The notes below the pieces were generated by a model that searched no databases, had not been told where the DNA came from, and saw only the letters and a list, made by a program, of their open reading frames with translations. Shown one piece after another: positions 1 to 64,000 of a DNA stretch of 64,000 bases (its first letter is position 1; each line of letters opens with the position of its first letter). The stretch spans positions 434,001 through 498,000 of the forward strand of contig JAIXMF010000016.1 of NCBI GenBank assembly GCA_025201365.1, written 5' to 3'. This DNA comes from Syncephalis plumigaleata (Eukaryota; Zoopagomycota; Zoopagomycetes; Zoopagales; Piptocephalidaceae). Made by a program: the position numbers and the translations under genes.

Positions 1-813
1 GTGCTTACTGTAGGTTGGTGGGCAATTCTGTCAATAGGGTCGGAAGAACTGCCGACGCTTTCACTTCCGAACTATACGACGAATAAAGTGTGAGGAGCAG
101 TATGATGGTAAATAGGTGGACGATATCGTATGATACCAATCGTTGCAAGTTGATGGGAGGACAAAGACTGATATGTAACTGACAAGACATCCACTTGATT
201 ATTCATTTCATTAGAAGGATGGAATGTATGAAATCGTATGATTCCTCATTAATGACATAGTTAGGACGTATACGTATGTGTTTGTGTGTTGCTCAGTAGA
301 TGATTTGGATTCCTATACAGATCACTCTCGATTAAAGCCTTGCATTTATCGCTGTCATTATTTGAGGTTGGATTGGTTGTGAGGCACAGTTACTAGTGTA
401 TAATTAATTAGTGTATCAATGTCGTTGTTGTCGTTGTTGGAGTAAGCGTGTGTAGACAATGTCGAATGATTGCTTCATATTAATAATGCAGGAATTAATA
501 AATGGTATCCTGGTCGATCAAGTTGTAGTAGTTTTAATACTTGTTGCAAACAACGAAAAGAATAGATTTACCATGTTGTTTATATTCGCAGTATAGTTAA
601 ATGCGATACAAGTAGTGTATTCCCGAGTATAAAACTACTATTTATTACGATCAAAAAATGATAACAGGATGATGAAATCGACAAAGTGATTAGAGAACGG
701 TACTTGCCTAGGCGAACCATGATGATTGCTGAATAAATGGCTAAACAATAACGCAAATAAAGCACACGATATTGTCGAATAATCAATGAACCATGCTAAA
801 CATTATCACTTCT
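1..813. other. Intergenic, window edge
   Basis: No supported gene. A 61-codon minus-strand frame near the left edge (5-190) has a hydrophobic stretch but no intron or family signal. The rest is AT-rich and probably holds the 3' flank of the gene at 814-2905. Confidence 0.4.
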
Positions 814-2905
814 TTAATCGAATGTAACCGAAGCACTACCAGTAACAGTACGCGTTGATACTAATAATCCGTTGTCAGCATCTTCCTTCTCTCCAACATA
901 GCCACTCTTGCTAAATGGAGTATCTGAGGTAATGTGAACGCGTGGACCTTCTACCTCCAGCTTTCCGGTAACTGTAGTCGATTTGAAAGATCCTTTGAAA
1001 TGAGCCTGATAATATTAATGGCACAGAACAGTAGTTGTTAAATAATGTATATACATATGCATATGTGTTTCTTTTACTTACTACATAAAGCTCAATACTA
1101 CCACTCACGGTGTTGGCCTGAACGGTGGTGGTTCCTTCTATTTCTTCTTCTTCTTCTTGTTCTTCTTTCGTTAAGTCATCCAAGATAACGCTTGCAGCAA
1201 AATCTCCTAGCGGATTCAGCATGTATTCATCTGGGTCTTTACCTTCGGACGGCGTATAATTGATATGACCTCGTACACTGCCGCTGACACTCTTAACGTG
1301 CGCGGTCTCTGACACATTGGCATAGACCTTTACATCGCCACTCATTGATCCGGCGTAGAACTGAGCGGCCAACACATCGACAATGGTGGTAGCTCCTGAA
1401 ACGGCACCCGCTTTGACTACGGCATTGGGCGCCTCTACATGGTGTACTACCGTTTCACCGGATGACGTGCCGACTTTAAGCAATTGGCGAGCCGACACAT
1501 TTGTAACGTGTACCATTCCCGAGACACTGCCCACTTTAATGGCTTCTGCCTGGCCGTGGTAGAGAATAACAGCACCGTGCACCGTGCCTGCCTCGATATG
1601 CGTGACTGCGTTGATGTTACCCAAATGGATTCGACCAGATACGGCACCCGCTTTAAGTCGGCCCAATTGAACTCGTTTAAGTGTAGGAACATGAATAGCA
1701 CCTTGACGAACGCCTAAACCAATGGCATCGAGTGATGATAGGGATTCCGGTAGTCGGATACGCAGCTTGACTACTACCTGGATATTCCTATGATGTCGGT
1801 GTGGAGGAGGATGTGGATGTGGATGCGGATGGTCTGGATGGTGTGGAGGAGGATGTGGATGTGGATGATCTGGATGATGTGGAGGAGGAGGATGCGGATG
1901 GTCATCATCGTCATCACCATCATCAAATTTCCTACCATGATGCCCAACTGTTTCTAAACGCCATGAGTAGCGACCGTCTTTTTGTTCCTCCACAACGTGA
2001 ATGTTGTCTTGCGAATATCGCTTATGTACATATGCTTTGAAATCTACCAATATGTGGTCCTTGTGCTTATCATCATCGCCACCATCATCATCGCCATCGT
2101 CGCCGTCGCCTTCTAATTGCTTGAAAAACTCTGGTAATACCGGGTGATCCGGATGATCTAATGGCAGCTGCTCTTCCGATGGGTCATCCTTCTTGGGCAC
2201 ATCATGAGTCACTGTAACAAAGGACCAAGAATGACAGGCCTTGATGGAAAAGTCTAATTCATGCCAGTTGGCTGGATCTACGTAGAATTGGCCGTTGCCC
2301 TTGAAAGGCACCCATCGATGTTTCTTCTTCTTCTTTCCTTCTTCTTCAAGCTCAGGCGGTATTACCACCGCACTACCAACCGTCTTCAATGATCCTTCAT
2401 CTAGCCATTTTGCCTCTGATGTATCGGCGTGAATGTCGCAGCTATGCTCTCTCACATCATTGAGCCATCGGTCGAGTTGACCATACTTGAGATCGATCAG
2501 ACTGGCGCTCGATCCATGCTGACACGCATGATGCTGATGACTATTCTGGCGCATTAAATGAATAAAGGCGATGGGCGAGAGCAAGACTGCGGCCGCGGCT
2601 GCGCTAAGAAGCACTTGCTTGTAGCGAGTGTGGCGTCGTAATTTACGCATCTGTTGCGCATCGGCAATATCTTCCCTCCAGTTTGGATTGCCATCATACA
2701 TTTTCTCCTCATTGGTGTCTTGTTGAGGAATGCTCTGATAACGATGGGCAGGGCTGTTTATATCATCTATAGTGTAATACAGAAAATAATGCATTGTCTT
2801 AATTATTTTCCACGATCAAGTGTCTACAATGGTATCTATTTGCCAATTCATAACAATATACTTACGGGTGCCGCCCATCACCCCAGGATATTGGCTATCC
2901 GTCAT
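814..2905 (-). CDS. DUF4097-like beta-repeat protein with His/Asp-rich linker, single-pass membrane protein
   Basis: Three exons read 5' to 3' as 2905-2866, 2766-1082 and 1005-814, which close in frame to 638 residues. The first exon gives MTDSQYPGVMGGT and joins in phase 1 to the long exon, so the start at 2905 is preferred over internal Met codons at 2794 and 2701. One membrane segment (VLLSAAAAAVLLSPIAFIHL) lies about 65 residues in. A linker of alternating His, Asp and Pro follows, then at least eight degenerate repeats of about 20 residues around AGAVSG, VGSVSG, AGTVHG, AGSMSG and NTVSGSIEL. That spacing is typical of the DUF4097 adhesin-like beta-helix. An acidic KEEQEEEEEIEG patch precedes the last repeat. 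The topology suggests a short cytosolic tail and an outer-face repeat domain. The function is unknown; the family call comes from the repeat pattern only. Confidence 0.75.
1795..1945 (-). repeat. His/Pro/Asp codon repeat inside the DUF4097-like gene
   Basis: Tandem copies of an 18-24 bp unit encode alternating HPHP, PPPHH and PDHPHP blocks after an Asp run. It is an in-frame minisatellite. Such His-rich stretches can bind Zn, Ni or Cu; that role is inferred. Confidence 0.7.
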
Positions 2906-4696
2906 AACGCTGCTATATGTATATGTATATACGTGTGATTGGTATTGCTATCGGATAATAGTAAGAGTAATAAGAAAGAGAGAGAGAGAGAGCTACAGAC
3001 AAAATGTGCTATTCGATGGGATAATAACAGTATGAATGGACAAGATAGACAAGTAAAATAAGCAGAGAGAGAAAGAGAGAAAGAGAGAGAGAGAGCAAAC
3101 GAGAAAGAAGGATAGAAGAAAGCAAGTCTTGTATGATAAATGGTTTCAACAGAGTTTTTATTGGGCTACTTGTTCCAACGTACAACCTGTTGCGATTGTT
3201 CACTCGTAGTGCACGAATGCCAACCAGCAAATGGACTGCATGATGAAATGCCAAGAATAGCCCACTGTCTTTTTTAGTTACTAATATCTACGTCAAACAC
3301 AAATGCATACACACGCACGCACAAAGGTGATTCAAATCCAATACATTATTGTAGAGGAAGAAAGGAAGGAAGGAAGGAAGGGAATGTTTAGCCAAGAATT
3401 TGACAGACATGTTTATTCTTAGTCAGTTGTCAGGTTTATCCTATCCGCAGGATGGAACTACAACCAGATGGTGTCAGTCAGTCAACAAGAGACTGTTTAG
3501 TTTACATGATGTGACGTCATGAGCTAAAGAGCAAGACAGATCATTTACAATGATGGCAATTCAGCTATCGTCATTGCAAACACACACATACACACGTACC
3601 AGCAGGTGTAGTAATCATCGCGATTATGATGATAATAATGAGGTGATGACGAATCAACATCATAATATTAGTAAATGCATTTTCACTTCTTGCAATGCCT
3701 TAAATGGCGCCTGTGTGTTTCGATTGGAATTAATCTAATAAATCGTGATAATAATAGAACTTGGTATGTAATAGTATAGATCTGCTACAGGACATGCTTC
3801 TATCGCCAGGTTCCATCCTATGCATTATTAATTATTAGCATAAATGGTTGGGGGTGAGGAAGCATTGAAGCACGAAGAGGCATTGTCGTATCGTCTCTTT
3901 TTTCATCGCTTGTACTACCGCACTCCTATGTGCATTCCCTCTTTTCTTAAGCATTCAAGTCCTTTTCTTTCTTCTCTTTCTCTCTCATTAGTACAAATCG
4001 TATCTCGTTAGCCTCTATCGTAAATATAAGCGTTGGCGGTTTTATTGCCTCATGGCAGGGAAGAGGAAGAGGAGAGCAGGCCTAACCTTGCATTTGAGTA
4101 AATTTCTATCATTTCAATGGTGCAGGCAGTAATGTATGATGGCGCACGGCTTTTCGCTTCTCCGTTTGATCATATCCAAATGCGTTCATGACAATCATTT
4201 TGTGTCCGTTTCTTCGCGACACTGTCACAGGAGAAGGGACAACAGCAGCTAGTATAATGGCGTGTATTTATAGCAACTTTTTAATCGGTTAATAAACTTG
4301 TTTATTAGTTGGCATTGTAACAGGCATTACATATCATGCATGGATGATGAAAATATATTAACAGGTGCGGCCAGTCACGTAGATGGCATGTGCTGACATG
4401 CTAACGCCTTCACTCTTCTTACTCGTACTCGTGTCGAATAGGCACTTATCGCCGCTTTCCTAATCATTATTACGCTGCTTGTTTCGTTTCTTTTTTTGTT
4501 CTCTTACTTTGTGATTGTTTGTCTGTCGTAGCTACCACGCTTCTTGAATGTATTGTCGTGCCGGCTTTCGATACATTGTTTAATTAATGGCTTTACCTTA
4601 ACGTCTTTCCATCTATTCTATAAATTATATAATCATCGCGACTTTAGTTCCTAGTAATCAGTTTAGTTTTGATCGTTTTACAACAGGTGTCGCATC
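2906..4696. other. Intergenic between divergent genes
   Basis: This holds the shared upstream region of the gene at 814-2905 (-) and the gene at 4697-5777 (+). A GA-rich tract lies at about 2970-3115 and GGAA repeats at 3358-3380. A TATA-like AT stretch at about 4617-4633 sits 65-80 bp before the downstream ATG. No gene was recognised. Confidence 0.5.
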
Positions 4697-5777
4697 ATGA
4701 ACATATCAATTCACAGTGATAATCATATATTGGTAATTCGATCTGATAATAATGATTTTATTGCATCCGATATTGCCGAAGCATTCGTTATCGATGCTAT
4801 CGATGTTGTCACTTCAACCCTCATCACCTGCGGGTTCTTCTATAACGTCTACACGGGTCTGCTCGGCTATATAAAAGCAAAATATCAGCAGTGTCCACGC
4901 AATCAAAACCTAATGCTTCTGGTCAACGTGCTACAATCGCTGGTATGCTTCGCCGTGGGCGCACTCGTACTCGTACACCATTGCGCACCCTGGGTATTCG
5001 ACTGTACAGTAGATATGGTGGCATGTGCTGTAGCACTCGCGGTAAGTGGTGGCTGTGTCACCGGTATTATGGTGGTGTTCGCTTACCAGTCGGCGGAGAC
5101 AACGCAACGTGCACGTGCCCTACTGGCATTTGGTGTGGTCGCGGTGGTCGCCACCGTCACTGTGGGCGCATTCTCAGCGCATGCTATTTCAATGGGCCGT
5201 ACCACCTTTAGTAATTGCACCATGAGCGCTCATAGTACGGCCTGGATTGTATGTAAGCTGATGGTTGATCTCGTCACCAATTTCGGTTTGTCATTGGCCT
5301 ACTTGAGCACGCTACGAAGAATCGTTAACGACACGGGTCTACCTATTTACCGGGTTCTCTTTACGCATGGGCTTGTCGGTCGGTTCCTCGTTCTACTATC
5401 CAATCTAATATGTGCAGCGCTAGTGGCCGTAAATATCGCGAGTAAATGGCACGTACTCTTCTATTCAATTGACGGTAAGCATGCTACCATCATTGCTATT
5501 TGCAATGTGCTCTTCTTTATTTTGTCATTAATGCTAACAGTTTAAACGTGAATGACATGCTTGGCCTATTCCATTGCCGTTTCTAGAATTATTAGCCTCT
5601 ACCATCTTGAATTGGCAGCTAATGGCACGCCATAGGGCGTTAAATACCCCATTGGCCAATATATCCGCCGAGATGGCTCTTGTTCAAAGTGGCGTGATTA
5701 CACTCTCGCAACCTTCTTCCGCCTTTCATTCTCCTGATGATGTGCTGCATTGTCGTTGCTATCATCGAGCAACCTAG
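4697..5777 (+). CDS. Seven-transmembrane protein, copy 1
   Basis: Exons 4697-5474 and 5587-5777 join in phase 1 to give 322 residues. Hydrophobic segments fall at about residues 33-57, 72-97, 110-137, 145-170, 187-210, 230-252 and across the intron at 260-280, with a hydrophilic N terminus of about 30 residues. Conserved positions shared with the next gene include an Asn-Cys pair in the loop after TM4 and R(R/N)IV.DTGL.(I/V)YR after TM5. The layout resembles fungal seven-helix receptors, but no ligand or G-protein motif identifies a class. The next plus-strand gene is a diverged paralog with the same intron position. The 63-residue last exon adds a Ser/Pro-rich cytosolic tail that the paralog lacks. 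Confidence 0.8.
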
Positions 5778-6696
5778 CGGAGCATTTCCATCATCATTGG
5801 CAGACGAACTCACTTGTTGTCCGTTATGCTTGCAATTGACTTTTGGCTTTATAGCTGCATCTACCACGTTTATTTCTTTTTCCCCATCATATGACTGATT
5901 GTTCCGGTTGAACCTACATTTCATGTAATTAATATAGCAATTTAGGTGTATTTGTTCCATGTGACTCTTTCTTGAAAACAATTCCAGTGTTAAGAATGGC
6001 TTATTATGAACGTGGTATCCTTACCCGTTTACATTGTTGTTCTTGACTAGCCATGAGGTCATAGTTCGGCAATTGTATCTTGGAATGCCTCCGCTCGTGC
6101 AATACCAATACCATTGTGTGTATGTGTATGTCGACACATTCAGCATGAATCAGTTGTGAGGTTTACTATTTCTGTAAGGTTACTCACAACATTCTAAAAC
6201 GTTGTGCAACAGGATACACCTTCTATGGTAGAGGCTCTCTTCTCTTCGAAACAACATGACCAGTTCTTTACCCGAAGCCTTTCTAATAATAATAGTAATA
6301 GTAATAAAGAAGAAAAAGTATGCTGTGCTGGGGTTATCGATGCCGTATGAATTAGTCACCACCATTCCAGGGGCAAAGGTTTTTTTCATACTTAAATGAC
6401 ACAACCTACTCGTAAATCGTACTACGCTCTTAAACAATTGTCATTCGAGATCGCCTATTTATTAGTCATCCTATTTCTTTCTATTGCATCGGATCTCCAT
6501 TAATATTTCATATCTCCATCCTGCTATTTGCCAATGTACTACTGCGCTGCGCGTAATATTGTTTGTTGTTAGCTACTCTCCTTCATTTAACGATTGTCCC
6601 TATTGAACATTGTCCTCTATCATAGTCTAGTATAGGACTAGGAATATTGCCGCTTAACAAGGGCATCACGACAATATCGTACACTATCAGTCAAGC
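5778..6696. other. Intergenic between the tandem paralogs
   Basis: No conserved reading frame. It contains a short (TAA/TAG)n stretch near 6285-6310 and presumably the 3' end of copy 1 and the promoter of copy 2. Confidence 0.5.
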
Positions 6697-7581
6697 ATGG
6701 TTACTTCACGACAAACATTGCATGCTCAACTCGTCAATTATTATGTGCATACACATCAGGATTTTATTGACACTATACTTATCACCTATTTCACCTATTT
6801 ATTTCTTCATTGCACATTCATTGCATTTAACGTTTATCGCCGATCCTGCCGGTATCGTTGTCCATTTATTCAAAAGCTCATCATCCATCTAAACCTTATA
6901 CAAACATGCTTCTGTTTATCCGTGGCCACATTCATACTTTTACGCCATGCCATGCCATGGCTATTTGGCTGCGAGGTGACCAAGCACCTTTCCATCCTGT
7001 GCCTCACCATCTCCACAGGTTGCGTCAATGGCATCCTGGTAGCATTCGTGTTTCAATCGTCGACCAACCTCAAACGGGACTACATCCTCATAGGGTTGGG
7101 GGTGATCGCCATTCTGGCCACCATTGGTGTTAGCGCTTTTGCCTATGTTGCCGTCGAATTCGAGGGATCCGTCAATGGCAATTGCTATCTAGTGGCGCAA
7201 CAAAGGAGCTGGGTAATCGTCAAGTTTGTGATTGATCTGACCATCAAGTTTGGTCTTTCGTGCGTCTACCTGAACGTGCTGAGAAACATCGTTCGAGACA
7301 CTGGCCTATCTGTGTACCGTGCACTATGGCGCGGCGGTCTCATCGGCAACTTTCTCGTCCTATTCTCCAATATATCCTGCGTTACCTTGGTGTCAACCGG
7401 TGTACTCAGCCGATGGGCCACCGAACTGTACGTCACTGATGGTATGTAGTCTGCTCTAACCCCTATTATCGATAGAGAATACTCGACTAACATTTCGATT
7501 ACTGTTTGTTTAGTGTTGATCACGGCCATGATAATCAATTGGCAACTAAGAGCGCGTCATAATGCATTTTCATATCATTAA
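6697..7581 (+). CDS. Seven-transmembrane protein, copy 2
   Basis: Exons 6697-7441 and 7514-7581 join in phase 1 (GAT G|TG) to give 270 residues. It aligns with copy 1 through TM2-TM7: AMPWLFGCEV against CAPWVFDCTV, STGCVNGILVAFVFQS against SGGCVTGIMVVFAYQS, and IVRDTGLSVYR against IVNDTGLPIYR. The intron interrupts the same codon in both copies. The last exon is short and ends soon after INWQLRARH, so the cytosolic tail of copy 1 is missing. The N-terminal start is the least certain part; the hydrophobic segment near residues 22-45 matches TM1 of copy 1. Function unknown. Confidence 0.78.
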
Positions 7582-7890
7582 CACCACTACTAAAGAGTAG
7601 TAAGCTGTTTATTTATTATTACCAAGCGCATTTGATGATTTTTGTTAAATAATGAAACTGTAGTTTATCGCATATAGATTTCTAATTGATACTCGAGTTA
7701 TTCATTAAAGTATATAGACAATTACATGCATTTAGTAATAATAGTAATGATAATTTATTAATTACAGCCGTGTCTTCGTATCCTATAAAATATTAATTGA
7801 AATGTTGCAACTGTCGTCCATTCGGAAGACAGAAGCTATAATAATGATAATAATATGGAAGATAAAGAAGTATTCCTATGCACACTCATA
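7582..7890. other. Convergent intergenic spacer
   Basis: 3' flanks of the convergent genes on either side. AT-rich, with nothing recognisable as coding. Confidence 0.5.
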
Positions 7891-9192
7891 TTAAGCGGCC
7901 TTTTGAGTTTGAGTAGATTCGACACCGAGACCGACACCTAATGATGCTGTAGCACCATCGGCTGACGGATTAAGAAGTTCAGTTCGAGTGCGAGTCAATG
8001 CTGATGGAGCTTCTCCAGCGATGAATCGAATCATCATCTCGCGAGCATAGCTGCATAAGCTGTCAGCACGCGATGCATTTGAAGCACTGAGTGAACATTT
8101 GAGTGAGATATTGCTCGAGCTACAGTCATTAACCTAGACAAGCACGATTCGTACTAATTAGCACGCCACTCAATCCTGGCTTATCCGCTGCACTTACCTC
8201 CATCTTGCAAACGCGACCATCCCAATACTCACTGCTGCTGGCTATCTCGCGTAATCGTTCGCGTAACGCATCAATCGGCGCTTTATAGTCGACAAAGAGC
8301 ATAACCGTTCCAATCTTGAAAGCTGAACGGCGAGTCCAATTCTCGAATGACGCCGAAATAAAACGCGACAATGGCACGATAATACGTCGTTCATCGGGTG
8401 TACGCACCACCACATACTGCGCCACAATTTCCTCTGAACAGGTGCATGCTTGTTAGACATGCATCATAATTGACTATTACCACTCACCGATAAATCCATG
8501 CGTGCCATCCACCACGACCTCATCATCCAGCATGAATGGCTGGGTTAGCGCCACTTGTAGATTGCCGATAACGTTCTCGATCGATGGACGTGCCGCCAAA
8601 CCCACGATAAGACCCGCTACACCTGCACTGGCCAGTAGACTTAGACCGAACTGCCAGGCCGACGGGAATGTCATTAGTATGCTGGCCAGACCGAGTATAA
8701 ATATGATTGTGTATAGTGTACGTGTTATAACTACAAGCTGCGTTTGCACACGACGATACTGTCGATTGTCCTTCTCCTTGTCGGCGTCGTTCTGTCGCTC
8801 AACGACACCAGCCGCTACACGCACCACATTGATGCACAACCAAGTAATGCCGACAATAAGTAGGATGACCAATGCGTGGCGAATGGTTTTAGTTATATCG
8901 TCGGATAGGAATTCAAGAAACGGAAACGTAATTAATGCCGCCATTACCGGGAACATGAATAGTGTCGGCCATGAACTGTCCATACATACGCAGCAACAAT
9001 GTAAGCTATATCATTATCACTTGATGATCATGTATCCTATATTTACCAGTATTTGACTAGGTCGTCGTCAACCTTGTTTGCTGTTCGACTGGCAATATAT
9101 TTAAGCGTCATGTGCAGGATAAAATGCAATATGACGGAACCGACTATGGCACCCAACAAAATGGCGGTCGGTTGAACCCACGCGTCCACCAT
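7891..9192 (-). CDS. MscS-family mechanosensitive ion channel
   Basis: Exons 9192-9047, 8975-8488, 8433-8198 and 8133-7891 join cleanly to 370 residues. An N-terminal helix, two further helices and a cytosolic loop (VERQNDADKEKDNRQYRRVQ) precede the pore region. The diagnostic core follows: SLLASAGVAGLIVGLAARPS is the Gly/Ala-rich TM3 pore helix and ENVIGNLQVALTQPF leads into the beta domain (LDDEVVVDGTHGFI). The C terminus is a short Ser/Thr-rich tail ending QTQKAA. The channel should open under membrane tension and release osmolytes. The length is close to small bacterial-type MscS channels, unlike the larger EF-hand fungal MscS proteins of endoplasmic reticulum. Another tension-gated channel, MscL, lies at 33284-34145. 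Confidence 0.93.
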
Positions 9193-10197
9193 GATGCTAG
9201 TATGTATATGTATGTATATATCGTTAGAACAATAAATAAGTAGGCTAATAAGCGGTTGACAGCGGATTCAGGTGAGTCAATACGGAGTGGCTAACAGAAC
9301 AAGAGATTAACGACTAATTAAGCGGTGGAATTCATACAAGAAAAGAAGGCACACTTGATTTGCGCCAACCGTCAGACTTGGAATAACATCCTCATTCGAT
9401 TTTTACTTTATTGCCGCTCAGTCCACGTGACGCATCGTACCACTCGACTGAGCGTCACCTGTCCATCGAGTATGTTTACTAACTCATACTAGTACGCTTT
9501 GTATTTACTTTCATTGACGGACTATGGTGCTACCAGCTAAAGAGATAAAGCATAAGAAGGTAATATGACTACGAGTAATACAGGGAAATGTAGCAATTAA
9601 TTCGGATAACATGATACGACATTGAAGGTTCGAGATGCCATGCTACTTATGCACCATGTTATGTGGAGTAATTGCTAGATTTCGATGTCATCCTTTATTC
9701 TTCTTATTCTTCCTTTCATTATTATATTTATTGTCACTATTTAGTCGTCTTTTCGCTCAGAAGCATACATATTATTAGTCTTTATCATTTACTGTGTGTT
9801 CAACAACATTATTAGTTACATCTAGCTGACTTATCCAGTCAAAAGAGGTAAGAAGCTTAGTAGACGATTAATGTTTGACGACAATAGTAGTACTCGACGA
9901 AGGACTACACTTTTGTCTGTACTTGCTCAGTACATCGATACTTTTGTATTGCAACAGACGTGAATGGCATAATCATGATATACATGAGCAAGTGCTATAT
10001 TCAGCATCAATTAAACTAATAGTTGTTGTTGTTGTTGTTATAGTGAAGCAAGTCAGCTTAGAGCAAGTAGTTGTTGATACACATCATTCAGTATCAGTGT
10101 CAACAAGTGATTATTCTGGTGCAGGCACAAACAATCCATTTGTATTCCTGACATTCCTTTCGTTTATTATCATATCCTGTGATTCAATACGGCTAGA
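9193..10197. other. Divergent promoter region, MscS gene and RhoGEF
   Basis: No gene recognised. It contains a (GTTGTT)n stretch near 10020-10040. It would hold the promoters of the MscS gene (-) and the RhoGEF (+). Confidence 0.5.
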
Positions 10198-10558
10198 ATG
10201 TCTAGTAGTTCATCATCGTCTAGCAGTGAAATGAACAATGATTTAAATCATGATGTGGAACAACATCAAATGGCAGATGATGCTTTATCGATAACATTGT
10301 CGTATAGGTAGGAGTAAGGGTGTATCAAGTATGCATGCAGATTGCATTTCAACGCTAACACATGATCCACGAGTAGACCTGATTCCATTGCCATGTCAAT
10401 AGACTCGGATTGCATTGGGCGTTGCAGCAGTGATATTTCACACTTTAGTCGAACCAGTTCATTTGCAACCATTACAAGTAGAGCGTATGCCAGACAGAGC
10501 AACACTAATATATCGCATCGCAGCCAGACGTATTCAGCATTAAGTAATAGATCATCCA

Positions 10559-10589
<31 letters not shown>

Positions 10590-13500
10590 CTTGTCGATAG
10601 TAATGGAAAAGTTAGATGTGCATAATGATTTCTTGACATGCTCGATGACGACACCAATAGTATGGACATGAATCAACAACCTATACTTGCTAATAATTCC
10701 GTTCAACATGAATCAACATCCACCACATCATATATTGACAAATCAAATTTACTACTTACAAAGGACGATAATAATGGCATTCTAACTGTGAGGAATGCTG
10801 ATGACTCGGCACTAATACCACGTAAAGCACATGAATATTATCAATCTACCCAGCACTTTTATCGATGGTGGCGACTGCATTTCGTGCTCAAATCATACTT
10901 CGGATACACTACAAGGAGCTCTTGGAATACAAGGATAGTTTCAATGGCCGCCACGCAATAGATATTTTATGTTTGATTATGAAAACAAATGATCGAGATC
11001 TTGCATTGCACGTTGGTCGTGCGCTGGAAGCACAACACTTTTTCCATGATGTAACCTATGATTACCGGCTACGCGATAATCCAGATGATATTTATCAGTT
11101 TCAGAGAAGCATTGCCACGAAACTCATAGCACGGAATGGTTATGCCAATGGAGTTTCGACATTCAACATGGATGATAGCAATTCAAATAGTGTAAGCAGC
11201 AGCGACATTTCTTCATCGACTGCTACTATCAATACTCGATCAGTAGATGCATCACCAATCAAATTGCCAAATGGTGTATTTACATGGCTTACGAATTGCT
11301 ATTCACCACATGCACACAGATGTTCCCTGCTATAGCATGTCATGTTCGCGTCGTATAAAGGAACAAGCGAGATTTGGAAGTGAACTAGCTAGTGAATTGA
11401 AGCATAATGCCAATCGATTAAGCCAACATGGCCAAAGCCAATCAAGAAGTCAATGTATTATGACTATAGTAAATGAACTATCAAATGCGGCGTCAAATGG
11501 AGAACAAAGGCGACAGGAGATTATTAGCGATATTATTCACACCGAACAAAAGTTTATGGATGCGCTTGAGACCATCAAAAGGGTATACATTGAACCATTT
11601 CGCTATGCAAACATTATTAGTGATCCTATAGAGCTCGATGCTTTTATTGAGAATGTATTTTATAACATACCAACTATTCGTCAGACTAGTGCACAACTGC
11701 TACAAGCATTGATTGAACGACAAAACGAAAATACGACCGTTGAGCGAATTGGTGACATCTTCCTTGCACATGTAGACAAGCTTGAACCATTCGTGTCGTA
11801 TGCTGCACATCGACCATATGCCTTACATCATCTAGATACGGCAGTCAAGAAGTATGATGAATTACTACGATGGCTGGAGGAACGGAAGCGTATGCCAGAA
11901 GTACACGGGATTCCCATTCACTGGTTTCTTGCACAACCTACAGCGCGACTTGCTCGATATCCGCTCTACTTGAAGCAGCAATAAAAGCATCACCTGAAGG
12001 ACATCCGGATAGAGAAATTTGGCATTGGCCATTAGAAAGATCCGTATATTAATGGAACGCGTCAATTGTGAGATTGAGCGTGCAGACATGCGTATTTACT
12101 TGTTCCAATTAAACGACGTATTAAGCTGCAATCCTAAAGATCTTCAAGTGTTGGCATTGCTGGATCCTGAACGACAGTTAATTCATGAAGGATCGTTGAT
12201 GAGGCAAGCCAATATTGGTCGTTCATTTGTGACACTGTTTCTTTTTGATCACTATTTATTATTGGTTAAACAGCGGAAATTAAAGGAGAGAGACAGATAC
12301 GTGGTGTATCGACGTCCAATTCCACTGAGAATGCTTATGACAACAGTGGAGGATGAGCCAGCATCGACTAGTACAGGTCTTGTACCATTCTTCAGATCTG
12401 CGTCCGGTGGCAACAACACTACCCGTACTAGTTTCCTATTAAATTCACGCATCTCGGTGTAAATGGCATGGAAATTACACTCTATGCGTCATCACTCATC
12501 GAGCGTCAGGAATGGCGTGAAAGCATCGAGATGCAATGCAAGCTGATTGTGGAAAAGCAGATGATATTCGATAGTGTGGCATTATCGGTTAATGAGTTTA
12601 GGAATACTTTGTCTATCAACTGCTCTACAACATCATGTAAGCACTATTTTGTAATTATTATACATTGATGTCCCAAGCTAATCAGTCATTCCTAGATTAT
12701 CCTAGTAGACTCATAATAGGCACAGATGATGGGGTCTATATGGGAACACCAGATCAACAGACTCCATGATAAGAATACTAAACTAAAGAAGGTGCATAAA
12801 GTCGAAATACTCGAGGATTACAATATGCTTTTGGTATTACACGGTGAGTGAAGTAGTCTAACATTAATGCATAGAATACTGAATGCTGCTTGATAGGCAA
12901 AAGTCGTACGCTTACAGTGTTTACTATAAGTCAAATGGTAGCAGCGTACCAAAGTGGATCCAAATGGATATAAAATTAGAACAAAAGTAACATATTTCGA
13001 ATCGGGTGCTTGTATGGGTCGTCTCTTAATATGCGCAGTAAGATCCGAGGCACTTTACTCGACCATCGATCTTTTCGAACCGATGTTCGACGATAGAGGG
13101 AAGAAGTTCAGGTCATCATCCTCTAGTAGATCATTGGTCAAGTATAAGGCAAGTATACCTAATCAAATAGATGTAATCATTGCTCATACATATTTGTCGT
13201 AGACATTCTACATGCCCAAGGAGACATCATCGGTTCATTTCATGCAAAAAAGCTATGCTTCACTTCTAGGAATGGATTTGAAGTGCTTAATTTGAATGAC
13301 AAAGAGCCAGTATCATTGCTTGATCTGAAAGATGAAGCGTTTGATTTTGTTGTTCAACAAAATGATGCTCGATCCATAGCTATATTCCATTTTGGCGGTA
13401 AAGGTTTTCTGTTATGCTACAATAAATTTGCATTCTACGTAGATGAGCGTGGCAAACGTTCCTGGCCTGATTGGCTTGTAACATGGGAGGGAGAACCATC

Positions 13501-13788
13501 GGCATTTGGTAGTTACAATGAGTTAGCATAACTTGTCATGCATGCTAATTACGTATTTCATCGTTAGCTGTCGATTACCCGTATATACTTGCATTCGACT
13601 CGAAATTCATCGAGATTCGTCATGTTATCACGGGGGAATTAGAACAAGTCATCCCCACTGGACCATTGCGTAGTCTTAGTACGCATCCAGATTCAATACA
13701 ATACGCAACAACGGGAAATGATGGCTATCATCACATATACAAACTAAAGCGAAGTGCTCAGGCAATAAAAGCAGCAATAGGTGTCTAG
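10198..13788 (+). CDS. ROM2: Rho1 guanine-nucleotide exchange factor, Rom2/Rgf type (DEP-DH-PH-CNH), frame interrupted
   Basis: Domain order is that of fungal Rho1 exchange factors for cell-wall integrity. A Ser/Asp-rich N terminus comes first. The DEP domain follows (about 10870-11110, KDSFNGRHAIDILCLIMKT), then the CYS-P motif. The DH domain spans about 11500-12110 (EIISDIIHTEQKFMDALETI; PTARLARYPLYL), the PH domain about 12180-12560 and the CNH domain about 12680-13788 (LIIGTDDGVYMGTPDQQ to LAFDSKFIEIRHVITGELEQ). Introns at about 10308-10376, 12634-12697, 12844-12897, 13150-13203 (GC donor) and 13511-13566 are clear. Between them the frame must shift by one base about nine times (near 10.6, 10.85, 11.31, 11.98, 12.02, 12.43, 12.76, 12.95 and 13.25 kb), while the translated motifs stay well conserved. 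That favours missing bases in the assembly over decay, though a pseudogene is not excluded. The first 600 bp of structure are uncertain. Confidence 0.85.
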
Positions 13789-13968
13789 TTAGAAATAAAG
13801 TAGCTAGTATGCAGTCAACACTTGTAATAAATGATATTGGCATTATCTATTGTATCGAATGAGCATTATGACCATAAAATACAGGATATTTATATATAAT
13901 ATAGCAACGATTAAATAGAATAACAACCAAATAGTATACAAAAAATAAAGATAAATAAGTACGCCTTC

Positions 13969-15208
13969 TTATTTACGTCCACAAACGGTTTGAATTACCC
14001 AATAGGACTGGTATTGATCGGCCTCTTCTTTAGCTTCATGTAGTAGGCGAGCGAGCGTTAACTCGTCCACACCACACACTTGATAAATGAACGGAGCAAT
14101 AGCACTGAAAAGTCGTTCTACGTTGGACCACGGATTACGGCGTGGATGAGGCGCCCAATCGCCTAGCGGTAATCGATGCGTAATTGGTTGTACATCGCTA
14201 AATCCCACCGATGACATAAGCCAGGGAAGGCGAGTACGATAGTCGGCGATCGCCCAGCCAAGAAAACCAGCAGTTGTAGTGATTAGCGCGTTAAGCTGGT
14301 CGGCTGCCTCTCCGGGATTATGGATCAAATAGTCGGTTTCCACTAGTTCAAGCCAGCCATTAGGCGCGGCAACTCGGTAGCACTCAGTCAGATGAAGTCG
14401 CCAATGATCGGTGGGTATAGCGGCCAGCATATGACGTTGGTGAAGGTAGCTGAAATGATTATCGGGGAATGCAAGGCCATTGAGGATGTTCATCGATTGA
14501 AATTGACAGTTAGACAAGACGACGTTATTCGGCATGATAGATGCATTATCGATGCCAACACATTGACAATCGGGAAAGGTGTTTGCCATTTCCTGCACGG
14601 AACAATAGGAAACATGAGAATACGTCAATGACTGAATGATGAAGTGTAGATATATATATGTGTGGAATGATGGAATAAACACTTACCAGTAGCCATGTGC
14701 CAGTACCAGTGCCAATGTCAAGTAGGCGTGTAGGATTACGAATAATTCTGGTGTGGTTACGACCGACTAATGCTTGATAAACGTAATGCAGTGAATCCAT
14801 ACTGCAAGTTGGCGTAGAATAAAGTTACGAGAATACATGTGCAAATTAGTAAATCAATCGAATAATGCTCTATGACTTGCTATCCACTTACAGATCACCG
14901 AAATCCTCGTCTTGAGGTAGGATGTAATGCTCGCTAGAGGGTTCATCGCTAAATAACTTGCAAACCATACCGCTACTTCGCTGGCTTGATGTGCTTGATG
15001 GTTTACTTTTCGTGCCAAAGTTGGAGGCAATGGAAAAACGATGCTTGGAGTATTTCCACGGTATGACATCATCTAATTGTTTGGCATACTTTCTCGATCT
15101 ATTCGTACGTCTTGATGCTTGATAGTCGATGGAGCATTCGCTTGACTGACTGCTGTAGCATCGCTTATGTTTCCTGGTATTCCGCATATGCGAGAATCGA
15201 TTACCCAT
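13969..15208 (-). CDS. Class I SAM-dependent methyltransferase, LaeA/UMTA-like, copy 1
   Basis: Exons 15208-14892, 14801-14687 and 14592-13969 join to 351 residues without interruption. The first 105 residues are basic and Ser-rich with no domain (start MGNRFSHMRNTRKHKR). Motif I is LLDIGTGTGTWLLEMA, with the Gly-rich loop split by an intron. The acidic strand VGIDNASIMP follows, then post-I CQFQSMNILN, FSYLHQRH and the family signature PNGWLELVETD. This order matches fungal LaeA/UMTA-like methyltransferases, whose substrates are mostly unknown. The neighbour at 16298-17725 is a paralog with the same intron positions and an exon 2 of identical length (115 nt). Confidence 0.85.
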
Positions 15209-16297
15209 TATGATTGATAGAAATGAAGCGAGTAAAATAGATTATGTAAGAATTTGACAGAAATTATGATGCCGATAATGTTGCTGTTGCTGTTATAAGT
15301 AGATTAAAGAATGGTAGTTCAATGGTAATGCTGATTTTGTATGCTAATGCGATGCAGTAGAATTAAAAAGAGAAGAGAGGAAAAGAGAAATGGAATAGAG
15401 GACGTGAAACGGTTCTAAGCGTTTACTTCCTGCGAGCGAGTAGTGATAAAAGAGACAGGCAAGCAGCCAGATGCGACAGGTATAAATACGAAAGTTTAGG
15501 GATTGCTCGTTGGCAAATGCTAATTTACCATTGCCTAAAAAGGGAAACGGTGTAATAGGACGAAGTCTGAGGTCGCTTCAAATGGTAGTTCGATAGGAAA
15601 GTGTCAGAACTCATTTAGGCTAAGGAGATATTTACTTTTTAAGAGAGAGAGAATGAAAAGGAAAGCGAGAGACATGGCTATGACCGAAAACCAGTTAATA
15701 CCAAGCATATGAAACCTACTTGTTGAGCAAATTACTCGAATGACATATGATGTTAAGGATAATGCAATTGCTAATATGAACTGATGATGCCTCGCTTGAT
15801 ACTTGGCGTGTTTACAATGCACTCTTAGCATACGATATTGATGCTAGTATACCGGCAAATCACATATAAATCAGATAGGATACGTCTATTCTATTAGCAG
15901 TATAAACGTATCAGGGACATGTTATCACTGTTGTACTTTACGATGACCTGAGGCAAACGTTAAAAGTGACGACAATGAAACCTGAAACGGGTATTTCCAC
16001 AATGAATCATTCTGTTACAATGTTTTGCAAGTACGGCACAATTGTTACATGGATGAGACTACGCGAAACCAGTGTAATAGATGGTAGATCTTATGTCTGC
16101 CAGCAAATGTGTTTACTATTCTGATTTGTTGCAACCAATGATATTTATTCAATGCAATAGCTACCCAAAAAAATTAGTAGCTTATATTAACAGCGTTCAA
16201 TGATGATTATAACAGGAAAAGGGCACTAAAATAAAAGATTGAATGTACATAGTAGATAAAGGATGGATGAGGTGAGGAATGATCAGTCGATTGAGAG
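15209..16297. other. Intergenic between methyltransferase paralogs
   Basis: Nothing recognisable as coding. A 75-codon minus-strand frame (15604-15831) is hydrophobic but lacks family resemblance and splice context. Confidence 0.45.
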
Positions 16298-17725
16298 TTA
16301 AATAGGTGTGGGCGGGCAACCTGGTTTCTGACCGAGCACCACCATGTAGAGGATAAATGTGCCGTGGATACGAGCTTCTACGGCCACAGCATCCAGTAGA
16401 GATTTCCAGTCGTCTAATTCTATTTCACATGCCGCTTCCACTTCCGAATAATAAGACAGCATATGTTCATAGAAGTTATCCCACAATGGACTACCGCTAG
16501 ATACGCATGACGTATTCGCCGGCGTATTGTTTAGTTCGGGCGTTGATAGCGAGATAGCTGGTGTAGATGCGGATACCATGCCGTTAGACGGTGCCAGCAA
16601 TGGAAGTTCGTAAGCGCGCGTTTCTACATTGTCCAACTCGGCGTCTGAAGCCATCCAATTGGCGATATGCGTAAGTGCGCGTGCTTTCACTCCATCGCGC
16701 GCTATAGTACGACGCAATAGCTTGTTGAAGCGAGTTCCCTCGGGACCAGTACGTCGTAGCATGTAGTCTGTCTCCATGATTTCCAACCATCCCGAAGGCC
16801 GAAGAATACGGGCACAATCTACAATGTAGATGGGCCATTTATCCATAGGAATCATATAAATGTTACGATGATGTATGTAGTCTACACTTCTATCAGCAAA
16901 TTGCAGACCTAGTATGAAATAGATAGATACATACATACATACATACATATACTTTTATGTTAACTCATCATAAACAAATCGGTTCGTACATACTAACCTT
17001 GACATAGGTCCATCTCTTGGAATTGGCAATTAGGAGGAATGACCGACATGGGCGATTGATAGTAAAGATCATACCGATCAGTTGAGAGTAGGGAAACTCG
17101 GCCGACATTTCCTAAGATAATTAGCGTGATTAGCACGATGTATCTATATTTCTACGTAGATTACCCCGAATAGCTTACCAGTAGCCAAAGACCAGTACCC
17201 GTGCCTACGTCTAGAATAACTTGCGGTCGATGAATAGGAGCCAAATAGTTTGTTTTGAAAAACTCCAACCATCTGTAATGTTCATTATCCATACTATTTC
17301 AAATGATAGTCAACATTAGCATTCCCATTAGCGTGATGATCATATAGATGTATTCATTAACTACGCATACGACACTTACCGATCCATCTCTTCTTGCGAT
17401 CGATTATGTTGTGACTGCTTACCGTGTAGCTCCTTGTGATGTCGACCGGCGAAATGGGAGTGTCGTCGTTTATGCGTTCGTTTACCCGGTTTAGCCTGTT
17501 CTCTTGGTGGACGGTGGTGGACTCACTCGCCGCTCTACGTCGGAATATCATGGCAGCACGACTCATTGTCGATTTGATCCCCACTGAACTATGGCCCGAT
17601 ACGCCTGAATGGACACTCTCGGTACTCTGCGTGGTTTTCGTGATGGCATGCCGGTGACTAGCATCCGATGCAGGCGGCACTTGTAAGAAGCGTTCATGTC
17701 GCGTGATAGAATAAGACTGACCCAT
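16298..17725 (-). CDS. Class I SAM-dependent methyltransferase, LaeA/UMTA-like, copy 2
   Basis: Exons 17725-17380, 17293-17179, 17111-16998 and 16908-16298. Motif I (VILDVGTGTGLWLLEMS) crosses the exon 2/3 border as in copy 1. Exon 3 carries PPNCQFQEMDLCQG and exon 4 begins LQFADRSVDYIHHRN and contains PSGWLEIMETDYML. An extra intron splits the position that is continuous in copy 1. Two frame problems are visible. One is inside exon 3 near 17060, where a base seems missing between LIG and YDLYY. The other is in the poorly conserved N terminus, where the frame entering exon 2 should read NRSQEEMD. The long Ser/Thr insert after YELPLLAPS is not in copy 1. The reaction is inferred from the family; the substrate is unknown. 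Confidence 0.8.
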
Positions 17726-18746
17726 AGTCAATAGCGATATACTAACTATATCCTTGAGAACACTGCTATAGTGAAAACGTACCAAACTAGTAGAATGCTG
17801 ACGGACAAGTCACTGGAGCACTTTGATGCATAGAACAGTTTTTGCTATTTCTTCTAGAAAGTAGCGCTATTCCTTTGAATGTGTGTGGCAAAAATAACAT
17901 GCGATAACGACGAGTATCTGATACGTAGGAACTTGCTTGTTTGTTCGTTGGTTCGTTCGTTCGTACGTACACTTGAGAATGAAATGAATTCAACGGTAAT
18001 GCGGACAAATAGTAATGAAGCTGAGCAAAAAAGTATGGTTACCTTACACCGTACGGTTATTTAATAAAGTATGATGGATATGTCAAAACAACAACAACAG
18101 CAACAATAGAGAAGAAAATAGAAGAGACATAGGTGGTTGATATGCACTACTCACATGCATGCATGCATCCACGGCTGTACTACTCGGCCGGCCGAGGTTA
18201 GCGAAATAATGCGTGGTGTGAATGGAATGCCTTTCTTGTGGAGCATGCTGCTCGAATAACCGGATTCAATCAAACATAGAGGCCCTTGCATTGCTTGCTC
18301 CTTATTCATCATATCATGAAAGGGATAATAGCGCGCCAGCAAGAATGTTTGAGCCAAGTATCAATGAGCGGTGTGTTTCCTTGAATCGTTATCAAGGACC
18401 TTCATAAGAAGAGATGAACGATCATTTTAGCCTATTAATAGATCGCGTTTTAGCTTATTGATAGGTGTAAGCACGATCGTGAATGATTATCGCATCTTGG
18501 CAATGACATAGAAATGAATCATGCTATCACATTCACTATCATAATTGGTATTGAACTTGTAGATGATTTATTAGGATAACAATTGGAAACAACGGGGAAA
18601 GTAAAAGAAAAGAAAAGAAAGAAAAGAGAGAGAGAGAGGAGCGATAACCTGATCGCAATGTGATGCGGGATTGGAACGACACAAGCGACGTCGAGTGTAT
18701 GTTAGTTGAGCGCAGTAGTCATTGTATAATTTAGAATATAAAGGAT
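17726..18746. other. Intergenic
   Basis: No gene recognised. Contains (GTTC)n near 17940-17965, a CATG-rich palindromic run near 18152-18170 and a GA-rich tract near 18600-18640. Confidence 0.45.
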
Positions 18747-20221
18747 CTACAAAGCGTTATTACTATTGACGTCTGCTGGAACAAGAGCGAGATCTGTCGG
18801 TAGTTGCGACCAATCGATAGTGCCCTTGTTGTGTTTCTTTAGATATTCGTTGGCCTTGGAGAAGTGTTTACACTTGAAGAAGGTCTCTCCCTATGAGCCG
18901 ATAATGGTGATGGATGAACTGCATTCAATATTAGATGACGATTCTGTACAATGTGCATTGTTAGTATGCCATTACTATTATTATTACCAGTATTATGGTA
19001 ACATGAATTATAAATAACTACGTGCCTTATCAACGCCCTTGGCCTTCTTTTGCGCATGTGATCCCCATAACATAAATACAATATGATCTTCTTGCTTGTT
19101 CAAATAGTTAATGATCGCATCTAATATAATAAATATAATAAATATAGATGAGTAATAAAGCGGTTAGAAAACATTCAATGAACATACCAGTAAAGGTTTC
19201 CCAACCACGATTAGCGTGTGATCCTGCTTGATGGGCGCGTACTGTTAACGACGCGTTAAGTAATAGCACGCCTTGTCGAGCCCATCCAGCTAGAAAGCTT
19301 GACTACGAGTTAGTGCATACTACACTTGTTACGCTACTCTTTCATGCTTACCCGTGCGATGGAGGAGTGAAATCTGGAATATCCTGCTGAATTGCCTTGT
19401 AGATATTAACAAGAGATGGTGGGATCTTAGTGGTAGGAGTAACACTAAAGCATAGTCCTATTTTGTTACGATATATTAATACAGCACAAGCAATGACAAT
19501 CATCTCATTAACGATGGAACTCACCATGAGCTTGACCAATATTATGGTATGGATCTATTTGATTATCGTGTCATTCAATGAGTGTTTACGCGAATATAGC
19601 ATCATATCAATTATTCATACCTTGACCTAGAATAACTACTTTAACATCATCAGGAGAGGTCCAATGCGACCAGCTATAGATTTGGTTGGCTAATAAGCTA
19701 ATATTAGTTGGATTGTTGCTATTTGCATTACTACTATTACTATTATTAGTATAGTGCTTACCCGGTGGTAGAATAGTCTTGTTCTGTTTCTTTTCAGCGA
19801 TTAAGAATCGTTTCAACTATATAGTCATTTGACGTCAGCCTATCCTACACATATCAGCATCCATAATGACTTACAGCAATAAAGTACGGCTTAGTAAATT
19901 CACTAAACAATGCTTTCTGCCATTCAGGTGCCATAGTACGCAATTCCAACTCTAGTAATTCTCGTTTCTCTGGGCTTAATGCCGCTTCATCTAGTCGCAT
20001 TCGCTTTTTATCAACAGGTCCTCGTTGTTAGTTGATGCGGTCGACTCGGGGTCTACATCGTCGCTATCCTGGCGATCGCTAGCTGTCCGTTTCAACGGAT
20101 TGTGTTCCTGTGATGAGGTTGTCTTGCCATCGGAATTCGTACGAGTAAAAAAGCTGGTTATAAGACCGGAATGTTTGGCGGCTTTTGGCTGTGCCGCACT
20201 AGCATCAGTTGTGGTAGTCAT
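18747..20221 (-). CDS. UNG1: Uracil-DNA glycosylase, family 1
   Basis: Eight exons: 20221-19875, 19816-19762, 19689-19621, 19554-19525, 19457-19352, 19289-19188, 19120-19022 and 18943-18747. The enzyme removes uracil from DNA as the first step of base-excision repair. Catalytic motif A, GQDPYHN, is assembled across the junction of exons 3 and 4. Exon 4 is only 30 nt. GLCFSV and [11 protein letters not shown] are in exon 5 and [16 protein letters not shown] in exon 6. [12 protein letters not shown] is in exon 7, and the substrate loop HPSPLSAHR in exon 8. The Ser/Thr-rich leader of about 60 residues could carry targeting signals. Three single-base frame problems occur: near 20020 before the KKRMRLDE motif, at the start of exon 8, and in a GGG run near 18870. 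The C-terminal end [16 protein letters not shown] is recovered only in the shifted frame. Confidence 0.92.
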
Positions 20222-20890
20222 ACTTGAATCGTGCTAGGTGCTTAGTAGTTGCGTTGCAGGTTTAGTAAGGAGAAAAGAAGAAAGTAAAAAAAGAATACCT
20301 CTGCTAAATAGTGGTGGTGTGTGCGTAAGTGTAAAAGAGCAAAAACTGTGGAAAAATAGAGTTACACGCGTATATTCTGCATGATTCAATGGTGAATCAA
20401 CATTACTACTGTTTTTCCATCAGCTAACATTGTAGCCTTTAACTTTTGCACTTGTCAATAAATAGTCTTACATAGTAGTTAGCATCTTTGTCGTTGCCGT
20501 TACGTGAGTATAGAAGCTTTCATTAGCAGATGCTTTATTCTTTGTTTGGCATTCGCTCATGTTATTTACCACAATGGAATGTATTAAGCCGCATCAAACA
20601 ATGCCCTGCATAACTAGAATGTATCTGCCAAATAATAAAAAGCGTTAATAATAATAATAATGGTGCTAATGAATGCGCAAGAGTATTTATTAATAAGAAC
20701 AAATGTTAAAGGCTAACAGTGTTAACTGATCGGAAAAGCATTGTACTACCATGAGCATTCATCATGTATGTTTAGCCTGCAAACATTCTTAGAACATGTG
20801 TATGTATATAATCGATACTACTTTGCAATTTATTTAATCATATTATGTGCATGTATATAAGCATAATCAACAATGATCACTTATGGCCCA
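20222..20890. other. Intergenic
   Basis: AT-rich; 5' side of UNG and 3' side of the repeat protein. No gene recognised. Confidence 0.5.
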
Positions 20891-23876
20891 CTAAAGAATT
20901 GTAAATGGTGCAATAGGATTTGATGGAGCAGATGCATGAGCATTAGGTGGTGTGGCGTCCTTAGAGAAATCTGATTCATCTTCAAAGTCTCTTGACTTCA
21001 GAGTCACTGGCTTCTCTTCTGGACGAGTCACTGGCTTCTCTTCTGCACGAGTCACTGGCTTCGCTTCTGCACGAGTCGCCTGGGAAGCTGGCTTTGAGGC
21101 ACCATGATTTATTTCCTTGTTGGCCGAAGGCTGCTGACCATTGCTGGGACCTGCGCGTGTAGTGGTTGGTGTTGCTTCTTGAGCAAAGGTTGCCTTTGAT
21201 GCTGGTACAGGAGCTGGCGATGACTGAGGAGTTGAATCCGCGGCAGGTTGTGGTTTAAAGACGATCGGTGGAACATTAATTGGTCGTGGAGTACCTGGTG
21301 GCGATATTGCTAAGTGATTACAGGTTGCCGTTGATCGGACCTGCTTTTATATCCTTTGGAGTGGCGTCTGTAGCAAAATTAGTTACTGGGCTAGGAGCTG
21401 GGGCAGGTGGGTTCTTCGGTTTATTCGATTCATCCTTTGTCTCTTCCGTGGGTGGCGTAGGGAAGTGTGAATTAGTTGGACCGGCTTTCGTGTCTTTTGG
21501 AGTGGCTTGCTGAGCAAAGTTAGGTGCAGGTGATGCTGATGGCGATGGCGACGGACGAGCGGCGGCTGGTGGAGGTACTGTAGTAGGTGGGCATTGACCG
21601 GACCTGCTTTCATATCTTCTGGAGTGGCATCCTGAGCAAAGTTAGGCCCTGGTGCTGGTGAGGATGCTGATGGTGATGGCGACGGACGAGCGGCGGCTGG
21701 TGGGGGTACTGTAGTAGGCTGAGCATTGACCGGACCTGCTTTCGTATCCTTTGGCGTGGCATCTTGAGCAAAGTTAGATCCCGAGCTAGGTGATGGGGCA
21801 GGTGGGTTCTTCTGTTTATTCGATTCATTCTTTGTCTCTCCCGTGCGTGCCGAAGGGAATTCCGAATTAGCTGGACCGGCTCTCGTGTCTTTTGGCGTGG
21901 CTTGCTGAGCAAAGTTAGGTGCAGGAGCAGAAGAAGTTGTCTGTGGCGGTGGAGTAATCGATATTGGGATTGGTTTATTAACAAATGGTTCCGGCGATGT
22001 AGTCAATGGCGGGAAGTCAGGGACTGGAGCGGCCGAGTCAGCATCACTGGTAGGTGGCTTGAATATGGATCCTTGCTTGCTGCCGTCGCCCGATGTTTCG
22101 GGTGAAATTACATTGCGAACAGTTGGTGCTTTGACATCATTACCGGGACGAGATGCTTTTGAATCCGGTGTTGCTCCTTTCACTAAATCCGAACCATCAT
22201 CATCTACACTGCTAATGGCTAAAGATGAACCTATAATCATACGAAATGAATAAATTGTATTACAATGTACTCTTTCTAATATTACCTTGAGGTTGATTTT
22301 CAACTCTATTAACGGCATTGTTGCTACTACCATTAACGGCGTCCTTTACTGCTGAAGTAGATGGTGCATTATTGTTGCCACCGGAAGAGCGATCTGCCGC
22401 TGGTGGTGCAATAATAGTAATGTCTGGCAAAGTTTTGAGTGGATTACTTGGACCGCTATTCGTATTGGAAGGAGTGGCTTGCTGGGCAAAGTTATCACCG
22501 CTACTACCGCTATTACCGCTGTTGCCATTGCTATTACTGTTACCATTGTTGCCACTACCGTTGTTGCCACTGTTGCTACTACCGTTGTTGCCACTGTTGC
22601 CACTACCGTTGTTGCCACTGTTGCCACTACCATTGTTGCCATTACCATTGCTATTATTGCTACCGCCATCGTTATTATTCTTATTATCTACAGAAGATGG
22701 ATTGGAAGAAGTGTTAAGGTCAGCCGGTGTTGATGGAGGTGAGGTATTAAGAGAAGGGGGAGAGGAGGAAGAGGAGGGGCTCGATAATGGCGATTTATTA
22801 GGTATATCGTCTCTAAGCGGATTAATTAAAACATTTCGCGTAGGGATAGATGCGGGATTTGGCTCGAGCTTGTTTGCTGGTGGACTACCAGACGCAGGTC
22901 GACCTGTGAATGGTGTCGCATTTTGATTGCCGTTGGAGTTGGGTGAATTTGGCGGGTGGATAATTCTGAATTTCGAATCATTCTCTGAATTAGATGGACC
23001 GGCATTAGTGTTAGCAGGAGTGGCCTCTTGTCCGAAATTAGAGCCAGTTGATGGTGGATTCGACGGGGAAGATGAAACGGGTTTACTGCTGGTGAGTTCA
23101 CCGGTAGTATGAGCGGTATTGGTCGTCCACCAGCGTTGTTTGAAGGGCTCGACTCAGTGCCGTCGGGCGTTGCACCATTCACCAAGTCAGAGCCATCGTC
23201 ATTGGGTGAAGAGGCGGGTGACGGTGAATTAGAAACAGAAGGGGTGGACGAAGGCGTAACCGTGACAGCCAATGAGCTACTAGTAGGGGTTGGATTTAAC
23301 TTACCTATTGGCTGGTTCGAATAGGTAACATTGGATGATGTGTCATAATACTGAGGAGAGGAAGAGGATGAGGGATTAGGCTTAATGGTGCTGTTGGTTG
23401 CCGGTGCCGTATGATTGCCATAATTGCTCGAGCAAGTCTTACGTGGTTTATGACAGTGCCTTTGAGACATTGCCTGTCGAATGGCCCATTGTGCGCAACT
23501 GAAATCGCGGCAGTATGAATGTGTAAATTCTGCACATAAGTGCCATTCCAATGCCAGCTCGTGGCACAATTATTGGATGCCTTTAGCGTGACGCACGTCT
23601 TTAGTGCACACTCAATGAACAAATCGTCGCATCGTTTCTTGCAGGCAAAACGACTACTATAGCATTCTTGATGCTCTTTACTACATTGTAGATACTCTTT
23701 GGGCCATGAGCTTTTTAGAAGATACTAACGGGCACGGTAGTATTTGCAGGCAAGGCATGATCCAATGGACAGTTGGTGGGTGGACGGGCAGTGTTATTAC
23801 ACGATGCTGCCTGAGCATCATACGCAATTAGTCCTGAAGCGAGTAGGATCGCTGTCCATTTGAATGAACGCGACAT
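20891..23876 (-). CDS. Secreted cysteine-rich (PLA2-like) protein with long Pro/Thr repeat tail
   Basis: The start at 23876 gives a signal peptide (MSRSFKWTAILLASGLIAYD, then AQAAS). A Cys-rich head of about 150 residues follows. Its CSKEHQECYSSRFACKKRCD motif and FIECALKTC recall the H-x-x-C-Y...C...C-D core of group XII-type secreted phospholipase A2, but the catalytic Asp after His is replaced, so enzymatic activity is doubtful. The rest is a low-complexity tail with at least eight copies of NFAQ(D/Q)ATP-x4-AGP, Pro/Ser linkers and a (GNNGS)n block. It ends SNPIAPFTIL at 20891. One intron lies at about 22232-22286. Frame shifts of one base are needed near 23728 and 23560 and at several places in the tail. 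It probably works outside the cell or in the wall; the gene at 45853-48016 has the same design. Confidence 0.65.
21150..23040 (-). repeat. Dispersed coding repeat NFAQxATPxxxxAGP
   Basis: A motif of about 15 residues recurs at irregular spacing, separated by Pro/Ser linkers. Copies near 21500, 21630, 21760 and 21900 are near-identical at DNA level, indicating recent unequal exchange. A separate GNNGSGNSG codon repeat lies at about 22500-22680. Confidence 0.75.
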
Positions 23877-25290
23877 CAGCGGTGTCCTTGAAGAGATATC
23901 GACACCTTAATTGAAGGAAAGGGCGGAGATGAGTATAAAGTTGATTTAGGTTACTGAACTGGAAAAGAAACAATGATGACAATGATGATGATAATGATGA
24001 TGATGATGATAAGGAAACAATCAATCTCACCAACGAACTACTAGTAAAGAAGAGGTTGCAAATGCACAAGCGATGGAGAATTGCCGATGAAATTGGGCTT
24101 GGAATGCTAACAGAATGCTATTTAAATAAAACTAAAAGTGTAACAAGTATTGCTGTTTCAGCTCAATAATGCTATCTCAGAATGGGTGCAGTAGATTGAC
24201 GCTATAGCTCGGGAGAACACAATGTCGTGTGGATGAAAGAACACACAGAAAGAGAGATAGAGAGATAGAGAGATAGAGAGAGAGAAAGGCAGAATAGTTG
24301 AGGACGGATATAGGCAGCGTATTATAGCTACCGGTTTATTTAGTATGTCGCTAAATAAGTCAAAGGCCATTCAACATGACCGAACGCGTGTTCGGCCTTG
24401 ACTATAGAAGAATTCGCTGATATATGGCGTAGGTAACACGAATGATGCCAGCGAATGGGCCTTTGGCATGCAAGTTTCACCAAGCGTTGCGTGCATATTA
24501 ACATAGCTTATTTTAGTATATCGGCGTCATATTCGGCCATGCTCCAACGGATGCACATGCCAATGGGAGATGCGAGCATGCTGTTGCTCGATACCGCAAC
24601 ATTAAACGATGAACCTCTTACTTAATCTGCTTTGCATTACAAGTATGACAGGATACCTCAGTCAAATGTGTTGTACTACAACCTGTAAATACTATACCAT
24701 GCCAATGCCACGATTCATTCCGTTATCTTTTGCATTTATAGTAAGGGAAAAGCACTTCATTTGTGTATTTAATAATTGCTAGTAATATTATCAAGTTGCA
24801 GTTGTATAACATCCCGAATGTTTTCCACTTTTGCAATTTTGTTCATTACTCCATGTAAGCTTTAGTATAATGAGTAATATAAATAAAATCGATCAAATTT
24901 ACATTGAGGAATAAATGACATTGTAAAAGTAGAAAACATTCCAGTAGTTGTGTAAGTCGGTTTATTTGTACTAGTATTATTGAGCAGTAATACGATGTAC
25001 TTAATATATAACATCGTTTATTTCAAAGCAGTTTCCTTACGAGTAGTAATGATTATAACACATTCTTTACATTAAACATCGCACGGTTAGAGGTCGTGAT
25101 ACTTTATTTATATAGCAATGAGTACTATAAACGGTTGACATGATTATTTTTTTGGTTTTTACGGGCTTTAACTACTACTCTATGAGGAGTAGGTCGAGTT
25201 TACGGTCGAGTTTGTAGTTGTGGTGGTGGTGTTGCTACTGCTGCTTTATGGAACAGTAGTAGTTTCATAGGTAGTTGTTGTCGTGTAGGT
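23877..25290. other. Intergenic
   Basis: No gene recognised. A (GAT)n tract lies at 23970-24010 and a (GATAGA)n tract near 24240-24285. Confidence 0.45.
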
Positions 25291-26583
25291 CTAATTGTCG
25301 CTACTATTGTTATACGGGACGGGAACCGTGTATTCTGAGCTATAATCATAAGTTGAATTGTCGCTCTTATTATAACCATATGAGTATTTATCCGTGCAGT
25401 TGATATACTTTGTGCCAGATCCATCAGTGCCATAGTAAGTATTGTTCACTGGAGTGCAGTGATTGCAGTTAACTTTGGTACCATTATTGAATGTGTAGGT
25501 TTGATTAGCGTAGGAGGCGGGGACAATGTAGTAATGAGGGTATTTCTTGTACTTGGTGGGCTTGCCAGTGGATTTATATTTCGGCTTGTTCTTGCTGGGA
25601 TAGGGAGCAGGCGGGTAAGGAGTACAAGTAGGTGCTGGGACTGGATAACCAGGTGCTGGGTAAGCAGGAACTGGATAAGCAGGAACTGGATAAGCAGGAG
25701 CTGGGGTTGGATAAGCAGGAACTGGGTAATCAGGAGTTGGATAGGAAGGAGCTGGATATGACGGGGCTGGATAAGCAGGAACTGGGTAAGCAGGGACTGG
25801 ATAATCAGGTGCTGGATAAGCCGGAGTTGGATAAGTCGGAGCTGGATAGGTAGAGGTTGAATATGAAGAAGGAGCGGGATATGGAGAGGTTGTATAGGTA
25901 GAGGTTGGATATGAAGAAGGAGCGGGATATGGAGAGGTTGAATAAGTAGAAGTTGTATAGGTAGAGGTTGAATATGGAGAGGTTGTATAAGTAGAAGTTG
26001 AATATGGAGAGGTTGTATAGGTAGAGGTTGAATATGGAGAGGTTGTATAGGTAGAAGTTGAATATGGAGAGGTTGTATAGGTAGAAGTTGAATATGGAGA
26101 GGTTGTATAGGTAGAAGTTGGATAATCAGGAGCTGGATAGGTAGAGGTTGAATATGGAGAGGTTGTATAGGTAGAAGTTGGATAATCAGGAGCTGGATAG
26201 GTAGAGGTTGAATATGGAGAGGTTGTATAGGTAGAAGTTGGATAATCAGGAGCAGGATATGGAGAGGTTGGATAAGTAGAAGTTGGATAATCAGGAGCAG
26301 GATATGGAGAGGTTGGATAAGTAGAAGTTGGATAATCAGGAGCAGGATATGGAGAGGTTGGATAAGTAGAAGTTGGATAATCAGGAGCAGGATAAGTAGA
26401 AGTTGGATAATCAGGAGCCGGATAAGCAGGGACTGGATAATCAGAAGCTGGTGCTTTCTTGTAGTCCGCCGGAGTATCGCTCGAATAAGTGTCTGCTGGC
26501 TTAGCTTCAGCTATAAAGTGGCCATTGTTTGTGGCGATAGCTAGAGAAGCCACAATCAAGGCGAGATATTTAAATGATTGCAT
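25291..26583 (-). CDS. Secreted Tyr/Pro/Thr repeat protein, probable wall or glue protein
   Basis: A single exon of 430 residues. Signal peptide MQSFKYLALIVASLAIATNN with likely cleavage near IAEA-KP. From about residue 45 to 330 the protein consists of YPAPDYPTSTY and TTSPYSTSTY repeats of 5 and 10 residues. A Lys/Tyr segment (KNKPKYKSTGKPTKYKKYPH) follows. The end is an N-glycosylation-rich domain with NQT, NNT, NCT, NKS, NST and NSS sites and three Cys. Tyr spaced every five residues beside Pro is typical of proteins cross-linked by oxidation. The role as an extracellular coat or adhesive is inferred. Position 26583 is the only in-frame Met before the signal peptide. Confidence 0.85.
   Translation of the reverse strand: MQSFKYLALIVASLAIATNNGHFIAEAKPADTYSSDTPADYKKAPASDYPVPAYPAPDYPTSTYPAPDYPTSTYPTSPYPAPDYPTSTYPTSPYPAPDYPTSTYPTSPYPAPDYPTSTYTTSPYSTSTYPAPDYPTSTYTTSPYSTSTYPAPDYPTSTYTTSPYSTSTYTTSPYSTSTYTTSPYSTSTYTTSPYSTSTYTTSPYSTSTYTTSTYSTSPYPAPSSYPTSTYTTSPYPAPSSYSTSTYPAPTYPTPAYPAPDYPVPAYPVPAYPAPSYPAPSYPTPDYPVPAYPTPAPAYPVPAYPVPAYPAPGYPVPAPTCTPYPPAPYPSKNKPKYKSTGKPTKYKKYPHYYIVPASYANQTYTFNNGTKVNCNHCTPVNNTYYGTDGSGTKYINCTDKYSYGYNKSDNSTYDYSSEYTVPVPYNNSSDN
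25635..26440 (-). repeat. 15/30-bp tandem coding minisatellite
   Basis: The array encodes Y-P/T-x-x-x pentads. Near-identical 60-bp blocks at 26100-26390 show recent expansion, while the part toward 25640 is more diverged. Length polymorphism between strains is expected. Confidence 0.85.
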
Positions 26584-28677
26584 TGTAAATGCTTAGACTT
26601 GCTACAAGGTGTTAGTAAACAAGTATGTGCGTGCAAGTATATATATGTGTGTGATATATTGCCACTAATGCAAGATCGATAGGTATAATCTTATGGTACT
26701 TGCTTCTGGAATGATGATAATGCAAAGAATGCTAAGGATAACAACTAGATGTTAATCCTGTTCAAAGGTTAGAAAGAATGCAAAGAAGATGTGATGATGT
26801 AGTAAGAGGAAAATACGCCGTATACTGACCTAGTTTTTATATCGGATTTGCGCTGCTACAAACATCATTAGTAATATGGTATACCAACTATAATTCTCCT
26901 AATCCCTGTACTAATAATAACCAGTCTATCATTTTTGTCCTAGGGAAAGAAATAAAATTGTATGGGCAATGCTTACTTAACAGGGAAATTAATTACACAA
27001 TAACAATAGTTGTAGTGCAAGGCGGACATGCATGGTGTACGTAACACTGCTTAGTTGTATTCTTCCGCTTGTTCACCGTTACCTAACTAGCAGTATGAAT
27101 GAGCGTCATCAGTGTACTACTGGTGTAAGGGAAACCTTAAAAATAGATGTGAGTGTACAATAATAGACCTACTTATCGATCCTTATCATCGCCAATGATT
27201 ATGGTGACATCGGCTCATGGCCAAGAGCACCTACAGAATTCGATAGAAATGTGTACGCTTCTATTTCTAGTTCATATCAATCTATCAATATTAATGTGTG
27301 CGTGTGCACGTATCAGTCCAGCCAAACGTTCATCTAGATATTTTTACGATCTACAAAGTAAAGGCATGACGATATGTACTTTCTCGATAATTATTATACG
27401 TAATCACGGTCAAATAGATGTACAATAACAACAGCGGTAACAATCGCCGTGCCATGTAATGTAACAAACTTGATTGCTACAAGGAGAGCAATCAATATCA
27501 TGGCATCTCCACATTTCTTTCATCCATACATACAAACATACAAACATACAAACATGCGATACTATCATGAGTCAAAGTATTCAGCATGAGTGCTATCACA
27601 TCATTCTATGTATTGCGTATAGTTGTAGAGAGTGAACGAGTGCGAGATAGGACAATGTAAACAGCAAAGTCCTATTGTTTTGTATTGTTCGATAAACTGG
27701 GATTGTTGTGTTGCCTGGTGTAGTACGTGCCTATCACATCAACGATACTATTATCGTCGCGTCTAATAATAACATCTACTGCCACTCCTCCTGTTAATAA
27801 CAGTAACCGTTGCTATCAGAATATGCACTAATATTCTCTTTGGCCACTGATAATGACTGACGATAAAGATAGCGTCTAGTTCAAATAGAGTCGAGTATTT
27901 GCACGTGCTCCATTGTGTGCGTGTGTTGTGACTGATGTGTGCATGCTGGATCATTGAAGGTTAACTCCGCTCTCTTCACATATGGTAGCAACCTTGTGGT
28001 GCTATAGCGTGGAAATAATATAGATATCTACATGTTGTATGATCATTTGATTAATCATGTGTGGATCTTAACAGCAATAGTAGTAGTAGCAGCAATAGGA
28101 GTAGTAGTAAGAGGAGCACACCATATGCATGCATGCATGTGTGCGTGTATGTGCGTGATGAGGCATCATGACAGGCAAGTATCAGAAGCGTGCGTAATCC
28201 CTAATCATCCACATGACAGAGATGGCTTATCTGTCAATTAGTCGTGTGGGTGTCATTTCTTTTCTTAATGAAGTCACCTTGACAATGATAACAACATTAT
28301 GACACTAATGAATGATGCCAACATGATGATTATACGCCATAGTCAATATCTACCATTCTTTATAGTTGACATTCAATTACTAGTAAATGACACTATCTCT
28401 TTATTCATATCTCCATGTCTATCATGTAGATGTCAAATACAATCGAGTATATCCTAGTAGTAAATAGTATATCACTAGGCGGATTACTTGTTTCTTGTTC
28501 ATTGGGGAGGAAAAAAAAGGGAATTTGTACGATAACCTTTGCGATTCCCCTGATTTGCTTTTTTCCTTTCTCTCTCATTCTCTCTTCAAGTGCATCTTCG
28601 TTCCGTCTTTTTCCTGCTTCTTTATTTCTTCTCGGTTCGTACTACCAAACAATCCTTGCTTCTATCCATTCGTTTCT

Positions 28678-28678
<1 letters not shown>

Positions 28679-28708
<30 letters not shown>
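28679..28708 (+). repeat. (TAC)n microsatellite
   Basis: About ten perfect TAC units in a pyrimidine-rich stretch. Confidence 0.9.
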
Positions 28709-29249
28709 GCTTCTCTTCTTTTACTACTATCACCTCTACTATCACCGCTACTATTTTACAGTTTTCTCTTACAATCTATTAGGTTCCCTTGAGTTGGCGT
28801 CAATCCGTGTGCATGTAAGCCGATTACACTTTCTCTCCTGCCTACATTACATTGATTTAATTGTTTTCTTCTCTATTGCTATCTCGCTCTTTCTCTTTCT
28901 AGTCATGTGCTAGCACCGGTGTCGTTATATTATTCTATCGTAGATATATGTCGACGTGAGACTAGTTGGTTTGCTCATTTGATTGATTGAATGTATGCTA
29001 TTGAGCAATCTATATATACAACGTTAACCGCCGTCAACCACTCTCTACCATCACGACAGCCTAAGACGCTTCTTACTCACTTACTCACACGAATTCGTCG
29101 CTATCTTTCTACACTATCGTTTCTTCGATTGTTGCGCACGCATTTATCATTCATCGTTCTCTATCCGTTTAATTCTACGTATCCTTCAATCTACTTATTG
29201 CAGTGATAGTAGCGCAAGTTTCATTGTTGTCACTTGCGCTCGTTTACAC

Positions 29250-29251
<2 letters not shown>

Positions 29252-29292
<41 letters not shown>
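29252..29292 (+). repeat. (TC)n microsatellite
   Basis: About twenty perfect TC units, upstream of the FYVE gene. Confidence 0.95.
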
Positions 29293-29295
<3 letters not shown>

Positions 29296-30047
29296 CTAGC
29301 TTGATTGATTCTCTTATTATTACACTCTACTACACTACGTTTATTTTGATTACACGCAAACAACTTACTATCATCATCATTATTGCTACTGCTACTGCTA
29401 TTATCACCTACATCTACCGGCGACATTATTGACCGCGATCTCCTATTGTTATCGTCTATCCCATCTTCATTGTGTCTCATTATATCCTGTACTACTTTTA
29501 TTAACGTCTTTCTGTCTTTTTTATATATCCTATAGCGTGTTGACTTTCTTTTTTGTTCGTTTGTTCAACCATTGATTGCGTAGATTTTTGCGTTTCATTC
29601 CTTCTCTATTTGCTTTACGTGACGTGTCCTCCCCATCCCATCTCGTTTCATCTCATCCCATCTCTATCTATCTATTTCATTCCATTCCATTCTATTCAGC
29701 GCTATAATCATACACCGTTTCTTTCTAGTATTTAAACAATCTCTACTACCACTATTATTATTGATATTGGAGATTATTGCATCCAAGTTACATTCATCGC
29801 TCGATCATCTCATTGGTAAGTAGATAGATAACACTATGCATGCATGCATACATGCATGTGATAATTATATGAACATTAAACTGATCATCTTGATTTATTT
29901 GATGCTCACCTTTGTATTTATGTATTAATCACATGAACATTTGTGATATAGAGCTTGTCACTTTTAGAATTAATACTATTCCGCGTTTAGTTTTTATTTT
30001 ACTACGCAAACGCATTATTATTATCGTTATTATCACATCATATTATC

Positions 30048-31314
30048 ATGGACGTTTACGCTTTAACTCGCAAGGAACGACCACGCGTTATTACGATGGC
30101 ACCACTCCCAAGTGCCAACAACAATAATAACGGCAATAATAATAATGCTAAGCCTGCTGTAGCTGCTACTACGACTGCTGCTACTACGGCCGCACCACAA
30201 GCACCATCTTCATCCTCTTGGGTATCCACAGATTCGTCCATATCCTCACATCGGTCTGCACCTCGTATGTCGCGTCCTACATCGCATGGGCCTGATCATC
30301 TAATGTCAAATACAACGAGTGGCGGTCATTATACGGGATATGGATCAAAGGGGCGACAATCTATTCATAGATACGGATCATGGTCTACTGGATCAGGTGC
30401 ATCATCTAGCGCCACCATTCATACACATCAGTCCTCGTTGCAGTCGTCCATCTACAGTGCTAATTCCATGTCGAACGGTCTAGGCAGTCATGGTAGAGCT
30501 CGTTCATCGTTGCTGCTAGGAAAGAGTGTATCGGCGGGAAGGGTTGCCACTCCTGGTGTTGACAGTCATTGGGGCGAGGTAACTGGTCTACCTACGCGTG
30601 TTCATTGGAAGGTAATTATTATTCTTATTATTACTTGTACTATGTTAATATATAAACTAACTATCATCGCACATAATATAGCCGGATGATCAAGCTGATC
30701 GTTGTGCGGCATTTACTTGTCAGAAGCCATTTACACTGTTCGAGCGTCGACATCATTGTCGTCGATGCGGTGAAGTATTCTGTGCTGGGTGTTCTGCGAA
30801 TCTATTGCCATTAGACCAGGATGCGGAATATCATCCAGCAGGTGTCATGTCGCGGGTGTGCAATCGATGCATGAGTGATGCGCAAAAGGCCGTGGCAAGG
30901 AAACAACAAACCTCTACACGTAGTAATACGAGTGGCACGACGTCTATCGCATCATCACCGGGTGCCAGTACGGATTCTACGATCATTAGTGGTTCTACCA
31001 CTGCTGCCAATCATGCAGCATACCTGGCGAGCATGACATCCATAAACGAGACAGATGATCGTATGTTATTACGTACACCAGAACAAACGAATGATACTAT
31101 TGCTGCTACTACTACTACTACTAGTACTGCCGCTAACACTACATCAAATATAACAGCAGCTCCATTAGCTACAAAAGATAATAATACCGCCGCTACAAAT
31201 CCATTAAGACGAAACAATGGACAAGATGCTACTACCCGCCATGCCAATTCTACCACCACCACCACCACTACTACTACTACAATACCACACGATTGGACAT
31301 GGTCTACATTCTAA
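30048..31314 (+). CDS. FYVE zinc-finger protein, PI3P-binding
   Basis: Exons 30048-30611 and 30682-31314 join in phase 0 to 398 residues. A Ser/Thr/Asn-rich N terminus of about 185 residues precedes the finger. The FYVE domain starts right after the intron with PDDQADRCAAFTCQKPF and continues RRHHCRRCGEVFCAGCS. The basic RRHHCR core binds phosphatidylinositol 3-phosphate, and eight Cys/His ligands ending RVCNRC are visible. The 140-residue tail is low-complexity Thr/Asn. The protein should localise to endosome or vacuole membranes. No other domain shows which pathway it serves; it resembles small fungal FYVE proteins rather than Vps27 or Fab1. Confidence 0.92.
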
Positions 31315-31694
31315 GTAAATTGAACGTTTATTTTTATGAGCATATCTATCGTGCGTCGTCGTTTCTTTTTATGTTATTGCTCTCGTATAAGTTGTGATTG
31401 CTGTATCATTTCCTAGCAATGGAGTGATATATCTATACCATGTCAATCGAATAGATCGATCGTTTAACTCATGTATATACTGTCGTTACTGTGATTAAAT
31501 TATAAACAAATATTGTGGCTACTTCTCATTAGATTTACCACAAATCATATGGTCTATCTGGTGCATTAACGAATATTTCTATGAACAATTCGTTGCATCG
31601 GATTGACTGGGGTACTGCCGCTATACTAGTCGACCAAATAGAAAAGATGATGTCATTTGATATGTCATCAATGTAATGGTCAACAGGACATATA
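31315..31694. other. Convergent spacer
   Basis: 3' flank of the FYVE gene and of single-codon-exon gene A. No gene recognised. Confidence 0.5.
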
Positions 31695-31848
31695 TTTATT
31701 CAATAAATGATTGAATGATCTTGTAGATATATTTGTTGCTGTACCAAGGAATAATGACTTGAATGGCATGGATACTAAAAGGTCTTGCACCAATCCATTC
31801 TTGACTTGAATACCTATAATATCTACTTGATGATATCCTTGACTTGCT
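31695..31848 (-). repeat. Shared 3' terminal exon of the single-codon-exon family, copy A
   Basis: The stretch from the CTACAG acceptor to the AATAAA signal (31695-31700 on the plus strand) is highly similar to 48200-48358 and 54170-54319. It is probably 3' UTR, because an in-frame TAA lies in the preceding exon. A different phase would give a short ending QVKDIIK and a TAG. Confidence 0.85.
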
Positions 31849-31903
31849 CTGTAGTCATAATGGATTAGTATGGATATGATGATTGTAAATTATTACTTAC
31901 TGT

Positions 31904-32970
31904 TTATTCCTATCATTCAATGTATATCGTATTGCGATTAGTATACCGTAGATGACGGTTGAAATGATGACTTACAAGCTGTTATGCAGAGATATACGGA
32001 TTGTGTACCATAGCGTGATTAGTACATTCATTCATTACGATGAGAAACATTAGCTTACATTCTATCGTAAGGAATATCCATATTGACCGTGTGCCACATT
32101 TTAGTCAGTACACCGTTCGTTGCAACAATCGTATTAACTTACAGGCTACCATACGGGACCATACGTGAATCGTGAATCGTAGTATAATTAGTAATCGTAA
32201 TGCGTAATCAGTGTGACAACTTACGGGCTGTTATATCCAAGTGTATGGATTGTGTACCATTTGCAATTAGTACGTTATTCATTGCAACCAGAGCGCTAAT
32301 AACTTACAAGCTGTTATACGCAAACAAAAATGTACAATGAGCGATATTATAATTAGTATCCCGTCCCTCACAGTCATAATGATAACTTACAATCTGTTTA
32401 TACACAAACATATGTAGTTAGTACCTCATTCATTACAATCAGAATGGAAACTTACCTTCTATCATACACAAGCAGACATGAATAATGAGACATATTGATA
32501 TTAGTACATTGCTCATTACAAGCGAACGGTGCCTTACCTTCTATTATGCAGAAACATACGTGGATCGTGTATCATATCATAATTAGTACAGATAACTTGT
32601 AGCCGTTATGATAACTTACAGGTACTTGAGAATAGTAGTCATACATATTATTTTGATTTGTACTACAATTAGCATAGTACTTGCTATGGTCAATAGGATA
32701 GCTTACGAGGTTGTGCTAACAAATTAATAGGGAGAATAAACATTATAGTATGATTAACATGTTAAAACAACCACTATTATATACATGAACTTACGAGCTA
32801 TCGGTAATCATCGGTGGACAATGAAACAATAGGCTACGATTAGTACATCAATTGATAGGGTCACGGCCAGACATACCACGACGATCCAGGACGGGACTAG
32901 CTTCAACGGCGACCAGACTGGTGAGAGCGACAACGGCGACGGCAATAGCGGTAACGGCAAGGAGCCTCAT
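31904..32970 (-). CDS. Single-codon-exon gene A: secreted peptide precursor
   Basis: Exon 1 (32970-32877) encodes MRLLAVTAIAVAVVALTSLV, then AVEASPVLDRR: a signal peptide followed by a dibasic RR site. It ends in phase 1 at GTATGT. The next exons, in order, are 32795-32797 CTC, 32707-32715 CACAACCTC, 32620-32624 TACCT (which brings the phase to 0), 32538 AAG, 32456 AAG, 32391 ATT, 32308 CTT, 32225 CCC, 32143 CCT, 32059 AAT and 31976 CTT (3 nt each). The last coding exon is 31901-31909 GAATAAACA, where GAA TAA ends the frame. The peptide after RR reads APQPLPKKILPPNLE. Every intron has a GTAAG(T) donor, a TACTAAY/CTAAT branch site, and no usable AG before the acceptor. The splice signals are seen in the sequence. 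That all exons are used is inferred; skipping from exon 4 to the end is the main alternative. Confidence 0.72.
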
Positions 32971-33004
32971 GTTGATGTTGGCCTAGTGGAATCGATAGAT
33001 AAGT

Positions 33005-33045
33005 TGACTAGAACGAGAATACAGAGCAATACTATATACGAGTAG
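33005..33045 (-). promoter_or_regulatory. Conserved promoter block of gene A
   Basis: GACTAGAACGAGA and TATATACGAGTAG (plus-strand reading) recur in the same order upstream of gene B at 57713-57787. The TATATA lies about 65 bp before the ATG and is a likely TATA box. Confidence 0.6.
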
Positions 33046-33283
33046 AAGAAGTAGAAAAGTGACGTCATCCGATAGGTCACGTTTCAAGAATGCCATGCCA
33101 TATACCACCTATCACATACCACATTAATGGGATACTAATGAAATGAAGATGCGCGTACGTAGCACTATTAAAATAAGTCAACGTCCTTGGCCATTCATAT
33201 CCGCCCCATTATAGTGCTTGTTGTTCTTGTTCTTATTTGTTTGTTTGTTTTATATTTGTTTACCCTAACCTTCGCTATTCATT

Positions 33284-34145
33284 ATGGCATTCTCGCACCA
33301 GTTGCTTGATACTGCTCGTAGTCAGTCGGTCAGTTTCTGGACTGACTTCAAAGCGTTTATCTCTAAAGGCTCAGTGATTGACTTGGGTATTGGTAAGTAC
33401 ATGTTAATAATCAATGTCATAATATTATTAGCTGGTTAACTAATATATATATGTAATTCTATTTTATCATGTTGTGCGTAGGTATCGTTATTGGTGCGGC
33501 GTTTACCAAGGTGGTCAATTCATTTGTGGTAAGTTAGTTAGCTATCTTGTATAGCTAGAGTGACATTATTGACCTATAATCAATGATAGGATGATGTCAT
33601 GACGCCTCCTCTCGGTTTATTCATCGGTGATCGTGATCTCGATAATATGTTCTGGGTGATTAAAGCGGGCAAGAATCATCACACGGACTACAAGACGATC
33701 GATGAAGCCCGTGAAGATGGTGCCGTGTAAGTAGTAATCGTCTACTATGATGGCGACGATGATGAATATTGATGTCTGTATATATATGCGTATATCTATA
33801 GTACGATTAACGGTGGCCGATTTGCCATGGCCGGTATTAACTTCTTTATCGTGGCCTTTATGTTGTTCTGGTTCGTACGATGTAAGTCATACTACTACTT
33901 GATTATTGTATTGATGATGACTATATTAAATGTGCCTCTCTCTTTCTCTCTTTATCTTTGTAGTTGCCATGATATTCCGTCGTAAACAAAAGAAGGCGGA
34001 AGTAGCCGATGCTCCACCCGAACGTCGATGCGACGAATGCATGGAAGTAATTCATCCGCAAGCACGTCGTTGCAAGCATTGCACAGCTGTAGTGCAAGAT
34101 CATGGTGAACGTGGCACAGCTAGCGGTAATCTCATTCAAGCCTAA
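33284..34145 (+). CDS. mscL: MscL-family large-conductance mechanosensitive channel with C-terminal zinc ribbon
   Basis: Five exons (33284-33392, 33482-33528, 33590-33726, 33802-33881, 33964-34145) join to 184 residues. TM1 is GSVIDLGIGIVIGAAFTKVV, the near-universal MscL pore helix after the amphipathic N terminus WTDFKAFISKG. The periplasm-like loop (DDVMTPPLGLFIGDRDLD) is followed by TM2 INFFIVAFMLFWFVRFAMIF. Beyond a basic RRKQKK stretch the protein ends in CDECMEVIHPQARRCKHC, two CxxC knuckles that would bind one zinc. Four introns show that it is a settled nuclear gene. The zinc ribbon may gate or anchor the channel; that is inference. The length fits MscL (about 130-150) plus the added ribbon. 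Confidence 0.93.
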
Positions 34146-34867
34146 TGATACTACTGCTACTGCTATTCCTCTCTCTCTCTCTCTAATAAATGGATAGTCT
34201 CTTCTACAGGCTATAATATAAACCACAACAACGACGTCGTCATCATCGACATCAACAGCAACATGTATAAATCACGTCACGTGTCCACCTTTTCCCTTTT
34301 TTTACTCTCTCTCTCTCTTTCCTCTGTTCGCTCTTTTTCTTTCCTACTTTTCAGTAACAGTGTAGCGTCGTTACTTGTGGCGCAGCTTCCATGTATTTAA
34401 TCCCTCCATTATTCGTTTACTTTACTAGATAAACGAATTCGTCTTCTACATATACTTGCGTCTACACTGTTATTTATACCGCTTAACTATTATACACGCA
34501 TATATTTATTTGAATATTGGTGTACACAAACGATACTACTATCAGAGTTACAGCCGTAGCAGTAGTAGCAGTAACATTGCTCATTTGTTTATAGTGAACT
34601 AATGTGAATATATGCACCACGTTGTCACGTCAAAACATAGCTCGCCCTTCTCCTTTCTTACTCTCTCTCTCTCTCTTCATTTCCTTCTACACTTTACCGT
34701 TTGTTATTGTTATTTATTGTTATTTATCATCCGCGACACTATTTGTTAGCTTATCAACAACATTATCATTGTATCTATACTGCGCGATAGTACACGTATA
34801 TACCTTCTTATTTATAGATTTGTAACAGTTGAACACGAAAGCGTATCACATTCTTTGATATACAATC
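34146..34867. other. Intergenic
   Basis: 3' flank of mscL and pyrimidine-rich leader of the next gene ((CT)n at about 34304-34320 and 34660-34680). No gene recognised. Confidence 0.5.
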
Positions 34868-37173
34868 ATGAGTGACCCAGTTAATGATCGTGGTATTAAG
34901 GGATTACGTCGACGTAGTCGTGAAGTAAAGTCCACCTTATTATCTCGTCGTATTGCTGATTATGAGAAACAATGCACGACTGATAGTCAACAACAACAAC
35001 AACAACAACAACCTCGTAGTCTAGTCACCTCCAATACAGTGAGTGCTAAACGAGCCTATCCCACTAGTGCTAGTATTAGTAGCAATAATGTGAATAGTAA
35101 AGCAACAACAACCACGACAGCCACAGCAACCAAATCAGCAGACATTCATACAACAAATACTGCAACTAGTACTACAACTGCAACTACAATAAAAGCATTA
35201 TCACCGCAACAAAAAGCATCACTAGCATTAGAATCATCCACGTCAACAGAACAATTGGAGCAGGATTCTCGACCTGAATCGCCATTTTCTACATCATCGG
35301 ATAATGCATCGATAGAGGAGGACACAGATGATGCCACGATACATCAATTGCAATCGGGTATACTTGAGGCAATCAATTTGGAGTCACGTTCTCGTTTAGC
35401 GGGTGTATTGGCAGCAGCAGATCCAGCACTGTGTCTACAAGCATTACTGAGCTATTCGAATCCTAATCGTGAACTTAAATATCGACATGATCCTGATGTG
35501 CAAAATGATGCAGACGAACTACTTGGTAGATCGGTGGCCAATCTTAATGCACTACATATCGCTTGTTTCCTAGGGGAGGAGGAGCTCGCGTGTATTGTGT
35601 TGGACTACGTGGCGCGTGTCACTAAATCGATGGATGCACGCAAAGTGCTCTACGAATTTCTAGGTCGTGTTTGGGGTGATGGCAATACCGCATTGCATCT
35701 GGCCAGCTTCTTCGGCATGGATGATCTAGTGCAACGTTTATTGAAGCTGGGTGCCAACATGAACAAACGCAACGATCGAAAGTATAAAGCGGTGGATTGT
35801 GCAGACGATGATGCCACCCGTAAATTGTTCTTGGAAATGATGCAAGGAACAGGTGAGGGTTTATTGTATTTGTATTTGTTCTATGAATCAACTCATTAAT
35901 ATCTATGTTGACTGTTCTAGTTATTCGTATTCCTATGCGTAAATCTGTATCAATGGATAACATATTCCACGGGGAGAGCAAGGATAAGTCGACGACTCAT
36001 TCTACGACATTATCTGTTAAACCTCCACCTAATAGTGATAAATCACCACGCGTACTCTACAAATTACCGACAAGTGCTCGTTCTGCATTAACTATTAGTG
36101 AAGAGACAAACGAGGTTACTACTACTAGTACTAATAGTACAACGACAAAGGATACAGTACATGTCAAACATCATAAATCAACATTATTATCATCATCGGC
36201 TAATGAGACAAGATCATCAGCAGCATCATCAGCATCTACAAGACAACAAAAACCACTCAAGTGTACACCATTAGATACTAACATTACTGCCACATCTAAT
36301 ACATCTAACCATTCTCGTAGCGAATCTATTGATGCACCATTGTCACCATCAAAGAAACGTACAATTGGTCGATTAATTGAAGCATTATCCACTCAATTCC
36401 GCGGTATGAGTAATAGTAGTACAGCAAATGAGCAACATATCAATAACAGTAGTAGTAGTAGTAACAACATTACATGGAAACATAATCATTTAGTAACTAA
36501 ATCATCTAAAGGTCAACATTCTACTAAAGCAACATCATCAGCATCACCAATATTGGATGTATCAAAGGATACAAAAGTAGATAGTAAACTAGATACTCAT
36601 CAATTATCATCTACATCTACTAATACATTCAACTCGACTGCAACTAGTAATACTAGTAGTAGTGGTAATACAATGGATAACACGATAAAGCATACTGCTA
36701 CTACTATTGATATGATTGATACTGTAGCATCACCGTCTATTACTCAATCTAAACAACGAAAATCATTACGTGTACGATTTGATCCTGCCGCTGTATTACT
36801 CGATGCTGCACGTTATGGCGATATCGGTTTAATGCGTCATTGTCTAGAGGCGGGTATCTCACCTGACTATCAATCGGTACATCGTCGTATGGGTGCCATT
36901 CATATGGCGGCATCTTACGATCATTTAGATGCATGTCGACTATTAGTGGATACGGGTGCTAATCCTAATCTACAAGATGCCGAGGGTTGGACGCCATTAC
37001 ACTGTGCTGCTGCAGAGGGTCATTTACGTGTTGTCACCTTTCTATTAGGTCATGATGCGGTTGACACGACATTAATGAATGGCGATGAAGAGACTGCAGA
37101 AGATGTAGCAGAGGAAGAGCGTGTACGTAGTGTGTTACACGCCTCTATTCTCAATGCAACACGATCATCATGA
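34868..37173 (+). CDS. MYPT-like ankyrin protein, predicted PP1 regulatory subunit
   Basis: Exons 34868-35852 and 35921-37173 join in phase 1 to 745 residues. The first ankyrin pair is at about residues 220-320 (LNALHIACFLGEEEL; GNTALHLASFFGMDDLVQRL). A Ser/Thr/Asn-rich linker of about 290 residues follows. The second ankyrin block begins directly after KSLRVRFDPAAVLLDAARYG and runs through GAIHMAASYDHLDACRLLVD and GWTPLHCAAAEGHLRVV to EEERVRSVL. RVRF is a PP1-docking RVxF motif. Its position just before ankyrin repeats, and the ending EDVAEEE, match the myosin-phosphatase targeting subunit layout (KVxF followed by ankyrins and LDIAEEE). It is therefore probably a PP1-targeting subunit acting on actomyosin or polarity. 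Docking is inferred from the motif. Confidence 0.82.
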
Positions 37174-37501
37174 TGATGACGATTACATTACCGAATTATT
37201 GAGATGTACTTTTATTCTTGTCGATTCTTTCTCATTCCTGTTTATGTCATTATTGTTGCCGTGTTTTCTTGACTAACATTTATCTATTATCCATTCATTT
37301 AGTTAATTGATTGATTGATTGATTAATCAATTGATTATAAAAAGTAAAATATTATAGTTATACTCGATTATGAATGATGTGTAATGTATGTAGGTATGTA
37401 GGTATATTTAGAGAAATGCAAATGTTTACAATGAGATTATACAACTAAGATTAATAAAGTAATAAATAATATGACATATATATAATTATGTAGAAATCAC
37501 A
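37174..37501. other. Convergent spacer
   Basis: AT-rich 3' flanks of two convergent genes, with (ATTG)n at 37311-37330. No gene recognised. Confidence 0.55.
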
Positions 37502-40500
37502 CTATTGAGCATGTTGTCGATTGCGTAATTGTTCTACGGCTAATGCTGCTCGTCGTCGAAGATAATCGGAGAATTCGTATTTCTGATATGCAGGAGCACC
37601 ACCACCACCATTGCCATTTCTTCTTTCATTGGTTGGTTGATTTGCTCCATTACGATGTCCTGCATATCCACTTTTACCATCACCTTTAGACATGGCTAGT
37701 TCAAATTCACGCATTGCTTCACCGGGTCGATTGAGCTGCATGGCGAGTAGTTCACCAAGCTAGTATATCAGTATTATTAGTATATATTGATTGCTATTAA
37801 TATAGGATGAGTAACTCACCTCGTATCTACAATGAGGCAATACCCAATTCTCGTATTCAATTAGAGGTTCCATTTGAATACACGTATGGAATGCTTCCAA
37901 TGCTAATTGTGCATTACTGCCTAGTTGTTTATAAATGACACCACGAAGAAATGTGTAGATAACACGCGTGTCATCATCTGGATCTACTTCATACTAATAT
38001 CATATACATACATACATATGTTAGCATTGCTTACTAGTATTATTATCATAAGTGATGATGACTTACCTCCCATGCTTGTTTAATAAATTCATGCATGGTT
38101 TTTAGTGTATCTGGACGCATATGTGCTAGATCACGTCGAAGATAGAGTAATACAATAATCTGTACCACTGGTATTCTACCACGTTGAATGGTACGCTCAC
38201 ATTGATACATGGCGAATTTAACAAATCGATTTGGCTAACATAATCCATTAGTACTCTAGTAACAGCGTAAATACAACTCATTACCTTTAATTTCTGTTTA
38301 CTTGATGTTGTACTGCCACTAAGCATTTGATCTAATAGTTGTTTTACTTCATGCATCACCGATAATGCTTTCCGTTGACTATCCTCGGTCATGGTGGCAG
38401 TATAACATGCCGCGAGTACTACACCGCTGAATGGTTGTAGTGCCACTTCATTCGGTCGATAGCTAATTCTATTATACGTGATGGCATCTTTATCGATACT
38501 ATTACGTGTGGTATCATAGTCGGCGTGTTGATGCTCATTAGCTGGTTCCTCAGTTTGATGATCGTCTACTTGTAGTGCGGCATTCAACGGCAATTGCGAT
38601 ACATGTTTAATGGTATTCTGTCGTGAGAATGAACGTCTACCGTAGAATCCCATCTCGAATAAACGTGTAGCCGATGCTATATCCAATCGTATCAGGTAGA
38701 GTGCACCCAATTCGATACGGAAATTGATCGGTCTTATACGTGCACGCTCCGCACCAGCAATGGCTTGTGTGAGATGTGCCATGGAACGATGGATTAGATC
38801 GGATTTACGCTCGAGTAACGCGGCCATGAATAGAAATACCGGACTATTACTATAGTAATAATAGTAACAGTAATAAAATGATATCAATATATTATAGATA
38901 TGTATGATATAATCTACTTACGGAAATTGTTCTAGACATAGTTTTAGTATTTGACGCGCAGGTTGCAGTGTTGTAGCTAATGGTTGCAAGGCGCGTGGCA
39001 TCATTAAATGGTTAAACAGCAATAGGACGGCAGCAAATGGAGCTATATATCGATAAACATGTCGATCAGTCATCTATTACTCGATGCTATATACATCACT
39101 GTATACACATATATATGTGTCACTTACCTCGTGCACCACCTCGTTCGAATACAACGTTTAACAAACGAATACCCTTACTTCTATCCGCACTGAACCCGAT
39201 AGCTTTTAAGATGGATAGAAATGAGCCTGGCACGACAGATAGTACAAAGTAGAATACACCTAGGCCACATACGAGTGCATCACATAGATCAGGGTCTGCT
39301 TCCGTGCCATCGGCTGTTGTACTACCAAATGAGCCGATACCGCTATACCAACTACTTCGTACGGCAGTTTTCGGTTGAATGACACGCTGTCGACATGTCT
39401 CCTCATCCAGGTCCATATCAGTTTGTAGACGTGTGTATAATTTCCACGATTTACGTAAATTAAACGCGCCTTTAATCTCTGACCACCTGATAGCATTTGT
39501 AATACGGCACGGAATAGTAAGGCATCAGCACGCGCTAACATGCAATCCCATCGATAATTTTGTCGTAGGGCGGGTGTGGCAGCGTATGGCACAGCATTGT
39601 TAGTTGCTCGATAGAGTTGAGGATAGTTACGTCGTATAAATTGTTGAAATGATGCTTCCTATTGATCATGATACCCGTTAATTACTTGTTAAACAGCAAT
39701 AATGATGTAATTACCCATTCACTAGTGGAATCAAGTACACGACCGGCCAATTGGTCTGTAATATCGGCATATTCCAATGTGGCCTCTCTATCCCTTAGAT
39801 GACCTCCAACTAATAAGCGTACTAGATAAATCTACACATATATATACATATTAATAAATTGATAAATGAATGTGTAGAATAAGCTTACCTCGGTATAATG
39901 GATAGCCATACGTGGTATTTGATTACGTAGTGTTAATAGACGTGTAGCTTTGTCGAATTCACCATTCCATATTGCTTGAATGGCCTCACGTATATATTGA
40001 TGCATACGACCATGATCATTCCTACCGATACCATTATCGATTGGAGAGGATGCCGGTAATGATGACGACAGCGCTGTTGCAGTTGCTGCTAACTCTACAG
40101 CAGCCGGTCTAAATGGTAATCGCGCCTTATTGCCATTGGGTGGATTAGGGAATGCCGATGGTACAGGTGATGTAGATTTAGACAACATCGTCGGTGATAC
40201 CTTGTTCAAGTGTGAAGGTGCCGGTGGAAGTGATCCCGCCACAACAGCTACTTGTTGTCCATTATGAATATCGTTGTAGTGTATATCCTGTTGTATTAAC
40301 CCATTAGTCTTCTTGTTAGCAATAGGTGTCGATCGATCATTGGGTATTTGCGGTGTAGCCACTAATGTTGCTCGCCTCGTCTCCAATTCCTCTACAATCA
40401 TGGCGGCATCTTTTTGTGCATGAATATCAAATCCCACTGTACGTCGTAATGGATTAAGCTTCAATGATCCATTACTACTACGCGATGCCATACCATTATT

Positions 40501-40746
40501 CGACCATGGTGAGTCTTGTGTTGCCACCTTGTTATACTGTGGTATGACTTGTCCCTTTGCCGAATAATGTGAATTGAGTGGCATCGATCCAGTATCATCT
40601 ATTAGTTGTTGTTGTTGTTGTGATGTATTATGTTGACTAGTGGTATTATATTCTGATACATTTGTTGTAGTACTTGTAGTGTTGCTCGATGATAACGATG
40701 ATTGTTGCTGATGATGTTGTTGTTGATTTACAGTCAAATCTATCAT
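37502..40746 (-). CDS. IML2: IML2/TTC39-family TPR protein
   Basis: Eight exons: 40746-39889, 39831-39715, 39658-39128, 39042-38922, 38843-38285, 38234-38067, 37993-37820 and 37759-37502, about 928 residues. The first 240 residues are Gln/Ser-rich. The family core follows: REAIQAIWNGEFDKATRLL, WDCMLARADALLFRAVLQML, then KGAFNLRKSWKLYTRLQTD. The signature GLGVFYFVLSVVPGSFLSIL and KAIGFSADRSKGIRLL comes next. TPR-like helices to the C terminus include FLRGVIYKQLGSNAQLALEA and LAMQLNRPGEAMREFELAMS. Yeast Iml2 acts in clearance of protein inclusions and lipid-droplet links; the role here is by homology. One missing base is needed near 39482 (GGT GGT CAG AG). The ATG overlaps the stop of the upstream membrane-protein frame. 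Confidence 0.88.
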
Positions 40747-42554
40747 GGGTGCAGAAATCCATCAGGATTACCATCGCTATGTTGTTCATATTCATCTTCT
40801 TCGTCACTAATTGATGACATATGATCATGGCCATTACTATTAACTGAATCTACTACTACTGTAGTAGTAGTTGGTAGAATAGGCGACAGTTCCTCAGCTA
40901 ATAAATTGCCGTGAATAGATGTGTTCGCATTATCTGGTGGAATAGGTGACAATTCGTTATTCTGTAACTGTGCCGTTAATGATAAATGTGCGTAGCCTTT
41001 CATTGAACCTGATCCTGGCAATGTTGGACTAGGCATGCTATGCATCGGTGTATCATAAGCATTACGGAAGAAGCTGTATGAGGCAACTGGTAGTCCATTT
41101 GGATGATTCAATGACTGTGGCGACAATGACGGATGACTGAGCTTGTTGAGAGAATTTCTATCGGATGTATTCTGTTCAACTGGTGATATACTACTCACTG
41201 GCAAGACACTCGTTGATAGAGGATGATTACCAGTATTAGTATTAGTGGAGATGGTAGTTTTTAGGGAGTATGCAGTTACAACATCAGGATGATTGTTGTT
41301 AGTAGCTGGAGGTACATCAGCTAACGATTTATCTGGTATGATATTAGGTGAGAATGGTACAGACTCATCCCAATGATCATTGATGTAATGAGAGCGTCTA
41401 ATGGAGGATGTCGGTCTAGGTAGACTACCAATAGATATGATATGATTCTGAATATTTTGAATAATATCCTCCTCCTCTTCTTCCTCTTCTTCTTCAATCA
41501 GATTGGTTTGATTATCCATCATAGGATCAATACTTGAATCTACCATTCGTTTAAGACTGAACTCGCTACGACCATGATTACTACGTCCGCTAGTTGCAAA
41601 ACTACTACGATTACGCGATGATATACTACTATTGGATGGTGTTTGTGGAATAAGAATAGGTGCTGATGCTGCCATACGCTGTCTAGCTGATGCGATGGAG
41701 GCAGCCTCGGCAGCAGCAGCAGCAATAGGTACGACTGTTTTAAGTGGTGCTGCATAGGATAGTGCACCATAATGAGCTGCAGGTGTATCAATACGTAAAT
41801 GTTGCTGTTGTTGATGTGCACTGATCCTACGCCTAACAATCCCGATGACGATGATTGCCGAGTAATTGTTGCGATATATGGTTGATAATGACGTAAATAC
41901 AAATAGATAGAATGTAAATAAACGTATGAACAATGGTGAATATCCCTGTAATGGCCCATAATCCCATAGTAACGCCATATGTCCATGGAAACTCTATCTT
42001 ATTGATCCATAGTAGATAGCCTGTTAAGAGTATGACTGACCAGTAGAATAGAATAATGAAGTGTGCATGTCGAGTGAGTATATGAATATATCACTGGCGA
42101 TATAACCGAATATTGCGATACGTAATACTGCTAGAATGATAGTTGGTAGAATGATAGCTGATCCATTACCCGAACCTATAACAGCGCCCAATAATGTAGC
42201 TAGTGCAAGTAGATCTAATAGTAAACTAGTTCGTAGTATATTACGATAGATAGTCGAATGAATAGGTTGTAATGTCGAATAATTACTATTATAGATTAGT
42301 TGATAATCTTCACCTAGTGTATTAGCATAGTAGTATTGTTGTTGTTGTTGTTGTTGCTGTTGTTGTTGAGAGTGAATAGAGTCGATATCTTCGGTTGAAT
42401 ATACATTATGGTGTTTATGAAGGAGTAACGGGTCGGATTGCTCGTTGGTATTCAAGGTGGATTCATTATTATGTGCTTGTCCCGTAGTAGAAGTGGACGG
42501 CATATCCTGCAGTTGATTGCGTGATCCAGTATAGGAATGACCCTGGTGATACAT
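40743..42554 (-). CDS. Membrane protein, four predicted helices, Gln/Ser/Asn-rich tail
   Basis: ATG at 42554 (MYHQGHSYTGS); an upstream Met at 42578 is possible. A polar N terminus with a Gln run (42330-42370) leads to helices near LLLDLLALATLLGAVIG and IILPTIILAVLRIAIFGYIA. In a frame shifted by one base, FIILFYWSVILLTGYLL and MGLWAITGIFTIVHTFIY follow. A 400-residue tail with poly-Glu, Ser and Asn ends GFLHP at 40743. Frame corrections are needed near 42065 and 41850. No intron is evident. No family was recognised. There is no space for a 3' end before IML2, so these two frames may be one gene. Confidence 0.55.
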
Positions 42555-43191
42555 ATTATACTTGGTGCAAGCAAACAAGCAAGCAAGAAAGCGAACCGTG
42601 ACAGCAAATGAAACAGTTGTACGGTCAGGACGTTTAACGAATTAGCTTATCCATTCATCAACACGACAGATACTATAAAATGTAGAATGAATATACTGAA
42701 AGCAAGCAACGGAATAGAGGCGTAGAGTAGAGTAGAGTAAGTAGACGAGGATACGAGTGTAGTTAGTGGAGGAGGACAATAGGGAAAGACTAGAATGAAG
42801 TACAAATGATGATTGTAATAGTGGCTGAGTTAAGAAGTAAGAGAAGGAACAACAAATAGAATTGATTGGTAGGGAGGAGAGAGAGAGACCGACTAGAATT
42901 GTAGATCGTAATTATCGTCTTCATTGGTGGAGTAAGTGATTCCTGTATAGAAATTCATGTGTTAAGTGATTATGTGACATGACAGTGATCATGCGTGATG
43001 TACAACACTTGTACGCTAGAGATATATAACAATGGCATTGGCTGCAATAACTTGTATAATAACAGTGCTATGCATGATGTACGAGCTATCTCACCATTAT
43101 CAGCTGACATATTGATGCATATACGTATGAAGAAGTAGATTTCCATTGTTTATGTATATATACCATTTATTGATATAAATAGTTATGAGTA
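42555..43191. other. Intergenic
   Basis: 5' region of the membrane-protein gene and 3' flank of the hydrolase. AGAGT and GGAGAGAG purine tracts occur near 42725-42900. No gene recognised. Confidence 0.5.
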
Positions 43192-44542
43192 TTAGTGTTT
43201 ACTGGCATCTTCAAAATGTGATACGAGTACTTGTGTGTAGCGTTCAGGTTCTTGTATACCGAAGGCATGTCCGGCATTCTCAATAATTCAAATCGAGCAG
43301 CTAACGTATCAGCAATGATATAGGAATTCGTCGGTGGAACGGTAGTGTCCATATCACCGGTACACACCATTGTGGGTATGCCAGCTTGTCTAATCGTGTA
43401 AAGTCGATCATGTTTAACGAGATGCGTCATGACGGCGGCTACTTGACCTGGAAAGTTTCCTCCATCCGTTTCACCATTACCGATGGATGTTCTTGCCAGC
43501 TAGACAAAAGCCGAATCATTTGATGATGATTAGTTCAGCTTCACTCGCTCGATCGTATTGCTAGTGCTAGTTCTCCACTTACTTCATCCACCACTTGACG
43601 ATTAGTTTTACCGGGAATTCGCTTGGATGGTTGATCTAACCATACCTAATCATCGCTAGTCAGATCGATACCATATAGGTGATAGTTTAGTTTGCGTACC
43701 TTTGGAACATCTCGTCGATTAGATGAGCATAGCGTTCCTTTGGAGTTTCAGTCAAGCTTTTCTTGATCTTCTCGCCAGCTTGTATATTCTGTAGAGTAAA
43801 GTTAATGAGTGCTAATTATTTTTGTATTACGTGCGCATGTGTGTGTTGCACTTCTTACAATGGGTAGTGTGGTGTCGGCAACCGTGCAGGAGAGGGTGAG
43901 TAATTTCAGCATATCTGGTCGAGCAATGGCAAGCTCCATTATATCATACCGCCCATACTTGCACCAACTAGATGAACATCTGACTTCCAGCCAATATGTT
44001 CCAATACTTCAACGTGTCTTGTGCCATCTCCTTGATACTAGTTACGAATTGATAGTTAGTAAAATAAATCATATACATATACATTAGCAACAATACAGTT
44101 ACTTACGTGTAATTACCGGGTGGTGCTCCTAAAATCGAACATAGTAATAGTAATGAGTAGAGAGTATGTTGTTTCGTGAATGGTACTGCTTACCCGATTC
44201 ACCAACGCCGCGATTGTCGATGATGCATACTTGATAGCCGAGGCTGGCTAGTGTCCTCGCTTGTGGTTGCGATTGCTTGAGATTACCGCCCAATCCTATA
44301 CATTTAGAAGTCATTTAATACACATATCCATCGTTGGATTAGCCACTACGTAATAACTAACCGGTAACGAGCATGACGCGTTCCGGTCCACTGCCATAAA
44401 TTTCATAGTGCATATTGAATGGACCACCCGTACGATTGGCGGCAACTTGACAGAATTCTGCGGCGGTCATTGCGACAAATTGACTGGCAATGGATAATAC
44501 GCCGATAGCAGCACTGAATAGACCAGATGACGAAAAACGCAT
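43192..44542 (-). CDS. Secreted alpha/beta hydrolase
   Basis: Seven exons: 44542-44362, 44295-44194, 44128-44107 (22 nt), 44037-43859, 43788-43700, 43645-43583 and 43499-43192. A signal peptide (MRFSSSGLFSAAIGVLSIAS, then QFVAMTAAE) is followed by the fold. VMLVTGLGGNLKQSQPQA provides the oxyanion loop, VCIIDNRGVGES strand 4, and HLVGASMGGMI the nucleophile elbow (Ser in GASMG). TMVCTGDMDTTVPPTNSY holds the acidic residue, and ENAGHAFGIQEPERY the catalytic His. The triad is complete once three or four single-base shifts are allowed (near 43270, 43715, 43940 and 44005). The relatives are esterases and epoxide-hydrolase-like proteins; the substrate cannot be deduced. Confidence 0.85.
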
Positions 44543-45852
44543 ACTATTGTTGGCAATGGAATCAGACCGTAATTGGTAAAGTCGTGTTATGAATGAATTA
44601 TTGAAAATTACAAAACATCAGTCCTATATTTATAGTGCTTTTAATCTATGACATATCCAATGAACGTGTGTACATACACGATCATCGATATTGATACTGC
44701 CAAGAAAGCGTATATCACTACTTACCGTAAGATAAACCGGTTACTAGCCAAGGATCATGGCACAGTGTGACATGAACGATTGCATCAGGATGATAATATA
44801 GGCCTAGTATCGCTGAGTGTATACACATACACGCGCGGATTTAACCACATCTTTTCCGTATAGGATGATTGTATGATGCCGTACTACACGATATTGCTTC
44901 GTATATCCAGCACTTCAATAATTCCTAAGTATTTCTCACTTGGCAAGTCAGCCTTCAGTCGAAATCGCCAAATAAATTCGTGTATTGTACAGATATATTG
45001 TATTACAAATGGGTCATCAGACAACCCTGAGATTAACCGATGATAACTGGGGAATAGACTAGAGATTATTGCAGCTTCTGCTATTAATGTATGGTATGGA
45101 TGGATGGTAATTATTGCGCTAGGTATTCGATAATACGGTATCGAAATGAATCAAAGCAATATCATTCTAGGGTGCATTGACGCCTTCTATTATATTCATC
45201 CACCTATAATCTATTGATTATGCCGAGTATTATTGACAGGACACGCTGCCAAATACGAATGACTTAATGCTAGTTTCTCCAGAATGAAATGCGAATAAGG
45301 GATGCGTTGCTGCATAGGCGTTTCAAAATAGTCAAGGGAGCGCATTTATTGTTTCAAGCCTACCTGATGGGCGTACAACATAGGCGAGTGTGACTGAATG
45401 GTAACTGTCATGACAAGCAGCACATATGTTTGTTTGCGTGTGTGTGTGTGACAGGTTGTCCATCCAACACTACCTAAATGACTTTGTTCCTATTAGTATG
45501 AATTGGCATCTGCATGTAACAATGATACGCGTGAAAAACATGCAGCTGCAGGTTGATGGCTAAAGCAGGTTTACCAGCTTGCAGGGAGGAAAGAAAGAAG
45601 CGCGTGTTCTAATCATTATACGCACGTACATACCCATACACACATACACACGCATACACATGTACGACTTGCTCGTTAGCTACTTAAATGACAACGCTTA
45701 ATGACTTGTCCGACCTCTCCACCTTATCCCTGTCTATTGATCTGTTCACTACTACCACTCCTACTCCTACTTCTACCATTCTCCTATCGTTAACAATAAC
45801 GCTGGTCGTTATCAATATTCATTACCTTGTTTGTAAAATACCCTCTACAACT
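44543..45852. other. Divergent intergenic region
   Basis: 1.3 kb without a recognisable gene. It contains a (CA/TG)n stretch at 45432-45450 and CACA-rich repeats near 45625-45660. Confidence 0.45.
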
Positions 45853-48016
45853 ATGTATCTTTCATTCTCCTCAATCACTATCACTGTTACTGCCGTAGCT
45901 GTGCTATTGTGCAGTGCAGAAGCCGTATACCTGCCCAACACCAAGCTTCGCCGTGCCACGGACAGCGACATTAGCTTTACACCGAGTGATGGTGGCAGTA
46001 GCGCCAATGACATGCTTGCTCCGCCGGAAGTGCTAAATGGAATCGATAGCCCCACCGACTCTCAAGGCATTCGTCGTAAATTTGAGACTGGCGAGGAAGG
46101 TGCCGAGTCAGAAAGTGATATCGGCTCCTATAATGTAAGTGACCGTGTTTTGCTTGTTAGATCATTATTAATCGTTTATCTTGGGGTACACAGGGACTTG
46201 TTGATAAATCGCAACCATCACCGACACCCACTACTACTACACTAGTTCCAGTTCCAGTTCTAGTTCCAGTTCTAGCGCGCCCACTACACAAGCTCAAGAA
46301 ACTACACCGACCAAGGATAGTGCTGTCAATAGTCCTACTACTACTCCTACACCGGTGGTCAAGCTTTCGCAGCCTAGCGCTAATAGTAGTGGAACCACGT
46401 CTACCGTTACTTCAGCCGCATCGGCTTCTCCTTCACCGTCGCTTGTATCTCAAATAAGCAACTCGGGAAAAGTCATTTATGTGCCGATATCTAGTGTACG
46501 TGCACCAGAGCATTGTTACGGATCAGACACGCCTAACAATCCATCACTTCAAACAGCTGCCGCCAATGATGATAAGCATACTCCTGAGCGTATTGCTGCC
46601 TATATCAATGTCATCGCTTTGAATCCCGCTTACAGCAAATGTGTCGGTACTCACCGTGCTTGCTACAGTGCCTGTGGTGTCGACAAGGCTTGCTGCGACG
46701 ATGCTTTTATAAAATGCGGACGCGAGACGTGTGACAACATTCTAAAGTCCAATACTAGTTTTACTAGTTGCGAGAATGATTGGGCGTGGGCTGGAAAATA
46801 TCCCGTGGAGTTGAAGCTCAAGTATGCCACCGAGTTTGGTTGTCCCACTTTTCATCAGGCTCAAGTTCAGTGCCAATTGAAGGATTCGGGATTCTTAGGT
46901 TGCGTGCCCACGAATAATTGGGGCAAGTCTAAGCTAGCTTCTGTCAATGATAACAAAAAGGGAAACGATTACGGTGCTAGTCACAATAGTAACAACACCA
47001 AGCTAGTTGCCCGCGATCTACATACAAGCACGAATCCATCAAATCCTGCCGCCACTCCACATAGCCATCCAACTACCACTACTACTCTGCTAGTCGTAGT
47101 AAGCAGCCAGCTTCAAAGGCGAATACTGCAAGCATACCCGTCCGCCATCCAAAAGTTCCCGCTGCACATGTACCCTCAGTCATCCAGAAGCCTGTTCAAA
47201 AGCCAGCTCCCATGACGGCTCATCCACCCAAGCCTGCCAATGCAAAGGCAGCACCTGTGGTAAGCCAAGATAGAAATAAACCTAAAAAGCCCGAGAAAGG
47301 TACTAAGAACAGTTTAGCAAGCGTGGATGACCCGTCCTCAAGTACAGTACCAGTAGTTAATACTGTCCATCGCCTACTGATGCAGCACCGAACACGAATC
47401 CTGACCATAAATCGTCGTCTAGTTCAGCATCTGTCACGAGCATAGCGAAATCTGTACCTACTACTCCCACAACAACAACAACAACGTCATCATCATCGCC
47501 GACTCTTATCATCACACCAACTATTACACCAACTATTACACCAACTATCACGCCCACTGTTACTACTACTACGACTACTACCACGGTTCCTACACAGCCA
47601 CAACCATCAAACCATGTTCCTACCGATACGGCAAGCCCTACCGGTTCACCAACTAGTAGTGATAGTACTACTACTACCACAACGTCAAAGAAAGCATCCA
47701 ATGTTATGAATCAATCTCCTACTACTCCTACTAGTGGTACTGAACCTACTGTATTGGTTAAAGCGCCAACAACAGTGACAGAACATCAATCGAACTCTGT
47801 ACCTACTAGCAGCGTCACTAGTACCACTACCATTACGTCAAGTAGTGCTAGTCCATCGCCCACTACAATCTCACGAGACAACGATGGAAACGCTATTAAA
47901 GTGGTAAACCAGCCAGAATACAATACGCAGCATGTTATGGTCGTAAGAAACTACGTGGCGTGAATCGTATGTACAATGGTTACGGTGATCATTATCGTAG
48001 AGAACCTGACCTCTAA
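45853..48016 (+). CDS. Secreted cysteine-rich (PLA2-like) protein with Thr/Ser/Pro tail
   Basis: Exon 1 is 45853-46134 and exon 2 starts at 46194. The signal peptide is MYLSFSSITITVTAVAVLLC. After about 150 low-complexity residues comes a compact Cys-rich domain (about 46490-46920): HCYGSDTPNNPS, CVGTHRACYSACGVDKACCD, DAFIKCGRETC and FGCPTFHQAQVQCQLKDSG. The H-x-x-C-Y...C-D-x-x-F-x-x-C spacing is like group XII phospholipase A2, but Arg follows the His in place of Asp. The rest is a Thr/Ser/Pro mucin-like tail. It probably ends YRREPDL at 48016 in a frame shifted from the one closing at 47963. Frame corrections are also needed near 46240, 47090 and 47370. It parallels the gene at 20891-23876. 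Confidence 0.65.
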
Positions 48017-48199
48017 ATTCATCGCGCATCATTAATGAACTAATGTAAACAGTCATTCTAAGCTGCCGCTTATAATAAACAGCTAGCTTTTTATTTATTC
48101 ATCTGCGTGTACTTGTGTGTATCGACAATTATTATTTATCCTTTGTATTCACTGGATTGCTATCATTATTAGTTATTATGTAATAGTCAATACGACATA

Positions 48200-48358
48200 T
48201 TTATTCAATAAATGATTGAATGATGATCTTGTAGATATATTTCTTGGTCTAAGGAATAATGACTTGAATGACATGGACACTAAATGAGGGTCTTGTGTAT
48301 CAATACATTCTTGACTTGAATACCTATAATATCTACTTGATGATGTCCTTGACTTGCT
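48200..48358 (-). repeat. Shared 3' terminal exon of the single-codon-exon family, copy C
   Basis: Follows a CTACAG acceptor and ends at the AATAAA signal (48200-48205). Very similar to 31695-31848 and 54170-54319, with small insertions. Confidence 0.85.
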
Positions 48359-48413
48359 CTGTAGTCATAATGTATTAGTATGGGTATGATTATTGTGGAT
48401 CATTACTTACTGC

Positions 48414-51400
48414 TTATTCCTATCATTCAATGTATATCGTATTGCGATTAGTATACCGTAGATGACGATTGGAATGATGACTTACACGCTGCTTCTCAGC
48501 CTCCAACTAGGACATACAGCAGTGGATTAGCTTCACGAGATGCTTGACCAAATCAAACGACAAAACTTACTTCTTTCTGTAAATGATCATACGAGGATTG
48601 TACATCCCATTGTAATGAGTGCATGATGCATTATCATTCGAATATCAGCTTACTTGCTATAACAATAGCAATAATACAAGTATGTGTACATTGATTAGTA
48701 TACCGTAGATTGTAATCAGAATAATGACTTACTTCTTTCATACATGATCAAAGTCAATAGTATACCACAGTACAATTAATAGCTATGTAATCGCTGGAAT
48801 GCTGATTACCTCTAACATTTGTAGTTTTATGTGAATCATTCAATGACATTACCATTAGCGTTCACATCTTGTAATCAACATGTCAGCTTACCTCTATTAA
48901 TGTAATCATACACGAATATAGGACATCTTGCAATTAGTTCATTCAGCGTAACATCGAAAAATAACTTACTTCTATCATTTGTAATCACATATGGTGTATT
49001 CATTACGATTAACACATCGTATCCTGTGATGGTGCTAGCTTACGTCCTACCATTCATAATCATATAGAAGACGTAACATTACGATTAGTTCGCGATAATT
49101 TGTAATCGATATGCTAACTTACTTCCTGTTATATGTGATCATAATTGAATTGTATACCAGCTACAATTAGTTCAGCGTATGCTGTAATCATTATTATGAC
49201 TCACGAGCTGATGCGCATAAGCGTAAGTGAATTGCACATCAATTTACAATTAATTTGTCGTGTACGGTAAGCATTATTTTGGCTTACTTTCTGTAACGTT
49301 CAAGCATATGTGGTTGCACACCAATTTACGATTAGTTCGTCGTATGTTATAATCACTATTCTGACCTACCGCCTAATGTGCTAAGTGTAAGTAAGTCATA
49401 TATTAATTCACGATTAGCCCAGCGTATGCTATAATTGCTATGCAAACTTACTATCTGTTATATGTAACACAATTGAATTGCACACCAATTAAAAATTAGC
49501 TGATTGCGTTCTGTGATTACTATTAACTTACGTCCTTTTATATGTCATCATACATGAATTGTATACCATTTGCAGTTAGCTTATCGTATGCTGTAGGCAT
49601 TATGCTAACTTACATACTGCCATTCATAATCATACGTGGATTTCACAATATAATTAGCACATCGTATGATGAAATCAGTATGCTAACTTACTAACTATAG
49701 CGTGTATAATCATACGGAAATTGTATGGTGTATTATGATCAGTCCATAGTATGCTGTAATTGCTATGACGCTTACCGTCTGCCAGTCATAATCATATGTG
49801 AACCGTATAATACATTATGATCAGTCCGCCGTATACTGTAACCATTATGCTAACTCACAAGCTATTATTTATAAACGCATTAATTATACGACACGTTACA
49901 ATTAGCACATCGCCCATTATCATTAAAATACTAGCTTACCCACTGCCATTCATAATCATACGGGAATTATATGCCAATTTACAGTTAGTTCATCGCATGC
50001 TGTTGCCAACGCGTTCACTCACTCTCTATTATTCACAATCATATGTGAATTGTATGTCGCATCGTAATTAATTCATTGTACGATGTAATCGATATGTCAA
50101 CTTGCATCCTGCCATTCGTAATCATAGATGGGTTGCATATCATTTTATAATTAGCTGATTACACGCTGTAATCATTATGCTAACTTACATACTGCCATAT
50201 ATAACAATACATGAATCATATTTCAGTTTACAGTAAGCTCATTGCATACTAAATTCGGTACGTTGGCTTACATCCTATCATTCGTGAATATACATAATTG
50301 TATGTCGCATCACAATTAGCATATCATCCATTGTCATCATAGTAATAGCCTACTATTTGCTATATGTATTCGTATGCAGATAACATGTCACATCCCTATT
50401 AGCATACATTCTACGGTGATTATAATGCTAGTTTACCATCTGTTGTACGTGATAGTACGTGAATTGGTTGTATTTCACACTCCAATTAATGTCTCGTATG
50501 CTTCAATCGAAATGATAACTTACGGCCTAGTGTATTCCATAGTCATAGGTGAGCTACATTTTGGGATTGTAGACCACGTGTTAACTTACCGTCTATGTCG
50601 TGTGATCATCATACACACACACGTATATGAATTGTATGTCGCATTTCACTTAGCATGTCATCCATTGTGATTATTGTGATTATTATTGGAATGCTAGCTT
50701 ACATCTTTCTACATGCATTGTTACAAGTCAATGATGTATCATGCTACAATTAGTATATCGTATTCTATAGTCATCATAATGACTTGCCTCCTATTATTCG
50801 TAATAATGAGTAAATACTATGATTAGTATGCTGTATACTGATACTAGAATGCTAACCTACAGTCTATGCCGTGTAATCATCCATCATGAATCATGTTCCT
50901 CATTTCAATTAACACATCACATATCACGATAGGAATGTCTAGTTACCCTCTGTTACATGGATGCATACGTGAATTGTCAATCAGCTTGTAATTAATCGAT
51001 CGCACACTGCAATGATCATCACTTACATACTATTACTCGTAATCATATGTGAATTGTATGTCATAGGGTAATGAGTACATCAACTAGTAAGACTGGAATG
51101 CTAACTTCTTACAATCTATTATGTATATATATATATATGTGTGTGTGTGATGCATTGCTATTAACACGTCATGCATTAGTATGGAAATGTCCACTTACAT
51201 ACTAGTGCAATCATATGCGAAGAGAATGATGATGGTTGTTGTTGTTAGTAGTACATTATACATGATGCTAGACCAGCAACCTACATCCTGTTACAGGTCA
51301 TCGTACACGTATCATGACATGTCAACTTGTAATGAGCACATCGTATGCTATGATCGAAATGATCACCTACATGCTGTCATGTGTGTGGTGTGTGTGTGTG

Positions 51401-52076
51401 GAATGACATGTGAAGCAATGTGCCATTGCAATTAGTATGACGTATACTGCAATCAGAATACCGCCCACTTACAATCTATTACGCGTCATCATCGGTGAAT
51501 CGAATGCCACATTCCAACGAGTGCTCGCTTACCCACTAATACATGCAATCATACGTGAATCAAATGGCTCATTGCAATGATACTAGTAGCTTACGTGTTC
51601 CTATGCATGATAATCATACGGGAATCGATTGCCACATTCCAATGAGCGTATGGCAAAGTATCATCGTGATTCACAACTCACCTCCTATCATACGAGTATT
51701 GCAATTAGTACATTGTATGTTTATTTAGACAGAATATCAACTTACGTCTGCTTCTATAATAGTAACATATGATTTTGATTTACATTCCAGCCAACACGAT
51801 AGATGTCATGATCACGCATTGTTTAACTCACCAGCTATGATTGATAGCATCATATGTGACATCATCATTAGCATCGCAATCAATGTCATACGATATAGAC
51901 TTACCATCTATTGATTGTCATTAGAAAGACCATTAGATAGTAGCATTACGATTAGCATGTTGACTAGTATCGATGATGATGATGATAGAAATACCAGTGG
52001 AATTTGATGATATGGATGTTGCAGCATTGACTATAGGTTGGCTATTATTGTTATTGTTATCAGCAGATGATTCCAT
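48414..52076 (-). CDS. Single-codon-exon gene C: about 44 internal microexons
   Basis: Exon 1 is 52076-51995, starting MESSADNNNNNSQPIVNAAT and ending in phase 1; it has no signal peptide. Exons 2-4 are ATG at 51905, CTG at 51832 and one of 2, 5 or 8 nt near 51744-51753, all of which set phase 0. Phase-0 exons then start at 51682 (E), 51595 (EH, 6 nt), 51533 W, 51473 I, 51371 H, 51285 D, 51199 Y, 51113 I, 51027 Y, 50947 R, 50861 T, 50788 E and 50703 (KD). They continue at 50590 T, 50524 A, 50437 M, 50354 (QI), 50272 D, 50189 Y, 50106 D, 50023 R, 49940 W, 49859 L, 49776 T, 49692 L, 49614 Y, 49532 D, 49452 I, 49370 A, 49288 K, 49205 L, 49123 E and 49044 D. Exons of 2 nt at 48970, 48892, 48810 and 48733 come next, then 48654 CAA, 48571 AAAGAA, 48486 CGT and 48411-48419 GAATAAGCA. 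Two donors are GC (50788 and 50106 exons). The reading of the 3' end is unsettled. Confidence 0.68.
48486..51907 (-). repeat. Old intron-microexon array, about 82-bp period
   Basis: About 43 units, each one intron plus a 2-8 nt exon. Typical exon spacing is 78-87 bp, with outliers at 60-66 and 102-113. Units share little sequence beyond donor, branch site and acceptor, so the array is old and its splice signals appear to be under selection. Confidence 0.8.
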
Positions 52077-52748
52077 GTTGATATTGTCCTAATGGAAGAG
52101 CAAGAGAGAAACAAACAAACAAACGAAATGGAGTAATGAGTATGGAATAGAATAAAAAGAGGATATGATCAAACAGTATGGTAGTTTAGGGAAGTAGTGC
52201 AGGCACTTTTGACTAATTTAAACGACACCGCATTGACACCTTGCCACTTCTGCATTTCTTTACCGTGTTTATTTACGTGTTCTTTTTCGTGTTTCTGTAC
52301 GTTCTCTAAGTATATGCATATTCAGTTTGCGCTGTATTCCCTTGTGCCTTCTACGCGTTTGTACTCCCACTAGATTACGATAGTAATTACTCATAGCCTT
52401 TATTCTACTCTACTCTGCATAGTTATTCATACTATTGTGTACATTTTTACTGCTTGTAAACTACGATTACTGCAGAGGAACACTTTATTCCGTAACACTT
52501 GATCTTGCCACGATATACTCTTGTCTAACTAGTTTAGTCGTTATTTCATTCTGTACAACAAAGCCGTACACCCTGCTGTGCTCATTACCGTTGTATTTAT
52601 CGTATTGCTACAGCTACACGCTATTTTATTCGTTTATCTCGTCACAGTCATAGTAAGTGCCTCTATCCTTCACCGTGCTAATAACCGTTATAGCGAGTAT
52701 ACTAACGACTATATGCTGTGTTGTAGGCACAGTACACTTCTCGTAATC
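52077..52748. other. Divergent intergenic or leader region
   Basis: Upstream of gene C (-) and of the gene at 52749 (+). A clear intron at 52653-52726 (GTAAGT donor, ACTAAC branch site, TAG acceptor) probably lies in the leader of the plus-strand gene. Confidence 0.55.
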
Positions 52749-53757
52749 ATGGCTTGTGTTTATACTGTGCATCCTTCTATATTCGTAGGTCATAGCACTC
52801 ATAACCCCGCAAGCGTGCCACTCCGCACAATTGCATCGCCGGTTCAAACGAATTCGGTTGCAGCCGCTACAGTCTCCCGACAAACTTGCTGCGCGGAATA
52901 CTTACTAGACAGTATTGTTAGCGTAATGAGCAAGCGACTACACCACGACTCTTCAATGCAATTGTATCGTTTTTCTATTGCATTAGCGGCAGTTATCAGC
53001 AAGCAGCCCTACAAGGCTGTTGCGCCGAACATTTCCTATCAGCCATTCTTGATCCGATGAATAAGGTGCTTTATGCGAGTGCACCATTTAAAAGCAATGA
53101 AACGAAGACGCTGATGTCACGTTTTCACGATACCACGACTATGCCTCGTAACCGAGTAGCGAGACCACCACATATTGCTCCACCACCAATCCAGCGCACT
53201 CTCTACGTGATAGAGGAATCGCCACTCGAATCAGATAGCATCCAGCACTCGCTCAACTCAGTAGAGGCATTGCCACTCGAATCAGATAACGACCAGCACG
53301 CATCCATGATGTCAAATACACCGGAAGAAGAGCTCATCTTTATAATCGAGGACTACACGGATAAGGTGGCATCCAATCCGCGTAAACGACCATTAGAGGA
53401 TGAAGCTGATCTCGCTACGAGCTGCATGCCACGAACAAAGAAGGGTCGATTGCAAATCCCGGTTAATACGTGCCAATGGCCACGAACACGTAAACGCACA
53501 GCTATGCGACGTCGTATGCAGCCCTCATTCAAGCTACCTGGCCTAGTACTCGTCTGCCACCAATGGATGTAGACGATGGCTATATGCTTAATACACCAAC
53601 TACGCCAAATGATGCGCATCTTCCGATAATGTCATTCTCTCTGACTCAAGTGCTACCGTGGATGGCCACAGCCAAACAGGTTTGGACCAAGCAGCACACG
53701 TTGTCGATGCCTTCATTTGATTTGACGGAAGATACTATGCTACTTGATACCTACTAA
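52749..53757 (+). CDS. Hypothetical basic protein, probably nuclear
   Basis: ATG at 52749 (MACVYTVHPSIFVGHSTHNP) just after a 74-nt intron in the leader. The frame shifts once near 52990-53040, where QQAALQGCCAEHFLSAILDP gives the more protein-like continuation, and again near 53550. It ends TEDTMLLDTY at 53757. An internal repeat is seen: EESPLESDSIQHS and EALPLESDNDQHA. NPRKRPLEDE, PRTKKGRLQI and RTRKRTAMRRRMQ are nuclear-localisation-like. I do not recognise a family. Cys pairs in the N-terminal half do not form a known finger. Confidence 0.5.
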
Positions 53758-54169
53758 TCCAATCCGAGATCCATATACAACCACGCATAGAATGGAGTAT
53801 TACCACATGGCTCCATGGACATTTACAATAGCAACAATTCGAAATTACAAAAATATCATTCAGTATTATTCAGTGCCATAGTTAGTTTAGCGATCATTTT
53901 TGTATACAAGCCTATTTGTAATCTGTATTCTAGTAAACATGTTAGCATTTTCATGCTCACTATGGCAAATCTTTAGTGCTCATCAATGGCAGTGTATTCT
54001 TCAGTATAATATAATGCTTATCAATATTTAACTAATGTCCTTCATATTGTCTGAATCTACACATCATCATCATTTCATAATTCTCCATCAACAATGACAC
54101 GTACACCTGTTACAACCATCATGGCTGGCTATATTCTATTGAAATGATTGTATGCATATAATTGACATA
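53758..54169. other. Convergent spacer carrying a duplicated flank
   Basis: 3' flanks of the unknown gene (+) and of gene B (-). The segment 54046-54165 recurs at 59515-59655. Confidence 0.6.
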
Positions 54170-54175
54170 TTTATT
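54046..54175 (-). repeat. Duplicated 3' flank of gene B
   Basis: Shares CTACACATCATCATCATTTC, GTACACCTGTT, CAACCATCATGGCTGG and the AATAAATATGTC end with 59515-59662 downstream of the intronless relative. The duplication therefore included sequence beyond the poly(A) site. Confidence 0.85.
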
Positions 54176-54319
54176 CAATAAACGATTGAATAATCTTGTA
54201 GATATATTTCTTGGTCCAAGGAATAATGACTTGAATGGCATGGACACTAAAGGGACTTGCACCAATCCATTCTTGACTTGAATACCTATAATATCTACTT
54301 GATGATGTCCTTGATTGCT
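54170..54319 (-). repeat. Shared 3' terminal exon of the single-codon-exon family, copy B
   Basis: Highly similar to 31695-31848 and 48200-48358, with one base fewer near its acceptor end and a 3-nt difference further on. AATAAA corresponds to 54170-54175. Confidence 0.85.
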
Positions 54320-54374
54320 CTGTAATCATAGTGGATTAGTATGGGTATGATTATTGTGGATTGTTACTTACCGC

Positions 54375-57300
54375 TTAATGACCTCGCTATTTAATCAATA
54401 TAGATTATATTGTCATTGGTACCTTATAGATTACAAATAGAATAGTAACTTACGGCCTATCATATAAGAACATATGTGAATCATGTACCATAGTGTCATT
54501 AGTAAATCATATATTAAGAGCGGGCGATAACTTACGGCCTATAATAAGGAAATATGTGAATCATGTACCATAGTGAGATTAGCGAACTATAGATCAAGAG
54601 CAGATGGTAACCTACCTCCTATCATACAAGAACACATGTGGATCATGTACCATAGTGATATTAGTGAATCGTAGATCAAGAGCAGATGATAACCTACCTC
54701 CTATCATACAAGAACACATATGAATCATGTACCATAGTGATATTAGTGAATCGTAGATTAAGAGCAGATGGTAACCTACTTCCTATCATACAAGAACACA
54801 TGTGAATCATGTACCATAGTGAGATTAATGAACCATAGATCAAGAGCAGGCGGTAACTTACTCTCTATTATACAAAAATATACATGTGCCATGTACCATA
54901 GTGATATTAGTGAACTATAGATTAAGAGCAGGCGGTAACTTACTCTCTATTATACGAAAATATACATGTGAATCATGTACCATAGTGATATTAGTGAACT
55001 ATAGATCAAGAGCAGGCGGTAACTTACTCTCTATTATACAAAAATATACATGTGCCATGTACCATAGTGATATTAGTAAATCATAGATTAAAAGCAGATG
55101 ATAACCTACCTCCTATCATACAAGAACACATATGAATCATGTACCATAGTGATATTAGTGAATCGTAGATTAAGAGCAGATGATAACCTACCTCCTATCA
55201 TACAAGAACACATGTGAATCATGTACCATAGTGATATTAGTGAACTATAGATCAAGAGCAGGCGGTAACTTACTCTCTATTATACAAAAATATACATGTG
55301 CCATGTACCATAGTGATATTAGTAAATCATAGATTAAAGCAGATGATAACCTACCTCCTATCATACAAGAACACATATGAATCATGTACCATAGTGATAT
55401 TAGTGAATCGTAGATTAAGAGCGGATGGTAACCTACTCCTATCATACAAGAACACATGTGAATCATGTACCATAGTGAGATTAATGAACCATAGATCAAG
55501 AGCAGGCGGTAACTTACTCTCTATTATACGAAAATATACATGTGCCATGTACCATAGTGATATTAGTAAACCATAGATCAAGAGCAGGCGGTAACTTACT
55601 CTCTATTATACGAAAATATACATGTGCCATGTACCATAGTATAATTAGTAAACCATAGATTAAGAGAGGGCCATAACTTACGGCCTATCATACAAGAACA
55701 CATGTGAGTCATATGTCATAATGTAATTAGTAAATTATTCATTAAAACTAAAATGCCGACTTACTTTCTATTGTAGACAATTATACATGGATCATGTGTC
55801 ATATCGTGGTCAGTACTCATTGATTACAATCTGAACGGTAACTTACGGCCTAACATACAGGAACATACGTAGATTATGTGTCATATCGTGATTAGTACTC
55901 ATTCATTCATTACAATTGATGACTTACTATCTATCATACAGGAACATACGTGGATCATGTGTCATATCGTAGTTAGTACTCATTCATTGTAATCTGAACG
56001 GTAACTTACGGCCTATCATACAGGAGCATACGTGGATTATGTGTCATATCGTGATTAGTACTCATTGATTACAATCTGAACGGTAACTTACGGCCTAACA
56101 TACAGGAGCATATGTGGATCATGTGCATATCGTGGTCAGTACTCATTGATTACAATTTGAACGGTAACTTACTTGCTATCATATAGGGGCATGTGTGGAT
56201 AATGAATCACATTAGTATTAGTACCTCATTCATTACGGTCAGAATGATAACTTACGGCCTAACATACAGGAACATATGTGGATCATGTGTCATATCGTGG
56301 TCAGTACATCGTTCATTACAATCTGAACGGTAACTTACCTCCTATTATACAGGAACATATGTGGATCATGTGCCACATAGTGGTTATTATATCATTCATT
56401 CTAGTCGGAATGGTAACTTACAAACTATCATATGGGGACGTACAGGGCCATGTGTCAATAATGTGGTTAGTACATTCATAAATCATAACTGGAATACTAG
56501 CTTACTTGCTATAACACGCAAGCATACGTGGATTATGTGCCAATAATGTGGTTAGTACCTCATTCATCTAAGCCAAAATGGTAACTTACAGCCTGTCATA
56601 CAGAAACATATGCAGATCATGTGTCGTATTATAGTTAGTATTCATTTATTACAATCAGCTGATCACTTACTTTCTATTATACACAAACATATGCAGATCA
56701 TGTGTCATAGGGTAGTTAGTACCTCATTCATTGCAGTCAGAAGTATTAGCTTACGGTCTGACATGCACAAGCACACGTAGATCATGTTCCATATTATCAT
56801 TAGTATATCCATCGATTACAATCAGGAGAATAACTTACTTTCTATCATACAGGAGTATACGTTGATCGTGTGCCAATAATCTGGTTAGTACGTCACATAG
56901 TGCGAGCAGAATGACAACTTACAGGCTGGTATACAGGAACATACGCGAAACATATGACATATTATAGTTAGTATCTCATTCATTACGGTCAGAATGGTAA
57001 CTTACGCCCTATCATACAACATCATATGTGGATTATGTGCCATAGTATAATTAGTACCTCATAGATTACGGTCAGAATGGAACTTACACGCTGATATATA
57101 AGAACACATGTGAATTGCGTCCCATATCGGAGTTAGTACCCGTTTATTACGGTCAGAATGATGGCTTACCATCTATCATACAGGAGCATACGTGGGTCAT
57201 TTGCCATATCGTGGTTATTATATCATTCATTCTAGTCGGAATGGTAACTTACAAACTATCATACAGGAGCATACGTAGATCGTGTATCATATCATAATTA

Positions 57301-57680
57301 GTACAGATAACTTGTAGCCGTTATGATAACTTACAGGTACTTGAAATAGTAGTCATACATATATTTTGATTTGTATTACAATTAGCATAGTACTTGTTAT
57401 GGTCAATAGATAGCTTACCAGCTATTATTTACAAATCAACATGTGGAATAAACATTACAGTGTGATTAGTATGTCCAAACAACCACTTATATACATGAAC
57501 TTACGAGCTATCGGTAATCATCGGTGGACAATGAAACAATAGGCTACGATTAGTACATTAATTGATAGGGTCACGGCCAGACATACCACGACGATCCAGG
57601 ACGGGACTAGCTTCAACAGAGACCAGACTGGCGACAGCGACAACGGCGGCGGCAATAGCGACAACGACAGAGAACTTCAT
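54375..57680 (-). CDS. Single-codon-exon gene B: 39 internal microexons encoding a secreted peptide
   Basis: Exon 1 (57680-57587) starts MKFSVVVAIAAAVVAVASLV, then SVEASPVLDRR. Exons 57505 CTC, 57419 CTG and 57335-57339 TACCT give APVP and phase 0. Single-codon exons then start at 57253 F, 57170 M, 57088 R, 57006 G, 56923 P, 56839 K, 56755 T, 56671 K, 56590 A, 56506 Q, 56422 F and 56339 E. They continue at 56256 A, 56173 Q, 56092 A, 56010 A, 55928 I, 55847 A, 55765 K, 55682 A, 55600 R and 55518 R. A 2-nt exon (55437, GA) follows. Then come 55355 E, 55274 R, 55192 E, 55110 E, 55028 R, 54944 R, 54862 R, 54780 E, 54698 E, 54616 E, 54536 A, 54454 A and a 15-nt exon 54372-54386 (RGH then TAA). All sister units of the 2-nt exon have GAG. 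If it lacks one base, the chain stays in phase 0 and gives a charged helix. If real, the frame shifts and ends EVIKRAIKDIIK at the TAG at 54295-54297. Confidence 0.75.
54450..55690 (-). repeat. Recently amplified intron-plus-codon units
   Basis: Fifteen near-identical units of 80-84 bp in two subfamilies. GAG units have a GTAGGT donor and end TTGTATGATAG; AGA units have a GTAAGT donor and end TGTATAATAG. Their order (5' to 3') is mixed in runs, as expected from unequal exchange of one to several units. Confidence 0.9.
55740..57507 (-). repeat. Older half of array B
   Basis: About 21 units with the same 81-84 bp period and TACTAAY or TACTGAC branch sites, more diverged than the 3' half and with many different codons. 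Confidence 0.85.
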
Positions 57681-57712
57681 GTTGATGTTGATTGGATAAG
57701 ATGGAAAGGTGA

Positions 57713-57787
57713 GCTGACTAGAACGAGAGTAAAAAGTAGTGAGAATATAATAGAACGAGAATATAAGGCAGTGGTATATACGAGTAG
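57713..57787 (-). promoter_or_regulatory. Conserved promoter block of gene B
   Basis: Carries the GACTAGAACGAGA and TATATACGAGTAG blocks also found 5' of gene A, with a 35-bp insertion between them that contains a second AGAACGAGA. TATA-like sequences lie 80-100 bp before the ATG. Confidence 0.6.
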
Positions 57788-59514
57788 TTGTAGTAGTAGC
57801 TAGAGTAGTAGCTAGAGTAGAATAGAATAGAAAAGCGAGTATGAAGATGGCAAGTCGAGTGTGTCGAAATGTGCTCGATTTATAGCCGAGATGATAATGG
57901 CGGATATTCCTAGTGGGCATAATACGATGGCACAGATCACAGTCAGACTATCTTCATACGATACTCTCCTCTGTACATGGATTGTACTCGGAATGATGGA
58001 ACATCCATCAGACTGCACGTTTACCATGCCATCCATGTGGATATTGACCAGTAGATGCGCATTCGCTAGTGAATCATGTCTACTTCAATTGGTTTACGTT
58101 TGTCGATGACTGATAGCGACATAGCCAAGCCTTTAATCTGCTGCTTGTTGGTAGTACACCAAGCAAGCCAGCACCAATTAGATAGTGGAGTACGCATCGG
58201 CATGTCTCTATCAACTACCAGTACATTCAATATGTACAGGAAAGCAAAGTAGCGGATGAACAGTACTAGTCTTTGGCATATGACTGCACCATTAGTTGTA
58301 CGGGAATCAACTAGTAGCATTCGCGTAGTATTCCACTTCACATGGACGTACAACATACGTCTGCCGTATTCGCATACCAGTGCTATTGCTATTGGTGAAT
58401 GCAACACTAACTTGTATTTGCCAATGGGCAATGTAGTTCGAATGCTCAGAGCTAAGCAATGTCAAGTTGATTCGTCATGTCCGCTCTTGCATGCTGATAT
58501 CATTATTCTTGTTGTGGATCAACCAACAACATTCATGTAGTATTCCTCTCACCGCATGGACGTACAACATATGCCTGCTGTATTTACATACTAATATCAT
58601 TGTTATTGGTGAATGTCAGACGACGTTGACTTGTCAATTGATCATCTCCAGACTAGAAGCTGTGCATATGGGACTATGCATACGAAAAGAGGCTTGGCAG
58701 TGCTTATGTTTATCCGTGATATCGAACACCTGATAGGTTACAAATACCTGTTCCTATTAGTGCAATTATGTAGACATCAATCAAATGGCCAGAATATATC
58801 GTATCACCATTACCATTGATAGCTATCGGTATGTTCGGTGAATGATGCACGCGTACACTTGCATCAACTGGTATTGGTTGTTTGTATTGTACATCCAGAT
58901 ATATCGACTGCTTTGTATTGATTGATTGTACGATGATATTATTGCAATAATTGTATTGATAGTTGTATACATGACTAGTGTATTATGGAATGAATAGTAG
59001 TAGTAGTGAGTGGAATAGTATGTTTATTCGTACGTAGTCAATAGACGAGTGATCATTGACGGATACAATGGACAGACAACTACCAGATGACAAGTAGTAT
59101 TGGTGTAGTAGTACACCGAGCAGATGAGTACCAATTAGATGGAGGAATACATGTCCAGCTTGTTTATGTCAATTGTCGAATGCAATCCGAATGCATGAAG
59201 CAATATCGACATGAGCTGTTCAAATTGATGGAACATGCTTGCATTGTCGCCTTTGCTTACAATGTATCATGTATCATTCCTCTCACTATATGAATGTACA
59301 ACAGATGAATGGTTACAATTGAAGTAGACATGCATTAGGTGAGTGTCAAGATAGTTACTATCATTTAATCCCATTTAGATGCACACAATGCATATGAGTG
59401 TCGATTAAAGTGGAAATGTAAGGAAAGCTATCTATCTGTTTAATCATCATAGCAATTAGTACCTGTTAGATGAATGGTGAATGTTTGTCATGTAGTGTAA
59501 CTGCATGGTCTGTC
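57788..59514. other. Intergenic with degenerate repeats
   Basis: No gene recognised. Several mid-size frames on both strands lack splice context or composition of real proteins. A block of about 80 bp (ATGGACGTACAACATA ... ATTGGTGAATG) occurs near 58340-58410 and 58555-58625, and a more diverged form near 59280-59350. Confidence 0.5.
58335..58625 (+). repeat. Direct repeat, two clear copies
   Basis: Copies at about 58335-58412 and 58550-58625 share CATGGACGTACAACAT and TATTGGTGAATG; a third decayed copy is near 59280. Origin unknown. Confidence 0.7.
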
Positions 59515-59662
59515 AATTGTCTGAATCTACACATCATCATCATTTCAGAATATTCCATCAATAATGACGCGTACACCTGTTGCAACCATCATGGCTGGTT
59601 ATGTTCTATTGAAATGATTGTATTGAGCACCATGTCTATGAGTATAGATTGACATATTTATT
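59515..59662 (-). repeat. Duplicated 3' flank of the intronless relative
   Basis: Counterpart of 54046-54175, ending in the same AATAAATATGTC poly(A) region. Confidence 0.85.
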
Positions 59663-59720
59663 CAATAAAAAGCTTAATATTCATGTAATAGGACCATTGC
59701 TTACTAGACCAGGGATGTAC

Positions 59721-59961
59721 TTAACAGTATATTATGAGCTTTGTATTTTCATCCACATATTGTACTGCTCCATTATGCGAGGATACCCGAACCAGCAGGG
59801 GTGATAGCATCCGTTTGTTGCTGTCCTCTTGCTGTCCTGGCATGGGACGGTCACCTCTTCCAAAAGGCACATCAAAAACATCATCTACAGGTGCCGCTTC
59901 TACCATAGCTAGACTAGCCACAACAACAATAATAATAGAAAACAATAACAGTGAATCTCAT
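59721..59961 (-). CDS. Intronless relative (D) of the single-codon-exon family
   Basis: The start context AATATCAATATGAG at 59961 resembles the CAACATCAACATG of genes A and B. The frame opens MRFTVIV, and one base later continues FSIIIVVVASLAMVEA, a signal-peptide core with the same ending as VEAS in genes A and B. It goes on AAPVDDVFDVPFGRGDRPM and KRMLSPLLVRVSS and stops at 59721-59723. There are no introns and no array. A single-base shift inside the signal peptide means it is either a sequence error or a decayed copy. Its 3' flank is the same duplicated segment as gene B. The APV...VPF.RG motif is like the APVPFMRG start of the gene B peptide, so D may show the family before array growth or a retrocopy of a spliced form. 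Confidence 0.5.
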
Positions 59962-60105
59962 ATTGATATTAGCCATAATAAAATATACAAAACAGAATAC
60001 GAATCTAGTGTAGGTAGTAACAAGTGTAAAAAGAGCAAGTGCTAAATTTCTTGATGTGCCCATTTCATCACTCGTAATGAAGCTTTCCTCGACAACTTCA
60101 ACATT

Positions 60106-62241
60106 ATGGCCAATCCTTCCATATTACCTATAAATGCCTCGTCTGGTATGCACCAGAGTGGCGCTGCACGTCAGATTAAGCTTGCTCCAGAGAGTGAATT
60201 ACGTTTAGAAGTGGAATTCGGATATCATTTAACGTTAAAGGTAACGATTATTGCTCTTTCAAATCTGCCCGTATAAAAGTACGCATTCTTTCGCTAAACT
60301 TACGCGTCTTTCTTTTTACATAGATGACCGAAGGAGTAGCAGAGATATTTGGCTGCGAGCTCATGCTAGACAAAGAGTACGCTTTTCCGGTCAGAAGTTG
60401 GCTGTATTCACCTGGCAAGGATGTACCATAGAACTTAGTGACATATCCTTTACGTACCAATCCATCATCCCTTCTGTTCACGTAGTCCACATCAATAGCT
60501 TTCTCTTAACTCACTATGATTGTCTATCGATTACTTACCGTCTGTAGGTGGTGCAGATTATGTGGCAGACGACACGCCAATGCCGATATTCCTTAATATA
60601 CACGCATCGTTGGAGGAACGACGCGTAGCAGCGGAATCGCAGAATACGCGTGGACCACGAGTACGTGCAAGCTTGCCATTCTTATTCCCTATACCATTGA
60701 TGATTCATTAATGTAGCATCCGTCTCTCACACTCACACTAGGTGGTGCTTGTAGGTGCACCAGATTCGGGTAAGACATCATTAGCGAAGATACTGCTTAA
60801 TTACGCAGTACGTCAAGGTCGTCAACCGATGTTTATTAGTATGGATACTGCCGATGTAAGAAGATATCTTATCATTATGAATAGTAATAGTAATAGTAAT
60901 GATAATAGGGTGGAGCAGTAATGCCTGGTGCAATATCAGCGGCAATGGTGGATCTACCGGTGTATCCGGAAGAGGAACTCGGTTCAATTGGCATCGACAT
61001 GACAACGAGTGGTGGTAGTCGAACGCCGGTTGGCTATTATTACGGATATGACTCGCCACAAGAGAATCCGAAATTACTTCAGAAGCTGATTAGTAAGATG
61101 GCAACCACCATTGATGCACGATTGAATGAAGATCAAGAAGGTAGTAATAGTAATAGCAGTGATAGAGATATGCTAATAATAACGTAATTGTGGTATAGCA
61201 TTACATTCTGGAATGATTATCGACACGAATGGTTGCGTAGAACATAGTGAATTCGACCTTTTATTACATATAATTCAAGCATTCTCAGGTAATGATACTG
61301 CTATTCTTGTAGCATTACAAATGGATCAACCTATGCTAATACAACTAATTAGCGGATATTGTACTTGTACTGGGACATGAACGATTACACAGCGATCTTA
61401 CTCGATCATTATCGAATACGTCACAAGTAACTATATTGAAGTTAACAAAGCTAGGCGGTGTAAGTGGCTGACTATCTGATAACAATCATAACAACTAATG
61501 TGCTCATTTGTTAATTAGGTGGCACGACGTGATAAACCATTTCTACGTCAATCACAAATGCGTAGAATACGTGAATACTTTTACGGACATCCTGGACAAT
61601 GTGAATTATCGCCATTCTCGTTAGTGATCAACTTTAACGATGTCAAAATATATCGAGTCGGTGAAGGTAATCATTTCGATTGTAAGCAAACACGCTCACT
61701 CATAGCTAGCTAACCTTTATCGATATTACAACATATATGTATATATACGCGCATTAGAGAATGTGGTACCCTCCTCTGCTTTACCATTGGGCGTCGATCG
61801 TATATCCTCCAGTGAACGTCTCATTCCCATTGAAGCGGGTGACATCTTGTTACATTCTATACTGGCCATTGTAGATGCCACGGGTGTGCACCGTTAACTG
61901 CAAACTCACATGCTGAACATACAGCATCAGCGGTAGCAGCAGCAGTATCGGATACCCCTACTGCTACGACATCAGCTACATCGGAAGAAGAGGAGAAACT
62001 AGGCACGGCCAGTGTATTAGGATTTGTCTACGTGTAAGTCATCATCATAACATACACACATTTATTTACTTGTATATATTTATTGATTGGATATTTTAAT
62101 AACATGAATGACACTAATCTGATGAATAGATCGGATGTGAATACAACCAAGCGTAAACTGACTGTATTAACGCCATCCGCATCACGCTTACCCAGTAATC
62201 GATTAGTGATGGGTGCATTTAAATGGGCAGAATCCGTTTAA
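60106..62241 (+). CDS. CLP1: CLP1, polynucleotide-kinase-fold subunit of mRNA 3'-end cleavage factor
   Basis: Ten exons: 60106-60240, 60324-60437, 60548-60660, 60742-60855, 60909-61140, 61199-61288, 61353-61459, 61519-61666, 61758-62033 and 62130-62241; about 480 residues. Clp1 belongs to cleavage factor IA in pre-mRNA 3' processing, with relatives in tRNA splicing. The N-terminal domain reads KLAPESELRLEVEFG, GVAEIFGCELMLDKEYAF and LAVFTWQGCTIELS. The P loop is VVLVGAPDSGKTSLAK. FISMDTADGGAVMPGAISA, SGMIIDTNGC, VLVLGHERLHSDL, IREYFYGHPGQCELSPFS and LGFVYVSDVNTTKRKLTVL follow in family order. Two missing bases are needed, in a TTTT run near 60384 and near 61893. Confidence 0.95.
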
Positions 62242-62344
62242 TTAGTATCACAATAAAGCTCGCTTCTTATTTAGCAGATAATGTAATCCTATAGCCATAA
62301 TGATAATGATTAGGATACTTCATAGATATATGATATTATTATAC

Positions 62345-64000
62345 TTACCAGTGATGTCGACATAGTACTGCTTCTTTACGTACACTACGTTTGGGATCAT
62401 CTACCGCGCGTGCTAATACACGTAATACGCGTGGTTTTATCGGATGCAGCAGATGATAGCGAATATGAACGGGAATGAGTGCCAAGAATTGTAATGCCGA
62501 GATACGAATCATCTAATGATCAATGTCGATACTATCATGAATACATGCATTCTATTGTTTATTAGTGCTACTACTAGTACTCACCATGGTACTTTGACTA
62601 GTCTGATGGATCTCGCTTAGTAGTAATGCTTGATCAATTAGTGTGCCTATATGTTCAGCAACTAGGTGTGGTGCCTCCTTAACCATCAGTGAGAATACAG
62701 TAAGCGTAGACTGTTTCAATGATGTATCCTCGGGTATCGATAATGACTGGATAAGTAAGGGCACAAGCTATATTGGAATAGAAAAGAGAGGACATGCAGT
62801 ATTAGTTATACAATCGATCATGATCATAGTAATAAATAGTAAAGAGTACCGGTGGTAGTGCGTCCAACATGATCTGTTTCGGTACATTACTTAATAGATG
62901 GGAGAGTGCCATCAGATAGTACACTTTAATGTCTATATCATGATTACACTTTGTATTAGTGTGATAGTTCATGCAGACATGATGTGTCGCATTTACCTTC
63001 ATTGGCATCGTTGAATCCTTGTGTGATCATGGGTAAAGCATACATGAAGAACTTTTGTCGATTCAATAACTGAATGATACGAATATATATATATATATTA
63101 GTATTATTTCTAAATGTCTATACTAGCTTACCTTTGTCGTCATGAATGAATGTGGATCCATCGGATGTGAAGTGGTGGTGGACATTTGATCTTTACGTGA
63201 TGATGCCATAGTAATAGTGCTGAAGCCATGAGCCGCTTCCTTTGCCAGTTCTTTATCCGTAAAGCATTCAATAAGTAGTTGTGTCGTGTCACGCGCGAGA
63301 GGATGTGCCAATAAGGCGAGTGCTCTAGTTGACTAGATTACATCGTAGGTATTAGTATGATTGATGATAACTAGATAGAGCTGCCACTATGATTACTTAC
63401 CCATATTAAGAATTGTAAAGCGGCTAGTCGACTGTTACAGATGATGTACGATGGTGTAATTGATCCTTGATAATGGTATACCACTCATTAAGCATACTCT
63501 CTCTTGTATCTGCATCTATATTTACACACGTATGAATTAGTAAATCATTAGTGTATTCATTACAATGTTATTGAACATACTCATTTTGTTAATAATAGAT
63601 GCAGACATTTGAGCCATAGCATGACTGGCAATGCTGACGGTATGCTCATCACATCCAAATTGTAGTAGATCCAATAGGAATGCCACCATATCATTAATCG
63701 GTATAATAGTCTATTGCATGCATTAGTAAATGTAATAATGATATGAATTAGTTCACTTACCTTCGGCCTACAATGATTTAGTATAGTTGCAAATAATGGC
63801 AGTGTATTTTGTTGAGGAATAGGTGCATTTCTCTATTGAATATTAATTGAGTAGCTGTTCAGATGATTACTACTACTTTTCTAATTACCTGTAATGGCGT
63901 GAATGGTATACTATCCTCCTTTGATGAGCATGATAAATGGGATAGATCACCTTGTGTATATAGTTTGATTGCTAATTCCACTGGTATTTGTTGTCTATGT
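62345..64000 (-). CDS. MMS19: MMS19, cytosolic iron-sulfur assembly/DNA repair HEAT protein, 3' part
   Basis: The gene enters from the right edge. Exons in reading order: 64000-63889 (partial), 63832-63761, 63710-63581, 63515-63401, 63332-63132, 63069-62997, 62932-62850, 62767-62585 and 62512-62345. The C-terminal HEAT repeats include TRALALLAHPLARDTTQLLI, KFFMYALPMITQGFND, YYLMALSHLLSNVPKQIMLD and LVPLLIQSLSIPED. The ending LARAVDDPKRSVRKEAVLCR, then HHW and TAA, is the hallmark C terminus of MMS19. MMS19 hands Fe-S clusters to XPD, polymerases and primase. One frame problem lies near 63440. The stop is 103 bp from the convergent CLP1 stop. Confidence 0.9.

Follow-up and report, generated by a model that had tools for sequence, protein, structure and literature searches.

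Gene B of Syncephalis plumigaleata, on the minus strand of the 64,000-nt stretch of DNA analyzed here (the window), very probably belongs to a large family of small secreted prepropeptide genes of this fungus in which the mature peptide is encoded almost wholly in exons of a single codon. The earlier note on this DNA had read the locus as encoding a secreted peptide with a separate exon for each codon, and this is supported by a codon frame free of stops, by signal-peptide and 3' exons shared within the family, by intronless copies and by two public protein models.

On the minus strand between positions 57680 and 54167 we counted 36 sites of the form AG-NNN-GTARGY, as against a mean of 0.1 and a maximum of 2 in 1000 dinucleotide-preserving shuffles. 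The array described previously is thus real, although its 39 sites at exactly 3 nt resolve into 36 of this length plus a 5-nt and a 2-nt site. When gaps of 0–12 nt between acceptor and donor were tallied over the segment, 3 nt was found 36 times, 0 and 1 nt six times each, 2 nt twice, 5 and 11 nt once each and all other lengths never; judged by eye, the 0-nt and 1-nt matches are consistent with a second AG within the codons GAG and AGA, while one of the 2-nt matches is the GA site described below and the other falls within the stop exon. The sites follow one another at 80–86 bp, except for two gaps of 163 and 166 bp, and these are each occupied by a site of another length (the 5-nt TACCT and the 2-nt GA). 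As the units are not a constant multiple of three, a protein read straight through the tandem repeat was discarded as a candidate. A branch-like site (loose TACTAAY pattern) lies upstream of 34 of the 36 acceptors, most commonly at a distance of 41 nt, and in two of these 34 cases an AG intervenes, so that the proposed branch site without a usable AG before each acceptor is true of most units but not of all. The array introns hence carry the GT donor, the TACTAAY-like branch site and the AG acceptor of spliceosomal introns.

The chain opens with a signal-peptide exon and closes with a terminal exon containing AATAAA (54170–54175), both present as had been noted. Exon 1 (94 nt, 57587–57680; all coordinates of gene B are on the minus strand) encodes MKFSVVVAIAAAVVAVASLVSVEASPVLDRR plus one base and ends in phase 1; its signal peptide is followed by a dibasic RR at the exon end, which we take to be a Kex2-like site. 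Three leader exons follow, namely CTC (3 nt, 57505–57507), which is found after the signal exon in many other models too, CTG (3 nt, 57419–57421) and TACCT (5 nt, 57335–57339), the last of which sets phase 0 (94+3+3+5 = 105) and has 5-nt or 2-nt exons at its place in many other family models. The first array block (55518–57255) comprises 22 single-codon exons separated by introns of about 80 nt, with the codons TTT ATG CGT GGC CCT AAA ACC AAA GCT CAA TTT GAG GCC CAA GCC GCC ATA GCC AAA GCC AGA AGA, which read F M R G P K T K A Q F E A Q A A I A K A R R, and up to its end the chain is MKFSVVVAIAAAVVAVASLVSVEASPVLDRR-APVP-FMRGPKTKAQFEAQAAIAKARR. It is followed by the 2-nt site GA (55437–55438), which alone among the sites of the array itself has a length not divisible by three and shifts the frame if included, and by a second block of 12 single-codon exons (54454–55357; GAG AGA GAG GAG AGA AGA AGA GAA GAG GAG GCC GCC) that shows tandem block duplications with a period of about 412 bp, or five units. 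The exon CGAGGTCATTAAGCG (15 nt, 54372–54386), identified through the alignment of 3' ends, holds in phase 0 the family stop TAA (54375–54377) just before the last intron, and the terminal exon (54165–54319, with 54165 approximate) is mostly 3' UTR and alike between members.

The frame is interrupted by the 2-nt site, which makes the peptide sequence uncertain beyond residue 57, i.e., in its last third, and in the AGA/GAG units the acceptor is ambiguous because a second AG sits within the codon. Gene B could be viewed as a copy in decay, derived from a family that is genuinely built on one codon per exon; its low-complexity AGA/GAG half, made up of tandem blocks, and its 2-nt site would then be signs of lost constraint, and no near-identical second copy of 55380–55700 was found for comparison (the best long match outside the array reaches about 70%). 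Yet the signal exon, the phase correction by the leader exons, the stop exon and the terminal exon are all there, and the frame stays open to a stop in either case, which is the TAG at 54295–54297 with the 2-nt site spliced in and the family TAA with the site skipped. We consider decay unlikely on balance, if not to be dismissed lightly. Gene B, as a member of the prepropeptide family, is a good example of the architecture, and L031, L032, or L049 (loci are designated L here) are cleaner ones.

The architecture recurs throughout the genome. The pattern ATAGNNNGTAAGTTANCNTT has 369 exact matches in the 32.6-Mb assembly (none in the reversed control). With a gap of 4–20 nt in place of three, 31 matches were obtained, some of them on near-copied contigs and with nine in the reversed control, and since 26 of the 31 have a gap of 6 nt, exon length appears to run mostly in codons. 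For the family analysis we took 27 stretches holding sites of the ATAGNNNGTAAGTTANCNTT type. A signal exon like MKFSAVIAIAVAVVALTSLVAVEASPVLERR was detected in 25 of them (E below 0.001), being in pieces in L025 and lacking in L034, and the shared terminal exon in 26, again with the exception of L034. Relatives of the signal exon occur at no fewer than 150 places in the genome (at least 150), the exact junction of signal exon and first intron at 90 and the junction pattern of the stop exon at 41, the control giving zero for both junctions. An in-phase TAA exon follows 23 of the 29 arrays by a strict pattern; among the six misses, a TAA follows immediately in L020 and L021 and is visible by eye in L010, in L028, and at the end of gene A, and the sixth miss is the first half of gene A. 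With the 3' ends aligned, we abandoned the view that the terminal exon is coding, as this in-phase TAA exon precedes the last intron. Extrapolating from the 95 of 608 array sites that match the ATAGNNNGTAAGTTANCNTT pattern, the genome would hold very roughly 2,400 three-nt exons, an estimate that near-identical contigs inflate and the pattern-based choice of loci deflates. The array introns are related to one another, and a GC donor follows the first leader exon in four genes. Our gene models were anchored at the signal exon and still missed exons, including those with GC or GTACGT donors.

In a database search with the family alignment, in which the 8000 best candidates were scored, 20 proteins were returned, 17 of them named S. 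plumigaleata. Pfam gave only weak matches, each to one or two family members, and the PDB gave no matches for the family.

If the triplets are codons, they should be free of stops in one frame. Across 29 arrays there are indeed no stops among 608 triplets read in the codon frame, where 15.8 are expected from base composition (probability about 1e-7, with positions treated as independent). This set was derived from a starting set of 727 triplets with six stops, all six in L010 plus, the first L031 chain, and L034, by dropping L009 plus, L010 plus, L025 (a copy of L022), L034, the first L031 chain, and two later L028 chains, a choice made after the output had been seen and based on spacing, irregularity, and duplication. 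Two further loci outside the 29 arrays likewise have no stops in 87 triplets of the codon frame. In the other two frames, read across adjacent exons and counted only for neighbors less than 100 bp apart, we found 5 and 59 stops in 525 triplets, whereas composition predicts 14.9 and 53.9 and shuffling of the codon order gives means of 8.4 and 57.4; the frame with 5 stops does not differ clearly from its shuffle mean and is thus closed by few stops only.

The peptides so obtained are enriched in Trp (20 against 3.7 expected), Cys (40 against 18.9), and Lys (45 against 16.6) and depleted in Ser and Val. Cys-Cys pairs occur in nine arrays as compared to 3.7 after shuffling of codon order (P 0.00085), and several arrays spell peptides of the form C...CC...C, such as CEDGFVRMPEFRNKCCKIMEGHNARSTVCAA in L031. 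When the 66 aligned positions in and around the site were ranked by variability, the three of the exon came first, second, and fourth (0.03, 0.04, and 0.12 bits); the invariance of AG, GT, and G+5 in this conservation profile is a product of the splice-site search pattern. The duplicates L022 and L025 differ by nine substitutions, which are too few for a comparison of exon and intron. In gene A, variability also extends to most positions of the intron.

These observations bear directly on whether the arrays are coding at all. One could imagine a non-coding minisatellite within one long intron, with the signal exon joined directly to the last exons and the splice motifs as mere by-products of duplication; the array is after all a tandem repeat, and block duplication accounts for the second half of gene B. 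A satellite would nevertheless not retain a stop-free 3-nt slot (0 of 608, 15.8 expected), and the unit does show coding constraint. Moreover, few positions of the unit vary as much as those of this same slot, Cys-Cys pairs exceed chance in the peptides of other members, and six consecutive small exons of array genes are present in an intronless copy, as described below. Taken together this makes a minisatellite very improbable, and we return to the reading of the triplets as single-codon exons.

The frame can also be followed from the 5' end. The signal exon ends in phase 1, and the leader exons are often 3, 3 (or 9), and 5 (or 2) nt long, which restores phase 0. In a test on 26 models (L010 and the intronless start in L027 gave none), the frame carried from the signal exon scored best in 20, and the two frames displaced by one position had the top score, alone or in a tie, in 8 and 1. 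The canonical stop was reached in 20 of the 26 models, against 13 and 9 with the shifted frames, although the score has a bonus for the stop built in. Some of the exceptions are genes in which the gene finder skipped an exon. The frame through the leader exons is hence supported, if not proven gene by gene.

Several exon boundaries are visible in copies that lack the introns. Among 12 places where a signal exon is associated with a long open frame, 11 were found by reading to be intronless as far as the terminal-exon sequence, while L043 retains intron-like remains. In 5 of the 12 (L036, L040, L041, L046, and L047) the stop exon (TAAGCR or a near variant) is joined directly to the terminal exon. 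Most informative are L040 and L041, near-copies of each other, which contain CGTCGTG-CTG-TTG-TCGAAC-GCC-GTG-CTC uninterrupted: the same pieces occur as six consecutive exons over about 500 bp in L015, L017, and L029, and the first five of them in L026. Of these, TTG, TCGAAC, and GCC (and CTC in L015, L017, and L029) had already been modeled before the comparison, and the missed exons CTG (GC donor) and GTG (GTACGT donor) were found because the intronless copy predicted them. The intronless copies show these exon boundaries whether they are retrocopies or intronless ancestors, the boundaries in question being those of the loci named and not those of gene B's array. A contiguous search with 11 array peptides returned no intronless copy, an empty answer that carries no weight.

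As to the direction of change, the intronless members might be ancestral, with arrays arising through insertion of introners at codon boundaries, rather than being retrocopies. The relatedness of the array introns would fit such an origin, as would the long open frames of several intronless members (L037, L038, and L044), whereas the array units resemble tandem duplicates of a codon plus its intron and the joining of stop exon and terminal exon at 5 of the 12 intronless places falls at the splice junction. An introner origin consequently appears rather improbable to us.

Additional agreement comes from public protein models, in which we looked for the array codons in order. The S. plumigaleata model P0003 contains 38 of the 43 codons of the L048 array in order (at most 17 in 500 order shuffles) and P0007, of the same species, contains 39 of the 44 codons of the L049 array (at most 15 in 500). 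When 182 residues were joined into one genome query, the 51 residues of P0007 had no contiguous match and P0003 was matched by its tail only (C362:258174-258260), and the P0010 and P0005 parts each matched the genome in one piece. As the P0003 and P0007 models may be ab initio, we count them as agreement and not as transcripts. Both public models omit some codons of their array genes, and the annotation of such genes will therefore need care.

Two sister genes are found on the minus strand of the window. Gene C (31904–32970, signal exon 32877–32970) is a member in which the signal exon is followed by CTC, CACAACCTC, TACCT, eight single-codon exons, and GAATAA, and which reads MRLLAVTAIAVAVVALTSLVAVEASPVLDRRAPQPLPKKILPPNLE*. 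Gene A (48200–51907) holds a more diverged array of 3-nt exons and ends in GAATAAGCA plus the shared terminal exon; a search for the family signal exon of gene A found none, and a codon series similar to that of gene A is present on contig C62 (L034).

Exons of 3 nt are regarded as rare oddities near the limit of the spliceosome. S. plumigaleata seems to employ such exons in great numbers, strung together by the dozen, for encoding small secreted peptides. The micro-exon genes (MEGs) of schistosomes comprise 35 genes with exons of 6–81 bp in the body text of the paper (3–81 in its abstract), mostly of 15 bp, with introns of 0.1–5 kb, and alternative splicing adds further variants (PMC10526429). 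Like the family described here, they form a family in a parasite with a conserved signal peptide, many very short exons mostly in multiples of three, and variable secreted products (PMC10526429), but the present genes belong to a fungus, have nearly the whole mature peptide in 3-nt exons, and have introns of about 80 bp that are related tandem units. In their architecture, a signal peptide combined with numerous tiny exons whose lengths are largely divisible by three, the Syncephalis genes resemble micro-exon genes. As for homology to MEG proteins, none of the 20 proteins returned with the family alignment among the 8000 best candidates scored is named Schistosoma. The internal exons of aphid bicycle genes are longer than one codon. 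Bicycle genes resemble the Syncephalis family in evolving fast, in encoding secreted products regarded as putative effectors, and in having numerous tiny internal exons that share one phase, and one gene related to them has more than 100 microexons (PMC9168663). Bicycle genes have about 17 exons each, with internal exons almost all in phase 2, and arrays of one-codon exons on related short introns are not mentioned in the portions of that paper used here (PMC9168663). The array exons of the present family fit phase 0 and not phase 2, as the stop counts show (0/608 in phase 0 vs. 5/525 and 59/525).

Tiny exons in isolation are known from several eukaryotes, such as plant microexons (PMC8831610), a 3-bp exon of Drosophila homothorax (PMC7392893), a one-nucleotide exon in Fusarium (PMC12940212), and the 1-nt exon of Arabidopsis APC11, for which intron definition combined with recursive splicing was suggested (PMC4674806). 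As described in these sources, known exons of 1–3 nt show that the spliceosome is capable of such splicing, but they are single, as opposed to dozens in a row here. A further fungal case is that of the duplicated lipS genes of Dactylellina, reported in a paper on stwintrons, which have more than ten introns and two 3-nt exons per gene but, in the parts of that paper considered, no codon array (PMC5639578). The open-licence literature searched yielded, among the papers listed, no account of single-codon exon arrays or of this Syncephalis family, and within that literature the earlier judgement that the architecture is undescribed stands; a paper that does mention S. plumigaleata employs its genome for binning.

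How might such a gene be expressed? A conserved signal-peptide exon and a conserved 3' exon flank a hypervariable mature peptide, whose repeating unit consists of one codon plus an intron of roughly 80 nt with a strong GTAAGT donor, a TACTAAY-like branch about 41 nt before the acceptor, and AG. Once the leader exons have set phase 0, each 3-nt exon would contribute one amino acid until the TAA before the last intron. The ordinary spliceosomal signals and the short introns suggest recognition across the intron. Since each donor lies only 3 nt past the preceding acceptor, neighboring introns are unlikely to be spliced simultaneously and would be removed one after another. Each splicing step would then add one codon and leave the next donor intact, in a manner like recursive splicing that leaves a codon behind. 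At the DNA level, arrays may expand and contract through tandem duplication of codon-plus-intron units with the frame being kept. S. plumigaleata (Zoopagales, Zoopagomycota) parasitizes other fungi. Given their signal peptide, dibasic site, cysteine patterns, and hypervariability, we infer that the products are probably secreted peptides, perhaps acting on the host fungi.

These arrays would make several questions accessible to experiment: the minimum length of an exon for constitutive splicing, the order of splicing when neighboring sites overlap, the accuracy of splicing when a single short message undergoes some 40 rounds in succession, and the role of gene architecture itself as a source of peptide variety. 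With regard to the latter, because nearly every array exon is one phase-0 codon, any array unit could be skipped without loss of frame. It is thus tempting to speculate, with due reserve, that array genes may be combinatorial libraries in which one locus gives rise to many secreted peptides, distinguished from each other by individual residues, through a 5'-to-3' “codon ratchet” of stepwise splicing, and in which duplication of units in the DNA inserts or deletes whole amino acids. If true, this combinatorial reading would represent a diversity-generating system of a mycoparasite.

Gene A (window 51907-48411, minus strand), a sister array of gene B, is a more diverged array of about 25 three-nucleotide exons, whose donors include GTGAGT and GC. 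At its 3' end both the stop exon and the terminal exon of the family are present, while the family signal exon is not recognisable in this gene. A series of codons resembling that of gene A was found at the start of contig C62 (locus L034).

Elsewhere in the assembly, two-codon (6-nt) exons, e.g., CCACGT and AGACGT, are numerous in the arrays of L028 (contig C58) and of C223:612400-614570, and those of L028 encode a proline/arginine-rich tail placed after a Cys-Cys peptide. L015, L017, L026 and L029 have a leader subtype with the exons CTG-TTG-TCGAAC-GCC-GTG, in which a GC donor follows the first exon (CTG) and whose reading gives a second ERR ahead of the mature peptide. The members L027, L037 and L044 lack introns and have long open frames; they have signal exon and 3' UTR sequence in common, and their mature part appears by eye Gln-rich and coiled-coil-like. 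L022 and L025 are near-identical loci on two contigs, and the several 1-base gaps between them hint at alternate haplotypes or assembly base errors.

Two other open frames were noted in the window. A 430-aa frame (25291-26583, minus strand), which starts like a signal peptide and contains long repeats of the YPTSTYPAP type, gave no match in a Pfam search; its product is perhaps a cell-surface or secreted protein. The frame at 46355-47215 (plus strand) is weakly similar to group XII secretory phospholipase A2, with a match under the Pfam cut-off.

Searching the database with the family alignment, with the 8000 best candidates scored, gave 20 proteins, among them two from outside the S. plumigaleata assembly (P0021 and P0022) with related signal exons, the latter apparently continuing from the signal exon into the same intron start. 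The family is therefore probably present in another organism too.
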